Shown here: positions 1-64,000 of the stretch, one piece after another | How the letters are laid out: every line of letters begins with the position of its first letter | Numbering within the stretch: the stretch's first letter is position 1 | DNA from: a virus | Reading direction: 5' to 3' (one strand) | Virus record (IMG/VR): IMGVR_UViG_3300044684_000278 | Span: 1 to 64,000 of that record | Length of the DNA stretch: 64,000 nt | The notes under the pieces: generated by a model | Told to the model about the DNA's origin: nothing | The model's database searches: none | Seen by the model: only the letters and a program-made list of their open reading frames with translations | Position numbers and translations under genes: made by a program

Positions 1-5
1 AGCTG

Positions 6-3000
6 ATGAATAAAGTACTCAAAGGAGGCAAAGACAGTGCAGACATCCTGTTCTTCCTTTCCTCTATGAGAGACAGTTTAAAGGAACTCAGTGACCTGGG
101 TAACAAACTCCAGGAGCAGCAGGATAAACTGGGCAGGTTACAGACGGCAGCCCAGGAAAAACGTCAGCTCTCCTCACTCCAGGACCGGGTGGATTTCTTA
201 AACCAGGTACAGCAGGTGCTGATCGAGGATAAGAACAAGGTAATACCTGTGAACCCGAATGCTCCTGCACCGGAAGGTCAGGATGCCTACGTTACAGACG
301 TGGAGCTGGAGAGTGATCCAGATGCCCCAACCTACAAGGATAAGAAACCTAAGTTTGAGGAAGTGGGCTTCAACAAGACCTTCGGAAGGCACTACCTGGA
401 TGAGGAAGATAAAGAACTCAATACAGCTGATGGCTCTGACCGCTTCTTTGCTTTTACCGGCAAGCAGAACGTCATGGGCCAGGGCTATGAACTCTTAGTA
501 GTCACTGAGCACAATGATGAATTCGGGATCCGTCAATCGGACAAGAATCCGGATGACATCAAGCTGGTGGTGGTTAAAAAAGTAAGTGGAGAAGATGGTA
601 AGCCTGTTTATAAGTATGTTGGAGTGGATGGTAAGTTGCTTGATGCTCCTGATAAAGACAATATTGTCTACCGTAGTATGGCTAACGTTAATACTCTTAG
701 CGTTCAGCGTGTCCGTGATGATTATACCGTTCATGAGTCTACTACGGATGAAGACATCCAAAAGAAAATAGACGAGCACAAGGAGTACCAGAAAAACCTG
801 GTGGAACGCTCCAAGGAAGGTCCTGTCTATCTCAATGCTGTATCTGCCTCTCCTGGCGTGCAGCGTATTGAACGTACTCATGATGGTAAACCTGCAGAAG
901 CAGAAGTGGAAGGCCGTGTGGTGGAGGATGATCCGGACTGGACCAACCTGCACTCTGCCAACAACCCTGAAGCAGGTATCGGACTCCGTGTATCCACTGC
1001 AGACGGATCACTGGCACCTGGTGTGCTGGCTGGTCGTGTGGTGATGCAGGAGTATACCAATGATGAGGGCAGGAAGATCTGGGGAGATAAGGTGACCCGT
1101 GTGTTCAACCGTCTGCTCAACAAGGATGAAAAAGGAAAAGTGATTGAGGCCCTGGTGCGTCTGACTTCCCTTTTCAACCGGAAGAATTCCAAGGATCCAA
1201 GCATCCGTCTTACTGATGCTGAAGAGGCAGAGTACAACCTGATCTTCGGATACCTGAAGAACGTACTTCCTTGGGGCGGATGGAAAAACGGAGGTAACTC
1301 CCAACGCAGGAAGCTGTCCAATATGTTCCGTATTGACAGTGGTCTGAAACGGGGTGACTTCTCTATTCCATTCACAGAGCTGTCTATTCGTCAGAATGCA
1401 GATAAGCTCCTGGATGGTGTATATCACAATGTGAACAACAACACCCTTCAAAACAATGAGGAGTTCCGTGACATCCAGGTAAAAGATGGAAAGATCGTTC
1501 CCGGTAAATCCTACAAGACCTATGAAGAATACCTGCTGGGTAAAAGAGAAAATGGTGAGATGCCTCCGGTGTATACCTCCCTTCCAAGGGTGGATGCAGC
1601 ACGTCCTCAGCGTACCAACTCTTACCTGAACTGGGTGGATCCGTCCGTACAGTCTGTTAAGGAGCAGTCTCCTTACCAGCAGGGACAGATGACCCAGGAA
1701 AGGCATGATGAGATCACCAGCAAGATGGGTAAGCTTGAACGGATCGTAGCTGCAAAAGACACACTGAAGGACGAGTCCACAGAGGACCTGGCTAAAAAGC
1801 TGGAATATTTTGCCAAAGAAAATCCGGAGCTGGAAAATACTTTTGATAAAGATTTCCTGGAGCCTGCTGTACAGAAACTCGTGGAAGGCAAGACTGAAGA
1901 AGATATTCTCAAATCATTTGGCTCAGAAAATGAGTTCAACCGTGCTGTAGTTGCCCAGGCCCTGTCTGATTACATTGACAAGACACAAGCTCCGCAACTG
2001 GAGACACTGAAGCGTCAGTTGGAAAATGCTCCTAAGCCTAAGAAGCAGGAAGTAAGCCTGGATAACCCAGCTCCTGTAGCAGCCCCAGTTCAGCAAGGCC
2101 CTAAGAAGGCATCTGACCTGTTGGGCGGACTGGGTAAACCACAGTCTCAACAACAGCAACAGCAGGCTCCTGCCGCAAAACCAGGAAGTGCTTCTGCTTT
2201 ACTGGCCTCCAAACTGGGACAGCCACAGCAGACTGCTATTCCAAAACCATTGGAGCAGAAACCTGCTAATAAACAAATCCCTACAGTAGCGGACAGTGCC
2301 AAAGCCTCCCAGATGCTGGCAGGCAAATTAGGACTGCAGAACCAGGAAGCTGTTAAAACAGCAGCTCCGGTAGCAACTGCTTCTGAGAAGCATACAGATA
2401 TTCCGGCAGCCGTTGAAGCAGCCCAGCCTAAACTGGGTAAGCTAACCGCTACGGTATATACCAGCAAGGACCCGGCTTCCGGGGAGCTGACCAACCCGAT
2501 CACTGCTACCGTGGATATTCCGGATGGAAGACTGCAGGCAGGTAAGATGCTGTTGAAGCAGGCACTAATGGCTCAGATTCCTAATGAGGATGAGGATGTC
2601 CCATACCGTCTTTCCTTGGGTGAGGTAGAGCAGACCGAGGATTTTAAAGCCCTGGACAAGTTCATGAAAGAGAACCTGCCTCAGATCCCTGTTAAAAAAG
2701 TAGCAGAGCTGATCCATGGCAAAGCCTGGGGTATGTTCAAAAACGGAGCTATCTACATTTACAACAATGCAGAAATCGGTACCGGTTTCCACGAGGCTTT
2801 TGAGGCCGTGTGGGGCAGCTACCTAAGTGATAAAGAACAGCAGGACCTGGCTGAAGAATTCCGTGGCCGTGATGGTAAGTTCAAAAACCCCTTCACCCGT
2901 CTGACCAAGAACTATAAGGATGCCTCCCTGTATGATGTACGTGAGATGCTGGCAGAGGAATTCCGTAACTACATCCTGAACGGGCAGTTACCAGCAGAGG

Positions 3001-6000
3001 AAAAGACCCGTGGTTTCTTCCAGAGACTATGGGATTTCATCAAGCGTATCCTGGGACTGGCTCCTGAGCAGGCACAGGAGATGAACAGCAAGATCAATGC
3101 TGTGTTCAAGGCCATCAAAGCCGGTCAGTTCAAAGACCTGGATCCGATCCGGGAGTACTCACCTGTTCCTGAATACCGTGCCATTGGCCGGTTGACCCAG
3201 GAAGAGACAGCCCGTGCCATCCAGGGTCTGAACTACTACTTCTTCATGGAGTTGTACAAGAACGGAAACAACATTGATGCTCTTATAGACCGCTATGAAC
3301 CTAAGCTGTCCAACCAAATCCTTAATGACATCTTCAACAAAAGCCATGATGCCGTGGTGAAGAATGTCCAGATCCTGGGTGAGGGTATGCAGGACGAGCT
3401 CCGTCTTCGCAAAGAGGAATTATATGAGGAGTTCAAGAAGAATCTTTCCAGGTTCGGCCTTGACTTTGACGAGCATGATGACCTCATGGTGAAGGAACAG
3501 AACACTGTGAATGCATTGGGTATCCGTGACTCCATTTCCATAGATCCCAAGAAGATGTCTACTGTGAACGTGAAGCTCTTGTTAGCCTCACTTCCGCAGA
3601 CCCGCTATAACAGTGAAGGCAAGATCACACCTGTACGTGACCTGCAGATGAACCAGCCTATGCTGGTGGATCATGTGAAAGTGCATAACCTGCTCTTAAA
3701 TGAGTTAAGCAATATCGTTCCATCTTATGATGAGAACGGAAACCAGGTTGCTGCCCTGGATCAGATGTTCCAGAAGCTGGATCAGAAATACAAGTATCCG
3801 CAAACCGGAAACTATAAAGAAGGCTACAACTGGATCCAGAACCTGAAGGCCCGTCTGCGTTATGAGATGATGGATGGTACCAAATTCCCGGCAGAGGCCC
3901 TGACTGCGGATGACATCCGCCTGAGGATTGGTTTTATCAAAACCTTTACCAACGTAAAGACCATCCCGCAGAAGACGATAGTGGGAGAAGATGGATACAT
4001 CTATAACCTGAACCCGGTAGAGGGTACCAACATCGAGCGGGTACGGGATGAGTGGAGCAACAACCTGAAAAATGACCTGATCCAAAGGAGAGGTCAGAAA
4101 GGTATGGTGAAGCTGAACCCTGATGGTACCATGGAGATCAACCGTGATACCGACGAGTACAAGGATCTGATGAAGATGCTAGATCGTAAGAACAGCTTCT
4201 CCACAGAGGATGCTCAGCTGGCCCTCCGTAAACTGGGAATTACTTTTACAGGCACACCTGCACAGATGGATAAATACGGATCTGTTATCCGGGAAGATGC
4301 TATCCAGATCCTGGAGCAGCTCAAGGCAGGTTCCCTGAACTCTATTTCAGACATCTATGGATCCAATAAGATCGGTGGCCGTATCAACAGGCTGCTTTCC
4401 ATAGAAGCCGGGTTCAGCGGTGAGGATAATATCTTAAACTACATCAACGCCAATGGTGAGACCCAATACTCCGTGGGTATTCCATCCCTGTTCAGCAATA
4501 TGATCAACACGCTGAACACCGTGAAGACCCAGAAAGAGCTGGTACAGTCTGCACCGTGGCTGGGCACTATAGATGCTAAAACAGGTGAGGTAGTGCTTCA
4601 TCCATACCAGCAGAACTCAGAGCTTCTGAAAAAAGACGGGATACTCTTTGACAAAAAGGGCCGCAGAAGAGACGGGGCACGCCTGGAGTACCAGGTGATC
4701 TCCGGTGTGGGTACATCAGACTTTGAAGGCACTTCCACAGATGAACTGCAGTTCCCGGAACGGGTGGCCAACAAGATCCACTACCTGCTTCAGAATACTG
4801 TATACTCCAACATCAACTCTGATAAGAGCACCGAGTTCGGTATCTCTCTTCCAGGAAAGCTGATCGTTTCCAAGGGAGATGTGGCCAGCCTCTTATACTT
4901 TGATGGTAAAGAGGTGATCAACCACTATGTAAACCAGCTTACAGATGAAATGGCTGCTGCCGTATACAACAAAGCAAGGCCAAGCAACATCCAGTACTAT
5001 AAAGACCAGGTGGCCTCATTAGGGCACTTCAGAGACATTTTAGGGGCTGACCTGGTAGATAAGTTCAAACGTGAGGTAATAAGCCCTGAGAGCCGCTATA
5101 AAGGCCCACAGGCACACCTTAGATTCATTGAGGATAACCGTGCTGCCATTGACAAGGCTATCAAGGGTTACATGGAAAACAAGATTGACCAGACCGTTAA
5201 GTTCTTAAAGGACCTGGATCTGTTCCAAAAACCTGCCCTTGCCGGAAATGACCTGTACACCACGGACGCTATTGACAACGACATGCTGTCAAAGATCCTG
5301 GATACCAAGAGCACAGTGGCTATCAAGCATGATGACGGGGAGATCACAGAGCGTGTGGGTCTGACAGAGAATGACCTGAAAACACTGGCAGGTGTCCTGG
5401 CACTCAACGAGGAGATCCTGGTTACAGAACAGCATAAGTTAATCTACGGTCACCCTGCCTTCTACAAAGACCTTCCAAAGCGTGCCAATGGTGCTACTTC
5501 AACCAAGGAGCCTATGGTGGATGATCCGGATGTGATCAAGTGGATGGACAATAACATGGCCCGTAATGATGGCAAGCAGCGTTCCTCCGAGACACACCAG
5601 ACCTTCAAAGTCGTATCCTTCAAGGACCAGGATGTGGTAAGCCACTATTACCAGGATATAGCTGAGGGTATGTTTGCCTCCATGATCAAGACAGAGTCCA
5701 GCAAGACGGCTGCAGAGAAGAAGATCGGTGCCAAATTCACGGATGATGGCAAGCTCAAAGGCTTCATCACAGATAAGAAAGGCGGATACACTGGTCTGAT
5801 CAAGGCTTACCTGGAGCTCAATGAAGCGGATGCCATGGCCTGGGGTATGCCAGACATGGTTCGGGACATGCTGTTCCTTACAGGAAAGCTATCCAAGGAA
5901 CAACAAAAGCAGTTTGATTACGAGATTGCCTATGAGAAACTGGCCCTGGCTAAAAAGGGTGAGGCCAGGTATTCCCGTGAGGAATTAGAGGCTGCCAAAA

Positions 6001-9000
6001 AGATCGTAGAAAAAGGAAACCCTGGCTACGTGTTCCAGGTACTGAAACCACAGTACTTCGGTTACGCTGTGGATGGGGATACCCTGCACCCTGTGTTCCT
6101 GAAACACGCGGTTCAGCCTAAGTTCTTCCGCCATGTAGAAGGCACCCAGTATGAGGATCTATACAAAGCCCTGAAGAAAAGCCAGGTGGACATCATCGGT
6201 TTTGAGTCCGGGGAGAAAGTAGGTAACGTGATGGGCAAGAACGGCAAGTTCACCAGCATCTATAATGATAAAGGTACCGTGAACGTGACCAAGGCAGGTA
6301 ACCAGTACAGTCTTCCAGGAGATCTTCCAGTCCAACAATTATACACCAAGTTCTATGGTATCCAGGTGGAGACCAATGCCAAACCTAAAACAGAGGTGGT
6401 GCGTGGTACCCAGGTGACCAAACTGATCATGGTAAACTACTTTGAGAACGGTAAACCGGTTACCGAGCAGATTGGAAAGAAAATCCAGGAGTATAATAAT
6501 ACCCTGAAGACCATGATGCAGCTGGGTAAACAGAACCTGATCAAGGAGCTGGGACTTCGCCAGGATGAACAGGGTAATTACCACACAGAGGATCTGACCA
6601 AACTGGTGAAGACCCTGAGACGTGAGGCAGAAAGCCGTGATCTCCCGGATAACATGATCCAGGGTATTGACACCCTGAGCAATGAGGACGGATCCACTTC
6701 CCTGAAATACAGGTTTGATACTTTGATCAACCGGGAAAAGATTGACAACATCCTGAACTCCATTGTGGATTCCCGTGTGATCTCTGAGAAGATCCATGGT
6801 AAGGCATCCGTGCAGGTAGCTTCTACCCTGTACGAGAGTCAGCCAAGGAGCTTCATGTACCTGAAAGATGGGGTGTATACCCAGATGACCCCTGAGAACA
6901 TGGGCTCACTGACTGCAGAGGAACGCAAGACCATCAAGATGAAGTCATCTGACCTGAAGTTCTATGCAGACCAGAATGGAAAGATCCAGAGCATGGAAGT
7001 ATATCTTACCTGGCCATTCAAGGATTTCTCTCCTGAGCAGCTGGGCCTGAAACTGGAGAACGGTATTTACAAGCTCTCCGGAGACAGCAAGGTGGACAGC
7101 AGGTTACTAAAGTCACTGGGATTCCGTATCCCTACCCAGGCCATGAACTCCATTGAGTCCATCCAGATCAAGGGATTCACCCCACAGAACAACGGGGACA
7201 TGATCGTGGTGCCATCAGAGATCGTTGGTAAATCCGGTTCCGACTTTGATATTGATAAACTCAATCTCTATTTGCCTAACTACTTCTTCAACAGTGCCAC
7301 TAAGTCACTGGAGTTTGCAGAGTGGAAGGGCTCTATTGAGAATACCAAAAAATACATTGCGGATCTCTTTGACAAGGGACACCTGCTTCCTGCAGATGCT
7401 GCCAAGGAGCTGGACCGCTATATTGCGGAAGAGAATGACCTGCTGGGTACTGATCCTGAGGATAAGCTGTTAAAGGCCATCTTCCAGGGCCTCTTCTCCG
7501 AGGAGCGTCTGACCTCAGAGTTCATGGATGACTTCTCCAAACAGAAGAACTACCAGTCCCTGAGAGATGAAGTTGTTGATTCCCTTACCAAGAAAGCCCT
7601 GCAGAACCACTTCATGAACCTGATGCATGACCTGGTGCAGGATCCGTTCAACTACCGTCAGCTGGTCGTGCCCAACGGTGTGGATACCATCAAGCCTCTG
7701 GCAGATGAGATCAATGCCCTGAAGATCCAGGCTGGCACCAAGTCAAAAGAAGACGAGAAGAGCTTTACTTTCCTAAGAAGTTTTGTGGGTAACAACCAGA
7801 TCCGTGAACGGTACTTAACGGCCAAACGAATGGTGGGCATTGCTGCCCTGCACTCTACTTTCCACTCTATGGCACAAGTATCAGGTCTGAAGATCAACCG
7901 TGACTTTGCAACCAAAGGCATCTATTACATTGCCGGGAAGAACGAAGAGCACAGGCTTGTAGATATTAAACTCACACACATCCCGGCCAACGAGGATGGT
8001 ACCTTCAACATCGGTCACCGTACTGATGCCAGTGGTGCCTGGGTGAGTGAGCTGATCTCGGAGGAACTATCCGGGTTCGTGGATGGTGCCAAAGATCCAT
8101 TCGTGTTTGACCTGAACTTCTCTATGAACACGGCTGCCACCTGGTTCTACCTGCAACACGTAGGGGTACCGGTGGACGAGATTGCCTACTTCTTTGGTCA
8201 GCCCGTGCTGGATCAGTACTTTGAGGAGTTTGCCAAGAACCGTGCAGGATTCAAGAAGATCAATGATGAAAGCCTGACCAGGGAAATGCTCTTCTACAAA
8301 GTGGTTAGTCCATACTTTGAAAAGATCACGGGCCGTAACATCATGGCTGAAATTGCAGCCGTGGAGGATGATCCTTTTGGGAAATCTGCCCTTAAGAAAT
8401 CCCTTGCTGTGGAGATGAACACCATTGCCAATCAGTTCTCCAAGTTCAATAAAACAGACTTAAGAGACCAAATTGCCCAGGGCAAACAGGCAGATCCAAA
8501 GATGCAGATTGCCATCCTGATGAATTACCTGGAGTATAACGCACAAGCACAACTGCTGGGTAACTTCATCAATGCCATCTCTTATGACAACAAGAAGACC
8601 AAGTCTTTACAGGAGAATATGATGCAGGTGGCACGCTGGGAGAAATCCAAGCAGGAAGGCTTCGTGGCCAATCCTGATGCCATCATGGATCATACGTTCC
8701 TGGGTGAGATGAAAAAACAGAAAGAAGACATCTTCAAGATGTTCAAGAACTTCTTCATCACTTTGAGTCCATCTGTTCAGAAAGCCTTTGAGCCTATGGA
8801 GAACAAGATCAATGATCCTGACTTCTTTGCATCCAAGGATAACACGGTGGATCTGCTCAACCGCTACCAGAACTTTGTGATCTCTTACCTGCTGCATACT
8901 ACTCCGTTCCAGGATGCAGATGAGCAGGAAGTGACCCTGAACAAGCTTTACAGGGATTACTTCCTTGGAGACAACTCCATGGCCAAGATCCTGCAGAAGT

Positions 9001-9926
9001 ATAAGAACTCTTCGGATCCTTACGTGTCCGGAAGCCTTGCCATACAGGAACTGCTCCCGGTAATGAGTGAGGATACTACCCGTCCAGATAATATCCGTCT
9101 GTTCCGCAACAAGCTGGACACCTACCAGATCAACAACATCGTTGAAGACCTGGATAACCTGAAAGCTTATGCCATGCAGGTGGCGGACAGTGACCTGGAA
9201 CACTTCGTGGACAACCTGGCCAAGTTTACCCTGGTACAAAGTGGTATGCAGGGAAGCCGTCTGGATTACCGCAAGATCCTTTCCACACAGGTATATTCTT
9301 CCCTGGTGAAGAACATCATAGATGCTTTTGAAGCTTCCGGAAAAGAACTGGATCCTAAGAGGGTATGGAAAGCTTTCCACCAGAACAACTGGAGCAACAA
9401 CTCAGTAGTACCTAAGGTACCTAACTGGCTGCGTCCTAAAGAAGGCAAGCTTTTAATTAAAGACGGATCTTCACTGCTGGTGAATGACTACCTGATGAAG
9501 TACGTGAAGAAACCAGGCATCTCCCGTCAACAGCTTAATGAGATGCGTAGAAATAAAACCATGCAGAATGCCTTTGAGCCGATCCTCTATGAAAAGAGAA
9601 ATCAGCTGGCAGATGGCAAGTGGGTTTATGCTCCTGTAAACAAACTGGGTGACGGTACCCGCTTTACAGAAATCTATGATGAGGATAAAGCATCCATCCT
9701 GCAGAAGAACGGAGATGTGGGAGACGCCGGTGGTGGATTCACAGGTGGCTATATCAGTGTGATGGAATTGTTGGCAAATAAGACAGCCAATAACGTAAAT
9801 GTGGAGGATAATTCGTATAATAGTACAACACCTAAAACAGCCTCCGAGCTCCTGCTCCAATCAGAAAAGCAGGCTGTCGTGCAACAACTAAAAGACAACG
9901 GAACCATAGAACAAAACTGCTCATGA
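6..9926 (+). CDS. Giant virion RNA polymerase, crAss-like
   Basis: I identify this 3306-residue protein as the virion RNA polymerase of crAss-like phages. Residues 2413-2417 read DFDID, within SGSDFDIDKLNLYLPN, the metal-binding signature of the double-psi-beta-barrel polymerases related to YonO and eukaryotic RNA-dependent RNA polymerases. In the crAss-like phage phi14:2 the homologue (gp66, about 2,200 residues) is packaged and transcribes early genes; this one is about 1,100 residues longer. The first ~70 residues look coiled coil. Residues ~680-820 are a Pro/Gln/Ala-rich linker with three copies of a short LLxxKLG-type motif. Residues 929-933 read HEAFE, a zincin-like motif lacking the second His. 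The ATG overlaps a possible upstream stop (TGATG), so the gene is probably complete, although no in-frame stop lies between it and the window edge. Its TGA overlaps the next ATG (ATGA), so translation is probably coupled. Confidence 0.88.
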   Translation: MNKVLKGGKDSADILFFLSSMRDSLKELSDLGNKLQEQQDKLGRLQTAAQEKRQLSSLQDRVDFLNQVQQVLIEDKNKVIPVNPNAPAPEGQDAYVTDVELESDPDAPTYKDKKPKFEEVGFNKTFGRHYLDEEDKELNTADGSDRFFAFTGKQNVMGQGYELLVVTEHNDEFGIRQSDKNPDDIKLVVVKKVSGEDGKPVYKYVGVDGKLLDAPDKDNIVYRSMANVNTLSVQRVRDDYTVHESTTDEDIQKKIDEHKEYQKNLVERSKEGPVYLNAVSASPGVQRIERTHDGKPAEAEVEGRVVEDDPDWTNLHSANNPEAGIGLRVSTADGSLAPGVLAGRVVMQEYTNDEGRKIWGDKVTRVFNRLLNKDEKGKVIEALVRLTSLFNRKNSKDPSIRLTDAEEAEYNLIFGYLKNVLPWGGWKNGGNSQRRKLSNMFRIDSGLKRGDFSIPFTELSIRQNADKLLDGVYHNVNNNTLQNNEEFRDIQVKDGKIVPGKSYKTYEEYLLGKRENGEMPPVYTSLPRVDAARPQRTNSYLNWVDPSVQSVKEQSPYQQGQMTQERHDEITSKMGKLERIVAAKDTLKDESTEDLAKKLEYFAKENPELENTFDKDFLEPAVQKLVEGKTEEDILKSFGSENEFNRAVVAQALSDYIDKTQAPQLETLKRQLENAPKPKKQEVSLDNPAPVAAPVQQGPKKASDLLGGLGKPQSQQQQQQAPAAKPGSASALLASKLGQPQQTAIPKPLEQKPANKQIPTVADSAKASQMLAGKLGLQNQEAVKTAAPVATASEKHTDIPAAVEAAQPKLGKLTATVYTSKDPASGELTNPITATVDIPDGRLQAGKMLLKQALMAQIPNEDEDVPYRLSLGEVEQTEDFKALDKFMKENLPQIPVKKVAELIHGKAWGMFKNGAIYIYNNAEIGTGFHEAFEAVWGSYLSDKEQQDLAEEFRGRDGKFKNPFTRLTKNYKDASLYDVREMLAEEFRNYILNGQLPAEEKTRGFFQRLWDFIKRILGLAPEQAQEMNSKINAVFKAIKAGQFKDLDPIREYSPVPEYRAIGRLTQEETARAIQGLNYYFFMELYKNGNNIDALIDRYEPKLSNQILNDIFNKSHDAVVKNVQILGEGMQDELRLRKEELYEEFKKNLSRFGLDFDEHDDLMVKEQNTVNALGIRDSISIDPKKMSTVNVKLLLASLPQTRYNSEGKITPVRDLQMNQPMLVDHVKVHNLLLNELSNIVPSYDENGNQVAALDQMFQKLDQKYKYPQTGNYKEGYNWIQNLKARLRYEMMDGTKFPAEALTADDIRLRIGFIKTFTNVKTIPQKTIVGEDGYIYNLNPVEGTNIERVRDEWSNNLKNDLIQRRGQKGMVKLNPDGTMEINRDTDEYKDLMKMLDRKNSFSTEDAQLALRKLGITFTGTPAQMDKYGSVIREDAIQILEQLKAGSLNSISDIYGSNKIGGRINRLLSIEAGFSGEDNILNYINANGETQYSVGIPSLFSNMINTLNTVKTQKELVQSAPWLGTIDAKTGEVVLHPYQQNSELLKKDGILFDKKGRRRDGARLEYQVISGVGTSDFEGTSTDELQFPERVANKIHYLLQNTVYSNINSDKSTEFGISLPGKLIVSKGDVASLLYFDGKEVINHYVNQLTDEMAAAVYNKARPSNIQYYKDQVASLGHFRDILGADLVDKFKREVISPESRYKGPQAHLRFIEDNRAAIDKAIKGYMENKIDQTVKFLKDLDLFQKPALAGNDLYTTDAIDNDMLSKILDTKSTVAIKHDDGEITERVGLTENDLKTLAGVLALNEEILVTEQHKLIYGHPAFYKDLPKRANGATSTKEPMVDDPDVIKWMDNNMARNDGKQRSSETHQTFKVVSFKDQDVVSHYYQDIAEGMFASMIKTESSKTAAEKKIGAKFTDDGKLKGFITDKKGGYTGLIKAYLELNEADAMAWGMPDMVRDMLFLTGKLSKEQQKQFDYEIAYEKLALAKKGEARYSREELEAAKKIVEKGNPGYVFQVLKPQYFGYAVDGDTLHPVFLKHAVQPKFFRHVEGTQYEDLYKALKKSQVDIIGFESGEKVGNVMGKNGKFTSIYNDKGTVNVTKAGNQYSLPGDLPVQQLYTKFYGIQVETNAKPKTEVVRGTQVTKLIMVNYFENGKPVTEQIGKKIQEYNNTLKTMMQLGKQNLIKELGLRQDEQGNYHTEDLTKLVKTLRREAESRDLPDNMIQGIDTLSNEDGSTSLKYRFDTLINREKIDNILNSIVDSRVISEKIHGKASVQVASTLYESQPRSFMYLKDGVYTQMTPENMGSLTAEERKTIKMKSSDLKFYADQNGKIQSMEVYLTWPFKDFSPEQLGLKLENGIYKLSGDSKVDSRLLKSLGFRIPTQAMNSIESIQIKGFTPQNNGDMIVVPSEIVGKSGSDFDIDKLNLYLPNYFFNSATKSLEFAEWKGSIENTKKYIADLFDKGHLLPADAAKELDRYIAEENDLLGTDPEDKLLKAIFQGLFSEERLTSEFMDDFSKQKNYQSLRDEVVDSLTKKALQNHFMNLMHDLVQDPFNYRQLVVPNGVDTIKPLADEINALKIQAGTKSKEDEKSFTFLRSFVGNNQIRERYLTAKRMVGIAALHSTFHSMAQVSGLKINRDFATKGIYYIAGKNEEHRLVDIKLTHIPANEDGTFNIGHRTDASGAWVSELISEELSGFVDGAKDPFVFDLNFSMNTAATWFYLQHVGVPVDEIAYFFGQPVLDQYFEEFAKNRAGFKKINDESLTREMLFYKVVSPYFEKITGRNIMAEIAAVEDDPFGKSALKKSLAVEMNTIANQFSKFNKTDLRDQIAQGKQADPKMQIAILMNYLEYNAQAQLLGNFINAISYDNKKTKSLQENMMQVARWEKSKQEGFVANPDAIMDHTFLGEMKKQKEDIFKMFKNFFITLSPSVQKAFEPMENKINDPDFFASKDNTVDLLNRYQNFVISYLLHTTPFQDADEQEVTLNKLYRDYFLGDNSMAKILQKYKNSSDPYVSGSLAIQELLPVMSEDTTRPDNIRLFRNKLDTYQINNIVEDLDNLKAYAMQVADSDLEHFVDNLAKFTLVQSGMQGSRLDYRKILSTQVYSSLVKNIIDAFEASGKELDPKRVWKAFHQNNWSNNSVVPKVPNWLRPKEGKLLIKDGSSLLVNDYLMKYVKKPGISRQQLNEMRRNKTMQNAFEPILYEKRNQLADGKWVYAPVNKLGDGTRFTEIYDEDKASILQKNGDVGDAGGGFTGGYISVMELLANKTANNVNVEDNSYNSTTPKTASELLLQSEKQAVVQQLKDNGTIEQNCS

Positions 9927-12900
9927 GTTGCAAACTGATATACAAGGGTCAGGAGTTTGATTCTCCTGACCAACTCCTGGATTATGCCCAGGAAAACAGA
10001 ATAGAAGAAATCACCTCTGTACTTCCACTTCCTCTTCCCGTAAGGGATGATACCTACCTGCAGAAAGAGACTCAGGCTCCCATGCCCACTGACAAGGAGA
10101 TCAATCAAAAGATAGAGAGCTTCCTGGAGAAGATAGGTGTGTCCGTCCACAGTGTCCGGGAGATTCGGGACAGTGAGGGAAAGCGTATCAATGCCATTGC
10201 CAAGGCAGACATGCTTCATAAAGTAATTGAGGTGGTAGAAGACCGGGCGGATATTACAACCCTTCCCGAAGAAGCTGCCCACTTCTTTGTGGAGATGCTG
10301 GGCCAGGATCATCCTTTGCTCAAAGAGATGATGGGTAAGATCACCGGGTATAAACTTTACCCGGACATCGTTGCCCAGTACAAGGGGCAGAAAGCCTATC
10401 GTAATGATGATGGCACCGTCAACTTTGACAAGTTGAAGAAGGAAGCCATTGGTAAGCTCATTGCCCAGCATATCATTCAGCAAGAACGGGGAAGTGAGAC
10501 GGAGACGAAGCTCACTACGGCCATGACCTGGTTTCACAAGCTGCTGGACTTTTTAAAGAATCTGTTCTCTAAGGCTAAAGTACAGGACAACCCTTTCAAT
10601 GAGATTGCGGAAAAGATCCGTACTCAGAACACAGAAGACTTATTAACCTCAAACCTGAAACAGGAAGGTGAATTCTACCAGCTGGACCAGAGTCTGGAAA
10701 AACTAAACACAGATCAGAGCCGGATCCACCTGGATAACAGTATAGATCCTGTATCAGGGCAGAAGCGTCACGTCTATACTTATGACGGAGTGCAGGCCAA
10801 GGGTTCTGTTACGTCTGTGTATGTGGATGCCTGGAGCAAAAAACGTTTCCGCAGTGACAACAGATCCGAGCAGCAAAAGCTCATTGACCTGACCAAGGCG
10901 GAATACGGGGATGTGATCCACGCTGAGATGGAGAACATTGTAAAGAGCTGGACCAACGAGGACGGTACGCTCCGTGATGTGCAGGCTCCTCATGCTGTTT
11001 TATCCAATAAGGAGACCTATGATAAGCTAAGCCGCTTTGTCCTGGAGCTGATGAACCAGTATCCTCCCGGAACTATTTTCAAATCAGAGACCAAGGTCTA
11101 TGACAAGAAGACCCGTGTGGCCGGTTCCATTGACTTTTTGGCTATTCAGCCTGACGGTAAGGTGGACATGTATGACTGGAAGTCACAGGAGATCTCCAAG
11201 GGCCAGGATGACCTGAAGCATTATAAGACAGAGATGTACCGGATCCAGCTGGAGAACTATAGAAAGATCCTGGAGCTGGAATACGGATTCAAGGACTTTG
11301 GAAAGATCCGTGCTATCCCGATCCGTACTGCCTTCATCTATGACAAAGGCCAGATTGCGGGTCTGAAAGAAATTGAAATAGGCACTGTGGATCCATCCCT
11401 GATCCCTGAGGATAAGAACTATCTCTTACCGGTGACGCTTAAGAATGAGTCTACCGGCAACGAAGAGGTGGATGAGATGATTGAGAAGCTTCATGGTATC
11501 TATGATAAGATTGCCACCCACCGCTACTCCAAGGACGAACTGTACAAGAAACGGGAAGAGATGGCCAAACTGGGCAGCGCGATCCGTGACCTGCAGTTGC
11601 GTGGAACCGTGGACAAGCTGGTGGAGCTGGGCCTCATTGAGTTCAACAAGTATAATGAAAAGATCAAGTCCGGTACCCTGACAGGTAAAGACATCATGGA
11701 AGCAGAAAAGATCCTCCAGGTCTTCAATGACTCTGGTACTTATCTCTATGACATGATGCAGGAGCTGCACTCCTCTGCCAAGGAATCCGAAGAGCCTGGT
11801 GCGCTACAAGCATATGAGGACCTGAAGAACAAGTTCCTCTCCATGACTGCCCGTACCGGTAAGCTGATCTCTGATATAGCCAAGTATCGTGACCGGGAAG
11901 CACAGAAGCTTGCTCAGTCCAATGGTATTGAAAACCTGCTGGATGCGGAGAAGCCTGTGGGCCCGATCAATGGTTTGTTTGCAGCTCTGAGCAAGATCAC
12001 CCAGAAGTCATTCAGGACCTTCTCCAAGATGTTGCAGCGGGTACAGAACACCCGTGATGCCAAATTTGACAAGATGGGTGAAGAGCTTTCCGGTCTTAAA
12101 AAGACCATGGAAGACTGGGCTGCCAAGAAAGGTATCTCCATGAGCAAAGCTTTTGAGATGATGCTCAACACCAAGGACGGCAACTGGAATGGTAACTTCC
12201 TGAGTGTCTACCGGTCTGAATTCTACAAACAAAAAGAGCAGGCCATCAAAAAAGGTGACGTGGACTGGATGATTAAGAACCTGGTCTTTGATGACGTGCG
12301 TTATGAAGAGCAGGAGAAAAAACAACTAGAATTTCTTAAGTCCATGCAGTATCACCTGGATGAGCAGAAGAACGAAGAGACCATCAAGCAGAAGTTTGCT
12401 GAATGGAAGCTCTATAACAATGTGGTGGATCCTAAGGGAGGCATCAACCAGGTGGCTCTCCTGAACCCTGCCAATAAATTCTTAAAGCCCAAGGAAGACT
12501 GGCAGACCGACCAGTGGAGGGAACTCCAGAAGCCAGAGAACAAACCGGTAAAGGATGTCTATGATTACTTCCAGAAGATGACCCGTTACGCGGAAGGTCT
12601 GGGTATGCTGGACGAGTATTCTCCAGGATTTATCCCTTCCATCGGGGCTACCAAGATTGACCAGCTGGTCTTTGGGGATATAAAAGATCTGTTTTCCACA
12701 AAGGGTTTATTTGAGAACCTGGAAGTGGATTCAGGTACCAAGTACACTCCGGAGATTGACCCTACGGACGGATCCGTGATCAACCGTATCCCAGTTTATT
12801 TCACCAGGGACATGGGTGTCGAACAGGAAGATGGTACCTATGATTATTCCAAGAAATCCCGTGACCTGTTCAAGGTCTTCGGAATCTGGGGTGCCCATAT

Positions 12901-14557
12901 GTATAACTATGAGGCCATGCAGAACATAGAAGATGCTGCCATGGTTTTACTGGAGGCAGAGCGTAATAAGAAGTCCCTGGTAACGGACCGTTTCGGTAAC
13001 GTGATTATGGAGAATGGTAAGGTAAAGGCTGCTAATAATAATGACCGTAACGCCAGGCTCCTGGAGGACTTTGTAAACTTTTATCTCTATGATAAAGTGA
13101 ATGGATTGGGAAGTGATGTAAAGTTCAAGGTACCATTCAGTGACAAGGAATACAGCTTGACCAAGACAGTGACCAAGGCTATCCATTTCTTTTCCTTCAA
13201 GACGCTGGCCCTGAACCCGATCTCTGGTACTTCACAATTCGTGGGTGGTACCGGTAACGCCCTGTTCATGGCCAAGAAGGGCATCTTCTTTACCAGTGGT
13301 GACTGGGCCAAAGCTATGTACCAGTACAGCTCAAGGGATAAGAAGGCATCTGCAGCCATTCACTGGTTCAATCCACACCTGGAGGGTAACCAGCGTCATA
13401 TCATTGATGGCTTGTCTATTTCATCCGGGAACAGGATCCTCTCTGAAGATAAAGCCTTCTTTATCCAGCGTAAAGCGGACGAGGCCGTACAGAACCCGGT
13501 TGCCATTGCCATGATGAACAATCACATGATTGAGGATGGCAAGATCGTGGACATCACTCAGTACGTCAAGAGCAAGTATAACTATAACGAGACGTTTTAC
13601 AGGATGAGTGCCCAGGAAAGAAAGGATATTCAACAGAAGATTGATAAAGAAGTGGGTGAGCTCAAGGAGACCCGTAGTTTACTCAAGGTGGGTACAGTGG
13701 ACGATCATGGTCATTTCTCTCTCCCAGGCATTGATAAAGATAGTGAGGCAGTCTCTGAGTTCCGGAACAAAATAAAAGGCGTCTATAAAAAGATCATTGG
13801 TAACGTAAACCGGGATGACATCAACCATATCCGTACTACCATGCTGGGTATGTCCCTGATGCAGTTCCGTAACTGGATCCCGGACATGGTAGAGGAGCGT
13901 CTGGCCGGTCTGAAGTATGATGATTCCCTGGGAACTTACACTTACGGCAAGATGAATCTGTTCTTCTCCGAGGTATTCAGCAAGCGTTTCCCTGCCCTGG
14001 CTAAGAGTATCATAACCGGTTTTGGTGATGACGCAATCAAGGGGGCCCTACAGAAATACGAGGAGCTGAAACGCAGTGCCCTGGAGAAAGGTGAGGATTT
14101 TAACATCTCTGAAGGTGAATTCATAGACATGTATATCGGCAACATCCGCTCACAGATGCTGGAGCTAATGACAGTGATCGGATTTACTGCAGGTGTACTG
14201 GCAATGGCCGGAGGTGGAGGAAGCTCCAACGACCAGCTCAAAGGAGCAAAGAAGTATGCCAAGCGTGCCCTTGCTAAATACTACAATGAGTTTGCATTTT
14301 ATTATAACCCGCTGGAGTTTACCAACCTGGTTAAGTCACCGCTTCCTGTGGTGGGTCTTGCAGAAGACTTCTACAGGTTCAGCGGGGCCATGGCCAAACA
14401 AGGGTATGGATTTGCTACCAGCAATGATAAGATGATGAAGAGTGCCCAGCCAAGCAAATACTTCTTCCGGATGTTCCCGGTAACAAAAGAAGCCATGCTG
14501 ATGATGGCTGCCTATGATGACCAGTTCCGAAAGGACTGGAATATTAAACTGGATTAA
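9923..14557 (+). CDS. Giant phage protein with PD-(D/E)XK nuclease domain, probable virion cargo
   Basis: 1544 residues, starting in an ATGA overlap with the RNA polymerase gene. Residues ~385-425 carry a RecB/Cas4-type PD-(D/E)XK core: Glu389 (KSETKV), Asp404 (GSIDFLA) and Asp418-Trp-Lys420 (YDWKS). Residues 116-120 read EEAAH, a zincin-like motif missing the first His. The middle third is long, charged and helical. Near the C-terminus, about residues 1412-1432, is a hydrophobic segment (VIGFTAGVLAMAGGG) that could span a membrane. Large multi-domain proteins beside the virion polymerase are typical of crAss-like phages, where they are ejected with the genome. A nuclease carried in the virion could act on host DNA at infection, but that is inference. 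It is the last gene before a terminator. Confidence 0.8.
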   Translation: MSCKLIYKGQEFDSPDQLLDYAQENRIEEITSVLPLPLPVRDDTYLQKETQAPMPTDKEINQKIESFLEKIGVSVHSVREIRDSEGKRINAIAKADMLHKVIEVVEDRADITTLPEEAAHFFVEMLGQDHPLLKEMMGKITGYKLYPDIVAQYKGQKAYRNDDGTVNFDKLKKEAIGKLIAQHIIQQERGSETETKLTTAMTWFHKLLDFLKNLFSKAKVQDNPFNEIAEKIRTQNTEDLLTSNLKQEGEFYQLDQSLEKLNTDQSRIHLDNSIDPVSGQKRHVYTYDGVQAKGSVTSVYVDAWSKKRFRSDNRSEQQKLIDLTKAEYGDVIHAEMENIVKSWTNEDGTLRDVQAPHAVLSNKETYDKLSRFVLELMNQYPPGTIFKSETKVYDKKTRVAGSIDFLAIQPDGKVDMYDWKSQEISKGQDDLKHYKTEMYRIQLENYRKILELEYGFKDFGKIRAIPIRTAFIYDKGQIAGLKEIEIGTVDPSLIPEDKNYLLPVTLKNESTGNEEVDEMIEKLHGIYDKIATHRYSKDELYKKREEMAKLGSAIRDLQLRGTVDKLVELGLIEFNKYNEKIKSGTLTGKDIMEAEKILQVFNDSGTYLYDMMQELHSSAKESEEPGALQAYEDLKNKFLSMTARTGKLISDIAKYRDREAQKLAQSNGIENLLDAEKPVGPINGLFAALSKITQKSFRTFSKMLQRVQNTRDAKFDKMGEELSGLKKTMEDWAAKKGISMSKAFEMMLNTKDGNWNGNFLSVYRSEFYKQKEQAIKKGDVDWMIKNLVFDDVRYEEQEKKQLEFLKSMQYHLDEQKNEETIKQKFAEWKLYNNVVDPKGGINQVALLNPANKFLKPKEDWQTDQWRELQKPENKPVKDVYDYFQKMTRYAEGLGMLDEYSPGFIPSIGATKIDQLVFGDIKDLFSTKGLFENLEVDSGTKYTPEIDPTDGSVINRIPVYFTRDMGVEQEDGTYDYSKKSRDLFKVFGIWGAHMYNYEAMQNIEDAAMVLLEAERNKKSLVTDRFGNVIMENGKVKAANNNDRNARLLEDFVNFYLYDKVNGLGSDVKFKVPFSDKEYSLTKTVTKAIHFFSFKTLALNPISGTSQFVGGTGNALFMAKKGIFFTSGDWAKAMYQYSSRDKKASAAIHWFNPHLEGNQRHIIDGLSISSGNRILSEDKAFFIQRKADEAVQNPVAIAMMNNHMIEDGKIVDITQYVKSKYNYNETFYRMSAQERKDIQQKIDKEVGELKETRSLLKVGTVDDHGHFSLPGIDKDSEAVSEFRNKIKGVYKKIIGNVNRDDINHIRTTMLGMSLMQFRNWIPDMVEERLAGLKYDDSLGTYTYGKMNLFFSEVFSKRFPALAKSIITGFGDDAIKGALQKYEELKRSALEKGEDFNISEGEFIDMYIGNIRSQMLELMTVIGFTAGVLAMAGGGGSSNDQLKGAKKYAKRALAKYYNEFAFYYNPLEFTNLVKSPLPVVGLAEDFYRFSGAMAKQGYGFATSNDKMMKSAQPSKYFFRMFPVTKEAMLMMAAYDDQFRKDWNIKLD

Positions 14558-14558
14558 A

Positions 14559-14590
14559 AAAGAAAGGGGGATTTAGGTCCCCCTTCTTGT
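14559..14590. terminator. Bidirectional terminator between convergent operons
   Basis: A hairpin with stem AAGGGGGA / TCCCCCTT and a 6-base loop begins a few bases after the stop of the giant nuclease gene. A-rich sequence on the left and T-rich sequence on the right give U-runs in both directions. It separates the rightward late operon from the leftward replication operon. Confidence 0.85.
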
Positions 14591-14782
14591 TCTGATAAGG
14601 ATAGTAAAAAACACAAGTCCAATACTGAACACGTTGTATTCGGCCAGGATGGGATGCCCGTCCTCGTTGAATTTGAGGGTGGGTACTCCGTTTGCATCCT
14701 TGGCCTCACTGATACGCTCCAGCTGATAGTCAAAACCAAAGAGAGATCTCTCCGGGTTTAATAGTTCAAATCGTATAATCAT
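14573..14782 (-). CDS. Small membrane protein of unknown function
   Basis: 69 residues starting MIIRFELLNPERS. The C-terminal third contains one hydrophobic segment (YNVFSIGLVFFTILI) followed by a basic end (RTRRG), so it is probably a single-pass inner-membrane protein. I chose the ATG at 14782 because it follows the previous gene's stop by a few bases; longer versions of the frame overlap that gene. It is the last gene of the leftward operon, and its 3' end runs into the terminator hairpin. Function unknown. Confidence 0.6.
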   Translation of the reverse strand: MIIRFELLNPERSLFGFDYQLERISEAKDANGVPTLKFNEDGHPILAEYNVFSIGLVFFTILIRTRRGT

Positions 14783-14786
14783 AATC

Positions 14787-15242
14787 TTAGTTGTCAATGT
14801 TGAATGACACCTTGCCGATCCAGCAGTCCTGGTCCCAGCCCATATGCTTCTTAAAGCCGTTGATATAACCCTGGATGTTGGTAGCTCCAACAGGGTTGTG
14901 TGAATGCACCTGGCAGTAGTTAAGCTTCCACCCCAGTGACGGGTTGCTCTCAATATATTGACAGAGCCACTGGGCACAGTCCAGTCCTGTCTTTTCCCGA
15001 TAGGCATCATAGGAAGGGCTTTGCCAGCCCATGCGTGCAAGCTGGTCAAAGTAATCCTTCATATGTTCATCTGCCAGGTCATGATCAAAGGAGATCAGAT
15101 CCGGTATGCCGTTGCCCAGTATATAGTTCTGGAACTCTTCAAAGTTTCTTACGATCACCCAGGGCTCATAGCCGGGAAGGGTGACAGTTGGTGTACGCTG
15201 GTCATCCAGGTACAGGCATTTCTTTAGCTTAGTTTCAGCCAT
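14787..15242 (-). CDS. Cyclic-phosphate processing receiver-like (cREC) protein
   Basis: 151 residues with the pattern I recognise from the small cREC family: LYLDDQRTP near the N-terminus (acidic pair Asp13-Asp14), then ISFDHDLADEH around residues 50-60, a WLCQYIE helix, and near the end VHSHNPVGATNI, where the His-containing motif is family-specific. The family has a receiver-like fold and has been proposed to process cyclic phosphate or nucleotide substrates. In a phage this could mean clearing a host signalling nucleotide, but no activity can be read from the sequence. The start overlaps the preceding gene by 19 bases. Confidence 0.7.
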   Translation of the reverse strand: MAETKLKKCLYLDDQRTPTVTLPGYEPWVIVRNFEEFQNYILGNGIPDLISFDHDLADEHMKDYFDQLARMGWQSPSYDAYREKTGLDCAQWLCQYIESNPSLGWKLNYCQVHSHNPVGATNIQGYINGFKKHMGWDQDCWIGKVSFNIDN

Positions 15243-15658
15243 CTCATTATTGTTCTGAATTCATTAATTGATTTACACTCACCCTGGAATATACTTTCCT
15301 CGTTACCCACATCTACTGCATTGATAAATAACCTATGATCAGTGCCATAATGAATTCTTATTTTATAGGAGGTCCAACTTCCTATCTCAAAGCTTCCTTC
15401 TTTTTCAAACCACATATCAATGGTTCTCCCGGTATATGTCCATCCTTCAGCTTCTATCTGTCCTTTTGTTAGATAAGGCACACGAATCCATCCACTCTCA
15501 TAGCCCTTCTCATACACGGCACGGATAAACCGTGTTTCCTCAGCCCACAGACCAAAGGTTTCCTTCTTCCAGTCATCCCCTGTTCCAGGAGCATACTGCT
15601 CATACTCAAATCCGGGGTAGAAGTCTTTCAGTTCGGGTACGTAGTATTTATTCTCCAT
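15224..15658 (-). CDS. Conserved phage protein of unknown function
   Basis: 144 residues. I use the ATG at 15658 (MENKYYVPELKDFYPGFEYEQ) rather than the one six codons upstream, because this opening is a common N-terminus of small Bacteroidota phage proteins. The body is rich in aromatic residues and predicted beta strands (WTSYKIRIHY). No signal peptide or membrane segment. It overlaps the neighbouring genes at both ends, so it is translated as part of the leftward operon. Function unknown. Confidence 0.7.
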   Translation of the reverse strand: MENKYYVPELKDFYPGFEYEQYAPGTGDDWKKETFGLWAEETRFIRAVYEKGYESGWIRVPYLTKGQIEAEGWTYTGRTIDMWFEKEGSFEIGSWTSYKIRIHYGTDHRLFINAVDVGNEESIFQGECKSINEFRTIMRWLKLS

Positions 15659-15863
15659 ATGTTGTCTCCTTTTCACGGGGTACGATCATGCGGGCTTCCT
15701 GAACAGGTCCTCCATTAAGGGAGGCATAAATAGAAACCCATGAAGTAGGATCTCCCTGTTCATTCACGATATAGGCAAGAGCACCACAGCATGGTGTGGA
15801 TCCTACCCAGTTCTTGTACTGTGCTCTGCACACAGGGCACTCAATCCAGAAATCCTTTTTCAT
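15648..15863 (-). CDS. Zinc-ribbon-like small protein
   Basis: 71 residues starting MKKDFWIECPVCRAQY. CPVC and a later TPCCGA form a possible four-cysteine zinc site. The reading frame is open for 65 more codons upstream, but that extension is low-quality sequence through a structured leader, so I place the start at 15863. That ATG lies in the right arm of a long-range inverted repeat (GGACAAT / ATTGTCC) that could hide it. Function unknown. Confidence 0.6.
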   Translation of the reverse strand: MKKDFWIECPVCRAQYKNWVGSTPCCGALAYIVNEQGDPTSWVSIYASLNGGPVQEARMIVPREKETTYGE

Positions 15864-16070
15864 TGTCCTAATTAAAAAAAATGAACACTTGAACCTCCAT
15901 AGGGCAAAATGCTTTCCTATAAGAGACCGTTTGAGCTTCACTGCCGTAAGAACAGTCACCTGAAAGTGACAGGCTGTTTGGGTTACGTACAGTGAGCCTG
16001 GAGGTCCGTCATTCCCGATGTGTTCGTGGCCGGGACATGGTCTTCCTCTTATACCCACACTTGGACAATA
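15863..16070 (-). promoter_or_regulatory. Structured leader, possible cis-regulatory RNA
   Basis: About 200 bases without a convincing gene. They are bounded by a perfect 7-base inverted repeat, ATTGTCC (15863-15869 on the plus strand) and GGACAAT (16064-16070). Inside lie a second long-range pairing (GAACCTCC near 15888 with GGAGGTCC near 15995, one mismatch) and a strong local hairpin (GTCAC-CTGAAA-GTGAC near 15955-15970, extended by AACAG/CTGTT). The outer stem includes the start codon of the downstream zinc-ribbon gene. It is either a regulatory leader or a separate small RNA; I know no matching family. Confidence 0.4.
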
Positions 16071-16073
16071 TTT

Positions 16074-16433
16074 TTATGTAGCAGTGGTATACTGCTGTAA
16101 GTGCTTTTCTAAAGCTTCAATTCTTTTTTGCTGGGCAAGTAAGTGATGGATCAGGTTGCCTATATCATTTTTGGCATCCTTTAGTTCTGTTTCCAGCTTT
16201 GCAATGAATCGTGGTTGTTCTGCCTTCATCACGGCAGTACTACCAGTGATATGATGCCCATCAATTACAATTGATGAATTGACAATATGGTCACCGGGAG
16301 AAGCCGCTATTACACCTAATGGATCACTTACAGGATCAAAAGGGGCCACAGTGACCCTGATCTCCATAGTCCTTTTCAGATAAGCAATGAGCTCTTCACT
16401 CAGGAAGAACTCAGGAATGTGTTTTTCACTCAT
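16074..16433 (-). CDS. Small protein with C-terminal coiled coil
   Basis: 119 residues. The middle is beta-like (SIVIDGHHITGSTAVM). The last ~40 residues form a clear coiled coil (KLETELKDAKNDIGNLI, then QQKRIEALEKHLQQ), which suggests oligomerisation. Its ATG overlaps the stop of the upstream gene by four bases. Function unknown. Confidence 0.6.
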   Translation of the reverse strand: MSEKHIPEFFLSEELIAYLKRTMEIRVTVAPFDPVSDPLGVIAASPGDHIVNSSIVIDGHHITGSTAVMKAEQPRFIAKLETELKDAKNDIGNLIHHLLAQQKRIEALEKHLQQYTTAT

Positions 16434-16654
16434 GCTGCAACGGCCTCTTTTCTTGTTAGTCTGACGGCTATCTCTTTTCCCAACTTGGGAGAGTGGATCC
16501 GTTCTTTGCTTTTACATCTTCTGGCTATGGTCTGCTGGGGAATACCCAGTCCGAAGCCAGCTCTTTTGTAATTATCATAGGTGGCTATGACCTGTTTACT
16601 ATCCACGTCATAGACCTTCACACACAGGTTTTCTTCTTTAAAGTCAGTAGTCAT
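16430..16654 (-). CDS. NUMOD-like / helix-turn-helix small DNA-binding protein
   Basis: 74 residues. The segment KVYDVDSKQVIATYDNYKRA followed by GIPQQTIARRCKSKERI resembles the NUMOD1-type modules that help homing endonucleases bind DNA: a beta hairpin then a helix-turn-helix. No nuclease domain is attached, so it may be a free-standing DNA-binding module or regulator. It begins just downstream of a perfect CTCTACA/TGTAGAG palindrome that overlaps a TAnnTTTG element, so it is probably the first gene of its transcript. Confidence 0.5.
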   Translation of the reverse strand: MTTDFKEENLCVKVYDVDSKQVIATYDNYKRAGFGLGIPQQTIARRCKSKERIHSPKLGKEIAVRLTRKEAVAA

Positions 16655-16670
16655 TAATTAGAGAAGTAAG

Positions 16671-16686
16671 CTCTACAAATGTAGAG
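16671..16686 (-). promoter_or_regulatory. TGTAGA palindrome overlapping a -7 element
   Basis: A perfect inverted repeat CTCTACA-AA-TGTAGAG lies 17 bases upstream of the start at 16654. On the minus strand it reads TACATTTGTAGAG, which contains the Bacteroidota -7 form TAnnTTTG. It is one of many TCTACA/TGTAGA sites in the gaps of this window. Probably a promoter with an overlapping operator. Confidence 0.5.
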
Positions 16687-16717
16687 AGTTAAAGGTTATT
16701 CTACAATATCTTGTTAA

Positions 16718-16754
16718 TAAAAAAGGGGCACCTGTTTATAACAAGTACCCCTTC
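16718..16754 (-). terminator. Rho-independent terminator
   Basis: On the minus strand a stem AAGGGGTAC / GTGCCCCTT, extended by TTGTT/AACAG, is followed by a run of T. It ends the transcript of the two genes upstream (16773-17422). Confidence 0.75.
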
Positions 16755-16772
16755 AGTTGGTATGATGTAGGA

Positions 16773-17024
16773 TCAGGACCAGGTCTCATCAAAGAGCTTT
16801 TCCAGGTCTGCTTTTATTTGCTTCAGTTCTCCGTTGGCTTCCAGGTTTTTGTTGATGCCTTTGAATACGGCTCTGGAAACGGAGCGGAACTTGACAAGTT
16901 TATCCTCCAGTTGTTTATAGGGCTCTTTGGCTACCTTCAGCTCATGAATAGCTACTTCAAGATTTTCCATCAGTAGTTCTGCATGGGCATAGGCATGGGT
17001 TAATGCTTTCTCTCCCGGCGTCAT
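16773..17024 (-). CDS. Small helical protein of unknown function
   Basis: 83 residues, almost entirely helical and charged (ELLMENLEVAIHELKVAKE, then KQIKADLEKLFDETW). No cysteine cluster, signal peptide or membrane segment. The ATG overlaps the stop of the upstream gene by four bases, so the two are probably translated together. It is followed by a terminator. Function unknown. Confidence 0.55.
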   Translation of the reverse strand: MTPGEKALTHAYAHAELLMENLEVAIHELKVAKEPYKQLEDKLVKFRSVSRAVFKGINKNLEANGELKQIKADLEKLFDETWS

Positions 17025-17422
17025 AAGGTATCATTTGGTAATATGGTGCCATTATTAAGCCCCTGACTCATCTTTTGCTCTATATATTGATGAAGAAACT
17101 CTCCCTGTTTTTGCATATCCATAGCTTTTCTACTCCAGTCCTGCAATGCCTTCTTTCCGGCATCTCTCAGGTTGCCTTTGTTAATAGCCAGCTCTTGTGC
17201 TAATACTAATTGTTGTCTTAAATTACTTACTGATTTGGCATTCAAAGCATCAACCAGGCTATGGGTATTCACTGTATTAGGATGAATGTTATCTACAACC
17301 TGCCACTGACCTTTAACTTCCTGTGGCAGCTTATCATCAATGGCTTTCTTTAAAGCTCTTAATTCCTCTTCAGTGGCTTTAGTGTCAATCCACTGAAGAA
17401 TTAGTCCTGTGGTTTTGTTCAT
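17021..17422 (-). CDS. Helical Gln-rich protein of unknown function
   Basis: 133 residues, helical, with Gln- and Ala-rich stretches (LRQQLVLAQELAINKGN, MDMQKQGEFLHQYIEQKM). The N-terminus (ILQWIDTKATEEELRALKKA) resembles short helical phage proteins but I recognise no family. It overlaps the next gene by four bases. Function unknown. Confidence 0.55.
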   Translation of the reverse strand: MNKTTGLILQWIDTKATEEELRALKKAIDDKLPQEVKGQWQVVDNIHPNTVNTHSLVDALNAKSVSNLRQQLVLAQELAINKGNLRDAGKKALQDWSRKAMDMQKQGEFLHQYIEQKMSQGLNNGTILPNDTL

Positions 17423-17439
17423 AGAATACTGGATCTTGG

Positions 17440-18018
17440 TTACTTGGGCTGTTCTTCCTGGTGCATCTGCTTATACTTCTTGAAGACATCAGCAAAGCGT
17501 CCTGTCAGAACACCTCCTTCAGGGACATCAAACTTTGGATTATCCTCCAAACGGATGTTGTCAATAAGCTTTCCTTCTGAATTCACTCTGCTCCCCTCAC
17601 GGTACATCATCTTTACCTGGAGATCACTTTTTTCCTCACTTTCAAAGTAAGTGATCATGGCCTCCTGCTTGGGAAGATCTTTCCAGTTCTTGGGAAGCTC
17701 TGTAACACCATCCGGTGTTTTTCTAAGCCAGGCTTCGGAGCTCCAGGAAAAGCAGACAGGGATCATATTATTGTGAGCAGCAGCATCCAGGATACGGGGA
17801 GCAACACTTGAAAAAGCATTCTTTCCTGCCTCTGAGTTCATGATGTCAGGAGGCACCATGACATAGAAGATGGCAAATTTTTCAGTCCCCTTGTTATAGA
17901 CCAGCACGGTAATAACAGGGTCAATATAACCCTGTTCTACCATGATCTTGGACATGTACTCGGTGTGGCTGGCTTTAAACTGTTGGATCTGCTGATCAGC
18001 ACTTTCTTTTGTAAACAT
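17440..18018 (-). CDS. Conserved phage protein of unknown function
   Basis: 192 residues with a mixed alpha/beta core (VITVLVYNKGTEKFAIFYVM, then IPVCFSWSSEAWLRK) and a charged C-terminal tail (FKKYKQMHQEEQPK). The alternating hydrophobic strands suggest a compact globular enzyme or binding protein, but no motif is decisive. It lies in the nucleotide-metabolism part of the operon. Function unknown. Confidence 0.6.
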   Translation of the reverse strand: MFTKESADQQIQQFKASHTEYMSKIMVEQGYIDPVITVLVYNKGTEKFAIFYVMVPPDIMNSEAGKNAFSSVAPRILDAAAHNNMIPVCFSWSSEAWLRKTPDGVTELPKNWKDLPKQEAMITYFESEEKSDLQVKMMYREGSRVNSEGKLIDNIRLEDNPKFDVPEGGVLTGRFADVFKKYKQMHQEEQPK

Positions 18019-18033
18019 GACTTTGAGTTTTTA

Positions 18034-18492
18034 TTAGCTTGTAGTGGTGCTGGTCTGCGTCGTGGAGGCAGAAGTAGCAGCCGGTGCAATCACCAGGCTG
18101 TCGTCAGGAGCTGGAAGCACCTCCAAGGTCCTGCTTTTGGAATTATACAACACGTAGGTTATAGGTTTGTTTTGAGCTTTTGCCCAGCTGATCTCCTGCT
18201 GTACACCAGAGGAGTTCTTGATCTTGTCATAGCCCCATGCTGCAGTGCCATCTCCTGCAAGGACCAGCACATAGAGTTCATCAGCCCAGTTTACGAACTG
18301 CTCATCCAGTGCCATCCATGTATCCTGGCTGTGTCCCATCACGCCTGCCTTGCTGATAGGGTAACCATGGGAAATAGGTGAGAACACAAAGAGGCCCTGG
18401 CCGATCAAAAATGAAGCTGCCTCATTTACCCAGGCATAACTCATAGGCTCAATGCCACTGAAGGGCACGGCTAAATAGACTTTTTTACTCAT
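18034..18492 (-). CDS. DUF1937 / nucleoside 2-deoxyribosyltransferase-like protein
   Basis: 152 residues. The N-terminus KKVYLAVPFSG, the middle SPISHGYPIS and DTWMALDEQFVNWADELYVL, and GVQQEISWAKAQNKPITYV match the small Rossmann-like proteins of the DUF1937 / nucleoside deoxyribosyltransferase superfamily, which handle modified or salvaged nucleosides. The C-terminal ~25 residues are a Ser/Thr/Ala tail. It overlaps the dNMP-kinase-like gene by four bases, which fits a role in nucleotide salvage or modification. Confidence 0.7.
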   Translation of the reverse strand: MSKKVYLAVPFSGIEPMSYAWVNEAASFLIGQGLFVFSPISHGYPISKAGVMGHSQDTWMALDEQFVNWADELYVLVLAGDGTAAWGYDKIKNSSGVQQEISWAKAQNKPITYVLYNSKSRTLEVLPAPDDSLVIAPAATSASTTQTSTTTS

Positions 18493-19007
18493 AGTGGTAC
18501 GGATACTTGTTTGTTTATCAATAAGGGTTCTAATAGTTCAATACGGGTCCTCAGGTCATAAAGGGTCCCTGAGTTTGGAATAATAAAATCAGACATCTCC
18601 CAGATGTCAATGTTGAAAGAAGTAGCTGGCTCCAGCGGCTTACGCGGATCAAAGACTCCGATCACCAGGTCAAATACTCCCTGCCTCCTGCACTCCTGGA
18701 TCTCTTCATCATCCCTCATGCCTACGTACATGTCCCCGTTACGCATGATTTCTTTGGCAAGCCTTGCCCGGTCTACGCTGTTATACTCGCAGATCAGATC
18801 ATACCATTCATCCCGGTGGTTTACCCGGTCTTCATAGCACTGTTCCGGGGTGAGGTACCCGTACTTCTTCTTCAGAACATCAAACAAAAAGATCCTGGAA
18901 GCTGCTACAGAGGAACTCTCGTACCGGAATCCATAGAGCTCTTTCATTATTTCAGCAGTGGTGTCTTTACCATGCTGGGCATGGCCGATTAGCAGTATTT
19001 GTTTCAT
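18489..19007 (-). CDS. Deoxynucleoside monophosphate kinase-like P-loop protein
   Basis: 172 residues. The N-terminus LLIGHAQHGKDTTAEIM is a Walker A motif (Gly8 to Thr16) of the kind in phage dNMP kinases (GxxxxGKDT). The centre is RARLAKEIMRNGDMYVGMRD, with VIGVFDPRKP afterwards. The enzyme would phosphorylate deoxynucleoside monophosphates for DNA synthesis, matching its neighbours (DUF1937 and MazG-like genes). Confidence 0.72.
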   Translation of the reverse strand: MKQILLIGHAQHGKDTTAEIMKELYGFRYESSSVAASRIFLFDVLKKKYGYLTPEQCYEDRVNHRDEWYDLICEYNSVDRARLAKEIMRNGDMYVGMRDDEEIQECRRQGVFDLVIGVFDPRKPLEPATSFNIDIWEMSDFIIPNSGTLYDLRTRIELLEPLLINKQVSVPL

Positions 19008-19017
19008 AAGGATTAGC

Positions 19018-19305
19018 TTATAGTTCTACAGTGGTGACCGGCTCATTATTCCAAAGCTGAGTGGAATGATCCTGGTACACTTCTACTGTAGCATGGTAAT
19101 TGTTTTCTTTAAGACTCATTCTCTCCTCAGACTCATCCAGGAGCTCATAGTCAAGGCCATTTTCCCATGAGTCCGGGAATTCTTTCTCAATAGCATCTTC
19201 AATAGTGTCTCCGTTTTTAAGATGCCCGGTGATCTTTTGAATATCTGCACCATCAGGGATATGATACCTGCCCCAGATAGTACACTTTACGTCAATGTGT
19301 GCCAT
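19018..19305 (-). CDS. Acidic small protein of unknown function
   Basis: 95 residues, acidic, with the look of a small alpha/beta fold (DVKCTIWGRYHIPDGADIQ, TIEDAIEKEFPDSW, ATVEVYQDH). The ATG shares a base with the upstream stop. No recognised family; function unknown. Confidence 0.55.
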   Translation of the reverse strand: MAHIDVKCTIWGRYHIPDGADIQKITGHLKNGDTIEDAIEKEFPDSWENGLDYELLDESEERMSLKENNYHATVEVYQDHSTQLWNNEPVTTVEL

Positions 19306-19598
19306 TACAAGTTGTTCAAATCTTCATTCTGCTGCTGTGCCAGTAAACGATCAATCTCAGCTGCTATAAGGGCACCTGCTATAGCCAGCCGTTCCACCTT
19401 GCTTTCCTTAGCAGAGATCTTGTCATAAAACCACTGCTCCCAGGTAGGCGGATAGTAATACTCGTCTCCTGTGAGTACGAATATGGCCCCCATACGGAGT
19501 TGTTCATACTTGTTATGTTTCAGATCTTCTTCAATGGAGAACTTGTGTTTCTCCAGCTGCTCCGCCCTTTGTTTAGCTATGAATTCTATTCCTGTCAT
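19305..19598 (-). CDS. Conserved phage protein (E-x-D…E-I-D-R type)
   Basis: 97 residues starting MTGIEFIAKQRAEQLEKHK. It has the layout of a common small phage protein: an N-terminal RxEQxxKH...EEDLKHN segment, a PPTWEQWFY centre, and a C-terminal ERLAIAGALIAAEIDRLL helix. No enzymatic activity is established for these as far as I know. I placed the start at 19598, directly after the MazG-like gene, because the longer frame overlaps that gene. Confidence 0.6.
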   Translation of the reverse strand: MTGIEFIAKQRAEQLEKHKFSIEEDLKHNKYEQLRMGAIFVLTGDEYYYPPTWEQWFYDKISAKESKVERLAIAGALIAAEIDRLLAQQQNEDLNNL

Positions 19599-19599
19599 A

Positions 19600-20145
19600 T
19601 TATTCCTCCAGTATTTTACGTTCTGCTGCTGTATCCCGGTTGATGGCCTTATCTGCATCAAACTTCTCCGGATAACGAAGCCTGAGCTTGTTCACTACTT
19701 TCTGACGGGCCTCCCTCATATCAACACCCAGTTTGGTGGCTGTAGCTTCTATAGAGTAAAGGACTTTGTTAAGTGTCTCGGCACGCTGTTCAGCAGTGAT
19801 GTTTTTCTTCCCGTAAGCCAGTTCCTTCTTGTCATAATCCAGGAGCCTGCCTATATGAATATTCAGATCATCCAGGTAAGCTGTCAGCTGCCTGCGTTCA
19901 TGATAAGGGATCCGGTAGATGTGCTGTAACTCTATACCATAGATTGTAGCATAGTTACAGGCATACCACTGGGCATCTGCCAGCTCCTCGGAGATATTGA
20001 CAAAGTCTTTTTTCTCCATGGCAATGGTCAGTTCCTCCATGATCTCGGTAGCCATACCGGTGGTCATATGCAGTGAGTTTAGTAATAAACTGCCCAGGTC
20101 AGGCATGGTACGTTTTACTTCTTGTTGGTATTCTTTAATATTCAT
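19600..20145 (-). CDS. MazG-like nucleotide pyrophosphohydrolase
   Basis: 181 residues. The metal-binding pattern of the all-alpha NTP pyrophosphohydrolases is present: ATEIMEELTIA (Glu34, Glu37, Glu38) and SEELADAQWY (Glu53, Glu54, Asp57). The C-terminal KLRLRYPEKFDADKAINRD matches MazG-like phage proteins. Such enzymes hydrolyse (d)NTPs or, in some cases, the alarmone ppGpp, and could tune the nucleotide pool during infection. Confidence 0.82.
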   Translation of the reverse strand: MNIKEYQQEVKRTMPDLGSLLLNSLHMTTGMATEIMEELTIAMEKKDFVNISEELADAQWYACNYATIYGIELQHIYRIPYHERRQLTAYLDDLNIHIGRLLDYDKKELAYGKKNITAEQRAETLNKVLYSIEATATKLGVDMREARQKVVNKLRLRYPEKFDADKAINRDTAAERKILEE

Positions 20146-20153
20146 CTGGTTAG

Positions 20154-20189
20154 CTAAAAAGGAGCAGTGGTCATTACACCACTACTCCT
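20154..20189 (-). terminator. Rho-independent terminator
   Basis: On the minus strand a stem GGAG-AGTGGT / ACCACT-CTCC with a short loop is followed by TTTTTAG. It sits directly after the DUF932-like gene. Confidence 0.75.
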
Positions 20190-20195
20190 GGTTTC

Positions 20196-21065
20196 TTACA
20201 AAAACAACACACCTGCAGTAGGAACGTATTCCACCTCTACCTGGGGTTGTATGACTTCCACTTCCTCTTCTAAAGGTTCCACTACGGGTTCCTCGATAAC
20301 CGGTTCAGGCTCCGGTGTATTGAATACCAGCTGTCCCTTACGGTTCACAGACAGGGAGAACTCCGCGTTAATGAACCGGTGCAGCTTGGAGTGGTCATCC
20401 AGCCAGGTGGTTGGGTGGGACTCTTTCAGGGCTGCAGTGACATGGTTGTACAGACACCATACGCTGTCCGGGTGTGCATTGTAGTTATAAGATGGTTTGT
20501 CCATCTCTCTTTTCACTACGGCCAGCTGTGAGAGGGTAAGGATCTCCAGGTCTGCAAAGAGCTTTCCTATGATGCCTGCCTGCGTGCTCCTGGAGATGGT
20601 GATCTGTTTCATCTTCTCCTTCTGCTCCACCAGCTCATCATAGAAGGCTGCTGCCTGGCTGATCTGTTCTTCAATAAACTGGAAGGCATCATCCTGTGCG
20701 GTACCTGTGTGTTTTCTCACGGCAGTACCCAGGTTACCTTCCATCATTCCGTTGCCACAGACAAAGACAAATGAGCCAATGGCACACTTGAACTTCTGTG
20801 TTTTGTCATATGAGTTGCTCCAGGCAAACATGAGTCCCAGGTCCGGATCAGACTTATAATCCAGGTGATAGATCCCCTGGGCAATCTGTCCGGTAATGGT
20901 GGCTCTGTACATGGATTTATTGATGGTAAATCCTGCCTTCTGCAACTCGGTTGTTACTTTGTTAATAATCTCTCCATGAGATACAACAGAGTACGTACTG
21001 GTCTGTTGAGGGACCGGTACGCTTCTGATCATTTCCTCTGAGGAGAGCTCAATCTTTACAGGCAT
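20196..21065 (-). CDS. DUF932-like protein
   Basis: 289 residues. Features of the DUF932 phage/plasmid family are visible: YSVVSHGEIINKVTTELQKA, a beta-rich centre (LGLMFAWSNSYDKT, FKCAIGSFVFVCGNGMM) in which CGNGM is characteristic, and a helical second half. The last ~50 residues are Pro/Glu/Val-rich and probably disordered. The family's role is not established; it is frequent in mobile elements and phages beside DNA replication genes, as here beside Pol I. Confidence 0.7.
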   Translation of the reverse strand: MPVKIELSSEEMIRSVPVPQQTSTYSVVSHGEIINKVTTELQKAGFTINKSMYRATITGQIAQGIYHLDYKSDPDLGLMFAWSNSYDKTQKFKCAIGSFVFVCGNGMMEGNLGTAVRKHTGTAQDDAFQFIEEQISQAAAFYDELVEQKEKMKQITISRSTQAGIIGKLFADLEILTLSQLAVVKREMDKPSYNYNAHPDSVWCLYNHVTAALKESHPTTWLDDHSKLHRFINAEFSLSVNRKGQLVFNTPEPEPVIEEPVVEPLEEEVEVIQPQVEVEYVPTAGVLFL

Positions 21066-21080
21066 AGTTTTATTTGATTG

Positions 21081-23063
21081 TTATTTCTTCCAATAAGTGG
21101 ATAATTCAGGCACAGCACGAAGCGGAACCCTCTTGCAATAAATATCAGCTGCTTTGTTCATGGATTCTTCCACAACCAAGGCTATATCTTTTGAAATGTT
21201 CAGTGGGGATTCAATGACGTGTTCATCATGAATAGTGTTTACAAATTTAACAGTTCCGAACAGGTTATTATCAAGAATATAATCATAGATATAAACAGCT
21301 GCTATTTTTGTTATTTCACTACTGGATCCTTGTATTGGGAAGTTCAGTGACTTCCGTTCTATGTCCCCCTTGTACCTGAAATACTTGCTGACCATCTCCT
21401 TCAGGGCCGGGAAGTCCTGTGTCTTCAGGTCCTTGGCCCTGCGGTATCTTTCCCAGAAGTCCTTATCCATTTTGCTTTCCAGGTCTTTAAACTCCTGGAA
21501 GAACGTGATGTAGCTTTTCCTTCTGGTGATGCCATTGATCAGGATGTAACCATCCTTGAGACCCTGTTTCTTTACCTGCTCGAAGTAGGTCTTCAGACCG
21601 GGGAATGCCTGGAAATAGGCATCGTAGATCTTGTTCCCTTCTTCCAGTGTAATGCCCAGGTTCTCCGCTATGGTAATGCCCTGACCTCCATAGTTGATAG
21701 CAAATCCTGCTGATTTTGCTGATTGTCTTTTTGCTTTGTGCTTGTCTTTGATCTCGTCCAGTGAGAGTCCTTCCAGTTCCGGATACATCTTTGAGGCCAC
21801 GAAGGAGTGCATGTCTGCCAGCCCGTTGTCATAAAACTCCAGGAGGTTCTTATCCATTGCCCGGTTAGCCAGCACAATCTGTTCCTGGCCGCTGTAGTCA
21901 GAGATGATAAGAGTGTTGCCTTCTTCTGCCACAAAGCAGGCCCGTGTCTCCTTATCCGATGGGATGTTCTGGAAGTTGATGTTGGTCTCTCCTGTGGCCT
22001 TATCCTGTCCTCCCGAAGAGATCCTTCCTGTATCCAGGATCTGTTTGAAGCTGGTATGCAGCCTTCCGGTGGCCGGGTTGATCTGGTCTATGAAGTTCTG
22101 TCCATAGGTGGTAACCACCTTCTCTGCTTTCTTATACTCCAGATAGAGCTTCACAATGTCATGTGAGTTCTGATACTTGGAGATTACGGAAGCTTCAATG
22201 GATTTTTTCCTCACACCTTTCTCTACCACGGTCACGTCCAGCCCGATGCTTTCAAACAGCTCGATCACCTGCTGGGAAGAGCTCCAGTTGATGGTACATC
22301 CCACAGGCTCGAACAGGTCCAGCTGTGCAGAGATGAACTTCTGAAGTCCATTGGCGAGCACCCACTCATTGAGCTTGTCCTCGGCCTCCCTTAAACGCTG
22401 GCTGTCCTTATTCATCTTGAACAGCCACTTGTCCACATCCAGCTTGAACCCACAGTATTCTATGTAGGCCAGTACCGGGGTGAAGCGGTTCTCGATGTTC
22501 ATGGCTCCCATCAGGTCATTTTCACGAAGGATCCTTTGCTGCTCCTCCATGATACGCGGGAGATACTTAATATCATCCGCAGCATACATGAGTACACGGT
22601 CAGTGAGTCCTTCTTTTTTGATGTTGGTCCTGATGGATTTATCCAGGCTGACACCGATGTAGCGTTGGGTCAGTACATCCAGGCTTGCCTTGGCCAGCTT
22701 ATCCCCGCAGTTGATTACTTTCTCGGCCACAAACGTGTCCCAGATCCTGCGTGGATAGATTCCGTGTTTGTACAGGTACTTGAGGTCAAACTTGAGGTTC
22801 TGGCCTACAATGATCTTGCTTTCCAGATAAGGCTTTAACCAGCTGAGATCCATTCCTGCTGCACAATCTATAATATACTGGTCCTTATCATTGCCGATCT
22901 GCAGACAGATCAGGTCTTCCCGGTGCGCGTCAAGACCAGTAGTCTCACTGTCCAGGCAGATGGTATCTGTTGAGTTCAGAAAGTCAATGATATTGTGTTT
23001 GTAACAAGGCACTGCTACCTGTGAAGGCACAGTGGTTGTCTGGTTGGAATATAAGAAGATCAT
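21081..23063 (-). CDS. polA: Family A DNA polymerase with 3'-5' exonuclease
   Basis: 660 residues. The exonuclease domain has motif Exo I (Asp38-Ser-Glu40, DSETTGLD), Exo II (GQNLKFDLKYL) and Exo III (YAADDIKYL). The polymerase domain has motif A (Asp389, DYSGQEQ), motif B (KRQSAKSAGFAINYGGQ, Tyr458) and motif C (His612-Asp613-Glu614, HDE). All catalytic acids are intact, so both proofreading and synthesis are expected. The length fits phage Pol I enzymes that lack a 5' nuclease domain. This is the replicative polymerase of the phage; crAss-like phages use either a family A or a family B enzyme. Confidence 0.96.
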   Translation of the reverse strand: MIFLYSNQTTTVPSQVAVPCYKHNIIDFLNSTDTICLDSETTGLDAHREDLICLQIGNDKDQYIIDCAAGMDLSWLKPYLESKIIVGQNLKFDLKYLYKHGIYPRRIWDTFVAEKVINCGDKLAKASLDVLTQRYIGVSLDKSIRTNIKKEGLTDRVLMYAADDIKYLPRIMEEQQRILRENDLMGAMNIENRFTPVLAYIEYCGFKLDVDKWLFKMNKDSQRLREAEDKLNEWVLANGLQKFISAQLDLFEPVGCTINWSSSQQVIELFESIGLDVTVVEKGVRKKSIEASVISKYQNSHDIVKLYLEYKKAEKVVTTYGQNFIDQINPATGRLHTSFKQILDTGRISSGGQDKATGETNINFQNIPSDKETRACFVAEEGNTLIISDYSGQEQIVLANRAMDKNLLEFYDNGLADMHSFVASKMYPELEGLSLDEIKDKHKAKRQSAKSAGFAINYGGQGITIAENLGITLEEGNKIYDAYFQAFPGLKTYFEQVKKQGLKDGYILINGITRRKSYITFFQEFKDLESKMDKDFWERYRRAKDLKTQDFPALKEMVSKYFRYKGDIERKSLNFPIQGSSSEITKIAAVYIYDYILDNNLFGTVKFVNTIHDEHVIESPLNISKDIALVVEESMNKAADIYCKRVPLRAVPELSTYWKK

Positions 23064-23084
23064 AGTAGGGCGGATTCTTTGGGT

Positions 23085-23123
23085 AAAAAGAAAGGGAGTA
23101 TAATTTAACCTATACCCCCTTCT
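23085..23123 (-). terminator. Rho-independent terminator upstream of polA
   Basis: On the minus strand a stem AAGGGGGTATA / TATACTCCCTTT with one mismatch is followed by CTTTTTACCC. It lies between the stop of the 23148 gene and the polymerase start, and probably reduces read-through into polA. Confidence 0.7.
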
Positions 23124-23147
23124 TTGTCTTAGGTAGAAATCAAAGTC

Positions 23148-23585
23148 TTAAGCTTCTGCTGGCTCAAGCTCTTCTTGAACCGCACTGTAACCTGTGGTTA
23201 CAACAGGGGCTGTGTAAGCCTGATCCAGGAAAGCCTGATAGTCAAAGCTGCTTTCATCAATGATAGCAAAGTGCTTAATGAAGAACTCAATGTCCTTGCG
23301 GTCACGGATGAAGTATTCATAGTAAGTGTCCACAGTTACACGCTGCTCTTTGTACGGCTTTCTTGTGGGACGTGGTTTTCCTTTTACCTCGTCTATGTCA
23401 CCATTGTCATTGAGACGTGGCAGCATATGAAAGCTTTCCTTTTTTTCTTTGCCTACAATGGCCAGGATCCTTTCTTTGGGATCAAAGATGGCTTCATTAT
23501 AAGGACAGTCCAGTGTAGCGGGGATCAACTTAAAGGTGGGTTGGTCCTTCCATTCGGAAGCAACCAGGATCATGTTCTTGGTCAT
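23148..23585 (-). CDS. Conserved phage protein of unknown function
   Basis: 145 residues. The N-terminus is beta-like (MILVASEWKDQPTFKLIP, ERILAIVGKEKKESFHML), then a basic segment (KGKPRPTRKPYKEQR), a YYEYFIRDRKDIEFFIKHF helix and an acidic end. It lies just downstream of two TCTACA sites and probably starts a transcript. A basic centre with an acidic tail would suit a nucleic-acid-associated accessory protein, but this is a guess. Confidence 0.6.
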   Translation of the reverse strand: MTKNMILVASEWKDQPTFKLIPATLDCPYNEAIFDPKERILAIVGKEKKESFHMLPRLNDNGDIDEVKGKPRPTRKPYKEQRVTVDTYYEYFIRDRKDIEFFIKHFAIIDESSFDYQAFLDQAYTAPVVTTGYSAVQEELEPAEA

Positions 23586-23594
23586 TGGTGTTAT

Positions 23595-23612
23595 TCTACA
23601 AGTTGTTCTACA
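23595..23612 (-). promoter_or_regulatory. Two direct TCTACA sites upstream of the 23585 gene
   Basis: TCTACA occurs twice, 12 bases apart (23595-23600 and 23607-23612). On the minus strand the first copy met in transcription reads AATTTGTAGAA, close to a -7 element extended by TAGA. It lies 10-27 bases before the start codon, with no Shine-Dalgarno sequence between. Confidence 0.4.
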
Positions 23613-23614
23613 AA

Positions 23615-24175
23615 TTAAAATAATTCTCCTGACTTCTCCAAAATTTTTGTAGAAAAAACCAGCTTCTCCTTCTCCGGATTAAAGGCATCACAGAGCTCTC
23701 CTGAGCTGGCTACTATCTCTTTAGGAACTTCCAGCAGTTTGCTATACAGGTCAAAGTACTTTTCAGGGTACAGGTAGGTATCCATGTACTCATATTCTGG
23801 AGATGACTCTCCATAATAGATCTTCACGGCATTTTTGAAGGGCTCCGAGAGCCGGGAATACCGCCCGGTGAGAAAAATATCCCAGTCCTCATCATGTAAC
23901 TCATAGTCAAAGATGTACAGGCTGGGCTCTCCGGGATGGATGTCACAGTCCATGAAAAGGGGATTGCTGTATAGGAGCTTGTTTTCAAATTCTTCATACT
24001 TTGCGGTCTGCTCATGCTGGAACAGGCATACCAGCTTACGGTCCGTAGGCAGGATCTTACCCTCCAATCCAACAAAGGTCTGTATGGGGGCATAGGAAGA
24101 TCGTGGGATCCCCAGTGCCGGATACAGGAAAGAACGTGACTTTTGAAAATACTTTTTATACAGAGTATCAATCAT
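23615..24175 (-). CDS. Conserved phage protein of unknown function
   Basis: 186 residues, rich in Tyr and Phe (MIDTLYKKYFQKSRSFLYPA, then DIHPGEPSLYIFDYELHDED). Mixed alpha/beta, no membrane segment. It lies between a PD-(D/E)XK nuclease gene and the polymerase-side genes, so a role in DNA replication or repair is plausible, but no motif proves it. Confidence 0.6.
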   Translation of the reverse strand: MIDTLYKKYFQKSRSFLYPALGIPRSSYAPIQTFVGLEGKILPTDRKLVCLFQHEQTAKYEEFENKLLYSNPLFMDCDIHPGEPSLYIFDYELHDEDWDIFLTGRYSRLSEPFKNAVKIYYGESSPEYEYMDTYLYPEKYFDLYSKLLEVPKEIVASSGELCDAFNPEKEKLVFSTKILEKSGELF

Positions 24176-24189
24176 AAATAATTCAGAGG

Positions 24190-25215
24190 TTATAAGATTA
24201 CCAGTTCCTTGTCAAATTCATAGGGCAGTTCATATCTTTTGGTTTGAAAATGATACTGGGCAACGGGTAATACGTCCTTGGTAAACCGTTCCAGCCATAG
24301 ATTACGTGTAGCCTCTGATACCGGGAAGGGATATACGTTAAAGAACTGGTCTATCACAATGAAGTGAAACTTCAGCTCATATCCCTTCTCCAGCAGCTCA
24401 AGGTACTTGTGTGATACCATGATCATATAGAGTACAGCCTGCAGCCAGTAGTTATAATACTCCACGCTTTCCTTGAAATCCTTGAGGGCCTTTGACGTGG
24501 TCTTGAAGTCATTGATGTAGATAATCTTGTTATCATGGTCAATCTTCAGGTTGTCAATGATTCCCTTGAACCCGAAGGGACAGCCGGATATGTTAGCTTC
24601 CATGTACTCTTCATTGAATACCTCCACGTGGTCAAAATCATCCTGATCCAGACCCAGCAGGTGTACTACCCTGGGATAGGTCTTAACCACATCCACCGCG
24701 TCCTGACAGTATTTTAGGGTCTCATTGTCTATGAGGTCCTTGCCTTCTCTTTTCTTGAGGAACTCCCAGTAGTTGGAAGCTTCTTTGGTGATCACCTTAC
24801 TGAGCTTGTCCTTGTCGGATTTGATCAGCTGGTAGTAGTTCATATCCCTCATTACTTCCAGGATCTCCTGGGAAAAGTCCTCAAACTTCAGTGACGGATC
24901 TGCTTTGTGCATATACCGTGTCTTGAAGTAGACTTTATCCACCAGGGTCTTGCTCATGCCGGAGGGAAGTGTAACCGGGGATACAACAAAGTTCTCTTCA
25001 AAAGATTTGTCATCCAGAAGTAAACAATGGATAAGTCTTCCTTCTATAAGATGCTTGTCCGTCTTGTCTTCCTTGTTGCCCAGCACATAAAGCTGGTAGA
25101 AAACTGCCGGGGAGTACAAGAGCTTACAAAGGCTACTGTAGGAAAAGCGGAATGGTTTACTGTAGAATTCCTCCTCCAGGTAATTAACTGATTCTGCTAA
25201 TAGATCGTCTAACAT
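24190..25215 (-). CDS. PD-(D/E)XK exonuclease, Cas4/RecB-like
   Basis: 341 residues from the ATG at 25215 (MLDDLLAESVNYLEEEF). The C-terminal half carries the nuclease core: an EEYMEANISGCPFGFKGIID segment with the conserved Asp, then KIIYINDFKTT, where Asp-x-Lys are the catalytic residues, then a WLQAVLYMIM helix with the typical Gln. A HLIEGRLIHCLLL motif lies near residue 55. Such nucleases resect DNA ends during phage recombination. Here it shares an operon with a Sak4-like ATPase and an SSB-like protein, which supports that role. Confidence 0.8.
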   Translation of the reverse strand: MLDDLLAESVNYLEEEFYSKPFRFSYSSLCKLLYSPAVFYQLYVLGNKEDKTDKHLIEGRLIHCLLLDDKSFEENFVVSPVTLPSGMSKTLVDKVYFKTRYMHKADPSLKFEDFSQEILEVMRDMNYYQLIKSDKDKLSKVITKEASNYWEFLKKREGKDLIDNETLKYCQDAVDVVKTYPRVVHLLGLDQDDFDHVEVFNEEYMEANISGCPFGFKGIIDNLKIDHDNKIIYINDFKTTSKALKDFKESVEYYNYWLQAVLYMIMVSHKYLELLEKGYELKFHFIVIDQFFNVYPFPVSEATRNLWLERFTKDVLPVAQYHFQTKRYELPYEFDKELVIL

Positions 25216-25249
25216 ATAATATAGGGTTTGGATGCAGCTCTGTCCGGAC

Positions 25250-25432
25250 TTAGTCCTTGAACCAAATCCGTTCTTCACGGTAAGAGGCTTTTTCCCCTTC
25301 CCGCTGATGGTTAACTGAAATACCTACCTCGTTATGGGTGATAACGGTGGTGATATTCTCTGACTTAATTGTGATAACGTCACCCGGTCCGGTGACAATG
25401 GTGATGTCCTTCTTGCTTTCGGATACATCCAT
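25250..25432 (-). CDS. Small beta-rich protein of unknown function
   Basis: 60 residues, mostly strands (DITIVTGPGDVITIKSENI, TTVITHNEVGISVNHQREG), ending in the charged SYREERIWFKD. It sits tightly between neighbours. Function unknown. Confidence 0.5.
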   Translation of the reverse strand: MDVSESKKDITIVTGPGDVITIKSENITTVITHNEVGISVNHQREGEKASYREERIWFKD

Positions 25433-25435
25433 GGT

Positions 25436-25681
25436 TTAGAATTTTTGGTCTTTAAGAAATTTCTTAACCTGCTTCTCTTCTTTACTGAGAGGAAGGGTTA
25501 AGCTTTGAAGGAGTTCATGGGCCTCTCCGTCCTTGAAAATATAGTCCGGTGCGTGTATATCCTTCAGCTTATCACCTGCCTTCAGGTTATCATAATCAAT
25601 AATTACAATATCCATATCTACATTGGTATTTACAGACTGGATTACGCCACCTTGTACGGTGATCATTACTTTTGGCTTCAT
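25436..25681 (-). CDS. Small acidic protein of unknown function
   Basis: 81 residues: an N-terminal beta portion (KVMITVQGGVIQSVNTNVDM, DIVIIDYDNL) and a lysine-rich helical end (SKEEKQVKKFLKDQKF). Its ATG overlaps the stop of the upstream 33-residue zinc-ribbon gene. Function unknown. Confidence 0.55.
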   Translation of the reverse strand: MKPKVMITVQGGVIQSVNTNVDMDIVIIDYDNLKAGDKLKDIHAPDYIFKDGEAHELLQSLTLPLSKEEKQVKKFLKDQKF

Positions 25682-25779
25682 TGCTTATTTTGTTTGCCAC
25701 ACTTCTTGCAGCAGCCGCTCCTGGGATCAAAGTTTCTTTCCCGTTTGCAGCTGTTGCAGTACTGGTAAAGGGTTATCAT
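25678..25779 (-). CDS. 33-residue zinc-ribbon miniprotein
   Basis: Starting at 25779 this tiny gene encodes 33 residues with a CxxC...CCxxC layout (CNSCKRERNFDPRSGCCKKC) and a basic surface, typical of a single zinc ribbon. The start overlaps the upstream stop as ATGA, and its own stop overlaps the next start, so it is embedded in the operon by translational coupling. A longer frame exists but overlaps the upstream gene. It may bind nucleic acid or a protein partner. Confidence 0.55.
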   Translation of the reverse strand: MITLYQYCNSCKRERNFDPRSGCCKKCGKQNKQ

Positions 25780-26081
25780 GCTCTTTTGTACTTGTTCGGG
25801 TCCATTCCCGTGATCCTGGAGAAGGCACTGCTTACGTGCCACTCCGATGGTTTGTAATAGCATTCCAGGAACTTGTCCGGATCCTTTCCGGGCTTGATCA
25901 GCTCATGGGTAATGCCCAGATCCTGCATCAGTTCATCACTGAAGCTGATATGGGACGCATTGAAGTAGAGCCAGGTCATGTACTGTTTCCCGGTACGATG
26001 CTGAAGGATCTGCTCCACTGTCCTCCCGGCATGGTATCCAAACTCAATCCGGGACCTGTACGTTAGTTTTCTGAGTTGCAT
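25776..26081 (-). CDS. DUF3820 / exodeoxyribonuclease X C-terminal-like module
   Basis: 101 residues from the ATG at 26081 (MQLRKLTYRSRIEFGYHAGR). The pattern FGYHAGRTVEQIL...GKQYMTWLYFN resembles the small 'FGKYKGxTxEEI...YLxWL' module found as DUF3820 or at the C-terminus of exodeoxyribonuclease X. The ATG is internal to a longer frame that overlaps the GIY-YIG gene. A second protein with a related start lies at 56767-56955. Confidence 0.55.
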   Translation of the reverse strand: MQLRKLTYRSRIEFGYHAGRTVEQILQHRTGKQYMTWLYFNASHISFSDELMQDLGITHELIKPGKDPDKFLECYYKPSEWHVSSAFSRITGMDPNKYKRA

Positions 26082-26091
26082 AGTGAATTGA

Positions 26092-26538
26092 TTAGTTACA
26101 GTTCTCCATATCCCTGGAATAGAATTTCCCAAGGATGTTTCCATTGTAGGAATTAGTCTTTAATACATCATACTTGATCTGATAAGCCAGCTCACAATAC
26201 CCTAAGTACTTCTTACTGCAGCACAGCTCAATGATCTCCCGTTTGAAATGCTTCCTTCCCAGCTTCTCCACATCCTTTTTCAGCTCAATGGAGCTTCCAT
26301 AATACGATTGCCAGTCAGATTCCTTGACCACGGTCTTGAATGTCTTCCGGGTCTTAGTCTCCAGCTTCTCTTTTTTAGAGATCTTCGTCTTACGGGAATG
26401 ATGCAGGCTTTTCTTGCCTATGTAAATGGCTCCAGTCACCAGGTTGGTGATCTTGTATACGAAGCCCACAACATTTTCTTGGTTGGGAAGGTCTTCCAGG
26501 GTACGGATCTCTCTTCCTCTGTATATCCAACTCTCCAT
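26092..26538 (-). CDS. GIY-YIG-like endonuclease
   Basis: 148 residues. The N-terminal GFVYKITNLVTGAIYIGKK holds the GIY (here GFVY) and YIG motifs about 10 residues apart. ESDWQSYYGSSIELKKDV, FKREIIELCCSKKYLGYCE and the conserved Glu complete the phage GIY-YIG pattern. It is free-standing, as many phage homing-type nucleases are. Two TCTACA sites lie just upstream of its start. Confidence 0.78.
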   Translation of the reverse strand: MESWIYRGREIRTLEDLPNQENVVGFVYKITNLVTGAIYIGKKSLHHSRKTKISKKEKLETKTRKTFKTVVKESDWQSYYGSSIELKKDVEKLGRKHFKREIIELCCSKKYLGYCELAYQIKYDVLKTNSYNGNILGKFYSRDMENCN

Positions 26539-26552
26539 TATGTATTCCTAAT

Positions 26553-26579
26553 TCTACAAATATAGAGCTAACCTCTACA
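26553..26579 (-). promoter_or_regulatory. Promoter with two TGTAGA sites
   Basis: On the minus strand this reads TTGTAGAGGTTAGCTC then TATATTTGTAGAAT: two TTGTAGA copies 21 bases (two helical turns) apart, the second preceded by TATA to form a full TAnnTTTG element. It precedes the GIY-YIG gene by about 15 bases. Confidence 0.5.
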
Positions 26580-27558
26580 AATCACAAATCTTATTGTCTA
26601 TTAAAGGCACCAGCCGTTCCTGTACCGTCCTGGGACCATGATCCCTGGTGGCATCTGCCGGATCCTTGGAAAGGGTCAGCAGGATAGCAGGGGTCTTGTA
26701 CTCCTCCCGGTACTTTTTCATGGCCTTGATGCCCGCTTCGTCATTATCAAACAACACCAGGACACGCTTGTACTGTTTTTTCCACTTGTCCATAAGCTCT
26801 TTGGGGATCATGGTATTCTCACTGTCAGGAGCCACCAGGTCAATCCTCAAATTGAGGCTCTTAATGGCCATCAGGTCCTTGAGGGAAGAGGTGATCAGCA
26901 AATAGTCCTTACCACTGAGCTGGTCAGAGCCCTGGATATAGCTTTTTACTTTGATGAACTTCCTGTCCCGGACCTTGGGCTGATAGATCTTATAGAGTTC
27001 CCCGGTCTTGGTGAAGTATCCATAAAGATGAGAGCCGGTAATGTTGATGCATTTCTGCTGTCCCTGCTCTTCTTTACTCATTACATAGCTTTCCAGGGGA
27101 CGTACACAGTAATGTTCCAACATCCGGGATCCAATGTTGAACTGGGTCCAGAACTTCTGGTCATCTGAGTTCCATCCTCTGAGCTTGAATGCGGTTACCT
27201 TGTACCTGGAGTGTTCCCGGAACTCTTCCACATCATACCCTCCCTTATTATGCAGGGTATAATCATTATAATCCTCCACGATCCTGCGTGCCGCACGCTT
27301 GAAGTCCAGCTGGTGTTTGATCTGGACCAGGTCTACAGCATCCCCTTTGGTTCCCGTGGAGAAATCATTGAACATGTATTTCCCCTTGGTCTTGCTCCAG
27401 AAGATATGAAAGCTTGGAGTCTTGTCATCCGGATTGAACGGAGAATGGATCATCAGATCCTGGCCCTTCAGCTTCTCCGGGAGCCTGCAATAGTGTTCAA
27501 AGATCCATGTAGGAGGTACTTCTTTATAGTCATTGACAAGGTGTTTGGTGGATAGCAT
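26575..27558 (-). CDS. DnaG-type primase lacking zinc ligands
   Basis: 327 residues. The N-terminus has the primase zinc-domain framework (HSPFNPDDKTPSFHI and YMFNDFSTGTKGDAVDLV), but the Cys and His ligands are replaced (SPFNPD where CPFHxE is usual). The C-terminal toprim domain has VLVLFDNDEAGIKAM with its DxD; the usual EG of the first toprim motif appears as SS (LLITSSLKDLMAI). Loss of the zinc site occurs in other phage primases. It would lay RNA primers with the DnaB-type helicase of the same operon. Confidence 0.85.
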   Translation of the reverse strand: MLSTKHLVNDYKEVPPTWIFEHYCRLPEKLKGQDLMIHSPFNPDDKTPSFHIFWSKTKGKYMFNDFSTGTKGDAVDLVQIKHQLDFKRAARRIVEDYNDYTLHNKGGYDVEEFREHSRYKVTAFKLRGWNSDDQKFWTQFNIGSRMLEHYCVRPLESYVMSKEEQGQQKCINITGSHLYGYFTKTGELYKIYQPKVRDRKFIKVKSYIQGSDQLSGKDYLLITSSLKDLMAIKSLNLRIDLVAPDSENTMIPKELMDKWKKQYKRVLVLFDNDEAGIKAMKKYREEYKTPAILLTLSKDPADATRDHGPRTVQERLVPLIDNKICDL

Positions 27559-27577
27559 ACGTACACGTTTGGTCTCT

Positions 27578-27622
27578 ACAAAAAGGGGGGAGCAGCTGCC
27601 ACGCCTACTCCCCCTTTCTTTT
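27578..27622. terminator. Bidirectional terminator
   Basis: A strong stem AAAGGGGGAGTAG / CAGCTCCCCCCTTTT (with small mismatches) is flanked by T-runs on both strands. It lies between the SSB-like gene and the primase gene, so it splits the replication cluster into transcripts. Confidence 0.78.
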
Positions 27623-27636
27623 TACCTGTTCAGGAA

Positions 27637-28308
27637 TTAGAGTTTGAACTCATCTTCCAGGACAGTGGTTGACTCTTGGGTTGGCTCAAAGGAATCCAAA
27701 GGCTTGGCAGCCGTTTTGCCTACGATGTGAATATTCGGATCAAAAGACATCAGCTTGCTTTTAGCCGGGTCTACGGTCTGTGGCTCGAAAGCATACTTAC
27801 CGTCTTTGGATGCTGGGAAGAACAGGTTATACTGTTTGTAACCATTCTTCTCATACTCTTTGCCTGCAATCACTGCATTGATATAAGTGTCCCCACTTAA
27901 TACATGGGAAGCCTCTGCTACGAACTCCTCAATGGTGTCAGCCTCGATCTGATCCAGCTGCTCCTTTCTTCCCAGGGCAACTGCCAGGGCGGAAAGAGCT
28001 TTCAGGATGTCCTGATCCCGGTTCTTTTTATAACCGGTCTTGGTAACACCATCTTTGTAAGCAAACTGGCTCATTTGCACACGACCAATCTGGCCACGGA
28101 AGCGGGGCCCGGTTGGATCATTGCGGTCAATGAGGAAGCCTTCAAAGTCGTCACCCAGGTCAGGACCTTCCACGGAAAGGTTAACATGATAAGAATCCGC
28201 TTCATATCCCTTACCAAGAGAGATTTCAAGGATTTTGATTTCATGCTTTCCTGGGTTTAAGCCTTTTGGAATTCTTGCAGATTCTGAGATGTTCTTTGTA
28301 CTTAACAT
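27637..28308 (-). CDS. Single-stranded DNA-binding protein (SSB-like)
   Basis: 223 residues. The body is beta-rich (HEIKILEISLGKGYEADSYH, VNLSVEGPDLGDDFEGFLID). The C-terminus ends EDEFKL after a flexible stretch, like the acidic tip of SSB proteins that recruits partners. It directly follows a Sak4-like ATPase, and Sak4 recombinases are typically paired with an SSB. Assignment rests on tail and context; the OB fold cannot be confirmed by eye. No Shine-Dalgarno sequence precedes the start. Confidence 0.62.
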   Translation of the reverse strand: MLSTKNISESARIPKGLNPGKHEIKILEISLGKGYEADSYHVNLSVEGPDLGDDFEGFLIDRNDPTGPRFRGQIGRVQMSQFAYKDGVTKTGYKKNRDQDILKALSALAVALGRKEQLDQIEADTIEEFVAEASHVLSGDTYINAVIAGKEYEKNGYKQYNLFFPASKDGKYAFEPQTVDPAKSKLMSFDPNIHIVGKTAAKPLDSFEPTQESTTVLEDEFKL

Positions 28309-28364
28309 AAATGGTTTGAATTAATGAATAGTGTGTATTGGATGAATGAATTAAGCTTTGGTAA

Positions 28365-29183
28365 TTAGTCAATGTAGATTTTCTCCCAGTAGGTTACCAG
28401 CATACCATCTACTTCTTCTGACAGGGTGATCTCCTGGCCCCTTAAATGGTCCGGACGGGCACCACAGTTTACCTCGTCTGAGGTCTTGAATGAAAGCACG
28501 GTCTTCTTTCCCTTGCGTGCCAGGTAGCCAATGGCATCTGCTTTTGATGATGCTATACGCTTGATCTTACCGGTCAGGTCAATGTCTGCCGTGGTGAACG
28601 TGGTATCGTTCTTATCCAGGTAAATGTCCTTGATGTGGCCACTGAGGATCATTCTGGGAGCAAAGGTTTGGATGTAGTCCGTCACCTTCTCAAAGGCAAT
28701 GCGTAACCAGCGGTAACCCAGACCTTCCGGCAGGGATAAAAGATCTCCGTATTTCTGTTTTCCGGATTCCTCTCCCGGTTTACCTACGAACCAGTACTTA
28801 CCGATAGCTGTTTTGCTGTACAGCTCCTCTGCATAGGCCACGCAAAGGTCCTCCAGGGCAGTAGACGTATCAACGGCTACATAGTCATAAGGATTCCCGG
28901 CATCTTTAATGGCCTTTCCGATCTCCACCAGGTAGTATTTGTTCTGGGCATAACGCTTGGTCTTTTGCTCGTCTGTCTCCTTGGGAGGGTTGATGCCAAT
29001 GATCTTCACCTTTAAGGCATCTACATAGTCAGATCCGTCCTCAAAATCCAGGATCAGGCAGTTGGGAAGCTTACTGAGTAGAGTAGTCTTTCCCACCTTT
29101 GGTTTGGAGAACATGATCAGCCTTTTTGGAGACTTGATCTCGGACATGATTACGGTTGTAGGTAATGCAATAGTTGGAGTCAT
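28365..29183 (-). CDS. Sak4-like RecA-fold ATPase (AAA_24)
   Basis: 272 residues. Walker A is FSKPKVGKTTLL (Lys32, Thr33), followed by CLILDFEDGSDYVDA and Walker B at YVAVDTSTALEDL. This minimal RecA-like ATPase layout matches the AAA_24/Sak4 family of single-strand annealing recombinases. With the adjacent SSB-like gene and the PD-(D/E)XK exonuclease downstream it forms a plausible phage recombination set. Confidence 0.78.
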   Translation of the reverse strand: MTPTIALPTTVIMSEIKSPKRLIMFSKPKVGKTTLLSKLPNCLILDFEDGSDYVDALKVKIIGINPPKETDEQKTKRYAQNKYYLVEIGKAIKDAGNPYDYVAVDTSTALEDLCVAYAEELYSKTAIGKYWFVGKPGEESGKQKYGDLLSLPEGLGYRWLRIAFEKVTDYIQTFAPRMILSGHIKDIYLDKNDTTFTTADIDLTGKIKRIASSKADAIGYLARKGKKTVLSFKTSDEVNCGARPDHLRGQEITLSEEVDGMLVTYWEKIYID

Positions 29184-29205
29184 ATAATTTAATAATTTTT
29201 ACTGA

Positions 29206-29736
29206 TTAAGTTAGCTGATCAATCATGTCATTCAGCCAGGGCTTTTCGGATACAGGACGCTGCCAGATGATGGCTGCAAAATCCCGGATAGTCATTTTGT
29301 TGATGTGATCATCCTGCTTTACGGATCCTTCCTGGATACCCTCAAGGTTGATCTCCTGGGTGATCTTTTTAAAGGTCACTGGCTTCACCTCTTCCAGGTT
29401 CTCAAGGGGAACCGCGTAAGATCCTGATGAAAGCATACCAAACACGTTTTCAAAGTTTTCTATAGGGGGAAGACGGTATAACTTCCTTTCCGGATCTGTA
29501 GGATCCAGGGCTTTGTCCACGAACTCAATGTAGAAGCCATTCTTCTTGGTGAATTCATTGGGGAAGATGCCTACCACCTTCTGGCCTTTGTCATAGAATA
29601 CCAGCTTTACGTTAAAGTCTGCATCAGGGACCCGGTAATGTTCCAGCACCTGACGATGGTACTCCCGGTGATTATTGATCTTTTCTTTTTTCTGAGCAGC
29701 GGTCAGTGTTACGCTCTTACTTGCTGTTGTTATCAT
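29206..29736 (-). CDS. Conserved replication-cluster protein of unknown function
   Basis: 176 residues with a helical N-terminus (EKINNHREYHRQVLEHYRVP), a beta-rich centre (NVKLVFYDKGQKVVGIFPNE) and a helical end (RDFAAIIWQRPVSEKPW). It lies between the DnaB-type helicase and the Sak4-like ATPase, so a helicase- or recombinase-associated role is plausible. No motif identified. Confidence 0.6.
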   Translation of the reverse strand: MITTASKSVTLTAAQKKEKINNHREYHRQVLEHYRVPDADFNVKLVFYDKGQKVVGIFPNEFTKKNGFYIEFVDKALDPTDPERKLYRLPPIENFENVFGMLSSGSYAVPLENLEEVKPVTFKKITQEINLEGIQEGSVKQDDHINKMTIRDFAAIIWQRPVSEKPWLNDMIDQLT

Positions 29737-29748
29737 GGTGTGAATTGA

Positions 29749-30756
29749 TTACGGATTAAAACCTGCTGTACTGAGTGATTGGGGTTGTTGGTTTCTTCTG
29801 CGGGCACCAACCTGTCTCTGAGGAGGGGTTGCTACTTCCACGATGGTCATGTGCTCAAACTCTGCCCTGAAAAAACAGAGCCTGTTGTCCCCGTTGCGTG
29901 TCTTTAAGAAATGCAGGGCAAGGGTACGGTCATCCACTTCAAACTGCTCCGGGCCATATACGTCTATACTATACAGTGATGGACGGTTAATGGCCACAAG
30001 AAGATCAGAGTGCTGCAGCAGTGCATCTGCTCCGAACACGTCTGCTGAAGTAGGATAGTTCCCTATGGTCCCTGGTATCTTCCTTGCCTGTTCCTCTATG
30101 CTCCTGTTCATCTGGGTGAGTACGATGAAGAGAACCGGGAGCTTCTTCTTAAGCTTGGTCATCATCTTTCCCAGGGAGTTCAGGGTATCCTGCACATCCT
30201 TTTCATCTGCTGCTTTGGCAATCAGCACACTGTGGTCAACGGTGACGATAACAGGCTTGTTGACAAACTTGATAAACTCAATAATGGTTCTTTCCATCTC
30301 AGCCACCGTCATAGGACTATCAATCTGGTAGATCTCCTGGTGTGCAGAGTGTTTTGCATAGAATTTGAGCTTCTCCATATCTTCATCAGGCAGGGGAGCA
30401 TCAACGGATAATAAATCTTTGTAGGACTTGTGGATCACGGCAGAGAACTCCCGTACCCCAGTGGTCTCACTTTTCATCTCAAACTGAAAATCCAGGACAG
30501 CAAAGTCCTGCTTCGGGTTCAGCTTGTGGGCATTGCGTGTGATCTCATTAACAATAAGTGTCTTTCCAGAACCTGGCCTCCCTGCAATGGTGGTAATACT
30601 ACCCCATTCCAGCCCACCAATTCCGGCATCATTGAACTTCTTCCACTTCGTCCGGATGGATTCTATTAATCCAGCCTTACGCTTTTCCATATACTCCAGT
30701 GCATCCTTGCGGATCTCACTGATGTGTTTCCATTTGGTCCTCGGATCTACACTCAT
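29749..30756 (-). CDS. DnaB-type replicative helicase
   Basis: 335 residues. Walker A is GRPGSGKT (residues 59-66), Walker B lies at PVIVTVDHSVLI, and further helicase motifs follow (VLFIVLTQMNRSIEEQARK; LHFLKTRNGD with the likely arginine finger). This is the C-terminal RecA-fold domain of DnaB; the N-terminal domain is reduced to ~50 residues. The C-terminal ~30 residues are Gln/Arg-rich and probably flexible. It would unwind the replication fork. Confidence 0.9.
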   Translation of the reverse strand: MSVDPRTKWKHISEIRKDALEYMEKRKAGLIESIRTKWKKFNDAGIGGLEWGSITTIAGRPGSGKTLIVNEITRNAHKLNPKQDFAVLDFQFEMKSETTGVREFSAVIHKSYKDLLSVDAPLPDEDMEKLKFYAKHSAHQEIYQIDSPMTVAEMERTIIEFIKFVNKPVIVTVDHSVLIAKAADEKDVQDTLNSLGKMMTKLKKKLPVLFIVLTQMNRSIEEQARKIPGTIGNYPTSADVFGADALLQHSDLLVAINRPSLYSIDVYGPEQFEVDDRTLALHFLKTRNGDNRLCFFRAEFEHMTIVEVATPPQRQVGARRRNQQPQSLSTAGFNP

Positions 30757-30764
30757 TGTGATGG

Positions 30765-30971
30765 TTACTTGAATACTTCGTCAGCTATTTGTTCTGCTCT
30801 TTTCATTCCGGCATTCTCCCCATAGAAGAAAGCCTTTTCCATCATCTTGTCAACGGCCAGCTTGAAGCCGTCAAAGCTGATGGCACGAATCTGTTGTCCA
30901 TCCAGGTCAGGAGACAGGCTGACCGTGGTGCCGAGGAATAGCTCCTCCAGCTCCTGTTCATGTGTCTGCAT
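30765..30971 (-). CDS. Small helical protein of unknown function
   Basis: 68 residues, acidic and helical (THEQELEELFLGTTVSL, then DKMMEKAFFYGENAGMKRAE). Located between the helicase gene and the gene that overlaps the DnaA-like initiator; it may be a helicase loader or accessory subunit, but nothing proves it. Confidence 0.5.
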   Translation of the reverse strand: MQTHEQELEELFLGTTVSLSPDLDGQQIRAISFDGFKLAVDKMMEKAFFYGENAGMKRAEQIADEVFK

Positions 30972-30981
30972 AATTGTTTCC

Positions 30982-31560
30982 TTAGCTTACATTATACATG
31001 GACTTCTTGGGTGCCGCAACATCCCCGTCTTCCAGGAGCATTTGGCAGTAAGAAGCCAGTTCTGAATCTCCATCCTTTGAGATGAAGTAACCTGCTGTCC
31101 TCATGTAGTTGTAGTCCTGCTTACGGAAATGCTCCACGTAAGACTCTGTTGCATCCAGGACAAGATCCCAGTCATAGCTGGGGTTGTCTATGAAGAACTG
31201 ACTCATCTTCTTTTTGAGTTCATTCAGGTTGGTTCTGGCCGGTTTTCCTGTAGGGAGGTTTCCCTTAGGGAAGATATTTCTGAACTCCTCCAGACGGGCC
31301 ATGAATTCCGGAGTGTCAAATAGTACTTTCTTTTTCTTGGCAGCCTTAAATAGTTTATCAGCGTCAGACAGCAGCTTCAAGGCTTTCGGCTGCAGCTCGT
31401 TCTGTGTATTGATCCATCCTGATTTCTGGCATAGTAAGAGCTCCGCATTCAGAGACGGAAGCAGTACTGATGGCCTGATCTTTTCGTGGATGCAATGCAA
31501 TAACAGAAGCTGATTGGGTGTTATCTTCTGCTGTATCAGCAGGTTGATGAGTTCTTGCAT
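30982..31560 (-). CDS. Replication-associated protein of unknown function
   Basis: 192 residues. N-terminal helices (LINLLIQQKITPNQLLLLHCI) resemble a winged-helix start. The C-terminal half (LDATESYVEHFRKQDYNYMR, then TAGYFISKDG) resembles the end of phage replication-initiation or helicase-loader proteins. Its first 197 bases overlap the DnaA-like gene in another frame, and it starts exactly where the DnaA-like domain ends. Confidence 0.62.
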   Translation of the reverse strand: MQELINLLIQQKITPNQLLLLHCIHEKIRPSVLLPSLNAELLLCQKSGWINTQNELQPKALKLLSDADKLFKAAKKKKVLFDTPEFMARLEEFRNIFPKGNLPTGKPARTNLNELKKKMSQFFIDNPSYDWDLVLDATESYVEHFRKQDYNYMRTAGYFISKDGDSELASYCQMLLEDGDVAAPKKSMYNVS

Positions 31561-32014
31561 ACTCTAATTGATATACTTTTTGAAGGGTATCTAGGATGGA
31601 GTTGTACTTCTCCCGGAACTGGGGGTTGCTCTTGATCAGGGCATTGGCTGTTTCTGCTCCATAGATGATGGTACTATGATGCATCTTGCCAGCTATTTCC
31701 CCGATGGTTTTTAGCGTGAGGTTCCCTTTCTCCCTTGCAATTTTCATGAAGATCATCCTGAGCTCCGAGAGCTCCCTTTTACGGGTCTTGGAGAAGATGG
31801 TTGGGTATTTTATTCTTAAGTGTGATGGAATGTAGGAGTTCAGCACGGATACCAGGATGCCCAGATCCCTGTCCTGTTCACTCTCAACTACCTTCTTCCA
31901 CTCCGGCTCTACGACGATGACCTCTGCATCCATTCCGAACCGTTCATAGAATTGTGTCCTGAACCGGCTGATGGCTACCATATGCTTCTTTTCCAGGTAC
32001 GGATTGTTGTTCAT
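31364..32014 (-). CDS. DnaA domain IV-like replication initiator
   Basis: 216 residues. Residues ~86-122 (RMIFMKIAREKGNLTLKTIG, then AGKMHHSTIIYGAETA) match the DNA-binding domain IV of DnaA, including the signature helix that contacts the DnaA box (HHSTIIYGA versus DHTTVxHA). There is no AAA domain, so it could mark an origin and recruit host or phage factors. The last 65 residues lie in the overlap with the next gene and look low-complexity (TAEDNTQSASV), so the true protein may effectively end near residue 150. It is the first gene of the leftward replication operon. Confidence 0.72.
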   Translation of the reverse strand: MNNNPYLEKKHMVAISRFRTQFYERFGMDAEVIVVEPEWKKVVESEQDRDLGILVSVLNSYIPSHLRIKYPTIFSKTRKRELSELRMIFMKIAREKGNLTLKTIGEIAGKMHHSTIIYGAETANALIKSNPQFREKYNSILDTLQKVYQLEYARTHQPADTAEDNTQSASVIALHPRKDQAISTASVSECGALTMPEIRMDQYTERAAAESLEAAV

Positions 32015-32136
32015 AAACTTTAAAGATTTAAGTGAATAGCTTGTCTGTATAGGGTATTATGGGTATATTATATTGTAGACTAACTACGGTTTGTCTACAT
32101 CTTACCCGTTTATTCTACAAATATAAGATCTACAAT
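32015..32136. promoter_or_regulatory. Divergent control region of replication and lysis operons
   Basis: A 122-base AT-rich gap between the leftward DnaA-like gene and the rightward lysis cassette. It holds a perfect inverted repeat TGTAGAC / GTCTACA (32074-32080 and 32093-32099) plus two more TCTACA sites (32114-32119, 32129-32134). On the minus strand TATATTTGTAGAATAAAC contains a full TAnnTTTG element. A GTATATTATATTG stretch lies in the middle. This is the best candidate for a regulated divergent promoter and, given the adjacent DnaA-like gene, possibly an origin. Confidence 0.55.
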
Positions 32137-32451
32137 ATGAGTTGCAAACTTTATTATGCAAAAAAAGATAAGAACGGCTTTCCGATACCGGGAACCATGA
32201 TGGGATATGATAAGGATCCTTGCAAAGATGACCTTGTACTCATTGAATCTCATGATACTATGTTGGGTGTGGATGCCAATGGAAATACCATTGAGCAGTG
32301 CTTTCACCCGGAACACTTACGCTACTTTGTCCGGCTGGATTGTGATGGGCATATACTACCCAACTCCCTGTTTAGCTCTCTAAAACATCCTGGAGGATCC
32401 GTAGCTGAATTCAAAAAGACATTTCTGGTGCCTGCTGGGGCTGCCGTATAA
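32137..32451 (+). CDS. Small Cys-containing protein of unknown function
   Basis: 104 residues starting MSCKLYYAKKDKNGFPIPGT, preferred to an in-frame ATG 78 bases upstream because that would run through the promoter region. The opening MSCKL(I/Y)Y also begins the giant nuclease protein. The sequence alternates short strands and turns (NGFPIPGTMMGYDKDPCKDD) and ends FLVPAGAAV. It leads the rightward lysis operon. Function unknown. Confidence 0.6.
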   Translation: MSCKLYYAKKDKNGFPIPGTMMGYDKDPCKDDLVLIESHDTMLGVDANGNTIEQCFHPEHLRYFVRLDCDGHILPNSLFSSLKHPGGSVAEFKKTFLVPAGAAV

Positions 32452-32478
32452 GAGCTTAACCTAAACTCCAAGTAACCC

Positions 32479-32829
32479 ATGACCCCTAAACCTAAACCAG
32501 ATAGCTTTGAAAACACCTTAGATAAGCTCAAGAGTTACCTCTTCCAGCCATTGCTGTTCATACTGTTCAGCGTAGCCACTTACTTCCTGTCCAGCATCAA
32601 TACCAAGCTCCAGAATATGGAGCAGATTGCCATCCAGGTCAATATTGACAAGACCAGGATTGATAACCTGGAACGCACCATCTACGGCCCTAAAACCAGA
32701 ACGGCTTCCCTGGACAGTTCCCAGAGAGTAGATAGTCTTTTCAGGAGATGGCCCCAGACAGCCTTCAAGAATGAAGAAGAGTTTGACATCAAGAAATACC
32801 TAAAGCCACCCTATAAACGTAACATATGA
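32479..32829 (+). CDS. Single-pass membrane protein with coiled coil
   Basis: 116 residues. One membrane segment near residues 20-38 (FQPLLFILFSVATYFLSSI) is followed by a helical, charged stretch (NMEQIAIQVNIDKTRIDNLE). The position at the head of the lysis cassette suggests a holin, antiholin or other lysis regulator. The stop overlaps the next start. Confidence 0.55.
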   Translation: MTPKPKPDSFENTLDKLKSYLFQPLLFILFSVATYFLSSINTKLQNMEQIAIQVNIDKTRIDNLERTIYGPKTRTASLDSSQRVDSLFRRWPQTAFKNEEEFDIKKYLKPPYKRNI

Positions 32830-33218
32830 AATTCGGACTTAGCCAACTTACACATCCCACACCTCCCAAGATCAAAGCCTTTGGCAAGGCACTCCGTACA
32901 GCTGCTGTAGCTGCTGCCGGTATTGCTGCCACTGCAGGTACCAGTGCTGCTATCAGTATTGGTCTCGTAGCTCTTGGTTTTATCGGGGACTTTATCTGTG
33001 ATCTGTTCAGTGATCCAGCCATAGTGGTTGAAGCACCAGAAGCAAAACCTGCTGAACCTACTGAAGCTCCAGTGGAAACTCCCGTAGAAGTACCGGTGGA
33101 AGCACCAGCTCCGGAACCCGCAGCTGCACCAGTAGAAGATGCTTCATCTCCTGCACCTGCTCCGGAGTCAGATCCTAAACCAGATGAAAGCACTAATGAA
33201 ACTCCTGCTCAGGCTTAA
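32826..33218 (+). CDS. Holin candidate with Pro/Ala/Glu-rich tail
   Basis: 130 residues. Residues ~24-55 are strongly hydrophobic and small-residue rich (AAVAAAGIAATAGTSAAISI, then GLVALGFIGDFI), enough for one or two membrane helices. Residues 70-130 are a repetitive Pro/Ala/Glu tail (VETPVEVPVEAPAPEPA) that should be disordered. Its place directly before a spanin candidate and an endolysin supports a holin role. It overlaps the neighbours at both ends. Confidence 0.55.
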   Translation: MKFGLSQLTHPTPPKIKAFGKALRTAAVAAAGIAATAGTSAAISIGLVALGFIGDFICDLFSDPAIVVEAPEAKPAEPTEAPVETPVEVPVEAPAPEPAAAPVEDASSPAPAPESDPKPDESTNETPAQA

Positions 33219-33729
33219 TATTCTTTTGCTGTTGTGGACTGTGAGTTCCTGTGCGGTCTTTAAGACCAGAACAGTGAACAAGCAGTCACACGACAGCCTG
33301 TCTGTTTCCCGCAGCCACATTGAGTTAAAGCTCAATGAAAAGCTGGTAGATACGGGCAGTGTAAAGAGTATTGTCCTTTTGAGCCATACAGATTCCTCTA
33401 CCACAGAAACAGACATCATCCCGGATGGGGATGTCACCGTGGGAAAAGACGGAGTCTTTCATGGAAAAGCCAAAAGCATACATACCAAAACAACTACGAC
33501 CAATAAGACCAATTCCAATACCCGGACAGAGGAGAAGAAGGGATTAACAAAGACCCTTCAGAAAGATTCCACTAATAACCAGGATCATAAGACAGAAGTC
33601 AAAGACTCGTCCAAGCATATTGTATCCAAACCGGATTTCGGATGGATGATCTATGCCGCAGCTATCCTGGCTGTGCTGGTAATCCTCTTTCTCATCTACC
33701 GGAAGTTCCGTTCTAAGATTCCCCTATGA
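33196..33729 (+). CDS. Unimolecular spanin candidate
   Basis: 177 residues from the ATG at 33196. The N-terminus (MKLLLRLNILLLLWTVSSCA) is a lipoprotein signal with a VSSC lipobox, Cys19. The middle is a polar Ser/Thr/Lys-rich region (HTKTTTTNKTNSNTRTEEKK). The C-terminus is a single membrane helix (GWMIYAAAILAVLVILFLIY) with a basic end (RKFRSK). An outer-membrane lipid anchor plus an inner-membrane helix in one chain is the definition of a u-spanin, which fuses the two membranes in the last step of lysis of a Gram-negative host. Confidence 0.75.
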   Translation: MKLLLRLNILLLLWTVSSCAVFKTRTVNKQSHDSLSVSRSHIELKLNEKLVDTGSVKSIVLLSHTDSSTTETDIIPDGDVTVGKDGVFHGKAKSIHTKTTTTNKTNSNTRTEEKKGLTKTLQKDSTNNQDHKTEVKDSSKHIVSKPDFGWMIYAAAILAVLVILFLIYRKFRSKIPL

Positions 33730-34247
33730 GTTTAACTGATAAGATTGTACAGATAGCCAAATCCTATGTAGGCCAGGAAGAGATCCCTGAGAATGCAGGA
33801 TTTAAGAATCCATCCTTTGAAGCCAAGATGAAGGCTGTTGGATGGTATAAGGGAGCTCCCTGGTGTGCGTTCCTTGCCAAACTGATCTGGACAGAGGCAT
33901 TTGCCCTGGCAGACACCTCAGCATCCGCTTTAATACGTAAGTATTCTAACGGATCTGCTACGGACACCTATCACAATTATGCTGCTTCCAAAGAATTCCA
34001 TGTACAGCAAACTCCTGTAGTGGGAGCTGTAGTGATCTGGAAAGAGGGAAATGGTCCTTCCGGACATGCAGGTGTGGTAACCCGCGTCATAGATGAACAC
34101 ACCATTGAGACCGTAGAGGGCAATACCAACACCAATGGATCCAGAGAAGGATACATTGCTGCAGTGAAGATCCGTAAGATCGGACAGCCCTTCAATCCAC
34201 ATGGTTTAAACCTGGTGGGTTTTATAGTACCAACAAGAATTGCCTAA
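33726..34247 (+). CDS. Endolysin, CHAP/NlpC-P60-type cysteine peptidase
   Basis: 173 residues. Catalytic candidates are Cys47 in GAPWCAFLAKLIW and His114 in PSGHAGVVTRV, with Glu131 (ETVEGNT) as the third polar residue; this is the layout of papain-like peptidoglycan amidases and endopeptidases. No signal peptide, so release should depend on a holin. It is the last gene of the lysis cassette and is followed by a strong terminator. Confidence 0.82.
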   Translation: MSLTDKIVQIAKSYVGQEEIPENAGFKNPSFEAKMKAVGWYKGAPWCAFLAKLIWTEAFALADTSASALIRKYSNGSATDTYHNYAASKEFHVQQTPVVGAVVIWKEGNGPSGHAGVVTRVIDEHTIETVEGNTNTNGSREGYIAAVKIRKIGQPFNPHGLNLVGFIVPTRIA

Positions 34248-34307
34248 TATCCTATCACCCGCCTTATCACCGGATCCCTTCTGATTTCCGTATCAGAAAG
34301 CCGTGAT

Positions 34308-34345
34308 CAAAGGGAAGAGTTTCAACCGCTCTTCCCTTTTTCTAT
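34308..34345. terminator. Bidirectional terminator between convergent operons
   Basis: A perfect 11-base stem AAAGGGAAGAG / CTCTTCCCTTT with a 9-base loop, followed on the plus strand by TTCTATTTT. It separates the lysis operon from the convergent leftward MoxR/VWA operon. The ~60 bases before it (34248-34307) hold no gene. Confidence 0.85.
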
Positions 34346-34346
34346 T

Positions 34347-36098
34347 TTACTTGATGGCATGACCACTGCGTCCTACCTTATAGGTACGCTTGCCATCAAA
34401 GACAATGACCTGGTCTCTTTGCTGGTAGAGAGGATTAAAGCCAGTGAATTTGGCTCCGGCCACACCAATAAAGAAAGCCTTGTCCGAATAGGCAGAGCAG
34501 TGATCCTCTGCATCCGTGATGACGATGGCATTGCGTTTATTGGCTTCTATTCTCTGGATCACCCTGCCGGTGGTGGTTCCACCTCCTCCACGGATATTGA
34601 GAATGTCCACGATCTGGTTACCTTCATACTTCACATGATCCTGGAAGGAATACACTTCGTTGAGCATGTTCAGCTCCTTCATCTTAAAGGCAAACGCCTT
34701 GGCAAATAAAAGCTTGGTCATATACCTTCCGTCCTGTCCTTGTACCCCGCAGGATTGCTCCATGGATCCTGAAGCATCAATGAACAGGTCGATCTTACCC
34801 ATCTTCCTGATCTCCTTCACCAGTATATCCTCTGTGAATATTTTACGCAGTACAGGATGCAGTAGTGTGATGTCCTCCAGCCCGTCAAGGGTACCAGCAT
34901 CAAAAATACTCTCAAAGTAAGGCTTGTCCTTGGCAGAGAAGTAAGAGTTGGACTGGTCCAGCAGGTTCTTGATCTTGCTCTTGATAGCATTCAGGTTAAG
35001 CCCTACACTTCTCAGTTCCTGCTCCACCTTCTCCAGGTATTGCCGGTTGGTCTTTTCTGCTGCACGGTTGGCTTCTCCCCATCGGTCAGAGGCCAGCTCC
35101 TTCCACATATCATCCATCTGCTTTTCACTCATCACAGCTCCCAGCATTTCCACGGTCTTGCGTGCATCTTCCAGCACCTCTTCCAGAATCTGCTTGGACC
35201 CTTTGACCTTGTCAAAGCGTTCCATCAGGGTCTTCAGGTGAGCATTCTCACTCTGACGGGTGTTACCCGTACCAGCCTGATTGCCTCCGCCTGTCTGGGA
35301 ATCACTGTGATCCTTTTCCTGCTCCTGCTCATCATCACCTCCTCCGCCATTGCCTTGCGGATCTTCATCATCCTCATCCTCATCCTGACCTCCCTGGGAA
35401 GGTTGATTGCCGGGATTTCCCTGCTGCCCATGATCCTGAGGATCCTGTGGTTGTGGTTGGGGGTTAGGCTGACCTTTTCCAGGACCCTTTCCACCCATTC
35501 CTTTCTGCTGCTTCTGGTCCTGGGGGTCCTTTCCCTGCAGGTTGTTCATCAGGTCATCAAATGCCTGCTTGTCCTCCTGCTGCAGCATGGCCAGGTTCAT
35601 CAGGTAATACTGTATCATGTTCCTGGTATAGACCATGGATTTGATATTGTTCTGACGGGTGATCACCTTGGCAATAGGGTTGTTGGACTTTTCAATCATA
35701 TGGTAGCGGAACTTGTTCTTCTCGGTCCGCTCCTCAAACTTGAGATCCTGGATGTCCTCATAGTTGATATTGTAAATATCATTGAGCACTTCCTTGGGAA
35801 ACTTCTGATAGATCTTCATCATCTCCTCAGTCAGTGTCTGTGGACTCACCAGCTTTTTGTTCATTTTCTCAGCCATCTGCTGTATCCGCTGGTGGGATAC
35901 AGGTGTCTGGATATAGTTATCTACTGCTTTTTGCAGTGCCCGTTCATCCAGGGAATGCAGGTAGGGCTTGATGATCTCACCCCTTACATTGTACTGCACG
36001 TTGGAGAAGAGACGGGGCCTGTTCTCAAAGCCCAGTTCCCCTCTCTTTGCCTTTTCCAGGATGGTATAAGGATTTTTGAATTGTCTCTTCTTGCTCAT
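34347..36098 (-). CDS. VWA-domain protein, first MoxR partner
   Basis: 583 residues. The C-terminal von Willebrand A domain has the MIDAS motif DASGS at Asp441, then GGGGTTTGRVIQRI and VITDAED with the later metal-site residues. Residues ~190-290 form an acidic and Gly/Gln/Pro-rich linker, probably disordered. The N-terminal ~180 residues are helical and basic. It directly follows a MoxR-type AAA ATPase, the classic MoxR/VWA arrangement in which the ATPase ring remodels targets presented by the VWA protein. Confidence 0.85.
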   Translation of the reverse strand: MSKKRQFKNPYTILEKAKRGELGFENRPRLFSNVQYNVRGEIIKPYLHSLDERALQKAVDNYIQTPVSHQRIQQMAEKMNKKLVSPQTLTEEMMKIYQKFPKEVLNDIYNINYEDIQDLKFEERTEKNKFRYHMIEKSNNPIAKVITRQNNIKSMVYTRNMIQYYLMNLAMLQQEDKQAFDDLMNNLQGKDPQDQKQQKGMGGKGPGKGQPNPQPQPQDPQDHGQQGNPGNQPSQGGQDEDEDDEDPQGNGGGGDDEQEQEKDHSDSQTGGGNQAGTGNTRQSENAHLKTLMERFDKVKGSKQILEEVLEDARKTVEMLGAVMSEKQMDDMWKELASDRWGEANRAAEKTNRQYLEKVEQELRSVGLNLNAIKSKIKNLLDQSNSYFSAKDKPYFESIFDAGTLDGLEDITLLHPVLRKIFTEDILVKEIRKMGKIDLFIDASGSMEQSCGVQGQDGRYMTKLLFAKAFAFKMKELNMLNEVYSFQDHVKYEGNQIVDILNIRGGGGTTTGRVIQRIEANKRNAIVITDAEDHCSAYSDKAFFIGVAGAKFTGFNPLYQQRDQVIVFDGKRTYKVGRSGHAIK

Positions 36099-36107
36099 GG
36101 GTTATGA

Positions 36108-37265
36108 TTAGATGGTGGCCGCTTGCGGCTGTGTGGTAAGTACATCCTCCAGCAAGTCCTCAATCTCTTTCTCTTTCTGCTTTACAGGATGCCCTTCCAG
36201 GATATGGGCTACCACAGCTTCAACCTCTTCTACCTGGGACTGATCCAGTTTACCTGCAGAAGCATAGCCGGTAAGGAGTGCATCAATCTCTGCCACGGCC
36301 TCATCCACGCTCTGTGCATCATGCAGTGACCACAGCATGTCCGCCTTGCTCATCAGGGCTTTCATTTCCTGGTTCATTAGCTGGGCTGCCAGTTGGTTTC
36401 CGGCTTCCGCATCAATCATGATGGTGGCTACCTTCACCATGGATTTATCCAGGGTATAGTTCCACACGAAAGAGACGGCTTTGATCAGTTCAGGAACGAA
36501 AGTCAGTGTCCGGTCAGAACACCTGTTATAAGCTACGTTCAAGAACTTCTCCAGCTTAGATGTTGGAATGGTTACTCCATCCATTTCTGCCCTGGTAGGG
36601 AGACCGATCTTCATGGTCTCTTTATACTCTTTGGCACCCCGGTCATAGTAACGGATCATGTCTCCGGCTGAGATCCGGTTCACCTGCATTTTCAGCAGGA
36701 ACCTGTCCCAGAAAGGAGAGCCCGCTTCTTCTTTGGGGATCTCGTTACAGGTAGCAATAAAGAGCTTCCATTTGCAGGGGATCTTATGCTTACCATTAAA
36801 GAGGAACTTCTCGTTCATGATAGAGAGCAGTGAATTTCTAATATTACTGCTGGCCTTGTCCACCTCGTTGATGATTACGATCTCTGCCTCTGTGATAGGG
36901 GCAATGATCTCATAACGGGGTTCGGCTCCAAAGAGCTTGGCCATGTCGGGTAATCCTTTGACCTCGCTACTTTTGGTGCCTTCATCTGTTTCCAGGATGT
37001 AGATCTTTTCCATGAACTCCTGCTGTGCCTTCTTCATGGCAGCCACATCTCCTGGAGGTACGTCTTTCAATAACCAGGCTTTGGCAAAATCAATAACGGT
37101 CTTGGTCTTACCGGTTCCAGGAGGGCCTACCAGTAATACCGGCTTTTCTGTTGCTCGGGCAAGGGAGAGCATTCTGAACACTTCTTCTTTGTTGATTAGA
37201 TTGGTGTCAATAGTAAGTACGTTCTGAGCTTTATTTTTAGTAAGGGATTTGATAGCTTTTGCCAT
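36108..37265 (-). CDS. MoxR-type AAA ATPase, first copy
   Basis: 385 residues from the ATG at 37265 (MAKAIKSLTKNKAQN). Walker A is GPPGTGKT at residues 47-54; Walker B is IVIINEVDKAS; sensor and arginine-finger regions follow (FIATCNEIPKEEAGSPFWDR). The frame is open upstream for 145 further codons, but these overlap the preceding gene and look unlike protein of this family. It pairs with the VWA gene downstream, only 9 bases away. Confidence 0.85.
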   Translation of the reverse strand: MAKAIKSLTKNKAQNVLTIDTNLINKEEVFRMLSLARATEKPVLLVGPPGTGKTKTVIDFAKAWLLKDVPPGDVAAMKKAQQEFMEKIYILETDEGTKSSEVKGLPDMAKLFGAEPRYEIIAPITEAEIVIINEVDKASSNIRNSLLSIMNEKFLFNGKHKIPCKWKLFIATCNEIPKEEAGSPFWDRFLLKMQVNRISAGDMIRYYDRGAKEYKETMKIGLPTRAEMDGVTIPTSKLEKFLNVAYNRCSDRTLTFVPELIKAVSFVWNYTLDKSMVKVATIMIDAEAGNQLAAQLMNQEMKALMSKADMLWSLHDAQSVDEAVAEIDALLTGYASAGKLDQSQVEEVEAVVAHILEGHPVKQKEKEIEDLLEDVLTTQPQAATI

Positions 37266-37332
37266 GATTTCTTGTAGTTGTGTTTGATCTGAATTAGTAG
37301 TGGAAACAGGGGAAGCGTCGTCCCCCTGCTGA

Positions 37333-37899
37333 TTAGAGGTTGAGGAAGCTTTGACCGGCTTCCACGTCAGAATCTTGCTGGGACTCTGATGCAACCAGGC
37401 TGTTATCACTAATGCCAGCTGATCCAGCCTGGGTACTACCCACACCTGGTTTTGAGGCTCCCAAAGGAAGTACGACTCCGTTGGATTTGTTAGCCTGGGC
37501 TGGTAGGTCAGCACCACTTCCTGAGGATTGGTTGGTCTGCCCAGCTTCTTTAGCCGCTGCTGGTACATTCCCTGTACTGACGGTTGGCTGTTGGCTATCT
37601 TTTGCAGCATCCACTGATGGAGTTGCTCCAGTTCCTGCTGCAGGTTTGTTTGCTGCTGATTCCGTATTGTTAGCATTGTCTTTGTCTTTTGTGTCATCAA
37701 TAATGCGGAAGATGACTCCTTCCGGCTCTTTACCTACAAGCTTGGGGTGCTTCATGATCACTTTGATCTGGAACTCCTTGGCATTATACTTCTCTTCAAT
37801 GCTACCGAACCCCTGGTCTTCTGCTTTCAGCCAGGTTAAACCGTTACTTAAATCCTCTAATAACTGACTCACAGTCAGATCTACTGGTTTGAATGCCAT
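37333..37899 (-). CDS. Protein with conserved head and disordered tail beside MoxR/VWA
   Basis: 188 residues. The first ~70 residues are ordered (MAFKPVDLTVSQLLEDLSNG, then FQIKVIMKHPKLVG, VIFRIIDDT). The remainder is Ala/Ser/Gly/Gln-rich and probably unstructured. It precedes the MoxR gene by 67 bases and may be the substrate or adaptor of that system. Function unknown. Confidence 0.55.
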   Translation of the reverse strand: MAFKPVDLTVSQLLEDLSNGLTWLKAEDQGFGSIEEKYNAKEFQIKVIMKHPKLVGKEPEGVIFRIIDDTKDKDNANNTESAANKPAAGTGATPSVDAAKDSQQPTVSTGNVPAAAKEAGQTNQSSGSGADLPAQANKSNGVVLPLGASKPGVGSTQAGSAGISDNSLVASESQQDSDVEAGQSFLNL

Positions 37900-37919
37900 G
37901 ATTACAATCTTTTTTGGTT

Positions 37920-38249
37920 TTACTTTTTGTTAATTAGTTCACTAATCTGGTCACAGAGATCAGGGTTTGCATAGAGTGCCCCTGTGACCTTTCTTAAGAA
38001 ATCTTTCTGTTGTTCCTGGGTGGCAGTACGCCAGTCCAGTGATGGTCTGTACAGCTCAAAGAAGTCCTGAAACACCCATTCAGTGAGTTTCTCCTGCTTC
38101 TCGTGCTGAAATAGTCCTCTGCCGTCCTTATGTACCTGTGATTTGGTTACTGTCAGGTACGTTCCATATTTGTTATAATCTTTTCCATGTGATTCACGGA
38201 ATTGAGGTTTGAGCCTTACCCTGTCTCCGGGGTTAAATAGGTATTCCAT
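37920..38249 (-). CDS. SH3-like small protein
   Basis: 109 residues. The N-terminus FNPGDRVRLKPQ is the 'GDxVRL' opening shared with the next four genes upstream, typical of a small SH3-like or KOW-like barrel. The C-terminal half (QQKDFLRKVTGALYANPDLC) differs from the common helix of its relatives. The start overlaps the neighbour by 17 bases. Possibly a diverged member of the tandem family. Confidence 0.6.
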   Translation of the reverse strand: MEYLFNPGDRVRLKPQFRESHGKDYNKYGTYLTVTKSQVHKDGRGLFQHEKQEKLTEWVFQDFFELYRPSLDWRTATQEQQKDFLRKVTGALYANPDLCDQISELINKK

Positions 38250-38511
38250 GCTCCAGTTGCTTACTTAATTTGTCCAGTGCTTCTTCAATATCTTGTATTG
38301 AGTAGTACAACTCCAGCTCACCTACATATCCTTTCCATCCCGATTGTTCCGGGAAATCAATATAAACCTTCATCCCAAGTGTACTTATAGTTTCATCAGG
38401 AAGTAACTGCCTTATTACACCCACAGATTTTGCAGTAACACTTCCCCAATCGTGATAGGGATTGGTTGCAATAACACGGACTGTGTCTCCCACTTTAAAG
38501 TAAGTTTCCAT
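38233..38511 (-). CDS. SH3-like protein with shared C-terminal helix
   Basis: 92 residues. FKVGDTVRVIATNPY opens a beta-rich domain (VYIDFPEQSGWKGYVGELEL). The C-terminus YSIQDIEEALDKLSKQLEHG is the amphipathic helix found in at least nine other small proteins of this window. The start follows a GAAAGGA Shine-Dalgarno-like sequence within the upstream gene, so translation is coupled. Function unknown. Confidence 0.65.
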   Translation of the reverse strand: METYFKVGDTVRVIATNPYHDWGSVTAKSVGVIRQLLPDETISTLGMKVYIDFPEQSGWKGYVGELELYYSIQDIEEALDKLSKQLEHGIPI

Positions 38512-38719
38512 CTTTCATCCTTTCTTCTAACTTGGTTAGGGCATTCATTAGATCGTCTATACTAACAGCATCCACTTTTTCAAAAAAAGAAATATCAATC
38601 CAGCTCTTAGGTAAGTTTTCCTTGCACTTGAATGTTAGTTTACCTGAATTATCTGAATATGGATCTTCCCTAAATTTCTTTTGTGGTATGATCCTGTCAC
38701 CTATCTTAAAGTTTTCCAT
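38495..38719 (-). CDS. SH3-like protein with shared C-terminal helix
   Basis: 74 residues, the shortest of the tandem run. FKIGDRIIPQKKFRED opens it; a reduced beta core follows (GKLTFKCKENLPKSWIDISF), then the shared helix SIDDLMNALTKLEERMKD. The start is preceded by AAAGGATGG within the upstream gene. Function unknown. Confidence 0.62.
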   Translation of the reverse strand: MENFKIGDRIIPQKKFREDPYSDNSGKLTFKCKENLPKSWIDISFFEKVDAVSIDDLMNALTKLEERMKDGNLL

Positions 38720-38999
38720 TTTCCATCCTTTCTATCTTCTCATCCAGGGCCTGGAACAAATCTTCTATGGATGGACCTACAAGCTCGTAGTAGCTACAGG
38801 TCCAGCTACCAGTTCTGCCTTTTGTTTTGAATAACCAGTTACCCTCGGCATTTTTACTAAGCTCAGATATAGTGACACCATTTATCAGCAGATTCTTTAC
38901 TTCAGGATTTTTAATGGTACTAAACCTTTCAAAATATGCATCAGGATTTCTCAGCCTGACTGTATCCCCTACTTTAAAAGGAGCTTCATTGTCTGTCAT
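38706..38999 (-). CDS. SH3-like protein with shared C-terminal helix
   Basis: 97 residues: FKVGDTVRLRNPDAYFERF, then a beta core (WLFKTKGRTGSWTCSYYELV) and the helix SIEDLFQALDEKIERMENG. It is clearly a recent duplicate of the next gene upstream, which has FNIGDKVRLINPDEYFNEF at the same place. The start has a strong AAGGAGGATGG ribosome-binding site. Confidence 0.66.
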   Translation of the reverse strand: MTDNEAPFKVGDTVRLRNPDAYFERFSTIKNPEVKNLLINGVTISELSKNAEGNWLFKTKGRTGSWTCSYYELVGPSIEDLFQALDEKIERMENGKL

Positions 39000-39300
39000 T
39001 TTCCATCCTCCTTATTTTATCGTCAAGAGCATTAAATAAATTTTCTATAGTAGGATCAGTAAGCTGATAAAACATGCAGCTAAATCCTCCATTAAATCCA
39101 TATTCAGCAGGATCAAACCTCCATCTTTCTGACCCTTTTGAATAGTAGATTTTTTTTATGGTAACTCCTTCGGTTAAGAGAGATACTTTACGTGCCTCTT
39201 TCTTGATATGAGGAAATTCATTAAAGTATTCATCCGGATTAATTAATCTGACTTTATCTCCTATGTTAAAAGGAGGCTCACCATTTGATTCTGGTTCCAT
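38986..39300 (-). CDS. SH3-like protein with shared C-terminal helix
   Basis: 104 residues. FNIGDKVRLINPDEYFNEF at the start, WRFDPAEYGFNGGFSCMFYQ in the core and TIENLFNALDDKIRRMEN at the end make it the closest paralogue of the adjacent downstream gene. It overlaps the uracil-DNA glycosylase gene by 23 bases. First of the five-gene tandem run in transcription order. Function unknown. Confidence 0.66.
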   Translation of the reverse strand: MEPESNGEPPFNIGDKVRLINPDEYFNEFPHIKKEARKVSLLTEGVTIKKIYYSKGSERWRFDPAEYGFNGGFSCMFYQLTDPTIENLFNALDDKIRRMENDRQ

Positions 39301-40033
39301 TGGCTTGCTGTAATAATTCGTTACACTTCATGAATACATCTTCACAATCCCATTCTGCCTGGTTGTTATACGCAGCAGAGGCCGGGTGGGATGCAAATAG
39401 TTTGTAATGCCTGTCCTCATCAATGAGATCAGCCAGTTCCTGTGCTTTCCTGCCCAGGAAGATGAATACCACACCTGAGTTGATCGTGTTCAGCATGTCC
39501 AGCAGGTAACTCATGAAAGGTCTCCATATGCCCTGATGCTTCCCAGGACTGCCCAGCTCAACGGAGAGTGCTGTGTTTAATAGTAAAACTCCCTGGTTAG
39601 CCCATCGGGTCAGATCAGGATCATTACTGGGAATCTCATTTTCTTCTGAAGGATGCTTGAACGGATCTCCCGCCCACAGGTAGGTGGTCTTGTAAATAGC
39701 TTTCAGTATATACTGCAGGCTGGGCTGGGCCTCACCTGTAAGGGAGCAGGAGAATGCCATTCCGTCGGCAGTTCCAAGTTGTGGGTAGGGATCCTGTCCG
39801 ACGATGACTACTTTAAGATCCTTGTAAGGGCAGTTCTCAAAAGCAGAGAACATATGCTTTAAGGGTGGACCAAAACGTCTTCCCTGGGCCCGTTCATCAT
39901 GCAGGAACTGCAGGATCTTCTCAAAGTCAGAAGCCATCACAAATCCCTTCAGTTTGTCCGCCCATCCACTGGGACGGAGTTTGTCTACAAGCTTCGTCTG
40001 AATTTCTTGTAGATCAATTGTTGGATTACTCAT
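39278..40033 (-). CDS. ung: Uracil-DNA glycosylase
   Basis: 251 residues. The water-activating motif is GQDPY at residues 79-83 (VVIVGQDPYPQLG), with GMAFS following. GVLLLNTALSVELGSPGKHQ and the leucine-loop region SHPASAAYN (His216) match family 1 UDG. It removes uracil from DNA; uracil-DNA glycosylases are common in crAss-like phages. The last 23 bases overlap the tandem SH3-like genes. Confidence 0.93.
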   Translation of the reverse strand: MSNPTIDLQEIQTKLVDKLRPSGWADKLKGFVMASDFEKILQFLHDERAQGRRFGPPLKHMFSAFENCPYKDLKVVIVGQDPYPQLGTADGMAFSCSLTGEAQPSLQYILKAIYKTTYLWAGDPFKHPSEENEIPSNDPDLTRWANQGVLLLNTALSVELGSPGKHQGIWRPFMSYLLDMLNTINSGVVFIFLGRKAQELADLIDEDRHYKLFASHPASAAYNNQAEWDCEDVFMKCNELLQQANGTRIKW

Positions 40034-40082
40034 TTTATAGACTTATTGTTATATTTGGATTACACCATTAGATAGTTACCCT
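40034..40082 (+). promoter_or_regulatory. Promoter for the lone plus-strand gene at 40083
   Basis: The gap between divergent genes contains TATATTTG at 40050-40057, a full TAnnTTTG element, 25 bases before the ATG at 40083. No TCTACA motif here, so this promoter may be outside the TCTACA group. Confidence 0.45.
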
Positions 40083-40352
40083 ATGTCTGAAATTCACTAC
40101 TTACCCAAGGATGCCGTTGTTCCTGTAGAAGTTGGAGCCGGTCTCCTGTTCCGGCTCCAAAAACTACTACTGTTCCTGGTTCATGATAAAACCAAGGAAG
40201 AGCTGGAAGAACTTAAGGAGCGTGTGGAGAAAAACGATATTCCAGAAGACAGCTGGATGTTCCACTACATCACTATTCATTCCTTCATTACCATCGTGGA
40301 ACACCAGGCGATGACCAAAAAGATCACAGTGACCAAAGACCCGGAAGCTTAA
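40083..40352 (+). CDS. Lone plus-strand small protein, unknown function
   Basis: 89 residues: MSEIHYLPKDAVVPVEVGAG, then helices (LQKLLLFLVHDKTKEELEEL). It is the only plus-strand gene inside a long leftward block and has its own promoter, so its expression is probably uncoupled from its neighbours. It converges with the 40744 gene, overlapping its end by four bases. Function unknown. Confidence 0.65.
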   Translation: MSEIHYLPKDAVVPVEVGAGLLFRLQKLLLFLVHDKTKEELEELKERVEKNDIPEDSWMFHYITIHSFITIVEHQAMTKKITVTKDPEA

Positions 40353-40744
40353 GCAACCGGGTGGTTCACCTGTTCTCCGATCTCCACGGCTGCTTTGATA
40401 GCCAGGGAGAGTTCCTCTCTGCTGCAATCACCAAAGGACTTGCACTCGAAGTACTCTTTCCCCTGGAGCTTGTAGGTAAAACACAGTCCGGCACGGTCCT
40501 TCACCAGTAGCTTTACTTCATGAAAAGTATAGCCTGTGTGATGGGCCAGCTCCCGGATCATGGCATGTAGCTTGGCCAGTTGCGCCAAAGTACCATCATC
40601 ATGATACTCCTCCGCCCACAGCTCAATGGTCGTGCCTTCCGGAAGGTTGTTTCGGAACTGGTCATACAGAGCAGCATCTGCTGTCTTTACATGAATCAGC
40701 TTCCCGTTCTCTTTTTTCAGTTTACCGTGATAATGCAGTTTCAT
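40349..40744 (-). CDS. Conserved phage protein, possibly NinB-like
   Basis: 131 residues from the ATG at 40744 (MKLHYHGKLKKENGK). The centre LAKLHAMIRELAHHTGYTFHE resembles the 'KLHAxxRxxA' helix of NinB/Orf-type recombination mediators, though the match is weak. C-terminal helices follow (SREELSLAIKAAVEIGEQV). It overlaps the SNF2 helicase gene by 23 bases. Possibly a recombination accessory. Confidence 0.55.
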   Translation of the reverse strand: MKLHYHGKLKKENGKLIHVKTADAALYDQFRNNLPEGTTIELWAEEYHDDGTLAQLAKLHAMIRELAHHTGYTFHEVKLLVKDRAGLCFTYKLQGKEYFECKSFGDCSREELSLAIKAAVEIGEQVNHPVA

Positions 40745-41858
40745 ACTTTTCCAGGTCAAATTCTACGTACTTGATTTTGCTCTGATCCAGGTCTTCCAGG
40801 GCCCTGAATACCCACGTCTCATCCACCGTGCCTCTGAAACAGAGCAGGTGAATGGTGGCCATTTCATCCGGCCCAAGTCCCAGGCATCTTCCAAACCGTT
40901 GCATGAACTTCCTTTCATTTCCATATGAGTGAAGGACAATAGCTGCTTTCAGGTCGGGAACCGTGACACCTTCGGAGAGCTGCAGTACGCAACTCAGCCG
41001 GTCAATCATTCCTGCCTTGAAAAGACTCAGATTTTGCTCGCTCGTTGGATTCTTACTGTGATAACTATGCTGACAGAGTTTGTCTGCCTGCTCCTGGGTA
41101 TTGGCAAAGACAATGCACTTCTCCTCTATGTGCTGCATCAGCTTGCGGGCATACCGGATCTTGCTGGGGAGTTCCATCATGGCCTTCATCCGCATTACAG
41201 AGGATACCTGTTTTGCCTTGGCTCCCTCTGCTTCCATCACCCGCTTGCTCCAGTAGTTATAGATGCTTCTCTCTGAGTTGTAGAATACACCCCCGTCTTT
41301 CTTTTTGACAGGTACGTTCTTCACCTCACTCAGGGAGATCATGTGTACCAGGATACGGTAATCATTGAGGACATTATCCTCTACGGCATCATTGGTAATG
41401 TAAGAGTAAACGATAGGACAATAAGCGTCCACCATCTTGTATTTGGCTGAATTCCTGTATCTGGGCGGAGTCCCGGTCAGCCCCAGGATTTTTCCTTTGA
41501 AGCCACTCAGATAATCGTTGTGAGAAGGAAGCAGGCTATGGCACTCATCCAGGATGATGATGTCATAGTCCTGCTCCTGCTTGTCAAGAGATAAATAGGT
41601 ACTGAAAGTGATGTGATCGAGCAGGTGCGGATAGCCGAACTTTACAGCGTCTTCCTTCCAGCCCTGGAATACAGCAAGCTTGGGAGCTACCACAAGGGCT
41701 TTAAGTTTCCCAAGGTTATTGCCATACTCCGCGTTCAACCTGTCCAATCCAATCTTGGTCTTTCCGGTACGCATGGACAGAGCCAGCCCGCAGCGGTAAT
41801 GCTGCAGGGACTCCATCAATGCCTGTTCTTGTACTTCCTCTCTCTTTTCGTTAGACAT
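40722..41858 (-). CDS. SNF2-type superfamily 2 helicase
   Basis: 378 residues. Motif I is SMRTGKTKIGL (residues 28-38), motif II is DECH (104-107), motif III is LGLTGTPPRY, and the C-terminal RecA domain has CIVFANTQEQADKL and the motif VI region YGNERKFMQRFGRCLG. This compact SNF2-like ATPase is a typical crAss-like replication gene and would translocate on double-stranded DNA. Confidence 0.88.
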   Translation of the reverse strand: MSNEKREEVQEQALMESLQHYRCGLALSMRTGKTKIGLDRLNAEYGNNLGKLKALVVAPKLAVFQGWKEDAVKFGYPHLLDHITFSTYLSLDKQEQDYDIIILDECHSLLPSHNDYLSGFKGKILGLTGTPPRYRNSAKYKMVDAYCPIVYSYITNDAVEDNVLNDYRILVHMISLSEVKNVPVKKKDGGVFYNSERSIYNYWSKRVMEAEGAKAKQVSSVMRMKAMMELPSKIRYARKLMQHIEEKCIVFANTQEQADKLCQHSYHSKNPTSEQNLSLFKAGMIDRLSCVLQLSEGVTVPDLKAAIVLHSYGNERKFMQRFGRCLGLGPDEMATIHLLCFRGTVDETWVFRALEDLDQSKIKYVEFDLEKYETALSR

Positions 41859-42117
41859 GTTCGTCTGATTTAGTCATGAATTCGTGGGCCCAGTCCTGGG
41901 TACACTTGCCACAGGGACATACCCATCCTGCCTCCGTTGCTATAAGCAACCCATCATTAGGACATAACTCTCTTGTTCTTTCCATTGCTGGCTGGAGTTT
42001 GTTAATGATCCTTGGTTTGCCAATGCAGGTGTAGGGATGAAATGCCCCTGAACGCTGGTACTTATTCAGAGCTTCCACTTGCTCCGCTGTGAAGGGAGCC
42101 TTGATCTTGTTTGACAT
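41851..42117 (-). CDS. Small Cys-rich phage protein
   Basis: 88 residues starting MSNKIKAPFTAEQVEALNKY. FHPYTC, LCPNDG and VCPCGKCTQDW provide several cysteines, enough for a zinc site; this 'PFTxEQVExLNxxQ...HPxTC' layout is common in small phage proteins of unknown role. It overlaps the end of the upstream gene by 56 bases. Confidence 0.62.
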   Translation of the reverse strand: MSNKIKAPFTAEQVEALNKYQRSGAFHPYTCIGKPRIINKLQPAMERTRELCPNDGLLIATEAGWVCPCGKCTQDWAHEFMTKSDEHV

Positions 42118-42472
42118 ATATTTCCTGGTCTGTTATAACCAGTGGGATGATCTGGTGCGTTTCTATGTTCACCAGACGGAGTTCTCTTCCTTTGAATCTC
42201 CAGTGATTTTTAATAGTTTCTTTCTTTCCTGGGAGTATTGCACTGCGGCCCTGTTTGTTCAGTTCCCGCACACCCTGTTCCACAGTTGTGAACTTCTCCC
42301 AGTGGTCCCGGTACCATACGCCCGTTTCCTTCCCTTCATGGAACCACTTGGCCTCGTCAATGACAGCCTTGTCTGTGAACATATGCTCCAGTCTCCAGGG
42401 CTTGTCTGTCTTTTTATGGTTACCTGTTTTGGGTCTCTCCGGATCCTTCGTTGTATTCTTGTGCGGTTTCAT
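42062..42472 (-). CDS. Basic protein of unknown function
   Basis: 136 residues. The N-terminal ~30 residues are very basic and Pro/Thr-rich (KPHKNTTKDPERPKTGNHKK). The centre (WFHEGKETGVWYRDHWEKF) and GRELRLVNIETHQIIPLVI suggest a small beta-rich domain. The end overlaps the next gene by 56 bases. Function unknown. Confidence 0.52.
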   Translation of the reverse strand: MKPHKNTTKDPERPKTGNHKKTDKPWRLEHMFTDKAVIDEAKWFHEGKETGVWYRDHWEKFTTVEQGVRELNKQGRSAILPGKKETIKNHWRFKGRELRLVNIETHQIIPLVITDQEIYVKQDQGSLHSGASGSSE

Positions 42473-42804
42473 ATGATTTCAAAGACTTTTACCCCTGCCT
42501 TGCCAAGAGCTTCCTGACAGGCATCACAGAAGAAACTGTGTCCATGAATTACTGCCCTGTAAGGAGTGGCTCCCTGGGGCAGACTGTTCAAAGCATTTAT
42601 CTCAGCATGAGTCCAGTTACAGCTTGATTCCTTATCGTAGTTCTCTTTGCTCTGGCTTAAGCCCAGACGGTGACAGATACCACCTTCCGGACTGCACCGG
42701 TTGCTTTCCCTGGCAAGCAGGACATTATCTGCTCCGTATAGTTCACAGACTACAACCCGCTTCTGGCAGGTTGATTCTTTAATGGCTTCAGCTGTTGTTT
42801 TCAT
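42469..42804 (-). CDS. Cytidine/deoxycytidylate deaminase-like protein
   Basis: 111 residues from the ATG at 42804. The zinc-dependent deaminase signature is present: His67-Ala-Glu69 (THAEINAL) and FFCDACQEAL with Cys93 and Cys96. Glu69 is the expected proton shuttle. Extra cysteines near residues 38-44 may form a second metal site. The domain is shorter than a typical dCMP deaminase. It could supply dUMP for thymidylate synthesis or deaminate another base; the substrate cannot be told. Confidence 0.75.
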   Translation of the reverse strand: MKTTAEAIKESTCQKRVVVCELYGADNVLLARESNRCSPEGGICHRLGLSQSKENYDKESSCNWTHAEINALNSLPQGATPYRAVIHGHSFFCDACQEALGKAGVKVFEII

Positions 42805-43372
42805 CTTTCTGTAATTTTTCCCTGGCAATTGTTTCTTTCTGATCACGGATGGCCAAGGCCTCTTCCAAAGTGATGGGGGTATAATTAATCATCATGGCAT
42901 CCACATTCACATACTTGTATTGGGATGGCAGGACGATAGCTCCCGGATCGTTATAGGGATAGGAGACATGTGCTTCTGCCAGTACATTCTCGTGAATGTG
43001 TGCATGGATATTGGCCCGGTAAAAGCCAATCTCAGAAGGGTGGATAGGAGCATGTGTTAAGACACAGCCCTTGTAGTCCACCATACCGGTAACACCATCC
43101 ACATACTTCAGAAGCTCAGGTACGTCCTGATACCTGTCATGGTTACCCAGGACAACGATCTTGCGTCCATTCAGACGATCCAGCTGGTAGTAATGATCTT
43201 TGGTCTCCATGGTCACGTCTCCCAGGATATAGGTAGTGTCTTTTTTATTCACCACACGATTCCAGGAGTCAATGATCTTTTCATCATGGTAGAACTCTTC
43301 ACCGAATCCACGGTGAAGAGCCATCCATTTGTGGCCCAGATGGAGACATCCGATAAAGCGGACTACACTCAT
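42788..43372 (-). CDS. Calcineurin-like phosphoesterase with altered first motif
   Basis: 194 residues from the ATG at 43372. GDVTM, VVLGNHDRY, VLTHAPIHP and the HAHIHENV segment match the small phage metallophosphoesterases. The first metal motif, normally D-x-H, reads C-L-H (Cys9, His11), so one metal ligand is lost. Without that Asp the enzyme may use a single metal or be inactive. The substrate is unknown. Confidence 0.8.
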   Translation of the reverse strand: MSVVRFIGCLHLGHKWMALHRGFGEEFYHDEKIIDSWNRVVNKKDTTYILGDVTMETKDHYYQLDRLNGRKIVVLGNHDRYQDVPELLKYVDGVTGMVDYKGCVLTHAPIHPSEIGFYRANIHAHIHENVLAEAHVSYPYNDPGAIVLPSQYKYVNVDAMMINYTPITLEEALAIRDQKETIAREKLQKDENNS

Positions 43373-43373
43373 G

Positions 43374-43754
43374 TTATACCTCCTGGTCTTTTTTGATACG
43401 TTCCTGTAATTCCTCAAGAGCTTCTCCTGCGGAAGGGATCTTACCGGCTATATAGTCGGGAGTTCCGATCACAAGGCCCTCTATTTCGGTTGCATCCTGA
43501 TCCACTACAAGGCCCCAGCCTAAAGTGAGAATGGAATGAATAAGCGTTTTATATGGGTCCGCTACAGTAAGCGCGTCTCCTGAGTCTGCAGCCTGGAGGC
43601 TCAGTTCCTTATCTGCCTGATACATGTTCAGGATAAGACAGGCTACTTCCTCACCGGATTTGCCTGTTTGTTTCATTAAGAATTCTACAAACTCTTTTGT
43701 ACTGATACCGGGTAATCCCTGGGATTCCACTTGTTCTTTGTTGATCTCTGACAT
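43374..43754 (-). CDS. Acidic helical protein of unknown function
   Basis: 126 residues, acidic. The N-terminal part (TKEFVEFLMKQTGKSGEEVA) and the end (SAGEALEELQERIKKDQEV) are helical. The final helix vaguely resembles the shared C-terminal helix of the adaptor family (ALEELQERI), but without the usual acidic pair. Function unknown. Confidence 0.5.
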   Translation of the reverse strand: MSEINKEQVESQGLPGISTKEFVEFLMKQTGKSGEEVACLILNMYQADKELSLQAADSGDALTVADPYKTLIHSILTLGWGLVVDQDATEIEGLVIGTPDYIAGKIPSAGEALEELQERIKKDQEV

Positions 43755-43758
43755 ATTC

Positions 43759-43977
43759 TTAGGGTACTTGATTTTCTTCCAGCTCCCTGCGGAGCTCTTT
43801 TTGCTGTTGCTTCTTTAAGCCATTTACCTTGGCATGATTAGGACTGCACATATAACAGCTACATGGCTTGGTCTGGTGTTTATAGCACCAGAATCCACAG
43901 GCTGGATCCAGTCCTAATCTTTTCAATCTCTTCAGATGTTTGAGTTTGGTAAGCTCTCTTCTACGGCCCTTATTCAT
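43759..43977 (-). CDS. Cys-rich basic small protein
   Basis: 72 residues: a basic N-terminus (MNKGRRRELTKLKHLKRLKR), then CGFWCYKHQTKPCSCYMC with five closely spaced cysteines and His, then a charged helix. A zinc-binding, nucleic-acid-associated protein is likely; no family recognised. The start overlaps the upstream stop. Confidence 0.58.
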   Translation of the reverse strand: MNKGRRRELTKLKHLKRLKRLGLDPACGFWCYKHQTKPCSCYMCSPNHAKVNGLKKQQQKELRRELEENQVP

Positions 43978-44233
43978 TGCTTTGCTGCCTGATTATGCTG
44001 TTGATATTGTCTTCTATAATAAATGATAACACACTGTTTAGGGTGGTATAAAACCTACAGCTACCAAACTTTAGCTTAATCTGTGAGTATTGGAACCCTG
44101 GGATCTTAGTAAGATCCTTGAATATATTATCCAGGAATAAGGTGACTTTCTCATTGTCAAATTCCAGCCCTTGGTCTTCAAAGCCAGGCTCAATAAAGCC
44201 TTTATACTTTTCATTAAACTGTGCTGCTGTCAT
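43970..44233 (-). CDS. Small protein of unknown function
   Basis: 87 residues with alternating hydrophobic and charged segments (EKVTLFLDNIFKDLTKIPGF, LNSVLSFIIEDNINSII). No metal site or membrane segment. Function unknown. Confidence 0.5.
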   Translation of the reverse strand: MTAAQFNEKYKGFIEPGFEDQGLEFDNEKVTLFLDNIFKDLTKIPGFQYSQIKLKFGSCRFYTTLNSVLSFIIEDNINSIIRQQSNE

Positions 44234-44238
44234 AACTT

Positions 44239-44997
44239 TTATCCTCTTCCTTTCTGGTCTGGGTAGAGATCTTTTACAAAGTCACTCTGGAAAATTTCTT
44301 TGGTTTTTATGTCCATCATGGTCAGCTTTCCATTCCATCCGGCACCTGTATCCAGATTGGTTACTCCACCTTTAGTAAGTGGTTTGCAATCCTGGTTCTT
44401 GTGATTGTACACTTGTGTGTGTCCAATGTAAATATGCTCCCAGCCATCCACCGATTTTAACTGCTGGCCTTCTGCACAGCTCTGTGCCTGCTTCCATAGT
44501 TCACGGTCCCAGAACAGTTCCCAGGGCTCGTTGGTAAGCTGATCATCCAGGGTTTTCTCCCGGTCAATACCAGCATGTACAAATAATACCTTACCTGTTT
44601 CAAAGTAGGGAACCTGGTCTTTTAAAAAGAAGTTCCTGTGTGTATCAGGAATATCACTTGGATGAAGGGATGCTGTAACACCCACTGCAGTACGCTGGTA
44701 ATTTTTGCCCAGGTTTCTGCAGTAAGATTCCAGAGTACCTAATCCACCCTGCTGCCAGGAAGGATGCTGACCTGTTTGCAGGAACTCAGCCCACCACTGG
44801 TCATGGTTGCCCATAATGGGAATTAGTTTCTTAATGGTTAATAATTCTTCCACGCACTCATATACCTCATTCCACCCATCTGCTACATCTCCCAGTTGAA
44901 TGAGTACGTCTTCTTCTTTATTAAACCCGGATCTTTCCAGGCATTGGACTAATGCTTTGTGGGCTCCATGGATGTCACCCATCACAAATACTTTCAT
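44239..44997 (-). CDS. PP1-type calcineurin-like phosphatase
   Basis: 252 residues with all expected metal motifs: GDIHG (Asp8, His10), GDVADGWNE (Asp37), MGNHDQW (Asn64, His65), LFVHAGI and YIGHTQVYNH. This is the layout of the phage lambda/PP1-type protein phosphatase family, which can act on phosphoproteins or nucleotides. It could reverse host phosphorylation or process nucleic-acid ends; the sequence does not decide. Confidence 0.85.
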   Translation of the reverse strand: MKVFVMGDIHGAHKALVQCLERSGFNKEEDVLIQLGDVADGWNEVYECVEELLTIKKLIPIMGNHDQWWAEFLQTGQHPSWQQGGLGTLESYCRNLGKNYQRTAVGVTASLHPSDIPDTHRNFFLKDQVPYFETGKVLFVHAGIDREKTLDDQLTNEPWELFWDRELWKQAQSCAEGQQLKSVDGWEHIYIGHTQVYNHKNQDCKPLTKGGVTNLDTGAGWNGKLTMMDIKTKEIFQSDFVKDLYPDQKGRG

Positions 44998-45015
44998 AGC
45001 AGTACGGATTATTTC

Positions 45016-45429
45016 TTAGTGTATAAAGTAGCGGAACCTATATTCCATTTTGCCAAATCCCATGTTGCCTTCCAGAGCATTTACATACATGTAAAACCGA
45101 ATTTTATAGGCATTCTTTTCCAGCATGGCCTTCATGATAGGTCTGGCCACCCGGAAGATTTCAAAAGCCCCGTTCATATAGCTTTCTCCATTAAGAGTAA
45201 CTACTATTTCATCCTGGTAGGGAAGAGAGTAACGGTCAGTCTTTACAGATGCATGGATGTCTACTTTGCCAAAGGTTTTGATCAGGCTTTTTTCAATCTT
45301 CTGCTCAAAATCCTTGATAGCATCCAGATAATCTGTCTCTACTTTTACCAGCTTTCCATTTTTGTTTTCAAACTTCTCAGTAAGAAAATCAGCTACCATT
45401 GATTTAGGCTTGGTCCTTGTTTCTGTCAT
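45016..45429 (-). CDS. Conserved small protein of unknown function
   Basis: 137 residues, helical then beta-rich (LDAIKDFEQKIEKSLIKTFG, DRYSLPYQDEIVVTLNGESY). The end FGKMEYRFRYFIH is rich in aromatic residues. The start overlaps the upstream gene by 26 bases. Function unknown. Confidence 0.52.
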   Translation of the reverse strand: MTETRTKPKSMVADFLTEKFENKNGKLVKVETDYLDAIKDFEQKIEKSLIKTFGKVDIHASVKTDRYSLPYQDEIVVTLNGESYMNGAFEIFRVARPIMKAMLEKNAYKIRFYMYVNALEGNMGFGKMEYRFRYFIH

Positions 45430-45775
45430 TGTGCTTTTTGATTGTGTTCATGATATTACTTGCCAGGAATACGGATGAACGTTTGCTGTCCTCCCAGTCC
45501 TTGATAGTCTTTTTAATATCAGTATAGAGGGCTTCCTCTTTTTTCTGGAGATCTATTTGAATAGGATCTGTTTTTCTTACAACAGCTTTATCAACTGTTA
45601 TATTCAGTCTTCCGGATTCCCAGTCAAAACCTGGATGGATCCCGGTTACATTGACATAAGATCTGCCTCCTATACTGGGATCACTGGTGACCACTACTAC
45701 ATCCAGATCATCCTGATCAAACGGGCTGTTTGCTGAGTAGTGATCAATGAATTTTTTTAGTTCACTTAGTTTCAT
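45404..45775 (-). CDS. Conserved small protein of unknown function
   Basis: 123 residues. The centre DLDVVVVTSDPSIGGRSYVN and WESGRLNITVDKAVV is beta-rich; the end (DIKKTIKDWEDSKRSSVFLA) is helical. Similar openings (LKKFI...DLDVVVxxxxPSIG) are frequent in phage proteins of unknown role. The start overlaps its neighbour by four bases. Confidence 0.52.
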   Translation of the reverse strand: MKLSELKKFIDHYSANSPFDQDDLDVVVVTSDPSIGGRSYVNVTGIHPGFDWESGRLNITVDKAVVRKTDPIQIDLQKKEEALYTDIKKTIKDWEDSKRSSVFLASNIMNTIKKHNDRNKDQA

Positions 45776-46020
45776 TTCATGATTTCATAAATCAGCTGGT
45801 CTTTGTCATACTGTTCTACCCGTACCATTAACACTGGTGCGGAGAACGTAATCTGTACTTGACCCTCTGTGGTTTCAATAATCAGTGTGTTTTTCTTAAA
45901 GGTGTTGCTCAGGAAGGTCCACTTGTTTTTAAAGTTGATAATGAATTCATCCTTTAAATTCTCCCAGTGGTTGCCTTCCATAAAGAGCAGCTCTTCACCC
46001 TTTTTAACTGTTGCTTTCAT
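45772..46020 (-). CDS. Small beta-rich protein of unknown function
   Basis: 82 residues, mostly strands (KNTLIIETTEGQVQITFSAP, VLMVRVEQYDKDQLI). Overlaps the genes on both sides. Function unknown. Confidence 0.48.
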   Translation of the reverse strand: MKATVKKGEELLFMEGNHWENLKDEFIINFKNKWTFLSNTFKKNTLIIETTEGQVQITFSAPVLMVRVEQYDKDQLIYEIMK

Positions 46021-46234
46021 CTTCTAACTGATCCAGCATTCCTACGTAATAGTCTCCCCAGTGTAACTTGTAAGGGATTTCATGCTCGGACAGGATCTCG
46101 TCTATATCCACATGACACAGGCAGTGATCCATGTCTTCGTCCAGCACCCCCGGATTTATCTTAAAGTGTTCCTCAAACTCCCTTGGAGTCTGGATCTCTT
46201 TTTCTCCTTTGTTGATTACAATTACTACACACAT
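46004..46234 (-). CDS. Small acidic protein of unknown function
   Basis: 76 residues: a short strand (MCVVIVINKGEKEI), then an acidic helical region with CLCHVDIDEILSEHEIP. The Cys/His cluster might bind metal. Function unknown. Confidence 0.48.
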   Translation of the reverse strand: MCVVIVINKGEKEIQTPREFEEHFKINPGVLDEDMDHCLCHVDIDEILSEHEIPYKLHWGDYYVGMLDQLEDESNS

Positions 46235-46240
46235 GGCTGA

Positions 46241-46531
46241 TTATTTAGCTAAGAAGCTTCTTACGGTTTTTAGTTGCATTGGTTCCTCTGAGGGTACATA
46301 GTTCACCCAGCTTTCGTAACGTCCGTTACAGCCAGGAGAAGGATGACTCTGTGTCTTTTTACACCACTGACATTCCCTTACCGGGAAGATGTGGTGTGTG
46401 ATAGAGGGTAACCCGTCTATCTGTACTCTCCGGTTTACCCGGTAGTATTTCCACCAGTGCGGACAGATGCTTTTTAAAAGCAGGACCACGATGTTAAGCA
46501 TGGCCCTGCTGATGTTTTTAATTGTCTTCAT
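46241..46531 (-). CDS. Small protein with Cys cluster
   Basis: 96 residues from the ATG at 46531. The N-terminus is weakly hydrophobic (RAMLNIVVLLLKSICPHWWK) and could be a signal or membrane segment. A CQWCKKTQSHPSPGC cluster follows, suggesting zinc or disulfide chemistry. Function unknown. The start lies inside the HNH gene end. Confidence 0.5.
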   Translation of the reverse strand: MKTIKNISRAMLNIVVLLLKSICPHWWKYYRVNRRVQIDGLPSITHHIFPVRECQWCKKTQSHPSPGCNGRYESWVNYVPSEEPMQLKTVRSFLAK

Positions 46532-46937
46532 TATCAAGTCTTGAAAGTGATAGACCCATCTGTTTGGCTTCTTCAGGGTGTGTTTCCACCCACTGATGAT
46601 GCGGCCAGCAGAGGGCTTTGAAATAACGTTTGTCAGTAAGGAAGGAGCCTATCCTCCCTTTGGCGTGATGGAGCGTAACTTCTGTGCTTGTACACCCTGG
46701 AAACTCACAGGTCTTTCCCTCCAGGAACTTGTCCCGTTTGCGTCTGTATATCTTTAGCTTTTCTTCCTGTCTTTGGCTGACGGGTCGGATCCTGACCTTT
46801 CTTACCACCGGGACTTTTTTCAGGTTCTCCGGCTTTATCCTGTTCCAGCAAAGAAGGCAATACTTCTGTCCCTGGTAGTTCTTCCAGATGAGCTTCTTTT
46901 CCAGGCAGTGGTCACAGATCTTTTCCTTGGCTCTCAT
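46518..46937 (-). CDS. HNH-type nuclease, NinG-like
   Basis: 139 residues. Two CxxC pairs near the N-terminus (CDHC, CLLC) and a C-terminal HNH-like core: CEFPGC, LHHAKGRIG, FKALCWPHHQWVETHP. The layout resembles the NinG/HNH proteins of phage recombination regions, though I cannot assign a substrate. The ATG adjoins the upstream stop. Confidence 0.72.
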   Translation of the reverse strand: MRAKEKICDHCLEKKLIWKNYQGQKYCLLCWNRIKPENLKKVPVVRKVRIRPVSQRQEEKLKIYRRKRDKFLEGKTCEFPGCTSTEVTLHHAKGRIGSFLTDKRYFKALCWPHHQWVETHPEEAKQMGLSLSRLDNEDN

Positions 46938-47473
46938 TACACTAGTTCATAGTAGTTAGCTGGAAGGACTCCTACCTCAATGAGTCTGGCCACGATCTGC
47001 TCCTTGCGGATACCCAGCTGACGGAAGGTCACTGTGCACTTATCCCAGGGATTGATAGCCTTGGGATAATGAGCCAGGGCTTTGGCAAACTCAGATCTGT
47101 GGAAGATGGTAGTAAGGAAGGATCCTATTTTTTCATGTACCAGCTGTTGCTTCCATAGGTTCAATTGATGTTGTGCCTGTTCAAACAGTTCCAGGATGGC
47201 CATCTTTTTTACATAGCTCATCTTGCGGATCTCCTCTTCAGAATAGTTCTTCAGACCATACATAGCATGGTTATAGAGCAGTTTCTGAATAGGAGTTTCA
47301 TCATGGACAACAGTCTGGTAACGAGTTTCTTTGTATTGTGTCCCACTGACCTGTAGTTCTTTCAGTGGACTGTTTTCATCATAGCTGATGCTACGAGATT
47401 TCTGGGTATCCGTGTAATAAACCTGGATCCCTAAGCTGCCTGCCATGACAGCTTTATTTGGATTGTGTTTCAT
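46937..47473 (-). CDS. Conserved protein of unknown function
   Basis: 178 residues, mainly helical (MAILELFEQAQHQLNLWKQQ, then KIGSFLTTIFHRSEFAKALA), ending QLGIRKEQIVARLIEVGVLP. The final segment resembles a helix-turn-helix. It has its own promoter region with one TCTACA site and is the first gene of its transcript. Function unknown. Confidence 0.55.
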   Translation of the reverse strand: MKHNPNKAVMAGSLGIQVYYTDTQKSRSISYDENSPLKELQVSGTQYKETRYQTVVHDETPIQKLLYNHAMYGLKNYSEEEIRKMSYVKKMAILELFEQAQHQLNLWKQQLVHEKIGSFLTTIFHRSEFAKALAHYPKAINPWDKCTVTFRQLGIRKEQIVARLIEVGVLPANYYELV

Positions 47474-47509
47474 AAAGTATCCAATTTGGAGAGGTGAAAT
47501 TAGAGATTA

Positions 47510-47515
47510 TCTACA
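47510..47515 (-). promoter_or_regulatory. TCTACA site upstream of the 47473 gene
   Basis: On the minus strand TTTATTTTGTAGATAATC, 36 bases before the start at 47473. It keeps TTTTGTAGA, but the TA of the -7 element is shifted by one base. Confidence 0.35.
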
Positions 47516-47534
47516 AAATAAACAAATGTTGGAG

Positions 47535-47570
47535 AGAAAAAAGGGGACCGGAATACCTCCAGCCCCCTTC
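47535..47570 (-). terminator. Rho-independent terminator
   Basis: On the minus strand AAGGGGG...CCCCTT encloses an imperfect inner stem (CTGGAGG / CCGG), followed by TTTTTTCTC. It ends the transcript of the 47592-48092 gene. Confidence 0.65.
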
Positions 47571-47591
47571 CAAGTAAACCAAAACACATGA

Positions 47592-48092
47592 TTACAACAC
47601 AGCTTCTCTCTGCTGTGAGGTTGTGGCCATGGTCTTCAACGCATCCATTGCGGAGAGATTGGCCAGCTCTTTCTGGGCAGCCACAGCTTCCCGTATTTCC
47701 TCAGTGTTGGTATGCGGGATGAATTCATCCACTGCATTGGGATCCTGGGTAAAGAATGTTTCCCTGAAAATAGGCTGATCTCCATAGAGACACTGCACCC
47801 CTGTCTTCCCGGCCATTTTGTAATGACGTTCCGGTTTGGTAGGATCAAATGGTTCCAGAGATTCTTTTACAATAATCCGTCCTGGGATTTCATCACCGGC
47901 ATTAAATCCTGCCTGTTTGAGTTCATCCACTTTACCCTTGATCAGGGCGGATCGTTTAGCTAACTTGAACCAGCCTCCTTCTGTGATCTGGTTCACGACC
48001 TGTTCTACACGGATGTAGCCATACTCCGGGTTGTTCTGTGATAAGCCGATAACGGCTCCCGTTTGATCTGCTGTTACTGTTACTGTGTACAT
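47592..48092 (-). CDS. Conserved protein of unknown function
   Basis: 166 residues. The first half is beta-rich (YTVTVTADQTGAVIGLSQNN, GYIRVEQVVNQITEGGWFKL) with a SALIKGKVDELKQAGF segment; the last ~40 residues are helical (EEIREAVAAQKELANLSAMD). It is bracketed by two terminators, so it is transcribed alone. This resembles small single-stranded-DNA- or virion-associated phage proteins in layout, but I cannot assign it. Confidence 0.55.
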   Translation of the reverse strand: MYTVTVTADQTGAVIGLSQNNPEYGYIRVEQVVNQITEGGWFKLAKRSALIKGKVDELKQAGFNAGDEIPGRIIVKESLEPFDPTKPERHYKMAGKTGVQCLYGDQPIFRETFFTQDPNAVDEFIPHTNTEEIREAVAAQKELANLSAMDALKTMATTSQQREAVL

Positions 48093-48124
48093 AGATCTGA
48101 TTTTTGATTTGATAAATGATTGGA

Positions 48125-48158
48125 AATAAAAAAGCCCGGACTGTCACAGCCCAGGCTT
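48125..48158 (-). terminator. Rho-independent terminator
   Basis: On the minus strand AGCCTGGGCTG-TGA-CAGTCCGGGCT forms a stem of about nine pairs followed by TTTTTTATTT. It ends the transcript of the acidic 48187-48453 gene. Confidence 0.78.
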
Positions 48159-48186
48159 CAACTATATGATTTGAAAGGTAATATGC

Positions 48187-48453
48187 TTAATCTTCGGAGA
48201 TCTCTATATCCAGATCCGGGTCGGAGAGCTTCTCTTCATCCGGGATCAGGGTGAGATCCTCAATAACCGGTTCTTCCGGCAGGTAGTAGTCTTCCACTGG
48301 TGGCATCTTGTTCAGCACAGACCCAAACCATGGGTCTTCCACTGCATCACCAGTATAATAAGCATTCAGATAGTCCAGGTCTTCATCGGACATATCCAGG
48401 TATTGTTCAAGAGAGATTTCTATAGTTCTTCCAGAGGGTAGCTGATAGATCAT
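48187..48453 (-). CDS. Acidic small protein of unknown function
   Basis: 88 residues, strongly acidic (EQYLDMSDEDLDYLNAYYTG; ending DPDLDIEISED). Such acidic phage proteins can mimic DNA or bind basic host proteins, but nothing specific is visible. It has its own upstream gap with a TCTACA site at 48488-48493. Confidence 0.55.
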   Translation of the reverse strand: MIYQLPSGRTIEISLEQYLDMSDEDLDYLNAYYTGDAVEDPWFGSVLNKMPPVEDYYLPEEPVIEDLTLIPDEEKLSDPDLDIEISED

Positions 48454-48552
48454 GGTTCATATGTTTTAGAGTTACCTAAATGTAACTTCTACAACATGAT
48501 CCGTCAATACCTCTTACTCTCTAATATGGATAATAGAGCTATAAGTGTATAA

Positions 48553-48729
48553 TTAGTGTACGGCTTCCCGTTTTTTGGAGTTCTTGGAGTACAATTTCTT
48601 CTTCCAGAACTCATTGACCTTATTGATGTGCTGCTGCTTTTCAGCCAGCTTCTGTCTCAAAACTGTGTTTTCATTCTTCAGTTTTGTGTTCTCATGCAGG
48701 ACCTCTTTACAGATGATTGCTTTTATCAT
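48553..48729 (-). CDS. 58-residue coiled-coil protein
   Basis: From the ATG at 48729 this short frame encodes MIKAIICKEVLHENTKLKNE..., a continuous heptad-like helix with leucines (TVLRQKLAEKQQHINKVNEF) and a very basic C-terminus (KKLYSKNSKKREAV). It fills a gap otherwise without a gene, directly downstream of a terminator hairpin. It may be a small DNA-binding or leucine-zipper regulator; function unknown. Confidence 0.55.
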   Translation of the reverse strand: MIKAIICKEVLHENTKLKNENTVLRQKLAEKQQHINKVNEFWKKKLYSKNSKKREAVH

Positions 48730-48740
48730 AGTCTACGCAT

Positions 48741-48769
48741 TAAAAAAGGTATGAGCCGGGCCCATACCT
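48741..48769 (-). terminator. Rho-independent terminator
   Basis: On the minus strand AGGTATG-GGCCCGGCT-CATACCT followed by TTTTTTAATG. It ends the HTH-regulator transcript; it overlaps the region just upstream of the 58-residue gene, which may need its own promoter or read-through. Confidence 0.8.
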
Positions 48770-48792
48770 CTGTTATAAATAATAGTTTAGTT

Positions 48793-49185
48793 TCAAAATC
48801 TGATTTCCATGGAGTCCTTCCCGATGTTAACGGATTTAGCCCCGTCTCCAATCTCAACTGATACTCCGTTAATGATGAATTTATACGTGCTGGTATTGTT
48901 CATGACTCCAACCACACTGGATCCGGTAGTGGATGTCCTGTTGGAGTCTGGCTTCATCTGCTCCCGGACCTTTGCTAAACTGTCTGTGGGAGAGATGGCC
49001 CCGGATGGCCTCTTGCCTTTTACAGAGGGGAACTGCAGTCCTTCCTCCCTAAACCGGTTCTTATAGTTGTGTACACTGGATACAGCAATATGGAAGTGCT
49101 GGGCAATGTCCTCAGGATATACACCCTGTACAACCATTGCTTTCATTTCTTCTACCTGATCAGTGGATAGTCTTTTGTTTGCCAT
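48793..49185 (-). CDS. Helix-turn-helix regulator beside attP
   Basis: 130 residues. Residues ~8-45 (QVEEMKAMVVQGVYPEDIAQ, then HFHIAVSSVHNYKNRF) form a transposase- or resolvase-type helix-turn-helix. The middle is Ser/Thr-rich; the end (YKFIINGVSVEIGDGAKSVN) is beta-rich and could oligomerise. It is transcribed away from the integrase, across a 518-base control region with four TGTAGA/TCTACA sites. It is the best visible candidate for a regulator of the integration/lysis choice or an excision factor; that is inference. Confidence 0.65.
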   Translation of the reverse strand: MANKRLSTDQVEEMKAMVVQGVYPEDIAQHFHIAVSSVHNYKNRFREEGLQFPSVKGKRPSGAISPTDSLAKVREQMKPDSNRTSTTGSSVVGVMNNTSTYKFIINGVSVEIGDGAKSVNIGKDSMEIRF

Positions 49186-49196
49186 GTTCTTCTTTT

Positions 49197-49389
49197 TGTA
49201 GATACGGAATCCTTGTTTCCTGTTGGTTAAGATTACAAAATTAGGCTGAATTATCCAAATATATAGTCAGGATACTGGATAACAGCTTGTTAATATCTAC
49301 AAAATGTGAGCCAAACTCATCCATTATTCTGTAGATTTTTTCTTTAGGGAAAACCACTTAACTTGGACTACAAGTAATACATTTGTAGA
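49197..49389. promoter_or_regulatory. Promoter/operator region between regulator and attP
   Basis: Contains TGTAGA at 49197-49202, TCTACA at 49296-49301, TGTAGA at 49330-49335 and TGTAGA at 49384-49389. The last is within TACATTTGTAGAAATT, a full plus-strand TAnnTTTG element pointing toward the integrase. The minus strand around 49300 also reads TTTTGTAGATATT toward the HTH regulator. No gene is visible in 49186-49703. Confidence 0.5.
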
Positions 49390-49449
49390 AATTCAGGCTT
49401 CCAGGATATAACGTATCCCAGAAACCCTTTACTTTGTCCAGCAGAATTC

Positions 49450-49636
49450 AGTGAGTAATACGTGAGTAGGTCACTTTGGTGAGTAAGAATATCAGCTTCC
49501 AGCAACGGTTTGAAGATGCGGGTTCGAGTCCCGTCCGGTCCGCTTTATAGTTCTTAAGTAGCTGATAATCAAGATATTCTTAGTCCCAAAAGTGAGTCTT
49601 TTGAGTGGTTCCAGTGAGTAATCCGTGAGTAACTCC
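49450..49636 (+). other. Probable attP: tRNA 3' end with flanking arm-type repeats
   Basis: At 49518-49542 there is a perfect tRNA T-arm (GCGGG-TTCGAGT-CCCGT) followed by the 3' acceptor strand CCGGTCC and discriminator G, with no 5' half of a tRNA. Phages that integrate into tRNA genes carry such a fragment as the attP core. Both sides carry near-identical direct repeats: CAGTGAGTAATACGTGAGTA (from 49450) and CAGTGAGTAATCCGTGAGTA (from 49614), with further GTGAGT copies near 49481 and 49590. These look like integrase arm sites. The fragment resembles tRNA-Asp of Bacteroidota, an unverified impression. Confidence 0.75.
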
Positions 49637-49703
49637 GGATTGATGAAAAAATCTACTCACTGAATCCGCTGAAACCCAAGCCAGGATTCAATCACATAAG
49701 ACT

Positions 49704-50819
49704 ATGAATATCTTGTTTTATTTAAAGGACTCAAAGAACAAAGCCGGTGAGAAAGCTCTCTATGTCCGGCTCTCCCAAGGCACCCAAATTACAGAATTAT
49801 CCCTGGGTGTCCGCATGAAACCCTCCCAGTTTAAGTCTACATCTTCCAAGCAGTACATGAATGCTGTTCAAGCCAAGCTCCTGGAGATAGAGGGAGAACT
49901 TCTTCTACAAAGTACCTGTACCCCACAAATGATCAAGCATGAGTACTTAAGCCGTACTACGCAGGTATATAACCTCCTTGATGTGTGGGATCAGTACCTG
50001 GTGTATTACCAAAAGAACAAGCTCCAGACCGGAGAGGTCAAGGAGGTGTCCTATGATAAGTTCGTCCTTTCCCAGGATTACATGAAAAAGTACCTCAGAG
50101 AGCTGAAACTTACGGACATCCCTTTGAACATGATCCATTCTGATTTCATCATGGAGTTTTTCAATTTTCTCAGAAGGAGTGTATCCCATAATCATGCTCA
50201 GAAGATGGTCAGCAAGTTCAAGACAGTGATCATCTGGGCCCATTCCAAGGGCTGGATCACCAAGACCCCCTTTACCCAGGTCAAGATCCGGCCAAACAAA
50301 ACCAAGGTGGTCTATCTGGTGGACAGTGAGCTGAAGAGGCTGCACAAGACCAAGTACCATCCCCGGCTGGAGAAGGTGCGTGATGCTTTTCTTTTTCAGT
50401 GTTATACAGGGCTTGCCTACATAGACATGAGCCAGCTTACCCAGGAAATGATTGAGGATAACAAGATCATGATTGACCGTCAGAAGACGGGTGAGCCCTG
50501 CTACATCCCCTTAATGAAGCCAGCCAAGGAAATACTGGAAAAGTACAGGTATAAGCTCCCGGTAAATTCCAACCAGAAAATGAATGCTTACTTAAAAGAA
50601 GTAGGCACCCTGGCAAAAATCAACAAAGAGCTGCATACTCACGTTGGCAGGCATACTTTTGCCACCATTGCCCTAAATAACGGAATGCCCGTGACCACTT
50701 TACAGGTCATACTGGGGCACTCTGACATCAGGACCACAATGAAGTATGCCAAGTTGATCCGGAATACGATAGATCAGGACATGGTCAAGCTGGAAGATAA
50801 GTTATCTGCTATAGTATAA
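49704..50819 (+). CDS. int: Tyrosine integrase
   Basis: 371 residues. The N-terminal ~90 residues form an arm-binding domain of the Bacteroidota type (MNILFYLKDSKNKAGEKALY), residues ~95-195 a SAM-like core-binding domain and the rest the catalytic domain. Visible active-site residues are Lys261, His313 and Arg316 (HVGRHTFAT), His339 (LGHSDIRTT) and the nucleophile Tyr348 (KYAKL). The position of the first catalytic Arg is Ala238 (CYTGLAYIDMSQL). IntDOT of CTnDOT also lacks this Arg, so activity is still plausible. It lies beside the probable attP. Confidence 0.93.
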   Translation: MNILFYLKDSKNKAGEKALYVRLSQGTQITELSLGVRMKPSQFKSTSSKQYMNAVQAKLLEIEGELLLQSTCTPQMIKHEYLSRTTQVYNLLDVWDQYLVYYQKNKLQTGEVKEVSYDKFVLSQDYMKKYLRELKLTDIPLNMIHSDFIMEFFNFLRRSVSHNHAQKMVSKFKTVIIWAHSKGWITKTPFTQVKIRPNKTKVVYLVDSELKRLHKTKYHPRLEKVRDAFLFQCYTGLAYIDMSQLTQEMIEDNKIMIDRQKTGEPCYIPLMKPAKEILEKYRYKLPVNSNQKMNAYLKEVGTLAKINKELHTHVGRHTFATIALNNGMPVTTLQVILGHSDIRTTMKYAKLIRNTIDQDMVKLEDKLSAIV

Positions 50820-50850
50820 AGAAAGGAGGATTAAGTTCCTCCTTTTTGTT
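50820..50850. terminator. Bidirectional terminator after the integrase
   Basis: Stem AAGGAGGA / TCCTCCTT with a 6-base loop and TTTTTG on the plus strand. It ends the integrase transcript and overlaps the 3' end of the convergent small gene. Confidence 0.75.
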
Positions 50851-51097
50851 TTTGTTCCAGGGTATTCAGGGCTTCCATGATCTGGTCAATGACCGGTGTC
50901 TCACGTTTAAGAAAAGTAAAAGCTTTAACATCCCACATAGGAGATCCGTCACCAGCTTTATAACTCCCAGTATCTTCAATTACTTTGCCCCTGAAGTAGT
51001 TTCCTCTTATTTCTTGAACCCTTACCTTAGTTCCAAGTTTACCTACTACTATATCACCGGGCTTAAATGGCTCATTCATTCCTCTGCCTTTCCCCAC
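50831..51097 (-). CDS. SH3-like protein with shared C-terminal helix
   Basis: 88 residues. FKPGDIVVGKLGTKVRVQEI opens an SH3-like barrel, then YFRGKVIEDTGSYKAGDGSP and the shared helix PVIDQIMEALNTLEQKQK. It is a dispersed member of the family found in tandem at 38.2-39.3 kb and 62.6-63.8 kb. The start overlaps the next gene by 22 bases. Function unknown. Confidence 0.62.
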   Translation of the reverse strand: MGKGRGMNEPFKPGDIVVGKLGTKVRVQEIRGNYFRGKVIEDTGSYKAGDGSPMWDVKAFTFLKRETPVIDQIMEALNTLEQKQKGGT

Positions 51098-51330
51098 TCT
51101 TTATTGAGCTGGTCAAACTGTTCTTTGGTAAACGCATAGTGATTGGTAAGGCCCCGTTCCCTCTTCCCGTTGATATAATCACACAGGCTCTTGGCCGTGT
51201 ATTCATCCGTGCGGAACTGCCAGTTTATGGCTGCTGCTTCTATTTCTTCCGGGAGGTTGTGTACTATAGTGAAGCTGCTTCCGTCTGATAGCCGGATCTC
51301 CGTTTCAAAAAATTTCATATCATCCATCAT
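51076..51330 (-). CDS. Small protein of unknown function
   Basis: 84 residues: a beta opening (FFETEIRLSDGSSFTIVHNL), then helices (INWQFRTDEYTAKSLCDYIN; TKEQFDQLNKEWGKAEE). No recognised family. It is transcribed divergently from the plus-strand Cys-rich pair. Confidence 0.55.
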   Translation of the reverse strand: MMDDMKFFETEIRLSDGSSFTIVHNLPEEIEAAAINWQFRTDEYTAKSLCDYINGKRERGLTNHYAFTKEQFDQLNKEWGKAEE

Positions 51331-51388
51331 ATTGTAATTGTTTATAATATTTTGTATATTAAACTAACCACCTTATCCTCATTGCTTT
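51331..51388. promoter_or_regulatory. Divergent promoter region of the Cys-rich pair
   Basis: A 58-base AT-rich gap between divergent genes. It contains ATTGTAATTGTTTATAATATT and TTTGTATATT, compatible with a plus-strand promoter but not a perfect TAnnTTTG match. No TCTACA motif. Confidence 0.35.
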
Positions 51389-51919
51389 ATGTGCAACTGT
51401 AACAAATTCCTGGTAACACCCGTGAGCTGCAAAAGAGCAGTCTACACAGACTATGTTGCCACCTGCTCTGACTCACCCGGTGCCTTCCTAAAAGAGTCAG
51501 CCTGTCCGCCCTGTACAGACGGGCCGGACATCAATACCCTGGAAATAGACTATCTGAACGCTCAGTGGACCTATCAGATGAGTGCTAACGATACTGGCAG
51601 AACTGCACTGGACTTTTATAACGGGTGGTTTTTACCTTACAAGGCACAACTGGGATTTACAGATAATACGATTTTCCAGATCTATGTAACCTCAGGCAGT
51701 TTCAGCCAACCTTTGGATGTTACTCAATACAGTCAGGGACCAGTTTCTTTTACTGACTCCAGCGGGAACACTTCTTATACGCTCCAGGGATCTGCCGCAC
51801 CAGGCACTGGTATGGCCGTTAATATAAACTCTGGCTGGGGAAACTATTCTATTCTGGCAGTAGGTAATGATGGAAAAACAATCATTTTTAACAATATCAT
51901 AGCCATCTGGGGCTCTTAA
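51389..51919 (+). CDS. Cys-rich secreted-looking protein, tandem paralogue 1
   Basis: 176 residues starting MCNCNKFLVTPVSCKRAVYT. The N-terminal ~45 residues contain six cysteines (ATCSDSP, SACPPCTDG). The rest is beta-rich and low in charge (VTSGSFSQPLDVTQYSQGPV; TSYTLQGSAAPGTGMAVNIN), like an Ig- or jelly-roll-type surface domain, ending GKTIIFNNIIAIWGS. No signal peptide. The next gene is a clear paralogue. A virion-decoration or host-surface role is plausible; these two genes form a small plus-strand island. Confidence 0.62.
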   Translation: MCNCNKFLVTPVSCKRAVYTDYVATCSDSPGAFLKESACPPCTDGPDINTLEIDYLNAQWTYQMSANDTGRTALDFYNGWFLPYKAQLGFTDNTIFQIYVTSGSFSQPLDVTQYSQGPVSFTDSSGNTSYTLQGSAAPGTGMAVNINSGWGNYSILAVGNDGKTIIFNNIIAIWGS

Positions 51920-51930
51920 TCCATATTACC

Positions 51931-52470
51931 ATGTGTAACTGTAACTGTAATCGTTTCGTCATCAGGAAGAACAACAAGTATCTTCCTACCTTTACTAACT
52001 ATATAGCGGTTCCCACAGATTGTGCGGATGCATATATAAAGCCCGGAGACTGTCCCGGATGTAACCCTTTGCGTTATGCTGTCCGGGAGGATATGGCAAA
52101 CCCCGCGTACCAGGTGGATACCGGTACTGCTGATGGCATTACCATCAATGCCATGGATATTTACTATGGCCTGTCCGGGAAGTATTACACCCAGATCCAG
52201 GTAGACAGCAGTACAGCCTTCACTTTCTACACCTATCCCGGCACTTATGCACCTACCAAAAGAATTGATACAAGCGTACTTTCTCCGGTAGGCACGATCA
52301 CCTATTCAGGTGGGCCTACTATGTCTGCCAGTGACAATGGGGCGGGACAGAGTGTAACCTTAAGCGGGTTTAGTGGGCAGAATGGAAACTTTAGTGTGAT
52401 CATGTATGATCAGAAGCAAGGAAAGGCCATTATCCTCAACAACCTGATCCAGTTTTACCATGAACGTTAA
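51931..52470 (+). CDS. Cys-rich secreted-looking protein, tandem paralogue 2
   Basis: 179 residues starting MCNCNCNRFVIRKNNKYLPT. The cysteine-rich head (VPTDCADAYIKPGDCPGCNP) and the C-terminal motif GKAIILNNLIQFYHE match the upstream paralogue (GKTIIFNNIIAIW), while the middle (SSTAFTFYTYPGTYAPTKRI) has diverged. Beta-rich and weakly charged. Function unknown; the pair probably arose by tandem duplication. Confidence 0.62.
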   Translation: MCNCNCNRFVIRKNNKYLPTFTNYIAVPTDCADAYIKPGDCPGCNPLRYAVREDMANPAYQVDTGTADGITINAMDIYYGLSGKYYTQIQVDSSTAFTFYTYPGTYAPTKRIDTSVLSPVGTITYSGGPTMSASDNGAGQSVTLSGFSGQNGNFSVIMYDQKQGKAIILNNLIQFYHER

Positions 52471-52712
52471 ACCTGGGCTATCTTGGCTCCCACAATGAAG
52501 GTCTCCGCTGTATCATTGTCAAACCTGACAAGATAGGCATCAACACCATTCATAGAGACACTTCCTGTGACCACACCCTGGTCCTGCTCAAAGTGTACAT
52601 CCTTATCTTCCCGTACTACTTTTTTTACCCTTTGACCAAGCTTGATCTTGCATCTCGGATCCCCTGAGTGCAGGAGCTCTAAGATGGCAGGGTTGAGGTC
52701 ATGTAAGATCAT
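52467..52712 (-). CDS. SH3/KOW-like small protein
   Basis: 81 residues. IKLGQRVKKVVREDKDVHFE then QDQGVVTGSVSMNGVDAYLV suggest a small beta barrel of the same general kind as the tandem family, but the shared C-terminal helix is absent; a short N-terminal helix (LNPAILELLHS) precedes the barrel. Its end overlaps the plus-strand paralogue by four bases. Confidence 0.52.
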   Translation of the reverse strand: MILHDLNPAILELLHSGDPRCKIKLGQRVKKVVREDKDVHFEQDQGVVTGSVSMNGVDAYLVRFDNDTAETFIVGAKIAQV

Positions 52713-52730
52713 AATGATAAGTTGTTAATG

Positions 52731-52768
52731 AATCCGGACTAATATAAGAATCAGTCCGGATTTTTTTT
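52731..52768 (+). terminator. Plus-strand terminator
   Basis: A perfect stem AATCCGGACT / AGTCCGGATT with a 12-base loop is followed by eight T on the plus strand; the minus strand lacks a comparable T-run. It would stop plus-strand transcripts of the Cys-rich pair after they cross the minus-strand gene at 52467-52712, which makes those transcripts antisense to that gene. Confidence 0.75.
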
Positions 52769-52769
52769 G

Positions 52770-54023
52770 TTACTTGTTTAATTGTGCATCTGTTTCCGGA
52801 GTCACATTGATATACTTCCCACCTGTACGCTCACAAAGACTTTTCAGCTCATTGTTAGGTCCGTTGTAAAGAGTGATGGCATTGGTCTTCCAGGTAAGCT
52901 TGTCTGTCTTCACGCTATCCTGGCCATCGTTGATCACCAGGATCTCCGGCTGATCTACGGACAGGTCAATGTTCAGATTGAACAGCTTGTGGTTTTCCAT
53001 GATCTCTTTACGGATCCTGTCAATGATGAGTCCCACTTCTGTGTCTCCACCACTGGGGTTATTGTTGAAGTGTTTCCAGAACTCCAGGGCAGTCTCCCGG
53101 TTATAGATATGATACCATTTAAACGTACCATGCTCCAGGTTGTTTTTGGTCAGGAAGAAGCAGAAGAAGATCTCACACTCTTCCTTGATACAGTAAGATA
53201 ACCTGTCGGCCACGATGGACATCACCCACTGTTGTTTCTGTGGGGAGTTCATGGATCCTGAAAAGTCCACCAGCATGATGATCTTCTGCTTGGACTCTTC
53301 ACTTGTTACCGGGGTGTTGACGATCAGGTCCTTGGTTACCAGTTTCTGGTTGAAGTTGGGCATCATACGCTGATACAGCTGGCTGTTTACCAGCTCACCA
53401 TATTCTGCCATCCTTTTCTGCTTATGTACCTGGGAGTTGGTCACCCTTCTCTCATGCACCACCTTCTTGATCTCAAAGCTCTTACCGAAGGCTTCCACCA
53501 TGGCAATCCGCTGCATCATATCCAGCCTTTTATCAAAGTCCTGCATGTCTGCCCGGTTGTCAAAGAGCTCATTTATAGTAGAAGACTCAAACTGCTCCTC
53601 ATCCGGCACGCCAACAAATACCTCTGTGAGGTCTTTCTCCGTCATCTTATCCGGGGAAGGCATAGCTCCGCCCTTTTGTTTCTGCTTCCGCTTCATCAGC
53701 ATGAGCAGGTTCATAGCCTTGTCCAAAGGAGAGATGCCAGGAACAAACTTGGTCCTTAAAGCCTCATAGAATCCTTCCTTGGCGTTTGCCCTTTCCAGCT
53801 CCTCCGGACTTAGCTTAGCCGGATCTTTGTATTTATCTTCCACGATGTCATAGGACATCACCATCTTGTGGTAGAAGAAACGGGCCAGCTCTTTGGCTAC
53901 ATGGGTATTCTGCAGGTCAAGACCCTTGCGGTGGAGAGTGCTCTCCACCACATAGGTCATTGGGGTCCAGTAATACTCATGTTCCCGTATGTAAAAATCT
54001 TCTTGCTTATTTCTCAATAACAT
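52770..54023 (-). CDS. VWA-domain protein, second MoxR partner
   Basis: 417 residues. The C-terminal VWA domain has the MIDAS motif DFSGS at Asp253 (IIMLVDFSGSMNSPQKQQWV), GGDTEVGLIIDRI and VINDGQD. The N-terminal ~240 residues are helical and charged and unlike those of the first VWA protein, so the two pairs are not a recent duplication. Its start overlaps the end of the second AAA gene by 17 bases. Confidence 0.85.
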   Translation of the reverse strand: MLLRNKQEDFYIREHEYYWTPMTYVVESTLHRKGLDLQNTHVAKELARFFYHKMVMSYDIVEDKYKDPAKLSPEELERANAKEGFYEALRTKFVPGISPLDKAMNLLMLMKRKQKQKGGAMPSPDKMTEKDLTEVFVGVPDEEQFESSTINELFDNRADMQDFDKRLDMMQRIAMVEAFGKSFEIKKVVHERRVTNSQVHKQKRMAEYGELVNSQLYQRMMPNFNQKLVTKDLIVNTPVTSEESKQKIIMLVDFSGSMNSPQKQQWVMSIVADRLSYCIKEECEIFFCFFLTKNNLEHGTFKWYHIYNRETALEFWKHFNNNPSGGDTEVGLIIDRIRKEIMENHKLFNLNIDLSVDQPEILVINDGQDSVKTDKLTWKTNAITLYNGPNNELKSLCERTGGKYINVTPETDAQLNK

Positions 54024-55146
54024 CTTGGATCTCCTTCAGTTTAGATTGTAAGAATTTTTCATAGCCGGATACGCGGCCACTGATCTGTTTCATCAGCTCG
54101 TCATCCACCTTCTTGGCTTTCAGAGTCTGAATATCCGCATGGATCTCTTTCAGTACCACTTTGGCACGACGAACATTGTCCAGGGAATTCAGGGTGACAC
54201 TATTGGCCTCTTTGATGTTACCATCAATCTTAGCTATCAGGTCCTCAATCACCTGTACATTTTTGTACTTGGAGATCTCAGCATCCACCAGGGATTTGTT
54301 CTTGCCAGAGAAATCTGCCATGAACTTCAGGCCACCCATATCACCACCGGTCTTCTCCAGGATACGGGCTGCTTTAATGGCAGTACGCGGAGAAACCACG
54401 GTTCCGTTCTGGGCCAGTTTCTCCATGATATAAGAAAGCTGGCTGAATGGCTTGCCGAACATTTTGTTGAACATGAAGGAATAAGTATCCTTAGTGTATG
54501 CATTCCACTCTACTTTATACTCTAAAGGAAAACGTTCCATGAGGGCCTTCAGTGAGTCGTTCTTGGTGAACTCTTCACGGGTCTTGTTAGTACAGCACAC
54601 GATGAGCTTGGTCTTGATCTCAAATACCTGTGTGCCGTTACGGAACTTGCCGGAGGTCAGGATGTCTTTTAACTGTTCCAGGATATAATCCGGAGCATCC
54701 ATCAACTCTTCAAAGATCACGTACTCAAAGTTCATGAAAGAGTTTTCTACCAGGAATTCCAGGGCACCTGTGTCATTGAACTTCTTGATGTCAATGCCAC
54801 CAAACAGGGAATCGGTAGTAGTACCGCTACCCATTGTCTTTACAAACGGCTCAATACCTTTTGATTCAAAGAAGTATTCAGTGAACTCTGATTTACCGTG
54901 ACCGCCTTTACCAAACAGGATGATATTCTCTCCGGTCAGGAGTGCCAAGTCAAGGGCCTTGTTCAGATCTTCCATGAATACGAACTTGGTAGGATCTGAT
55001 TTGGTTTTTGGAGCAGCAGCAGGAGCTTCTGCAGGAGCAGGAGTTTCTTTTCCGGTTTCAGCTTGAGCTGATTTGTTTTTTAACATGCTTGGTGCTTTGA
55101 TAGCCACACCATTGGTTTTCTTTACTGCTGTTTCAGTGGTACTCAT
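54007..55146 (-). CDS. MoxR-type AAA ATPase, second copy
   Basis: 379 residues from the ATG at 55146 (MSTTETAVKKTNGVA). Walker A is GKGGHGKS at residues 79-86 (IILFGKGGHGKSEFTEYF), Walker B is YVIFEELMDAPDYILEQLKD, and sensor 1 is LIVCCTNKTREEF. The first ~50 residues are Ala/Pro/Lys-rich and disordered. The last ~90 residues are helical. It overlaps its VWA partner gene, so they are probably made in fixed ratio. Function of MoxR/VWA pairs in phages is unsettled. Confidence 0.84.
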   Translation of the reverse strand: MSTTETAVKKTNGVAIKAPSMLKNKSAQAETGKETPAPAEAPAAAPKTKSDPTKFVFMEDLNKALDLALLTGENIILFGKGGHGKSEFTEYFFESKGIEPFVKTMGSGTTTDSLFGGIDIKKFNDTGALEFLVENSFMNFEYVIFEELMDAPDYILEQLKDILTSGKFRNGTQVFEIKTKLIVCCTNKTREEFTKNDSLKALMERFPLEYKVEWNAYTKDTYSFMFNKMFGKPFSQLSYIMEKLAQNGTVVSPRTAIKAARILEKTGGDMGGLKFMADFSGKNKSLVDAEISKYKNVQVIEDLIAKIDGNIKEANSVTLNSLDNVRRAKVVLKEIHADIQTLKAKKVDDELMKQISGRVSGYEKFLQSKLKEIQDVIEK

Positions 55147-55180
55147 GATTTTTGTGTTGATTAAATAGTGAATTATTTTG

Positions 55181-55465
55181 TTAACTGTTTTTTGCTTGTA
55201 GCTGTAAAGCCAGCCGGTCAAGGGCTGACTCAATTAGAATAATAGTGTCGGAGAGGGGATCTTTAGCAAGTTCTCTCCAGTAGTAACGACCTTCCTGGCC
55301 GTCCTCCCAGCGGACTCCTGCACCTATATCGGAGATCCATTTTGTGATGATCCCCTTTTTACCCTCTCCTCTCTTGGTTCGGTCGTTGCTGGATTTTATA
55401 CCTTCCTCAGAGATGATAACCTTTGTTCCTACCGGACCAGTACTTTGGGTAAGGTGCTTAGACAT
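55181..55465 (-). CDS. Small beta-rich protein with shared C-terminal helix
   Basis: 94 residues. GTKVIISEEGIKSSNDRTKR then KGIITKWISDIGAGVRWEDG form a beta domain with a basic face (GQEGRYYWREL resembles the YYWxxL ending of the tandem relatives). The C-terminal LIESALDRLALQLQAK is the shared family helix. The start overlaps the neighbour by eight bases. Function unknown. Confidence 0.6.
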   Translation of the reverse strand: MSKHLTQSTGPVGTKVIISEEGIKSSNDRTKRGEGKKGIITKWISDIGAGVRWEDGQEGRYYWRELAKDPLSDTIILIESALDRLALQLQAKNS

Positions 55466-55793
55466 AGAACGGACTTAGTTTTTGCTTTTGCTTTTTCTCG
55501 TGCTTATCCAGCTCTATGAGTGTCTGGCGGATCAGCTCCGCACAGTTATCACACTTCTCCTGGAGGATCTTTTCTTCTGAAGGAACATATACCAGCTCCT
55601 TCATGTAATAGGCTTCCCGGTGACCGTTGGACCACAGCACGTAGCATGTGTTTCCACTACTACCATCAAGTGTCCCGATCATACCTTTACCATTTTTAAT
55701 ACGGTCTTCATGGGGAGGTGCGGTGGGACTTAACTCTACCTCAGCCCCCTTCTGGTAGTTTCCTTCGTTTACCTGGACTTTTTGTTTTGTCAT
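55458..55793 (-). CDS. Small beta-rich protein, family-like
   Basis: 111 residues. The N-terminal domain (KGAEVELSPTAPPHEDRIKN, then GKGMIGTLDGSSGNTCYVLW) resembles that of the adjacent downstream gene. The C-terminal helix (CDNCAELIRQTLIELDKHEK) differs from the shared helix and begins with CDNC. Probably a diverged family member. Confidence 0.55.
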   Translation of the reverse strand: MTKQKVQVNEGNYQKGAEVELSPTAPPHEDRIKNGKGMIGTLDGSSGNTCYVLWSNGHREAYYMKELVYVPSEEKILQEKCDNCAELIRQTLIELDKHEKKQKQKLSPFYV

Positions 55794-56032
55794 GTTTCAA
55801 AAGTTTCAATGGTTTTGATAATGTTTTGGAGGGCATTCCAGAAGGACTTGTCTTCTCTCATCTCTTCCAGCTCCCCATCCGTTGGTTTACGGATGGCCTG
55901 GTTATCCTCAAAGAGCAGGATACTTTTGCAATGGAAGCAGATGCTGACATCACCTTTGGAAGGCCGCACATCTTTCTGATAAGTTTCGTGATTGTTTAAT
56001 TGGGTTGAACAATAGGGACACGGTATACTCAT
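55790..56032 (-). CDS. Zinc-finger small protein
   Basis: 80 residues. Two CxxC pairs (SIPCPYCSTQL and SICFHCKSILLF) form a probable zinc ribbon. The rest is helical and acidic (DGELEEMREDKSFWNALQNI). Similar small phage proteins are common; function unknown. Confidence 0.6.
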   Translation of the reverse strand: MSIPCPYCSTQLNNHETYQKDVRPSKGDVSICFHCKSILLFEDNQAIRKPTDGELEEMREDKSFWNALQNIIKTIETFET

Positions 56033-56052
56033 AGTTTTTCAGGGAAATGGAA

Positions 56053-56589
56053 TCAGAGTTTTAACTTGTTACGTATGTTTAAGAGTTTCTGTTTGTAGCT
56101 GTCATCCTTTGAATAGAACTTGCTGATATAATTCACCCAGGAAGACTCTGAGGAGATGTTCTCCGGATCTTCTACAAAGCCCTGCCACATGGCATAGTCA
56201 ATACAGCTTTGTCTCCAGTGTGAATAATAAGCATGGTTGTTCTTTTCTCCCAGGGCTGTGGTTGGACGGTGTTCGGCCAGCTTCATTCCGAAGAGATTGT
56301 TGTTTTCATTGAATACCTTAGAGGATCCATTGGCGGATTCCAGTTTCATTTGTGCAATAGCTACTTCCGGGTACTTGACGTGTAGCTGTCTTAAATAATC
56401 ACGAACCTTGATCTCAGAAAAGGGGTCATTGAGATCATAGACGATCTGGGTGCTTACGCTCTGTTGTGTAACTGTCTTAGGTTCCTGGAACCTGGCTGTA
56501 TAGGCTATGTAGCAGAAGCCTATCAGCAAAACAGCAAGAAAGATGATGGTTACAACGTCTCTGATTGATACTTTTTTTAATAGTTGCAT
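56053..56589 (-). CDS. Membrane-anchored glucosaminidase-like peptidoglycan hydrolase
   Basis: 178 residues from the ATG at 56589. An N-terminal membrane segment (VVTIIFLAVLLIGFCYIAY) is followed by a glucosaminidase/GH73-type domain: AIAQMKLESANGSS with the catalytic Glu84, NLFGMK (98-103) and AYYSHWRQSCIDYAMW. Only one acidic catalytic residue is obvious, as in that family. It sits far from the lysis cassette, so it may aid infection or cell-wall remodelling rather than final lysis; the choice cannot be made from sequence. Confidence 0.78.
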   Translation of the reverse strand: MQLLKKVSIRDVVTIIFLAVLLIGFCYIAYTARFQEPKTVTQQSVSTQIVYDLNDPFSEIKVRDYLRQLHVKYPEVAIAQMKLESANGSSKVFNENNNLFGMKLAEHRPTTALGEKNNHAYYSHWRQSCIDYAMWQGFVEDPENISSESSWVNYISKFYSKDDSYKQKLLNIRNKLKL

Positions 56590-56607
56590 TAGGGTAGGGT
56601 TAAATAA

Positions 56608-56770
56608 GAGGACCAACCTAACCCCTTAGTTGATCCTTGATCAGGTGCCAGAGGTCAGCCTCAGCTCTTCTATCCGTCATAGCCTTTTGGAGGTAAGAAC
56701 CTCACTCCGGGATATGATCAGATTTACGCTCTGCTTGTGTGGGAGCAAGGGATTCACCTGTTGGTCTTAA
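56608..56770 (-). promoter_or_regulatory. Structured leader, possible cis-regulatory RNA
   Basis: A ~150-base gap without a gene bounded by complementary arms GACCAAC (near 56612) and GTTGGTC (near 56762). Inside are hairpins GAGGT-AAGA-ACCTC (near 56690) and CTAT-CCGTC-ATAG (near 56672). It ends about 20 bases before the start of the glucosaminidase gene. Either a leader that regulates that gene or a separate small RNA. No known family recognised. Confidence 0.38.
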
Positions 56771-56955
56771 TAGCAATCCCTGGCACGCTGTTCGTTCCAT
56801 TGCTGCTCTTTGATCTGATCCACTTCTTCTGAAGAGAGATCAGATGAGAATACGTTTGACTGTGTCTGGTATGAATCCCTTACGTAAGCAGGATCTTTTT
56901 TTTGTATGTCTGCTATAGATTCTCCGGCATACTTGCCTCTTGTAAACTTTGTCAT
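56767..56955 (-). CDS. Small DUF3820-like protein
   Basis: 62 residues starting MTKFTRGKYAGESIADIQKK. The 'FxxGKYAGESIADIxKKDPAYV' opening resembles the DUF3820/exodeoxyribonuclease X C-terminal module, as does the gene at 25776-26081. The remainder is charged and helical (SSEEVDQIKEQQWNEQRARD). It lies just downstream of the tRNA. Confidence 0.52.
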   Translation of the reverse strand: MTKFTRGKYAGESIADIQKKDPAYVRDSYQTQSNVFSSDLSSEEVDQIKEQQWNEQRARDCY

Positions 56956-56972
56956 AGTGATTTGATTTTTGC

Positions 56973-57042
56973 ACGGGCAGACAGACTCGAACTGCCAATC
57001 TCCTCCTCAAATGGGGTGTCCTATCCATTAGACGATACCCGT
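56973..57042 (-). tRNA. tRNA, probably Gln (UUG), with a weak anticodon stem
   Basis: On the minus strand a 7-base acceptor stem ACGGGTA / TGCCCGT, a D-arm GTC-TAATGGATAG-GAC and a T-arm GGCAG-TTCGAGT-CTGTC all pair. The anticodon arm CCCCATTTGAGGAGGAG has at least two mismatches in either register: one gives UUG (Gln) with A37, the other UGA. The 5' half resembles phage tRNA-Gln genes (GGGTATCGTCTAATGG), so Gln is my choice. No encoded CCA. A phage tRNA may supplement codon supply or replace a host tRNA cleaved by defence nucleases. Confidence 0.75.
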
Positions 57043-57077
57043 GTGTAGTAAGCCCGGATCACTCCGGGACTTAAAGC

Positions 57078-57365
57078 TTATTTTACCTGGAACACAGTGC
57101 CACCAATTCTTACAGAACGGAGGGTACGGGGATCCACGTTTTTGAATGATTTGGATTTGGTCTCCTTAACAGGGAGGTAACCAAGGTTGGTCAGGGTCTG
57201 ACCTTTGGCCACTTTACAGTTCATGGTGCGTTCCTCTTCATTTTTCTTCTGAAAAGTCACGGTCAGGAACCGGCCATTGGACTGGTATCTCATCAGGTCT
57301 ACCAGTGCAGTACGTGATACTTTTTGAATGCTTGGAGCAGCTTGCTCCATTTGTTTGGTTGCCAT
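57078..57365 (-). CDS. SH3 beta-barrel fold protein
   Basis: 95 residues. ALVDLMRYQSNGRFLTVTFQ, then LGYLPVKETKSKSFKNVDPR and TLRSVRIGGTVFQVK match a small phage protein usually labelled SH3 beta-barrel-containing. It is basic and probably binds nucleic acid. Role unknown. Confidence 0.6.
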   Translation of the reverse strand: MATKQMEQAAPSIQKVSRTALVDLMRYQSNGRFLTVTFQKKNEEERTMNCKVAKGQTLTNLGYLPVKETKSKSFKNVDPRTLRSVRIGGTVFQVK

Positions 57366-57398
57366 AAGGATTTGAATTATTGATTTTTACTTGGTTGA

Positions 57399-57701
57399 TT
57401 AGTCCTCATCATAGAGGATAGTGAACAACATTTTTTCTTCTAACTTTTCCAGCCCTGCATCCAGTTCACCGAAGATGCTATCCAGGCTGGACATTGACTC
57501 ATTATTGGCCCATTCCACACGGTATCCTTTTCCCAATTTTTCATTATACTTCTTGTCCCAGTCATCTATGTGATAAGTGTACTTGGTTCCGGCAGTACCT
57601 ACTTTTCCGTAGGTTGCCACGAACTGATTTCCACTAATCTCTTCCATTTCATAGAACTTATGACTGGAACCGTCCTTAAAAACGAGTCTTGCTTTTTTCA
57701 T
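57399..57701 (-). CDS. WGR-domain protein with shared C-terminal helix
   Basis: 100 residues. Residues ~3-65 fit a WGR domain, the nucleic-acid-binding module of poly(ADP-ribose) polymerases: FYEMEEISGNQFVATYGKVG, where YGKVGTAG takes the place of WGRIGxxG, then KYNEKLGKGYRVEW. The C-terminal SSLDSIFGELDAGLEKLEEK is the helix shared with the SH3/MIB-like family. It is separated by one base from the macro-domain gene, linking two ADP-ribose-associated modules. Confidence 0.72.
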   Translation of the reverse strand: MKKARLVFKDGSSHKFYEMEEISGNQFVATYGKVGTAGTKYTYHIDDWDKKYNEKLGKGYRVEWANNESMSSLDSIFGELDAGLEKLEEKMLFTILYDED

Positions 57702-57702
57702 T

Positions 57703-58191
57703 TTACTGCTTGTATATAACTACTGTGACATCACAGTACGGAGCCAGTTCCTTCTGGATGATCTCTTTGATCCGATTCCAATCCCCACCGGCAAGTCCGG
57801 CACCGATCTGTGGTAGCCCTACACGCTTTTGAAAATAGCGTGAGGCCAGCTTACGCATAACCAGGGTCAGTGCCTCATAGTCAATATCTCCCTTGGGATT
57901 GCCATAACCAAACTGGGTGTAGGCATTCACTACATCCAGGAAGGATGTCTTGGGAGAGCTTCGGGCATCCAGTACAAACCGCATGGCTTCTATCTGTCCT
58001 ATCTTATTTACGTCCCCTTTGTACTCCTTGGCTTCCATCGGATAGGTATCCGTAGCAAAGGCAGCTACCATCTGGGTAGCCAGTCCTTTTTTCTGTGTAC
58101 AGAAACAGTTGCAGCCATGGGCTATGGCATCAAAATGACCCTCCCTGGCCAGGGTTATGAGGTTTCCCTCTACTTCATTGTATGTCCCCAT
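57703..58191 (-). CDS. Macro-domain ADP-ribose hydrolase-like protein
   Basis: 162 residues. YNEVEGNLITLAREGHFDAI and the loop HGCNCFCTQKKGLATQ (residues 25-40) match the ADP-ribose-binding start of macro domains; VGLPQIGAGLAGGDWNRIKE near residue 130 is the second substrate loop. Such proteins bind or hydrolyse ADP-ribose derivatives such as ADP-ribose 1''-phosphate or ADP-ribosylated targets. In a phage it may counter host ADP-ribosylation or NAD-derived signalling. Confidence 0.85.
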   Translation of the reverse strand: MGTYNEVEGNLITLAREGHFDAIAHGCNCFCTQKKGLATQMVAAFATDTYPMEAKEYKGDVNKIGQIEAMRFVLDARSSPKTSFLDVVNAYTQFGYGNPKGDIDYEALTLVMRKLASRYFQKRVGLPQIGAGLAGGDWNRIKEIIQKELAPYCDVTVVIYKQ

Positions 58192-58233
58192 AGTGTAAGT
58201 TGTTCCGGTTGACCTCCACCGGAAGGATTAAGG

Positions 58234-59304
58234 TTAAAATACCAGTTTGTAGGTACGAAGCTGCTTCATGATCAGCTTGTTGTGTGGCACCTGCCATGGA
58301 TCTGATGGTTTGTTCTTCAGTTCCAGTACCATAATGCCTTCTTCCGGCTGGGTGATATTGCAGTCTGCAAAGACTACCCTTGTGGTGTAATCGAAAAGCG
58401 GACTTTCCATGTCATCCCACTGCTCATCTGTCCAGCCTTTAGGTTTACTTGGGTTATGACTCCTGGAAAACATGAAGCTTTCTGCATCACCCTGGATCTC
58501 CACATATTGCTGAAGCTGAATCTTCCCGTCAATCTCTTCAAAGAGCTCATACTTCTTTTTCTCACTTTCCAGGTTCAGGTGGGATCCGCATACCAGAGCG
58601 TCCTCGTTAAAGAGATTCATTTCTTTGATGAGGTTCACCAGCAGGTCAAACGTCTGCATGTTGATCTTCTTGAAGAACTGGTAGATGGACTCTCTGTGCT
58701 CTTTGTTGACCAGCATGTCATCAATCACTTCATCCATAGTGGCCTGATCCAGGTCTATGTAATCCTTACGGTATTTCACGCGGTTCAACCGGTTCATGAG
58801 AAAATTATTAATTCTCATCTCATTCACCGTAAGCAGGAAAATGAACCGGGTTGGATAGTTACCATCCATAAGCAACAGCAGATCATTGCTCTTCTCGTTG
58901 TTGGCATACACTTTTTCAAATTCATCAATGAAGATGATAGCATCCGGGAACTGGGTGATGTAATCAATAAAGTCACTACCAAAGAATGGTTCGGTGATCA
59001 TGATTACCGGTTTGTTTGCTTCTACACAGAACTTCTGTGCAGTAATAGTTTTACCAGAACCTTTCAGACCAGAGAGGATGATACCCATGTTTTTCTCAGA
59101 ATTCTCCTGGTATGATTTCAGCCAGCGGTGTACAATAGAGTGATCTCCATAGATCTTTTTAGGAAGCTTGAATGCTTCTTTCTTTACCAGGTAGTAGCCT
59201 TCTTTCGGGCTAAACTTGAGCATGTAGTTGCCTACCGGTAATTTGTCATGAGTGGCTGTTACGCTTGCTGTCGTGAAGACACCATTTGATTCAATGATTT
59301 TCAT
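58234..59304 (-). CDS. AAA ATPase, BCS1/CDC48-like single-domain type
   Basis: 356 residues from the ATG at 59304. Walker A is GLKGSGKT at residues 79-86 (GIILSGLKGSGKTITAQKF), Walker B is AIIFIDEFEKVY, and sensor 1 is FIFLLTVNEMRINNFLMNRL. The C-terminal ~130 residues are a helical lid plus a beta region. It is distinct from the two MoxR-type ATPases. Free-standing AAA proteins of this kind in phages are of unknown function; it stands between the macro-domain gene and the ParB-like gene. Confidence 0.78.
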   Translation of the reverse strand: MKIIESNGVFTTASVTATHDKLPVGNYMLKFSPKEGYYLVKKEAFKLPKKIYGDHSIVHRWLKSYQENSEKNMGIILSGLKGSGKTITAQKFCVEANKPVIMITEPFFGSDFIDYITQFPDAIIFIDEFEKVYANNEKSNDLLLLMDGNYPTRFIFLLTVNEMRINNFLMNRLNRVKYRKDYIDLDQATMDEVIDDMLVNKEHRESIYQFFKKINMQTFDLLVNLIKEMNLFNEDALVCGSHLNLESEKKKYELFEEIDGKIQLQQYVEIQGDAESFMFSRSHNPSKPKGWTDEQWDDMESPLFDYTTRVVFADCNITQPEEGIMVLELKNKPSDPWQVPHNKLIMKQLRTYKLVF

Positions 59305-59341
59305 ATAATTATCTGTACGGATTAAGTGGGGTGACAAAGCA

Positions 59342-59369
59342 ATAGCCGGTAGCGGTTACCACCGGCTAT
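59342..59369 (-). terminator. Perfect hairpin before the AAA gene
   Basis: ATAGCCGGT / ACCGGCTAT is a perfect 9-base stem with a 10-base loop in the gap before the AAA gene. The minus-strand T-run after it is weak (ATTGCTTTG), so it could be a terminator or a processing/attenuation hairpin. Confidence 0.55.
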
Positions 59370-59401
59370 AAATAGTTTAAATGATGGTTAGTGTTACAGG
59401 T

Positions 59402-60190
59402 TTAGAGGCTTACCTCTTTAGTCTGTTTTTTCTCTGCAGGTGCAGTGATAAAGTGAGCATACCGGGCAAAGAAATCCTTTACCTTCTGCTCATCTGTGCA
59501 TTCTGCAGCAATAGTTTGTTTCTGCTTTCCGATGTAACGGAGCATGACATTGTGGTCGTAGGCTTTGCCCAAAGATCTTACTGTGTTCACAAACTCCTGG
59601 ATGAAGTACTTTTGACAAGTCCTTCCCATCTCCGGCATGAGTTTCATCACTTCTGATGTCTGGGAAACCAATAGTTCAGCGGGGCCCTCATTCACAACGG
59701 TAAAGGTTCCGGTCTTCAGGGCTGAGTTGATACGGTGACCGAAGAAAAAGCCTGTATTGCTTAAGATACCTGCTGCTATGGTGATCTCTATATCATACTT
59801 GTTATAGATAACCATCAGCTTGCGGTAGTCCGGCTTGATACTGCTCCAGGCATGGATGTAATCATCCAGCTTCCAGGATTTGGAGCTTGAGTTTAAAAGA
59901 GCAATGGTCTTCACCAGGTCCTCATAATTACTGATGCCATGGATGGTCACGTAAGGAATATCTATACCCAGTGCCATACAAGCTTCATACTTGTGCTGAC
60001 CCTCTATGATATAGGTTTCCTTCTTTCCGGTAATAAAGCTCAGTTCTGCTACAATGATTGCCTGAAGCATTCCTATTTCAGAGATGGATTTTTTCAGCTT
60101 GGCAATGTGTGCAGGGGCTGTTTCACGGTTGATCCCAACTAACTTCTTGAAGCCCTTCTTGGAATCCTTTTTGAGAATTTGGATGTTCAT
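59402..60190 (-). CDS. ParB-like N-terminal domain protein
   Basis: 262 residues. TYIIEGQHKYEACMALGIDI (Glu63-Gly-Gln-His66) is the ParB/Srx nucleotide-binding motif in the phage form, preceded by HIAKLKKSISEIGMLQAIIV. A middle segment (DYIHAWSSIKPDYRKLMVIY) resembles the ParB helix-turn-helix region. The C-terminal part is helical and basic. Known phage ParB-like proteins range from partition-like DNA binders to nucleases; activity cannot be told. Confidence 0.8.
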   Translation of the reverse strand: MNIQILKKDSKKGFKKLVGINRETAPAHIAKLKKSISEIGMLQAIIVAELSFITGKKETYIIEGQHKYEACMALGIDIPYVTIHGISNYEDLVKTIALLNSSSKSWKLDDYIHAWSSIKPDYRKLMVIYNKYDIEITIAAGILSNTGFFFGHRINSALKTGTFTVVNEGPAELLVSQTSEVMKLMPEMGRTCQKYFIQEFVNTVRSLGKAYDHNVMLRYIGKQKQTIAAECTDEQKVKDFFARYAHFITAPAEKKQTKEVSL

Positions 60191-60198
60191 AGTTTATA

Positions 60199-60714
60199 CT
60201 AATTGTTACTTGTTTGCTTGTCTTTAAGCATTTGGATGAGCTCCTCCTTGGATTTACTCTTCAGGCTATCTTCAGCAGCAGCCTTCTCTCCGGTTACGGT
60301 CTCTTTCAGGGAGGTTTCCTTAATCTCTTCCTTAATCTTTGTCCTTAACAGTAACATGACTTCCGAAGGGATTTGTCTGGCAGAGGAATCACGGGTCACG
60401 AAATTGCCCACGGCTCCCCCAGCTATGATAATTAATGCATCCTTTTTAGAAGGAGTAATAGCCCATAAGATCCATAGAACAGTCATCATAGTAAAACAAA
60501 ACCAGAAGGTCCTGGAGGTATACTTTCTCCAAGTACGAGCTGATGTTTTATCGTCACTGGTACTGACTGAATCCACAGAAATAATAAATGTTACCCCATA
60601 AACAATTGCGGATATGATGCTGAAAGCCAGGAACCAGTTTGAAAAAATATCAAAAGTGTGCTTGGCACTATCTGCCATGGTCAGCCACCAGAATATTTTG
60701 TACCAGTTAGTCAT
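60199..60714 (-). CDS. Two-pass membrane protein
   Basis: 171 residues from the ATG at 60714 (MTNWYKIFWWLTMAD). Two membrane segments are clear (WFLAFSIISAIVYGVTFIIS and FWFCFTMMTVLWILWAI), then a hydrophobic patch ALIIIAGGAVGNFV and a long helical charged tail (LLLRTKIKEEIKETSLKETV; ELIQMLKDKQTS). Proteins with this layout recur in Bacteroidota phages; function is unknown and a holin-like or superinfection role is possible. Confidence 0.68.
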   Translation of the reverse strand: MTNWYKIFWWLTMADSAKHTFDIFSNWFLAFSIISAIVYGVTFIISVDSVSTSDDKTSARTWRKYTSRTFWFCFTMMTVLWILWAITPSKKDALIIIAGGAVGNFVTRDSSARQIPSEVMLLLRTKIKEEIKETSLKETVTGEKAAAEDSLKSKSKEELIQMLKDKQTSNN

Positions 60715-60988
60715 TGGGCAGTGCCTCCTTTCTGTCTTCCTTGTTAAGGGCCTTGTGAATGGCTTCTTCCATGGCAATGCAGTACTCAGTGGCATCAATA
60801 CAGGCCAGGAACAGAGCTACTATGCCTAAATCCATGGTGAGACCAGCTATCTTGTCACAGAGTTTTTCTATGAAATGGGTAGCAGTCCAATGCCATCCGT
60901 AAATAAATTGAAACAGGATTGTTTCAGCAATGTTGAAGTAGAGGCCCCACCTGACAAGCCAGGACCCTATTTTTAGTTTTTTCTTCAT
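60707..60988 (-). CDS. Small membrane-associated protein
   Basis: 93 residues: a basic N-terminus (MKKKLKIGSWLVRWGLYFNI) with a hydrophobic segment (IAETILFQFIYGW), a second hydrophobic stretch (LTMDLGIVALFLACIDATEY) and a charged end. It overlaps the next membrane protein gene by eight bases, so the two are probably co-translated partners. Confidence 0.58.
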   Translation of the reverse strand: MKKKLKIGSWLVRWGLYFNIAETILFQFIYGWHWTATHFIEKLCDKIAGLTMDLGIVALFLACIDATEYCIAMEEAIHKALNKEDRKEALPND

Positions 60989-61515
60989 GATACGGTTACT
61001 TGATTAAGTTCTTTCCACCGGGCAACGACAGACCTGCCAAGGTCCGTGTCCCACAGGACTGAATAATGAATATTGTCTTTTGCAGTATCCTGGTCTTTCT
61101 TACAGCACGCTTCCCTTCCCTGTTCCGGTTTAAGTCCCAGGTCATGCAGACCACAGAGGTTATCCTCTGTAAGCATGACACATTTTCCACTTGGATTCAG
61201 TGGAGCGTACCTGCCTCCGGTATGTTCGGACTTGTATTTCTTCTCCTCACCGGTTGCCCTGGCAATCATGGAGAGCATCATACTGAACATATCTGCCAGT
61301 TCACTATCTCCAAGACCCATATCTTCCGGGTAAATAGCCATGGTCAGCACATGTATATCATGCTTACCTTCTCCAATACCATGGTAGACATCACGCTGGA
61401 TGAGTCCTGCATATCCGGCATCCAGAAGCTTTGAAAATTCTTCCGGAGTACCCCAGCAGGGACGTTTATAACACATAGCTACTCCCTTAGAGCAGCCCGT
61501 ACAGGTAACTCCCAT
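60985..61515 (-). CDS. Cys-rich YkgJ-like metal-binding protein
   Basis: 176 residues with a cysteine pattern like the YkgJ family of zinc- or iron-chelating proteins: CTGCSKGVAMCYKRPCWG at the start, GKCVMLTEDNLCGLHDLGLK and REACCKKDQD later. An unknown centre lies between. Such proteins may carry a metal centre; their role is unknown. The start overlaps no neighbour, and its stop overlaps the next start. Confidence 0.62.
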   Translation of the reverse strand: MGVTCTGCSKGVAMCYKRPCWGTPEEFSKLLDAGYAGLIQRDVYHGIGEGKHDIHVLTMAIYPEDMGLGDSELADMFSMMLSMIARATGEEKKYKSEHTGGRYAPLNPSGKCVMLTEDNLCGLHDLGLKPEQGREACCKKDQDTAKDNIHYSVLWDTDLGRSVVARWKELNQVTVS

Positions 61516-61559
61516 TACATTTAATAAGTTTAACGGTAAGACTTACAAACCTGTGAGGT

Positions 61560-61820
61560 TTACTTCAGTATCACAGTGACACTGGTAGACCTCTGGTCCA
61601 ATTGTGATCGGGTTATGATACCGGCTGCTTTCAATTCCTTCAGCCAGCGTTTAATGGTTGAATGACCCGCATTCAGCTCATCAGATAGACGGTTGATACC
61701 TGGATTACAGGTGTTGGTGACGCTGTCTTTGTAACAGCATAATAGTGCATAGAGGCTTTTTGCTCCTGGAGACAAGGAAGGATCAGCCAATACTTCTTTA
61801 CTGACCTTGCCAAAACCCAT
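61560..61820 (-). CDS. Helix-turn-helix protein (HTH_36-like)
   Basis: 86 residues: VLADPSLSPGAKSLYALLCC, then GINRLSDELNAGHSTIKRWL and KELKAAGIITRSQL. This is the winged-helix pattern of the HTH_36 family often found at the start of replication initiators, here stand-alone. A small transcriptional regulator is plausible. Confidence 0.75.
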   Translation of the reverse strand: MGFGKVSKEVLADPSLSPGAKSLYALLCCYKDSVTNTCNPGINRLSDELNAGHSTIKRWLKELKAAGIITRSQLDQRSTSVTVILK

Positions 61821-61844
61821 AAAAGTGTGATTAAAATGGGTGAC

Positions 61845-62471
61845 CTATTGATCACCCATGTCTGGATCTTTTCCAAAAAGTTTTCCCAGCAGCTCATTGA
61901 GGTTGCCTTTGACACCGGACTTCTTCATACCCTGAATTTCAGAATCAATCTGGTCCATTTTGTCTTTGGGGCAAACCTTTTCTATGAACTTATCCCAGGT
62001 AAAATTGCTGTCCTTGATAGCTCTGATGGCCATTTGGATAGGAGCATACCGTGTTTTGGTAAACATATCCTCAATAACCATTCTCAGCCCTCTGACGAAT
62101 TTATCCTGAGCATCCTCTTCCTTCTTGTCTCCCTCGGGCTTCTTTTCGGATTTTTTGTTCTCCATTGCCTCAAGCTCTTCATAGAGCCCCAGCACTTCTG
62201 AACGGACATCCCTGAAGATCAATAGACAATAGGTCTGCTCTTCCGGGGTTCTCAGATGAGAAAAGGCCAGGTCAAGAGTGCCTGTTGCAGTGGTCAGCTC
62301 ATCCGGAGCCTCATCCGGGCTGTCATACAGGTCTTTAACCAGCATCCTGGCGGACAATGCCTCAAACAGGATGGCATTACTCACAAAGTTTCTCTGATAG
62401 AAAGAGAGACCCAGGGAATCTTCCCAGTTCTCTGCTTTGTGGTTCAATTTGGGTAGGATTAGCTTTTGCAT
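61845..62471 (-). CDS. Conserved helical protein of unknown function
   Basis: 208 residues, helical. LSFYQRNFVSNAILFEALSA, then LDLAFSHLRTPEEQTYCLLI, and an acidic/Lys-rich linker (KKSEKKPEGDKKEED) before a second helical part (FVRGLRMVIEDMFTKTRYAP). It is the first gene after a gap with two TGTAGA palindromes and thus probably an early, regulated gene. Function unknown. Confidence 0.58.
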   Translation of the reverse strand: MQKLILPKLNHKAENWEDSLGLSFYQRNFVSNAILFEALSARMLVKDLYDSPDEAPDELTTATGTLDLAFSHLRTPEEQTYCLLIFRDVRSEVLGLYEELEAMENKKSEKKPEGDKKEEDAQDKFVRGLRMVIEDMFTKTRYAPIQMAIRAIKDSNFTWDKFIEKVCPKDKMDQIDSEIQGMKKSGVKGNLNELLGKLFGKDPDMGDQ

Positions 62472-62504
62472 TTCTTTTAAAGATTGGGTAAAAATAATAA
62501 GATT

Positions 62505-62562
62505 CTGTAGAATACCAAAAAACTTCTACAGTTTAAACCTAAAAAATGTAGAGTGGTCTACA
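62505..62562 (-). promoter_or_regulatory. Double TGTAGA palindrome upstream of the 62471 gene
   Basis: Two inverted repeats in 58 bases: CTGTAGAA / TTCTACAG (62505-62512 and 62524-62531) and TGTAGA / TCTACA (62547-62552 and 62557-62562). On the minus strand ATTTTGTAGACC leads the set. No gene lies in 62472-62568. Strongest example in the window of paired half-sites. Confidence 0.55.
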
Positions 62563-62568
62563 AAATGG

Positions 62569-62904
62569 TCATTTCAGCTTTTCAGCTAATTGGTCAAGTG
62601 CTTTTTCCAGGTCTTCCATGGAAGGTGGATTCTCATAGTAGGACAGCTCATAGAGTCCTTTTTTCTCACTTATGTAGTAGCTGCAATAATCGTTGGTATC
62701 ATCCCATTTAACTAAGGCTACGTCAGTATTAATTTGTGTAAGAGTTCCTCTTGGTTTAAAACCGGTATACTTTTCTTCCCAGAGGCCACCTTTTCTTTTT
62801 CCCCAGTCAGGGCCGGGCATGACACGTAATCCGACCTTTGCGTTCAACGGGGTAATGGGTTCTCCGTGATATATTACCTTGTCACAGGATTTAGGAAAGT
62901 ACAT
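62569..62904 (-). CDS. MIB/HERC2-like domain protein with shared C-terminal helix
   Basis: 111 residues from the ATG at 62904. VGLRVMPGPDWGKRKGGLWE, LTQINTDVALVKWDDTNDYC and SYYISEKKGLYELSYYE follow the MIB/HERC2 pattern (GxRVxxGPDW ... V.W..G....YR.G..G.YDL). The C-terminal SMEDLEKALDQLAEKLK is the family helix. Last of a tandem run. Start preceded by GAAAGGAG. Function unknown. Confidence 0.68.
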   Translation of the reverse strand: MYFPKSCDKVIYHGEPITPLNAKVGLRVMPGPDWGKRKGGLWEEKYTGFKPRGTLTQINTDVALVKWDDTNDYCSYYISEKKGLYELSYYENPPSMEDLEKALDQLAEKLK

Positions 62905-63205
62905 ATAAACTCCTTTCAAATTTTTCTTCCAATTTATCAAGGGCTTCTGTGAATTCATCCAGGGATGGCATATCCTCAACATAATACAGGTCATAAGAAT
63001 CCTTAGCTCCTGCACGGTAATCATTATCTATACAGTTATCTTCCCATTCTACAGTGACCCAACCAATAGATCCATACCTTTCCAACTCTACCAGCTTACC
63101 TATACCGGTTTTATCACCATCCTGGTCGCCCCATTCCCAGTCTTTACCCCGTTTTACACGAGCTCCTTTTTTATAGTTTTCAACTGTTACCGGTATCTCC
63201 ATCAT
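62891..63205 (-). CDS. MIB/HERC2-like domain protein with shared C-terminal helix
   Basis: 104 residues. The clearest MIB/HERC2 match in the window: GARVKRGKDWEWGDQDGDK, GKLVELERYGSIGWVTVEWE and YRAGAKDSYDLYYVED. In animals this domain sits in the ubiquitin ligases Mindbomb and HERC2, where it mediates protein contacts. The C-terminus SLDEFTEALDKLEEKFER is the family helix. The start is preceded by AAAAGGAGGAA, a strong ribosome-binding site, and overlaps the upstream gene. Confidence 0.75.
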   Translation of the reverse strand: MMEIPVTVENYKKGARVKRGKDWEWGDQDGDKTGIGKLVELERYGSIGWVTVEWEDNCIDNDYRAGAKDSYDLYYVEDMPSLDEFTEALDKLEEKFERSLYVLS

Positions 63206-63497
63206 TCCTCCTTTTCAGCTGGGAAGCAAGCCTGTTCAGAGCAGCTTCAATATCCTTAAACTCTACTTCGGGGTAGATCAGAGGAATCTTTCCAGACTTT
63301 ATCTGGTACCCTGGCCATATCCCTTTGGCAAGCTGTGGAAATCCTTTCCATTTTACCTGGATGATTTCTGAGTACTTGTGGATCTCTACAATCCTGCCCT
63401 TTTTTACTCCCTTAAACCGGGAATCGTGAGGTCCCCAGTCAGGGCCTGGAATTACTATGTCTCCAATTTTGGCAGTATTAACGTTAACTGGTTTCAT
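63180..63497 (-). CDS. MIB/HERC2-like domain protein with shared C-terminal helix
   Basis: 105 residues. IGDIVIPGPDWGPHDSRFKG, GRIVEIHKYSEIIQVKWKG and PGYQIKSGKIPLIYPE keep the order of the MIB/HERC2 domain with a diverged C-terminal half. VEFKDIEAALNRLASQLKRR is the family helix. AAAGGA precedes its ATG, which lies inside the upstream gene. Confidence 0.68.
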   Translation of the reverse strand: MKPVNVNTAKIGDIVIPGPDWGPHDSRFKGVKKGRIVEIHKYSEIIQVKWKGFPQLAKGIWPGYQIKSGKIPLIYPEVEFKDIEAALNRLASQLKRRNDGDTGNS

Positions 63498-63798
63498 GAT
63501 TTATCCTTTCTTGCTTTTCAATGAGTTTCTCCACTTCCTGGAATAAGGTTGTTAAATCCTCTGTAGTTGAATCATAGACTGCCAGTTCGTATTTTCCCGC
63601 CGCTCCAATTCGGTAAGAATAGTTGAATCCTCCTGGTTTCCACCTCACATCAGCATACCATCCGGCAATGTCATCACATACTTCGGTAATAATACCATAC
63701 TGACTAACACCAACGTGATGATTCTCCGAATGATTCCAATCAGGGCCTTTGCAGACTTTCATGCCTACAAAAGCATTTTCATGCGTCACCTTTTCCAT
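63484..63798 (-). CDS. MIB/HERC2-like domain protein with shared C-terminal helix
   Basis: 104 residues. VGMKVCKGPDWNHSENHHVG, YGIITEVCDDIAGWYADVRW, SYRIGAAGKYELAVYD: a good MIB/HERC2 match including the YRxGAxGKYEL end. The C-terminal EDLTTLFQEVEKLIEKQERI is a looser version of the family helix. It overlaps both neighbours by about 13 bases. Confidence 0.7.
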   Translation of the reverse strand: MEKVTHENAFVGMKVCKGPDWNHSENHHVGVSQYGIITEVCDDIAGWYADVRWKPGGFNYSYRIGAAGKYELAVYDSTTEDLTTLFQEVEKLIEKQERINHETS

Positions 63799-63989
63799 AG
63801 AACTTTACTCATCAGATACAGTGTTTCTATAAATATCCTGGGGATACTCAGCAGGAACTTCTTGATCTTCCTGGGAAGACGTAGCAGCCAGGCTATCAGG
63901 TTACCATGCTTTTTACCCAGCATGATGTCTGCCTGGATCTGGTCCAGTCCATCCATGATCTGCTCAATGGTCTCCTGTTTCTTCTCCAC
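63786..63989 (-). CDS. Small membrane-associated protein, possibly partial
   Basis: 67 residues from a GTG at 63989; the frame stays open to the window edge, so the true start may lie outside. ETIEQIMDGLDQIQADIM at the N-terminus resembles the family helix, here at the opposite end. The rest is basic and hydrophobic (LIAWLLRLPRKIKKFLLSIP; FIETLYLMSKVLWKR), suggesting a membrane-bound or amphipathic protein. First of the visible tandem run; perhaps a membrane anchor for the others through helix pairing, which is speculative. Confidence 0.5.
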   Translation of the reverse strand: MEKKQETIEQIMDGLDQIQADIMLGKKHGNLIAWLLRLPRKIKKFLLSIPRIFIETLYLMSKVLWKR

Positions 63990-64000
63990 TGTAGATTCAG

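Follow-up and report, generated by a model that had tools for sequence, protein, structure and literature searches.

The region between positions 49449 and 49660 of the window (the whole 64,000-nucleotide stretch of viral DNA that was analysed, positions 1 to 64,000 of IMG/VR record IMGVR_UViG_3300044684_000278) is, by our reading of its sequence and with a probability that we put at about 0.83, the working attP of a temperate phage that would target tRNA-Asp genes and whose integration cassette appears to be optional and exchangeable. The evidence for this reading comes from the anatomy of the site, the closure of the phage genome, the intact integrase next to the site, the recurrence of the design with other tRNA cores in relatives, the absence of the cassette from the same locus in other relatives, and a crAss-like phage found integrated in a bacterial chromosome.

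A tRNA-Asp core between arm-type sites

Positions 49518-49542 (GCGGGTTCGAGTCCCGTCCGGTCCG) are identical to the T-arm, the 3' strand of the acceptor stem and the discriminator of tRNA-Asp(GTC) from many bacteria, and the C at position 49543 also agrees with tRNA-Asp(GTC), so that the core occupies 49518-49543 on the plus strand (GCGGGTTCGAGTCCCGTCCGGTCCGC). In particular, the two strands of the T-stem (49518-49522 and 49530-49534) enclose the T-loop (49523-49529) and are followed by the acceptor 3' strand (49535-49541), the discriminator G (49542) and the C at 49543. A first-pass annotation had described a T-arm and acceptor 3' strand without the 5' half of a tRNA, and this is what we found: neither ARAGORN nor Rfam calls a tRNA at 49518-49543, and no tRNA-like sequence, that is no 5' half, lies upstream of the core. 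The span that the annotation gave for the tRNA end (49511-49542) was right at its end and 7 nt too early at its start, where identity begins only at 49518. When the 25-mer 49518-49542 was scanned against 84,980 species genomes, essentially all of the matches listed were tRNA-Asp(GTC) genes; those listed came mostly from Chitinophagaceae, Pedobacter and other Bacteroidota, and from gammaproteobacteria too. A tRNA gene with this 3' end, which the annotation had proposed to look for in Bacteroidota, does therefore exist there.

On either side of the core are the repeats that the annotation had called near-identical; these are 20 bp long, lie at 49449-49468 (CAGTGAGTAATACGTGAGTA) and 49612-49631 (CAGTGAGTAATCCGTGAGTA) on the plus strand, and agree at 19 of 20 positions. 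Each repeat is a pair of GTGAGTA sites with an 11-bp period, beginning at 49451 and 49462 in the left (P) pair and at 49614 and 49625 in the right (P') pair. A motif count adds a third left site at 49479-49485 (plus strand) and a third right site, inverted, at 49654-49660 (minus strand), making three arm-type sites on each side of the core. Six of the 18 copies of GTGAGTA in the genome fall within the 231 bp from 49440 to 49670, where 0.03 would be expected. The core is also bracketed by a 23-bp inverted repeat with 87% complementarity (left arm 49471-49493, right arm 49573-49595, both given on the plus strand). The same attP is present on another contig of this species (L002/L234), and over 700 bp the two sites differ at one base, position 49517, which is T in the window and C, the tRNA-Asp base, in the other strain. 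This position is the edge of the tRNA identity, and the difference is suggestive, if not proof, of a past exchange with a chromosome.

Approximately 160 bp past the core begins the tyrosine integrase that the annotation had placed after the site, an intact ORF of 371 aa at 49704-50819 on the plus strand, which domain profiles and residue alignment identify as IntDOT-like. The protein scores 63 bits against Pfam Phage_integrase and 43 bits against SAM_5; its score against Arm-DNA-bind_5, 21.7 bits, is slightly under the 22.6-bit cut-off. The order of these domains (Arm-DNA-bind_5, SAM_5, Phage_integrase) is as in IntDOT and the integrases of Bacteroidota, from which the window integrase differs in that its carrier is a phage of 136 kb that encodes a giant polymerase. 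(We considered whether the Ala at the Arg-I position marks a decayed enzyme and rejected the idea, because most of the Bacteroidota relatives examined have the same residue.) The nearest matches found among the integrases of genomes are approximately 35-47% identical, and we expect the enzyme to be catalytically active. Across the attP, and divergent from int, a 130-aa helix-turn-helix (HTH) protein is encoded at 48793-49185 on the minus strand; its structure model was of low confidence and too uncertain for a fold search. The co-occurrence of this gene with the integrase in relatives (see below) suggests that it is part of the same cassette and presumably encodes a directionality factor or regulator.

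Could the fragment be the remnant of a phage tRNA gene, unconnected with integration? The phage does encode several real tRNAs, but the missing 5' half, the exact identity to host 3' ends, the flanking arm repeats, the integrase 160 bp away and the recurrence of this arrangement with different tRNAs among relatives contradict this explanation, and we rejected it as scarcely credible. Moreover, no relative has the fragment within an intact tRNA, a finding that the annotation had named as one that would refute its reading. The site instead resembles classical tyrosine-integrase tRNA att sites in having a tRNA 3' end on the phage, a core of T-stem and loop, outer arm sites and an adjacent integrase. 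What distinguishes the window system from these is the crAss-like lineage in which it occurs and the constancy of the HTH partner while integrase type and tRNA target are swapped.

A closed genome of a crAss-like phage

The full record is 136,320 bp long with a perfect 127-bp direct terminal repeat, so that the genome is closed and measures 136,193 bp. Because the record closes on itself and phage DNA lies on both sides of the site, the attP is free and is not the end of a prophage, a possibility that closure of the genome led us to reject; the annotation's description of an uninterrupted attP with phage genes on both sides was thus accurate. Elsewhere in the window a tRNA-Ser(TGA) gene is present at 56971-57042, with eight more tRNA genes in the rest of the genome (L123 9136-9208; L124 1702-2159 and 4236-4307), and genes for MoxR-type AAA ATPases (bpMoxR and related phage ATPase families) lie at 54007-55233 and 36108-37700.

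Genes for a crAss-type TerL, portal and major capsid protein (MCP) are present in the conserved order, and the three proteins match head-and-packaging PHROG families. TerL is 24-25% identical to that of Crassvirales, and the nearest portal proteins are those of Leptolyngbya phage Lbo-JY46 (35%) and then Cellulophaga phage phi17:2 (26%). A 4,667-aa ORF that spans the ends of the record (into 6-9926) contains the motif DFDID at 7242-7256 on the plus strand (position computed from the ORF), which we take to be the motif of a virion RNA polymerase. In portal trees the clade of the window phage joins Lbo-JY46, Lightbulbvirus and epsilon crAss (support 100/99 and 100/100) and falls outside the named ICTV families of Crassvirales; the TerL tree did not resolve its placement. 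Portal phylogeny thus places the window phage in a large environmental clade, sister to the ICTV Crassvirales, with portal relatives in at least 592 IMG/VR stretches, the 80 kept being 67-78% identical. The annotation's crAss-like phage with a giant polymerase is therefore apt in an extended sense, in which the portal groups with epsilon crAss, phi17:2 and Lbo-JY46, and not in the sense of the ICTV families. Note that one or other of the palindromes TGATTATCA and TGATAATCA recurs close to several att cores of the clade.

Reviews and papers on isolates describe crAss-like phages as strictly lytic, and the reviews attribute their persistence to phase variation or to carrier states (PMC10136315, PMC8042965). 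The Crassvirales isolates crAss001 and crAss002, whose TerL, portal and giant polymerase are related to those of the window phage, have no integrase and reportedly cannot form lysogens (PMC8042965, PMC10136315). Epsilon members have been suggested to be temperate from their repressor genes; one of these, csAssE-Sib, so predicted from repressor and antirepressor genes (PMC11054128), has in common with the window phage the order TerL-portal-structural-MCP and the portal branch, but lacks a PF00589 integrase. In the window phage, in contrast, a profile scan of 83 early ORFs recognised no repressor of the CI/S24 type, a class that profiles can miss. A study of the pig gut lists 12 crAss-like prophages by TerL (PMC12454387). 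In the literature examined we found no att site for Crassvirales.

The integrase cassette among relatives

A PF00589 integrase was found in two of the 30 clade records searched, one from the same species and one other (G014). The HTH gene occurred in one of 16 clade records searched, and this was again G014, the only one of the 16 with an integrase. A scan with the single HTH protein matched the same species only; two scans with HTH alignments yielded 12 contigs, which together with the window record make 13. In all 13 of these records, found as they were through the HTH gene, an integrase adjoins that gene. Those records that have a detected portal belong to the same clade, since their portals are 73-75% identical to that of the window (100% for the same species). 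The integrases fall into five sequence groups (A, B1, B2, C and D, with B1 and B2 66% identical to one another), and tRNA-like cores adjoin them. The core of group A, that of the window, is tRNA-Asp from the T-stem; in groups B1 and B2 it is tRNA-Val(TAC) from the anticodon arm to the 3' end; in group C it is tRNA-Asp from the T-loop, with TGTTGTAAA arm repeats on both sides; and in group D, read by eye, it is a tRNA 5' half.

Three integrase-free relatives (G003, G005 and G006) keep the order of the neighbouring genes and lack the cassette. In one of them, G006, a 123-bp repeat closes the genome, and inspection of its cassette-free gap revealed no tRNA fragment. Members with and without an integrase are interspersed in the portal tree, where parsimony requires six changes, of which at least two are forced, though the bootstrap did not settle the matter. 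On this comparison of sequences, int-attP-HTH is an optional, exchangeable module at a conserved locus of the clade. The presence or absence of the cassette at one locus and the exchange of integrase type would also be expected of a small mobile element living as a parasite on the phage, one that moves itself and does not integrate its carrier. We consider such an element very unlikely, however, because each locus has a single att core inside the cassette and not a bounding pair, no boundary repeats surround the cassette, and the recombined sites of the chromosomal prophage described below bound a whole phage.

Integration in a chromosome, the host and a proposed mechanism

In one Bacteroidota genome (G293), a crAss-like phage is integrated within a bacterial contig of 1.61 Mb. 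The prophage, of approximately 91 kb (G293:C1 907589-998656), lies at a tRNA-Met gene in the order complete tRNA-Met(CAT) gene, phage, repeated tRNA 3' end; its attL and attR share 50 identical bp and are separated by 91,018 bp. A 442-aa integrase is encoded at the end of the prophage beside the repeated tRNA end. When the core is reconstituted, AAAAGTATTAACAAAAGTATTAAC flanks it on each side, a layout shared with the window. Bacterial genes continue beyond the prophage, with a TonB-dependent receptor and a Na/H exchanger on one side and glycerol kinase and glycerophosphate oxidase on the other. Its TerL, portal and MCP match the same PHROGs as those of the window phage (E = 6e-137, 2e-125 and 4e-97), and a 5,143-aa protein matches the polymerase of the window phage. 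With 26% identity in TerL and 22% in the portal it is outside the window clade, and its portal is closer to the Crassvirales side. This prophage shows that integration at tRNA genes occurs in crAss-like phages; it proves nothing for the window phage itself.

We entertained the idea that the integrase and attP of the window phage, though real, act chiefly in resolving or circularising genomes, or were acquired recently and are hardly used, the phage being effectively lytic or in a carrier state. The lack of a recognised repressor, the ParB-like protein that the phage encodes and the many close relatives without the cassette all fit such a phage. Against this, a core made of a tRNA 3' end has no evident use except chromosomal integration, five integrase groups occur at one locus, most of them with a tRNA core, and in G293 a crAss-like phage has really integrated, so that we regard this alternative as improbable and favour a working attP that would support true lysogeny.

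For such a site, the N-terminal arm domain of the integrase would bind the GTGAGTA arm sites, and the circularised 136-kb genome would recombine its core with the 3' end of the host tRNA-Asp(GTC) gene. Strand exchange would probably occur inside the 7-nt T-loop, a placement suggested by the loop's length, by the symmetry of its stem and by the start of the group C core at the T-loop. (A passage in PMC8371274, citing Williams 2002 and Campbell 2003, gives the anticodon loop, the T loop and the 3' end as the three sub-sites used by tyrosine integrases at tRNA genes.) After insertion, the tRNA 3' end brought by the phage would make the tRNA gene whole again, giving an expected attL of host tRNA-Asp 5' half, core and CTTTATAGTTCTTAAG and an expected attR of phage GGTTTGAAGATGC, core and host downstream DNA; the HTH protein would presumably act in setting directionality or in regulation.

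The host phylum is likely Bacteroidota, to which the relatives of the integrase in Bacteroidota genomes point. We did not take the exact tRNA match alone as a guide to the host, because the 25-mer is present in gammaproteobacteria too. The integrated prophages that the annotation had hoped to find in host genomes did not appear: portal searches of approximately 1,290 distinct Bacteroidota genomes found none of the close clade, the sole trace being a 56% identical portal fragment on one 7-kb contig (G1000:C184 5773-7047). This contig, from a bin of the same order as a Bacteroidales MAG (G039), is a weak host hint or a binning artefact. The tRNA-Val tail has one exact match in Bacteroidota, around position 1500 of L244 from a Chitinophagales genome, and no intact tRNA is called around this 3' half in the 3-kb locus; we rejected it as a host clue, as it seems to be a tRNA end that has been displaced and now adjoins another element.

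The biochemistry envisaged here is classical; what is new, as far as the literature examined shows, is the definition of crAss-like att sites, the exchangeable cassette and an exact chromosomal prophage. We think it rather likely that true temperate lineages exist among crAss-like phages, in the environmental sister clade as well as nearer Crassvirales; these would integrate genomes of 90-136 kb at tRNA genes by means of an exchangeable int-attP-HTH cassette that has been gained, swapped and lost repeatedly, and the obligate lysis of gut crAss phages would be specific to their lineage. A defined attP, a tRNA target, a cassette family with several kinds of core and one prophage make lysogeny in this assemblage testable. 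They also point towards the hosts of an environmental clade that is abundant and uncultured, and provide integrases that might serve as site-specific tools in Bacteroidota.

A search of the window phage genome for tmRNA gave nothing at gathering score. In cassette-bearing relatives a tmRNA gene (RF00023, 66-90 bits) lies within approximately 4 kb of the integrase (L237 1549-2191; L239 1307-1820; L242 1522-1968; L243 713-1130), and ARAGORN calls a tmRNA in the G293 prophage at G293:C1 985944-986341.
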